Part shown: positions 1 to 7,458 of the stretch, piece by piece
Layout: each line of letters opens with the position of its first letter
How positions within the stretch are numbered: position 1 is the first letter of the stretch
Assembly (NCBI GenBank): GCA_902795255.1
Contig: CADBKS010000147.1
Span: 1-7,458 of the forward strand
Reading direction: 5' to 3'
From: an uncultured Chloroflexota bacterium
GTDB lineage: Bacteria; Chloroflexota; Anaerolineae; Anaerolineales; Anaerolineaceae
Length of the DNA stretch: 7,458 nucleotides
The notes under the pieces: model-generated
What the model was told of the DNA's origin: nothing
Database searches by the model: none
Seen by the model: the letters and a program-made list of their open reading frames with translations, nothing else
Translations under genes and position numbers: made by a program

Positions 1-381
1 TTTATAAGCGAAAGAATATTTCCAGTTATGATGGCTGCCATACAGACGGTACCATGTTGTATTGGACGGAGTATAAATGATTCCTTTGATCCAGCTCCAA
101 TATTGTCCGAGAAACGGTTTGTCCAGATCGAAATCCTGACGCAGCTGTTCAATAACATCAACGGAAAGATATTCCCCCTGACCGGCCAGCTTGGCCACAT
201 AAGCGGACAAATAATCTCCCGGAGGCAGCTGGATCACCACAAAAATGATGAATGAAATCAGCAGCATGCTCGGGAAGATCGCAAGGATCCGTTTGATGAT
301 ATAGGAAACCAGATCCTTATGGAAAAAATTGCCGATCGCCTCGAAAAAACCCGTTTTTGATCTTGTGTTTTCTTCGTTCAT
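1..381 (-). CDS. ABC transporter permease, DppB/OppB type (5' part; runs off the left edge)
   Basis: Open frame of 127 codons from ATG at 381 to the window edge with no stop, so only the N-terminal part is visible. After a polar start (MNEENTRSKTGFFEAIG) comes a first membrane segment around residues 28-52 (YIIKRILAIFPSMLLISFII, then FVVIQLPPGDYL). The IKRxLxxxPxLLxxSFxxFxxxxLxPGD pattern is the family's N-terminal signature. Next is a soluble stretch with EQLRQDFDLDKPFLGQYWSW, matching the usual 'LGLDxPLxxQYxxW' block, ending near a YSF motif. The stretch between W and YSF looks longer than in ordinary dipeptide permeases, as in the larger sugar/oligosaccharide branch of this family (inference). 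A Shine-Dalgarno AAAGG (390-394) lies 8 nt before the ATG. It follows the binding-protein gene by 88 nt in the same direction and would form the inner-membrane channel of that importer. The substrate cannot be read from this part. Confidence 0.88.
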   Translation of the reverse strand, partial: MNEENTRSKTGFFEAIGNFFHKDLVSYIIKRILAIFPSMLLISFIIFVVIQLPPGDYLSAYVAKLAGQGEYLSVDVIEQLRQDFDLDKPFLGQYWSWIKGIIYTPSNTTWYRLYGSHHNWKYSFAYK

Positions 382-400
382 GCAATTTACCTTTATAATC

Positions 401-435
401 GGGCGGGGATGCGGCAAAAAACCACATCCCCGCCC
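401..435 (-). promoter_or_regulatory. GC-rich intercistronic hairpin between the binding-protein and permease genes
   Basis: An 11-bp perfect inverted repeat (401-411 GGGCGGGGATG with 425-435) can be extended by two more G-C pairs past one mismatch, and has an A-rich loop. Read on the operon's strand (minus) it is not followed by a U-tract but by GATTATAAAGG, so it should let transcription continue into the permease. On the plus strand it is followed by TTTTT (436-440) and looks like an intrinsic terminator against antisense transcription. The likely role is to stabilise the 3' end of the binding-protein mRNA, giving more binding protein than permease, as in other ABC-importer operons (inference). 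Confidence 0.7.
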
Positions 436-469
436 TTTTTATTCAGAATATCTTACGGATACAGACGAC

Positions 470-2431
470 TTATTTGAAGTACAGTGTGTTGAAACCGAAC
501 TGCATCTGGAAGTTGAACTTATCTTCATTCGGCATGCTTTCCGGCCAGTTGCCGATACCGGACCGAACCATATAATACTGGCTGGGTGCGGTAGTGAAAG
601 CAAGGAACCAGGTGTTGTCGATGAGGATCTGCATCATTTCCAGTTCCTTTTCATCGCGGTCGTTCAGCTCAGGGATCTGCAGCCATTCAAGGTAGGTTTC
701 ATACAGCTTCAGCAGATCGCCTTCAAGATCAAAGAAGTCCGGATTGAAGGCTGAACCCCTGGTGTCGTAGAAGGAGTACCAGGTCGCAGCCAGATTCAGC
801 GGGATGAACTGCTTCGGGCGGGATTCGATCTTATAACCATTCACCTCGTTTTCGCCCCATGCGGCATCCCAGCCTTCGTTGGAGTCACAGATCGTGTTGT
901 AGTTGTCAGCCTGGTTGAGGTTCATTTCGATACCAATAGCATCCCAGTACTGCTTCAGAACCGCGTATTTCTCAGCACCGGCGGCAGTGGTATCAGAGCA
1001 GACAACACTCAGGGAGACTTTCTCGCCGGACGGGAAATGGAACCAACCGTCAGAGCCCATGGTCAGGCCGCAGTCTTCCGTCAGGAGTTTCTTGGCATAT
1101 TCGGGATCATACTGGGTATAGCGCAGGGACCATTCTTCGTTATAACCGAAGTTCGGGTACTGCGGTGCAGCATTGGCAGGTTCGGCAAGACCATCATACC
1201 AGAGGTTGACGACCTGGTCACGGTCAACAGCCACGGACATGGCAATGCGGAAGCTCTTGTTGTTGACAAGATCACGCATTTCCAGATTCTTGTTGGTCAG
1301 GTTGAAATAAAGCTGCCCGTCACCCCACTCTGTGGAGGTCAGTTCATGGCGTTCAACAGCATCACCCATTGCGTCTTCGATCGCGACCACATCCTTGATG
1401 GTGACAACGGTATAATCCACTTCGGAATCGGCAGATTCAAGCATCAGGATCGCCTGGTCACTGTTGCTGACGACCATGAAATCGATTTCATCAATATAAG
1501 GCAGCTGATTGCCTTCCGCGTCGACCTTCCAGTAATACGGGTTGCGGACCAGTTTCACCAGCGGATCGGATTTGTCATTGAAGCCGTCTTCCGTGGTCAG
1601 CATGTAAGCGCTGAGGGTCGGCTGTTCGTAATGGTTCCAGGAATAGTATCCGGATTTGCCGCAGTCCTTTGCGGTCTGATATTCGTAACCATACTCCATG
1701 AACTTCGCGATGACTTCTTCATCGGTCAGTCCGGTATCCGGCCAGTACGGGTTTTCCATATAATAGGAGGACGGGACCTTGTCTTTCCAGAAGTGATACG
1801 GAGCCCAGCACCATTTCATATCGCCGGTATCAACAAAGTTGGAGCGGTACTGCGGCTGCGCGAACGTCCATGTGACAGTATAGTCATCGACTTTGTCAAC
1901 CACTGCCCAGACTTCTTCCCCGTCAATGACCTGGAAGCAGGCTGCCCAGTAAGCCAGACCGTCATAGTTGTTCTTATGGAGCATATAATACCAGAAGGTG
2001 ATGTCGTCAGCGGTGAAAGGTTCACCGTCAGACCACTTCATGCCTTCGCGCAGGTGCATCGTCCAGACGGTCATATCCTCGTTGGATTCGATGGATTTGA
2101 GCACGTTGTTGAAGGGAGTACCATTGGTATCGAAATCGACCGGGCGTTCGAGCGTCGTGGAACGGCAGATCTCCCAGTTGGCGATCTTGGTGACAGCCTT
2201 GGTCAGCGTACCGCCGTAATTACCGATCTCAAGCGCATCACCGTTCTTCAGTTCGGTCATCACAAAAACATCCTCAGCCTTCGGCAGACGTTCTTCCACC
2301 GGAGGGAGTTCACCGGCTGCAACCTTCTCAGCCAGAACCGGGGCTTCTTTAAACTCGGTGACATCTGCATAAACCGCAGCAGCACTCAGAGCAAAAAGAA
2401 CAGCCAAAACGATTACTAAGACTTTCTTCAT
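470..2431 (-). CDS. ABC transporter substrate-binding protein, family 5 (SBP_bac_5), probable oligosaccharide or peptide importer
   Basis: 653 residues. The start ATG at 2431 is preceded by GGAGG (2437-2441) with 5-nt spacing and gives a clean signal peptide: MKK, a hydrophobic core to about residue 19, and a probable cleavage site VYA|D after residue 22. There is no lipobox cysteine, so the exported protein seems not to be a lipoprotein. The mature N-terminus has the 'EFKEAPVLAE...GELPPVEERLP' block found in the large (600-700 residue) branch of family-5 binding proteins, several of which bind plant oligosaccharides; ordinary peptide binders are nearer 530-560. The family-5 signature lies at about residues 123-147 (MHLREGMKWSDGEPFTADD). 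It is first in the operon, ahead of the permease, and its promoter carries a LacI-type operator. This favours sugar over peptide, but the ligand is inferred. An in-frame upstream extension to 2512 was rejected because it would run through the operator and promoter. Confidence 0.93.
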   Translation of the reverse strand: MKKVLVIVLAVLFALSAAAVYADVTEFKEAPVLAEKVAAGELPPVEERLPKAEDVFVMTELKNGDALEIGNYGGTLTKAVTKIANWEICRSTTLERPVDFDTNGTPFNNVLKSIESNEDMTVWTMHLREGMKWSDGEPFTADDITFWYYMLHKNNYDGLAYWAACFQVIDGEEVWAVVDKVDDYTVTWTFAQPQYRSNFVDTGDMKWCWAPYHFWKDKVPSSYYMENPYWPDTGLTDEEVIAKFMEYGYEYQTAKDCGKSGYYSWNHYEQPTLSAYMLTTEDGFNDKSDPLVKLVRNPYYWKVDAEGNQLPYIDEIDFMVVSNSDQAILMLESADSEVDYTVVTIKDVVAIEDAMGDAVERHELTSTEWGDGQLYFNLTNKNLEMRDLVNNKSFRIAMSVAVDRDQVVNLWYDGLAEPANAAPQYPNFGYNEEWSLRYTQYDPEYAKKLLTEDCGLTMGSDGWFHFPSGEKVSLSVVCSDTTAAGAEKYAVLKQYWDAIGIEMNLNQADNYNTICDSNEGWDAAWGENEVNGYKIESRPKQFIPLNLAATWYSFYDTRGSAFNPDFFDLEGDLLKLYETYLEWLQIPELNDRDEKELEMMQILIDNTWFLAFTTAPSQYYMVRSGIGNWPESMPNEDKFNFQMQFGFNTLYFK

Positions 2432-2468
2432 ACATTCCTCCATTCTGAATTTTTGGAACAACATAATT

Positions 2469-2497
2469 ATTTTATTTGATGCAAGCGCTTGCATCAA
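2469..2497 (-). promoter_or_regulatory. Promoter of the ABC-transporter operon
   Basis: On the minus strand, TTGATG (2497-2492) lies 17 nt before TAAAAT (2474-2469), a good sigma-70/A-type pair. The predicted start is near 2462, leaving a leader of about 30 nt with the GGAGG site before the ATG at 2431. The -35 and most of the spacer are inside the LacI-type palindrome, so a bound repressor would block polymerase directly. Confidence 0.65.
2476..2497. promoter_or_regulatory. LacI-family operator (perfect 22-bp palindrome)
   Basis: TTGATGCAAGC followed by its exact reverse complement. The core GCAAGCGCTTGC has the central CpG that LacI-family hinge helices insert into, and it resembles lac-symmetric and cre sites. 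It overlaps the -35 and spacer of the transporter promoter. The nearest candidate repressor is the LacI-family gene beginning at 3414, about 0.9 kb away beyond the transposase. A CcpA-type global regulator is the alternative, but perfect symmetry and position favour a local repressor. Confidence 0.8.
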
Positions 2498-2515
2498 TAT
2501 TACATTCGTCACATT

Positions 2516-2585
2516 AATGAGTCACGCGTACCGGGTACCACTGACTCACGGGTGAGTCAGTGGTACCCGGTACGCGTGACTCATT
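2516..2585. repeat. 70-bp head-to-head inverted repeat: two REP-like palindromes (copies A and B)
   Basis: The arms 2516-2549 and 2552-2585 are exact reverse complements over 34 bp with a GG spacer (2550-2551). Each arm contains a 31-bp unit that is itself an imperfect palindrome: TGAGTCA, 3 nt, GTACC, 1 nt, GGTAC, 3 nt, TGACTCA. Copy A is 2518-2548 (plus orientation) and copy B is 2553-2583 (minus). The 3-nt blocks (CGC and CAC in A) oppose each other without pairing, giving a bulged hairpin like classical REP elements; the A+B pair resembles a BIME. The element lies in the divergent region between the transporter promoter and the transposase promoter, and just touches the latter. Confidence 0.92.
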
Positions 2586-2593
2586 GGTATAAT
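2585..2593 (+). promoter_or_regulatory. Extended -10 promoter of the transposase gene
   Basis: TGGTATAAT is a consensus TATAAT (2588-2593) with the upstream TGn of an extended -10 element. No good -35 is present at 16-18 nt upstream, where the sequence is inside repeat B. The predicted start near 2600 leaves only about 12 nt of leader, with GGAG (2601-2604) 7 nt before the ATG. Any protein that binds repeat B, including the transposase itself, would cover the upstream part of this promoter. Confidence 0.55.
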
Positions 2594-2611
2594 TGAAACA
2601 GGAGTATCGCC

Positions 2612-3355
2612 ATGTCAAGAATGCCAAGAAGATTCAGCGAATACGGTTACATGCATCTCATGTTTAAAGGCGTGAACGGACAGATCATTTTTGAAGAGCG
2701 CAGCGACTATGTATACTTTCTGAATCTTCTGAAAAAGACCGGTATCGCACAAGACGTAAAAATCTGTGCATATTGTCTGATGGAAAATCACGTGCATCTG
2801 CTTGTTTATGATAAAGATCAGCGAACTCCGGAGTTCATGAGACAGCTTTGCCGGACCTACTCGCTCCATTTCAATCAAAAATATCAGCGGAAAGGCACCC
2901 TTTATCAAAATCGATATACCGGAAAACCAATTGAGAGCGAAAACTATCTGCTGAAGGTTTTTCATTACATTCTAAACAATCCGCAAAAAGCAGGGATTTG
3001 TCCGGCTGCTGAATATCCATGGAGCAGTTATGCAAAATACGGATACCCGAATTCATTTGTGGACACATTTGTATTGAAAGAACTGATCGGCAGCCGGGAA
3101 GCGTATGATAATTTTATCGCTTCGGATTACACGGATGCAGAGGATCCAACCGATTTAGGAGCAAACACAAAGGATGATGAATGGGCAAAAGGGATCATTC
3201 ATGATCATCTCCACATCAGCAGCGGAACGATCCTGCAGACCTATAATACTGAAGCCAGGAATGAAGCACTGAAACTTCTGAAAGAGAAGGGGCTGACTAT
3301 TCGGCAGATCGAACGTCTGACAGGCATTAACCGGAATATTATACAGCGCGTGTGA
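2612..3355 (+). CDS. Y1 (HUH) transposase, REP-associated tyrosine transposase-like (RAYT)
   Basis: 247 residues. The N-terminal Y1_Tnp domain (about residues 8-145) has the HUH metal-binding motif ENHVHLLVY with H60 and H62. Downstream are the RAYT-type blocks GTLYQNRY (95-102) and YLLKVFHYILNNPQKAG (112-128); Y119 is the likely nucleophile by spacing from HUH (inference; Y112 is the alternative), followed by YPWSSY (135-140). The C-terminus (about 214-247) ends in a helix-turn-helix-like segment, LTIRQIERLTGINRNIIQRV. HUH transposases of this class cut and join single-stranded DNA at hairpins. The gene is bracketed by three hairpin repeats that suit such a substrate. The frame looks intact, with GGAG 7 nt before the ATG. 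The gene is visibly more AT-rich than pgi or the LacI-type gene, suggesting separate ancestry. No second transposase gene (TnpB/IscB) is present. Confidence 0.9.
   Translation: MSRMPRRFSEYGYMHLMFKGVNGQIIFEERSDYVYFLNLLKKTGIAQDVKICAYCLMENHVHLLVYDKDQRTPEFMRQLCRTYSLHFNQKYQRKGTLYQNRYTGKPIESENYLLKVFHYILNNPQKAGICPAAEYPWSSYAKYGYPNSFVDTFVLKELIGSREAYDNFIASDYTDAEDPTDLGANTKDDEWAKGIIHDHLHISSGTILQTYNTEARNEALKLLKEKGLTIRQIERLTGINRNIIQRV
3317..3345 (+). promoter_or_regulatory. Possible weak promoter for the LacI-type gene, inside the 3' end of the transposase gene
   Basis: CTGACA (3317-3322) lies 17 nt before TATACA (3340-3345). It is the best pair I can find upstream of the regulator gene. If used, transcription would start near 3352 and the leader would contain the whole repeat C hairpin. 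The alternative is read-through from the transposase promoter. The match is modest and could be chance. Confidence 0.25.
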
Positions 3356-3362
3356 GCAAAAG

Positions 3363-3393
3363 TGAGTCAAGCGTACCAGGTACCGCTGACTCA
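3363..3393 (+). repeat. REP-like palindrome, copy C, downstream of the transposase
   Basis: Same 31-bp layout as copies A and B: TGAGTCA, AGC, GTACC, A, GGTAC, CGC, TGACTCA. It matches copy A at 28 of 31 positions in the same orientation and is inverted relative to copy B, so B and C flank the transposase as inverted copies. The three differences from A all fall in the unpaired 3-nt blocks or the central base; both stems are identical. It begins 8 nt after the transposase stop codon and ends 8 nt before the regulator's Shine-Dalgarno (3402-3405). Confidence 0.9.
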
Positions 3394-3413
3394 TCCGGAG
3401 GGAGGAGCATCAT

Positions 3414-4508
3414 ATGACAATGCGGATGGCGGATATCGCAAAACTGGCCGGGGTGGCGGAAAGCACGGTCTCCCGGGCTTTTTCGCATCCGGAAAAGCTC
3501 CGGAAAGAGACGCTGGAACGGATCATGAGCATCGTCCGGATGTATGACTATCATCCGAACGCGATGGCCCGGGCCTTCGCCCGCCAGCATTTCGGGCTGG
3601 TCAGTTTTCTCCTTTACAACAAAAGCCGCCCTTTCTGGGGTTCCAATTTTTACGGACCGGCACTGGACGGTTTTACGGAACGAGCCAAGGTCCACGGTTA
3701 CCACGTCGTACTGGGCGCCACTGCCATACAGAATGACTTTTTTGAGGAAAGCTCCATCAATGACAGCATTGACGGGGCCATTCTCGCCTCACGCGACCCG
3801 GATCCGATCCTCAGGGTATTTCAGAAGCGCGGGATCCCGATCGTGCTGTTTCAGAATGAAACGGCGCTGGATAACGTCGGGATGGTCACCAACAGCGACT
3901 ATAACGGCATTATGAAGATCATGGATCATCTGATCGAAGAAAGAGGCTATGAGGACATCGCCTTTTTCTCCAACCGCCTTTCCCACGTTTCCAATATGCA
4001 GCGTTACTTTGCCTATATCGACGCTCTCGAACAGCACGGGCTGAAACCCTATACCAACGATGAACTGCCGGAATACCCGCTTTATAACAAATACGAACCG
4101 AATCCCGTGATCCTTGCGCGTTACGGAAGAAGTGAGATTCCTAGGTTCGGTTCTCCGTTCATCGTATCTGCCGGCAACACAAGATTCGTGGAAAACGCGA
4201 TGCTGAAGCTGATCCCGCTCAGAAAAATGCCGCGGGCCATCGTCTGTGCGGACGATAACATCGCGGCCGGGGTCTGCAGTGCCCTGAAACAGAAGGGATA
4301 CCGGATCCCGCAGGACGTTGCCGTGACCGGTTATGACGATCTGGAAATGGCATCCCTGCTGACCCCGCCGCTGACGACCGTCCGTCTGGATGGATACCGG
4401 ATGGGGGCTGAAAGCATGGAACTGCTGAGCCGGTACATCAGCGACCCGAATACCCCGTCAAAGCGCATCTGTCTGGAGGATGAGCTGATCGTCCGGGAAA
4501 GCAGCTGA
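3414..4508 (+). CDS. LacI-family transcriptional regulator
   Basis: 364 residues, slightly above the usual 330-350. The DNA-binding helix-turn-helix is MADIAKLAGVAESTVSRAFS (residues 5-24), then a hinge region around YHPNAMARAFARQ. The periplasmic-binding-protein-like effector domain follows: FYGPALDGF near the start, DGAILASRD, GIPIVLFQNE, a domain-2 block RAIVCADDNIAAG, and the C-terminal VAVTGYDDLEMASLLTPPLTTVRLD, which is diagnostic for LacI/GalR repressors. The start ATG at 3414 has a strong GGAGGGAGGAG (3397-3407) upstream with about 8-nt spacing; Met3 or Met5 are possible alternatives. The effector is probably a sugar, and the predicted target is the 22-bp palindrome at 2476-2497 in front of the transporter operon (inference). 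No second copy of that operator was found in front of this gene, so self-regulation is not evident. Confidence 0.95.
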   Translation: MTMRMADIAKLAGVAESTVSRAFSHPEKLRKETLERIMSIVRMYDYHPNAMARAFARQHFGLVSFLLYNKSRPFWGSNFYGPALDGFTERAKVHGYHVVLGATAIQNDFFEESSINDSIDGAILASRDPDPILRVFQKRGIPIVLFQNETALDNVGMVTNSDYNGIMKIMDHLIEERGYEDIAFFSNRLSHVSNMQRYFAYIDALEQHGLKPYTNDELPEYPLYNKYEPNPVILARYGRSEIPRFGSPFIVSAGNTRFVENAMLKLIPLRKMPRAIVCADDNIAAGVCSALKQKGYRIPQDVAVTGYDDLEMASLLTPPLTTVRLDGYRMGAESMELLSRYISDPNTPSKRICLEDELIVRESS

Positions 4509-4543
4509 CAGGGATGTGAACGGCAGCGAACAGCCGAAACCCC

Positions 4544-4579
4544 AAACAGCCACCGATTTTGCATCTCCGCGGCTGTTTT
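4544..4579 (+). terminator. Possible weak terminator after the LacI-type gene
   Basis: AAACAGCC (4544-4551) can pair with GGCTGTTT (4571-4578), with a 19-nt loop and only a short T run. A second left arm, AACAGCCG (4529-4536), can pair with the same right arm (CGGCTGTT, 4570-4577), so two alternative stems compete. The loop is long and the T-tract short, so termination is uncertain. The right arm lies just upstream of the pgi -10. Confidence 0.35.
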
Positions 4580-4583
4580 CCGT

Positions 4584-4589
4584 TATAAT
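4584..4589 (+). promoter_or_regulatory. pgi promoter -10 element
   Basis: A consensus TATAAT lies 58 nt before the pgi start codon. No convincing -35 is visible at 16-18 nt (the sequence there is around GCATCT), so an activator or an incomplete extended -10 may matter. The predicted transcription start, about 4596, falls immediately before a 16-bp palindrome. Confidence 0.55.
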
Positions 4590-4599
4590 CAATGATATG

Positions 4600-4615
4600 A
4601 TGCGGATATCCGCAT
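4600..4615. promoter_or_regulatory. 16-bp perfect palindrome at the predicted pgi transcription start (possible operator)
   Basis: ATGCGGATATCCGCAT reads the same on both strands. It lies just downstream of the pgi -10, where a bound repressor would block promoter clearance, or where a hairpin would form at the 5' end of the transcript. It is unlike the GCAAGCGCTTGC operator of the transporter, so a different regulator would be involved. Function is not established. Confidence 0.4.
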
Positions 4616-4647
4616 AAAAGAACTTCAAAAAGGATGGGCATTGTCAT

Positions 4648-6228
4648 ATGGAATGGAAAAATCTTGATGCTGTCGCAGCATACGGTAAACTGAATGAACT
4701 CAAGGGACATACGGACCTGCAAAGCGTTATGTCCGGAGAAAACGGAGCGGAACGCGTCAGGAAGTACCAGGTGCCGATGGCAGCCGGCCTGACCTATCAC
4801 TACGCGGCCAAGCAGGTGGATGATGAAGTACTGGACGCGCTCCAGGCACTGGCCGATGAGACTGAACTGACTCAGAAATTTGCAGAACTTTATAACGGCG
4901 CCGTGATCAATACCGGCGAAAAACGGCTGGTTCTCCACCATCTGACCCGCGGTCAGCTCGGGGGAACCGTGACTGCCGACGGCATGGATAAACGCGAATT
5001 CTATACCGGCGAACAGAAAAAAGCCGCGGAATTCGCCCGCAAAGTCCATGCGGGTGAAATCACCAATGAAAAGGGGAAAAAATTCACGACCGCCGTCCAG
5101 ATCGGCATCGGCGGGTCCGACCTGGGGCCGCGCGCGATGTACCTCGCGCTGGAAAACTGGGCAAAGGCGACCGGCAATTTCAAAATGGAAGCCCGCTTCA
5201 TCAGCAACGTCGACCCGGATGACGCCGCCTCTGTCCTCAAGAGCATCGATGTTTCCCGCTCTCTGTTCGTCCTGGTCTCCAAATCCGGTACCACGCTTGA
5301 GACGCTGACCAACGAATCCTTCGTCAAAGACGCCCTGACCAACGCCGGGCTGGATCCCGCAAAACACATGGTCGCGGTGACCAGCGCGACTTCTCCGCTG
5401 GCCGGCAACCCGGATTATCTGGCGGCCTTCTTCATGGATGACTATATCGGCGGCCGCTACTCCTCCACCTCCTGCGTGGGCGGAGCGATCCTTTCCCTTG
5501 CTTTCGGGCCGGAAGTTTTCGAACGCTTCCTCGAAGGTGCCGCGGAAGAAGATAAACTCGGGAAAAATACGGACATCCGTCAGAACCCCGCCATGCTGGA
5601 CGCGCTGATCGGTGTTTACGAACGGAACATCCAGGGCTATCCCTGCACCGCCGTTCTGCCGTACTCCCAGGCGCTCAGCCGCTTCCCTGCGCACCTGCAG
5701 CAGCTGGATATGGAATCCAACGGCAAATCCGTCAACCGCTTCGGCGAACCGGTCAGCTATGTGACCGGCCCGGTGATCTTCGGTGAACCCGGCACCAACG
5801 GGCAGCACTCCTTCTACCAGCTGCTCCACCAGGGGACCGACATCATCCCGCTGCAGTTCGTCGGCTTCAAAAAGAACCAGACCGGCATGGACGTCCAGAT
5901 CCAGGGCACTTCCAGCCAGCAGAAGCTCAGCGCCAATGTCGCCGCACAGATCATGGCATTCGCCTGCGGAAAGAACGATGAGAACCCCAACAAGAATTTC
6001 GCAGGCGGCCGTCCGTCCAGCATCATCATCGGTGACCAGCTGACGCCGAAAGCACTTGGTGCCCTGCTCTCCCATTTTGAGAACAAGGTGATGTTCCAGG
6101 GCTTCGTCTGGAACCTGAACAGCTTCGATCAGGAAGGTGTGCAGCTCGGCAAGGTCCTCGCCAAACGCGTTCTGGCACATGACACCGACGGCGCACTCCG
6201 CGCCTTCAGCGACCTGCTTGAGATCTGA
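4648..6228 (+). CDS. pgi: Glucose-6-phosphate isomerase
   Basis: 526 residues, within the long-form PGI range. It interconverts glucose 6-phosphate and fructose 6-phosphate in cytoplasmic glycolysis/gluconeogenesis. Visible motifs: SIS-type phosphate binding IGIGGSDLGPR (152-162) and SKSGTTLET (211-219); PGI signature 1 DYIGGRYSSTS (G268-G269-R270-Y271); GEPGTNGQHSFYQLLHQG (from G379, with E380 matching the catalytic Glu of other PGIs); and PGI signature 2 GFVWNLNSFDQEGVQLGK, with F493 to V498 and the catalytic Lys at 502. GVQLGK replaces the commoner GVELGK. In the QIQGTSSQQKLSANVAAQ segment (417-434), the His-His of E. coli and animal PGIs appears to be Ser423-Gln424. The start ATG at 4648 keeps the family N-terminus MEWKNLDA, but the nearest Shine-Dalgarno (AGGA, 4631-4634) is a long 13 nt away. 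The gene appears monocistronic, with its own promoter and terminator. Confidence 0.97.
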   Translation: MEWKNLDAVAAYGKLNELKGHTDLQSVMSGENGAERVRKYQVPMAAGLTYHYAAKQVDDEVLDALQALADETELTQKFAELYNGAVINTGEKRLVLHHLTRGQLGGTVTADGMDKREFYTGEQKKAAEFARKVHAGEITNEKGKKFTTAVQIGIGGSDLGPRAMYLALENWAKATGNFKMEARFISNVDPDDAASVLKSIDVSRSLFVLVSKSGTTLETLTNESFVKDALTNAGLDPAKHMVAVTSATSPLAGNPDYLAAFFMDDYIGGRYSSTSCVGGAILSLAFGPEVFERFLEGAAEEDKLGKNTDIRQNPAMLDALIGVYERNIQGYPCTAVLPYSQALSRFPAHLQQLDMESNGKSVNRFGEPVSYVTGPVIFGEPGTNGQHSFYQLLHQGTDIIPLQFVGFKKNQTGMDVQIQGTSSQQKLSANVAAQIMAFACGKNDENPNKNFAGGRPSSIIIGDQLTPKALGALLSHFENKVMFQGFVWNLNSFDQEGVQLGKVLAKRVLAHDTDGALRAFSDLLEI

Positions 6229-6241
6229 AGAAAGTCAAGAC

Positions 6242-6279
6242 AAAAGTCCCGCGGCAAAACCGCGGGACTTTTTTGTTTT
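6242..6279. terminator. Strong, probably bidirectional intrinsic terminator between pgi and the convergent STAS operon
   Basis: A 13-bp perfect stem (6242-6254 with 6260-6272; GTCCCGCGG core) has a CAAAA loop and runs into TTTTTT G TTTT on the plus strand. It begins 14 nt after the pgi stop. Read on the minus strand the stem ends in TTTTG, so it can also stop transcription arriving from the STAS gene, which ends about 70 nt away. No other terminator is seen for that operon. Confidence 0.93.
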
Positions 6280-6350
6280 CATGGGATCAGCCGGGATGGT
6301 GCCGGCATATTTCTGCAGTTCACCTGTCAGCGTTGTTTCCGGTGCCGTAC

Positions 6351-6656
6351 TCAGGCGATATTCAGGATGTCGGAAAAACCGGTCACCTCAAATACTTCAC
6401 GAACGATCTCATTGCAGTTGATGACCCGGACGCTTTCTTTCCCGTTCCGGAGCATGGTTTTGTTCACAGAAAGCAGGACCCGCAGGCCGGCCGAGGAGAT
6501 ATACTCAAGCTTCGCACAGTCAAAAGTCAGGCTGTTGACCTCAGCGGTCACTGCGTTTTTCATTTCCGCTTCGAGCTGCGGAGCGGTTCCGGTATCCAGG
6601 CGGCCTTCCAGCGCGACTGTCAGGTCATTTCCGTTCATGTTTTTTACAATGTTCAT
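6351..6656 (-). CDS. STAS-domain anti-sigma-factor antagonist (SpoIIAA/RsbV type)
   Basis: 101 residues, the normal size for a single STAS domain. The first strand and LxGRLDTxTAPxLE block (residues 14-29) is typical. The phosphorylation region DCAKLEYISSAGLRVLL (46-62) corresponds to the D-x-S-S-G-L region of SpoIIAA, with Ser55 the probable phospho-acceptor. In partner switching, the unphosphorylated form binds an anti-sigma kinase and frees a sigma factor; other STAS proteins control phosphatases or enzymes instead. The start ATG at 6656 has GGAGG (6661-6665) just upstream. An in-frame TTG at 6668 was rejected because its first codons are the Shine-Dalgarno itself. It follows the upstream gene by 12 nt, so the two are co-transcribed and probably translationally coupled. 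Confidence 0.92.
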   Translation of the reverse strand: MNIVKNMNGNDLTVALEGRLDTGTAPQLEAEMKNAVTAEVNSLTFDCAKLEYISSAGLRVLLSVNKTMLRNGKESVRVINCNEIVREVFEVTGFSDILNIA

Positions 6657-6668
6657 CTTTCCTCCCAA

Positions 6669-7199
6669 TTATCCCGCAAAATTTTTACTGACCTTAAGGT
6701 CGACTTCCCGTCCGCGGATCGAGATCGCCACATTATCCGCAAGGCGCTTCAGAACCGAGCATTCATAGCCGTCCCATTCCGAATCGGCGATCTCATGCCC
6801 GGCAAGATCCGCATAAACCTCAACCGGGACCGGGTCGCCTTCGGGGTCTCTGGCCATGGCTGTCTCAAAGGAGTCTCGTAAGAAACCGAGAAAACTGCGT
6901 GAAGCCGCATTGACCCCTTCCGTTGAGGCGTTGATCAGCTGTTCCCGCTGTTTCCGGTCCAGATCAGCTTTTGCGGAAAGATGCAGCTCATAACGCGGGC
7001 CTTCATTGCAGATCCAGAAAGATGCGGTCGTTTCACCTGCAACAATGCTGAGCATGCTGAGCATCTCTTCCGTGAAAAGCTGGAGATGCAACGCATTTTT
7101 CTCACTCAGCTCATTATATACAGCGACCTTGCGTGATTCTGCAACAGCCTTTTCAAATCCTTCCCCTTTATTGGAGAGTACAATAACATCAGATTTCAT
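6669..7199 (-). CDS. Probable anti-sigma/GHKL-like partner of the STAS protein (degenerate)
   Basis: 176 residues. I recognise this as the type of protein found directly upstream of STAS genes in Clostridia and relatives, often named ATP-binding or anti-sigma regulatory protein. An N-terminal section is followed by HLQLFTEEMLSML (38-50), in the position where GHKL kinases such as SpoIIAB/RsbW have the N-box (E-x-x-x-N). A central region about the FW strand (61-62) and a C-terminal strand-rich end (VAISIRGREVDLKVSKNF) follow. The Asn of the N-box is missing (Ser48/Met49 at that place) and there is no clear DxGxG box, so ATP binding and kinase activity are doubtful. It is cytoplasmic, with no signal or membrane segment. 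GGGAGG (7208-7213) lies 8 nt before the ATG at 7199. It may bind the STAS protein without phosphorylating it. Family assignment is from pattern memory, not a search. Confidence 0.65.
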   Translation of the reverse strand: MKSDVIVLSNKGEGFEKAVAESRKVAVYNELSEKNALHLQLFTEEMLSMLSIVAGETTASFWICNEGPRYELHLSAKADLDRKQREQLINASTEGVNAASRSFLGFLRDSFETAMARDPEGDPVPVEVYADLAGHEIADSEWDGYECSVLKRLADNVAISIRGREVDLKVSKNFAG

Positions 7200-7380
7200 A
7201 TTAACATCCTCCCGATATGATCGATGCCGCGTTCTGAAGAAACACCGATCCTTTCCGCGTTTGGTATCTAACGGGACGTTGGACGGATCCCCGCCTCCGG
7301 CCCCGCACCGAAGCGAATGCCTGTTGATCAGCGATTCCCGAAACTACACCGAATATGCTGAGTTTTTGCCGAACAATTGA
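7200..7380 (-). other. Non-coding leader upstream of the GHKL-like gene
   Basis: About 180 nt between the predicted promoter and the start codon, with no convincing open frame on the minus strand: a stop comes within a few codons of the first TTG start. It ends in the strong GGGAGG site. I could not recognise a riboswitch or RNA family in it. A second, nearer promoter was looked for and not found. Confidence 0.35.
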
Positions 7381-7389
7381 ATTATATCA
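7381..7389 (-). promoter_or_regulatory. Extended -10 promoter for the GHKL-like/STAS operon
   Basis: On the minus strand, TGATATAAT gives a consensus TATAAT (7386-7381) with the upstream TGn of an extended -10. The -35 region (about 7404-7409, TTATGT) is poor, as is common with extended -10 promoters. A start near 7374 would give an untranslated leader of about 175 nt before the ATG at 7199. Confidence 0.5.
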
Positions 7390-7412
7390 TTGATCACGAA
7401 AACACATAAGAA

Positions 7413-7423
7413 CCTGAATCAGG
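7413..7423. repeat. Short palindrome upstream of the GHKL-like/STAS promoter
   Basis: CCTGA-A-TCAGG is an 11-bp perfect inverted repeat just upstream of the predicted -35 region. It could be an activator or repressor half-site pair, but a repeat this short can arise by chance. The rest of 7424-7458 shows no gene or motif I can support. Confidence 0.2.
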
Positions 7424-7458
7424 AAATCCGCGCGGTCCGCTCTCACCGAATTACAGAG

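Follow-up and report, generated by a model that had tools for sequence, protein, structure and literature searches.

The window analysed here, a stretch of 7,458 nt of DNA, contains an intact transposase gene that is bracketed by three copies of a short hairpin, two of them standing close together upstream of the gene and one downstream. Together they form a unit at 2516-3393, whose neighbors, as assigned by Pfam, are the peptide-binding-protein gene of a peptide transporter and a LacI-type regulator gene (3414-4508). The features of the locus are the following:

2516..3393, no strand: whole unit of doublet, gene and single hairpin; missing at the syntenic site in two relatives
2518..2548, plus strand: hairpin A; TGAGTCA arm, 17-nt middle with GTACC-G-GGTAC, TGACTCA arm; exact match, 0 expected
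2553..2583, minus strand: hairpin B; inverted copy of A, 4 nt away, forming with A a REPIN-like doublet
2585..2593, plus strand: extended -10-like TGGTATAAT directly after hairpin B; possibly the transposase promoter
2612..3355, plus strand: TIRYT/RAYT-type Y1 HUH transposase gene; 247 aa, intact (Pfam, alignment, structure model)
2789..2797, plus strand: HUH motif codons (H60-V61-H62 within NHVH); N59, H60 and H62 invariant in 23 aligned sequences
2966..2968, plus strand: codon of the putative catalytic tyrosine Y119, in YILNNP; Y119, N123 and P124 invariant in 23 aligned sequences
3224..3349, plus strand: C-terminal region, likely a helix-turn-helix (about residues 205-246); helices in the model, weak HTH matches
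3363..3393, plus strand: hairpin C; the lone copy on the downstream side, oriented as A; exact match

Elsewhere in the window, on the minus strand at 6351-7199, a STAS-domain gene (6351-6668) adjoins a 176-aa ORF (6669-7199) that has no Pfam match and is perhaps its anti-sigma-type partner.

Three hairpins around the gene

The pattern TGAGTCANNNGTACCNGGTACNNNTGACTCA matched exactly at hairpins A (2518-2548), B (2553-2583) and C (3363-3393). It had no other match in the 7,458-nt window at up to three mismatches, and none in 200 dinucleotide shuffles. A preliminary description of this DNA had placed three 31-nt hairpin copies around a Y1/HUH gene, and its coordinates and anatomy proved exact. 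It had also described A and B as an inverted pair and C as a single copy, which was confirmed both by the pattern matches and by a perfect 34-nt inverted repeat containing A and B (2516-2549/2552-2585, with 2 nt between the arms). Since the middle of C agrees with that of A at 14 of 17 bases and with that of B at 10 of 17, C is oriented as A is, so that B and C flank the gene in opposite orientations.

As lone single-stranded DNA, one strand of the single unit A/B folds into a 7-bp and a 4-bp helix with a 3x3 internal loop between them and a 3-nt loop at the tip, a structure barely stabler than those of shuffles (z of -1.3 and -1.5 for the two strands). The fold of hairpin C is clearer against shuffles (z of -3.7 and -3.9). 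The A+B doublet as single-stranded DNA forms one 33-bp hairpin (z of -14.5), so that a feature of REPINs, the inverted doublet able to form one long hairpin, is present here with perfect 34-nt arms. The GGGGWSAS motif was absent from hairpins A, B and C, and no GT[AG]G was found directly 5' of any of them when both strands were read.

The transposase

The ORF at 2612-3355 matches the Pfam family Y1_Tnp (PF01797) at E 6.4e-11, a match that stops at residue 122, and it carries NHVH at residue 59 and YILNNP at residue 119. Beyond this Y1 core, the C-terminus is helical in an AlphaFold2 model of the protein (mean pLDDT 87.3). The helix-turn-helix matches of the transposase were all weak and below the Pfam cut-offs (HTH_19, 0.0094; HTH_5, 0.086; HTH_23, 0.092); at E values of up to 1, HTH_23 was matched by 15 of the 23 aligned members (best 7.6e-5) and HTH_28 by six (best 0.0015). 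The solved structure most similar to the model was that of a RAYT in complex with a REP hairpin (4er8; E 3.3e-7, TM 0.72 by target length), and the next structural matches were transposases of the IS200/IS605 type. A phmmer search of the transposase against PDB chains returned no match.

At E 0.001 or better, 1019 database proteins matched the transposase. The four best, from contigs of 803-2763 bp, share 95, 89, 73 and 74% identity with it, and the 22 plasmid records that matched are all below 60% identity. Three of the 120 protein matches listed are named entries, from Anaerolineaceae and Flexilinea; the bacterium of the window is related to rumen Flexilinea.

Both the RAYT fold and the REP-like bulged hairpins arranged in a doublet would suit a canonical GTAG-type REP/RAYT system acquired from Proteobacteria, but this origin is extremely improbable: the GT[AG]G foot is missing from A, B and C on either strand, the transposase scores 57.7 bits with the NCBIfam model NF047646 (REP_Tyr_transpos), under its cut-off of 80, and its best relatives come from rumen Chloroflexota and Bacillota. 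We rejected the hairpins as canonical GTAG REPs because of the missing foot.

The unit is missing from the same site in two relatives

Two of the five relatives searched, G001 and G055, have both neighbor genes adjacent to each other, at 71-81% DNA identity to the window, and both of them lack the unit; in the other three (G003, G052 and G056) the two genes are not together. The gap between the BLAST matches is 181 bp in G001 and 205 bp in G055, versus about 900-980 in the window. On the left, the match ends at window position 2502 (G001) or 2444 (G055), and weak similarity in the alignment continues almost to hairpin A, as far as about 2515. Beyond the unit, the match picks up again at 3401 (G001) or 3423 (G055), which is 8 and 30 bp past hairpin C. 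The empty sites hold 180 nt (G001) and 128 nt (G055) of other spacer, which does not fit a clean insertion; within 3.9 kb at these sites we found neither TGAGTCA nor TGACTCA and no hairpin remnant. As far as alignments can tell, these comparisons suggest that 2516-3393 is an insertion; alternatively, its absence from G001 and G055 may be due to loss in those relatives.

A perfect palindrome, ATGCAAGCGCTTGCAT, stands at 2479-2494 between the binding-protein gene and the unit and is largely conserved in G001. It looks like an operator of the LacI-type regulator encoded at 3414-4508.

Sister hairpins are dispersed in the genomes of close relatives

The preliminary description had proposed to look for the hairpin pattern in related genomes, a search that, run with the exact pattern, came back nearly empty: there was no copy in 10 genomes, a single degenerate copy (in G052) among 147 nearest-family genomes, and none in viral_contigs. 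The core GTACCNGGTAC occurred at 27 places in 15 genomes versus 44 for the reversed control; 14 of the 27 were read, none of which lay between TGAGTCA arms and one of which lay between the related arms TAAGACA/TGACTTA. The near-empty exact search indicates that the specific core of the window is not common to the relatives searched, whereas the arms and the length of about 31 nt are.

It had further been expected that copies would be scattered between genes, would occur as inverted pairs and would accompany orthologues of the transposase, and on these points the TGAGTCA-armed sister hairpins read in relatives supported the expectation, being often, though not always, paired. Among the 147 nearest-family genomes, TGAGTCAN{12,20}TGACTCA had 38 copies in G001, 79 in G052, 4 in G003, 18 in G055 and 20 in G056; the other 142 genomes had 0-2 each, with any at all in 19, and the reversed control gave 0-1 in every genome. 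These five are the only genomes with a full-length best match to the transposase below E 1e-29, a limit that, like the 1e-30 used below for close relatives, was chosen after the lists were seen. The next-best genome match is partial, at 5.7e-26, and 47 of the 147 genomes have some match at E 0.001.

We read 39 stretches, which were among the first TGAGTCA-hairpin places listed. Although ORFs of at least 100 aa cover 79% of these stretches, 51 of the 52 TGAGTCA-armed copies lie outside them. Ten close pairs were present, eight of which have a 3-4 nt spacer and inverted middles, as A and B do. A doublet of G052 used as a query found 40 further copies in that genome. When the G052 doublet at L159 was compared with G055 and G056, homology ended near the doublet on one side, and no clean empty site was seen, so this comparison carries no weight here.

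In G003, G052, G055 and G056, the examined flanks of all detected RAYTs were free of TGAGTCA hairpins, so that, within the nearest family, gene and TGAGTCA hairpin were seen side by side only in G001 and the window. The TGAGTCA copies of these four genomes are either orphans or have a gene that the assembly failed to include.

The background of TGAGTCA hairpins in the remaining genomes is another kind of hairpin, judging by its place beside ABC binding-protein genes at the loci examined. From the 19 genomes concerned, which have 1-2 pattern matches each, we chose 10 loci by a shared TGAGTCAGT arm; reading of translations placed an ABC binding-protein gene next to the hairpin in all 10 and a permease gene opposite in nine. 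At about position 1500 of L128, L135, L138-L142 and L145-L147, a hairpin of the form TGAGTCAGTRY...RYACTGACTCA stands beside the ABC binding-protein gene. This TGAGTCAGTRY hairpin has probably been inherited vertically as a stem-loop of the mRNA, with no connection to the transposase.

Relatives of the gene have hairpins with arms of their own

To the best 80 of 551 confirmed relatives from a scan of genome contigs, we added 17 from the five nearest-family genomes. Once L001, L002 and L004 had been dropped as duplicates of L111, L112 and L117, there were 95 distinct loci, namely, the window and 94 relatives. Judging by their titles, the 80 loci are mostly from Bacillota (rumen, gut), with some from Chloroflexota and a few others (Coriobacteriia, Treponema).

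The flanks of many relatives contain self-complementary arms around a middle that is most often 15-17 nt long and frequently contains GGGGACGGTTCT; examples of such arms are TGAGTCA/TGACTCA, GTGTCA/TGACAC, GCACCAA/TTGGTGC and AAGATGAAA/TTTCATCTT. With 500 bp scanned on each side, a hairpin with 6-bp arms that is repeated in the locus at 75% identity was found at 47 of 98 loci (the window and the three duplicates included), of which 42 have it on either side of the gene. Of the 94 relatives, 82 carry a GGGAC(GG/AG/GT) core no farther than 500 bp from the gene, and its arms are at least 5 bp long in 68 and at least 6 bp in 53. Repeated hairpins or a core with arms of at least 5 bp thus accompany the gene in 76 of the 94 relatives, mostly Bacillota and Chloroflexota, while 18 have neither within 500 bp.

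The arms differ between loci, yet they stay self-complementary around the shared core. We measured this covariation on GGGAC(GG/AG/GT) cores within 500 bp on each side, at 82 loci that do not include the window. With one element taken per locus, 34.9 of the 82 loci on average had arms of at least 6 bp of their own, compared with 4.7 of 82 when 3' flanks were swapped between loci (largest value 11 in 300 draws). Similarity of arms was moderately related to similarity of proteins (r 0.33, n 58, permutation p 0.0005, with five arms typed by hand). Within G001, two RAYTs that are 81% identical have TGAGTCA arms in common. Two others of that genome, 70% identical, share the middle CACCTGATACA and have undergone paired arm changes, with GGTACA/TGTACC in one and GGGACA/TGTCCC in the other. 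Other repeats accompany same-genome RAYTs at L115-L127, for example, GGGCGAACCGTCCCC arrays at L115 and AGCACTTGGCGCCGGTTG repeats at L121.

Armed cores occur on both sides of the gene at 37 loci. Some inverted pair is present at 33 of them, and at 30 the upstream core is on the same strand as the gene and the downstream core on the opposite one. This inversion of end elements around the gene, along with a unit that is bounded by hairpins and missing at two syntenic sites, is what an ordinary if unusual insertion sequence would offer: A/B and C would be its ends, 2516-3393 would move whole, the dispersed pairs would be MITE-like remnants, and the gene would not be domesticated. We consider this rather unlikely. 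Copies within nine genomes have diverged to 28-81% identity, unlike the near-identical copies of active insertion sequences; most copies in a single genome have differing end hairpins; and the motif is the class 2 Y---NP, not the Y---Q given for IS200 TnpA in the cited part of PMC6006769.

A second repeat family in the family of a Butyrivibrio

We also counted GGGGACGGTTCT across the family to which G006, a Butyrivibrio, belongs, in 250 genomes sampled evenly from a larger set. At least five copies were present in 12 of the 45 genomes that match a RAYT at E 1e-10 versus 6 of the 205 that do not (Fisher p 2.5e-6), and, for close RAYT matches (E 1e-30), in 11 of 22 versus 7 of 228 (Fisher p 3.5e-9); both tests treat genomes as independent of relatedness. 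Exceptions in both directions make the link between GGGGACGGTTCT and RAYTs a strong but not a strict one. Of the 45 genomes matched at E 1e-10, 33 have fewer than five copies. The six repeat-rich genomes without a match comprise G189, with a decayed RAYT, G164, with a C-terminal remnant, and four with none. The decayed gene (L210) and the remnant (L211) belong to genomes that keep 29 and 55 GGGGACGGTTCT copies, respectively, and in these two the repeats have perhaps outlived their enzyme.

An upstream arm resembling a -35 box

With L023 left out as well as the duplicates L001, L002 and L004, 50 loci have an upstream core with arms, and at 15 of them the upstream 3' arm contains TTGAC. TATAAT with at most one mismatch follows 16-18 nt on at 9 of these 15 loci (shuffles: mean 0.6, maximum 3); with at most two mismatches, it does so at 12 (shuffles: mean 3.8, maximum 11). 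Nine downstream control hairpins had TTGAC, only four of which were long enough to be tested, and none of the four had such a hexamer. In some relatives, therefore, the arm looks by its sequence like a portable -35 box of the transposase gene. The loci at which the upstream 3' arm gives TTGAC with a -10-like hexamer 16-18 nt on are L005, L007, L017, L018, L025, L027, L044, L049 and L054. In the window, the promoter scan found neither an arm serving as -35 nor a -35/-10 pair that uses TGGTATAAT.

The hairpins could instead be selected regulatory dyads, that is, operators or RNA stem-loops of their neighbors, with the transposase as a passenger. An upstream arm like a -35 box at 9 of the 15 loci with TTGAC arms (of 50) points that way, as does the TGAGTCA-armed hairpin that adjoins a transporter binding-protein gene in other genomes of the family. 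Against it, the neighbor genes are kept without hairpins in G001 and G055, the separate LacI-operator-like palindrome ATGCAAGCGCTTGCAT stands outside the unit, and sister hairpins are scattered through genomes in tens of copies. We therefore hold a regulatory origin to be very unlikely. The hairpins were also considered as terminators, which we rejected, since no terminator-like site was found at them.

Class and proposed mechanism

We conclude, with a probability of roughly 0.7, that the element is a TIRtron, in which a RAYT-type transposase of the TIRYT branch, belonging by its motifs to TnpAY1 subclass 2.1, is accompanied by a cognate REP-like hairpin. According to the passages of Quentin et al. 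(2018; PMC6006769) drawn on here, subclass 2.1 is the second largest subclass, equals group 1 of Bertels and probably matches the TIRYTs described by Di Nocera et al.; its C-terminal extension resembles Bac_DnaA_C, HTH_23 or HTH_28, and an automatic and manual search found no REP-like sequences alongside its genes. The transposase of the window shows the NHVH (or NH[YF]H) plus Y---NP of this subclass and, at 247 aa, its length of about 240 aa with a C-terminal extension. As in TIRYTs, the gene is bracketed by inverted non-GTAG repeats, here B and C; the filing under subclass 2.1 rests on motifs, length and these flanks. The preliminary description was thus right that a RAYT-type enzyme stands with its own hairpins outside Proteobacteria, but it had taken the system for one of an undescribed kind, whereas it fits TIRYT/TIRtron, which is already known.

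From the anatomy, the HUH and tyrosine core, the covariation of arms, the dispersal of the sister family and the missing unit at two syntenic sites, a mechanism can be proposed for this TIRtron. The enzyme would recognize its hairpin on single-stranded DNA, probably the lagging-strand template, and the conserved tyrosine would cut beside the hairpin before the strand is re-joined, both by analogy with E. coli TnpAREP as presented in the part of PMC8266576 cited. It would read the outer arms of the hairpin as its own address. A+B doublets may spread in trans as REPINs do (after the portion of PMC3116915 used here). More speculatively, the gene and its bracketing hairpins might occasionally move too and in this way have landed between the peptide-transporter and LacI-type regulator genes, and a hairpin beside the gene may allow the C-terminal domain to control the promoter of the enzyme itself. 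A bolder proposal, which we offer tentatively and consider possible rather than probable, is that TIRYTs are still-mobile RAYTs with swappable arm addresses, which repress themselves through an arm-promoter, move as a gene together with their hairpins and seed REPIN-like doublets.

These relatives would give a general hairpin anatomy to subclass 2.1, which appears without REP-like substrates in the survey sections of PMC6006769. They also provide dozens of natural enzyme/hairpin pairs with different arms and a shared core, so that substrate specificity and the coevolution of RAYT and hairpin could be tested by arm swapping. The empty syntenic sites suggest joint movement of gene and hairpins, unlike what those sections of PMC6006769 say of REPtrons.

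Comparison with known systems

Unlike a canonical REP/RAYT system (REPtron), the unit has no GTAG foot, and its transposase falls below the REP_Tyr_transpos cut-off. Compared with E. coli TnpAREP/REP, the structure 4er8 is the best structural match, but a GTAG-type motif before the hairpin is missing, the C-terminus is longer and the hairpin is different. E. coli REPs are, in the cited part of PMC8266576, imperfect palindromes with a bulge that are processed as single-stranded DNA, and the hairpins of the window, known from sequence, share that shape.

The likeness to REPINs, as far as the cited part of Bertels and Rainey (2011; PMC3116915) describes them, lies in RAYT-linked inverted palindrome doublets in intergenic DNA and in compensatory changes. 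The differences are the lack of a GTAG-type end, the other phyla and the spacing, which is mostly 3-4 nt within pairs here, versus commonest start-to-start distances of 71 and 110 bp in REPINs. IS200 TnpA, for its part, is short (median 152 aa) with a Y---Q motif (Table 1 of PMC6006769), unlike the 247-aa transposase with its YILNNP, and same-genome copies in the genomes of nine relatives are 28-81% identical rather than near-identical.

NHVH, Y---NP, about 240 aa and a C-terminal extension are shared with subclass 2.1 as characterized in the relevant part of PMC6006769, as are, judging by the relatives, a low copy number and diverged copies; the HTH similarity of that subclass has a weak counterpart in the transposase of the window. 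Unlike in that survey, hairpins flank the gene of the window, and hairpins or armed cores accompany 76 of the 94 relatives. The closest description is that of TIRYT/TIRtron elements by Di Nocera et al. (2013; PMC3733652), in whose cited sections a gene related to RAYTs stands between inverted repeats that have no relation to GTAG REPs. Self-complementarity is seen in some of these TIRs, and some families are moderately abundant, as dimers or clusters. The GGGGWSAS motif is shared by some TIRs and so does not define them; unlike these motif-bearing TIRs, the window has GTACC-N-GGTAC as its middle. The TIRtron description in those sections mentions neither arms that are exchanged around a common core nor an empty syntenic site nor an arm acting as -35. 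Searched in the open-licence literature, three core strings led, by title, to no work on bacterial repeats. As far as that literature was searched, what is new to the known TIRYT kind is the exchangeable-arm hairpins of TIRYT-type enzymes from Chloroflexota and Bacillota, together with the empty sites and the -35 arm.
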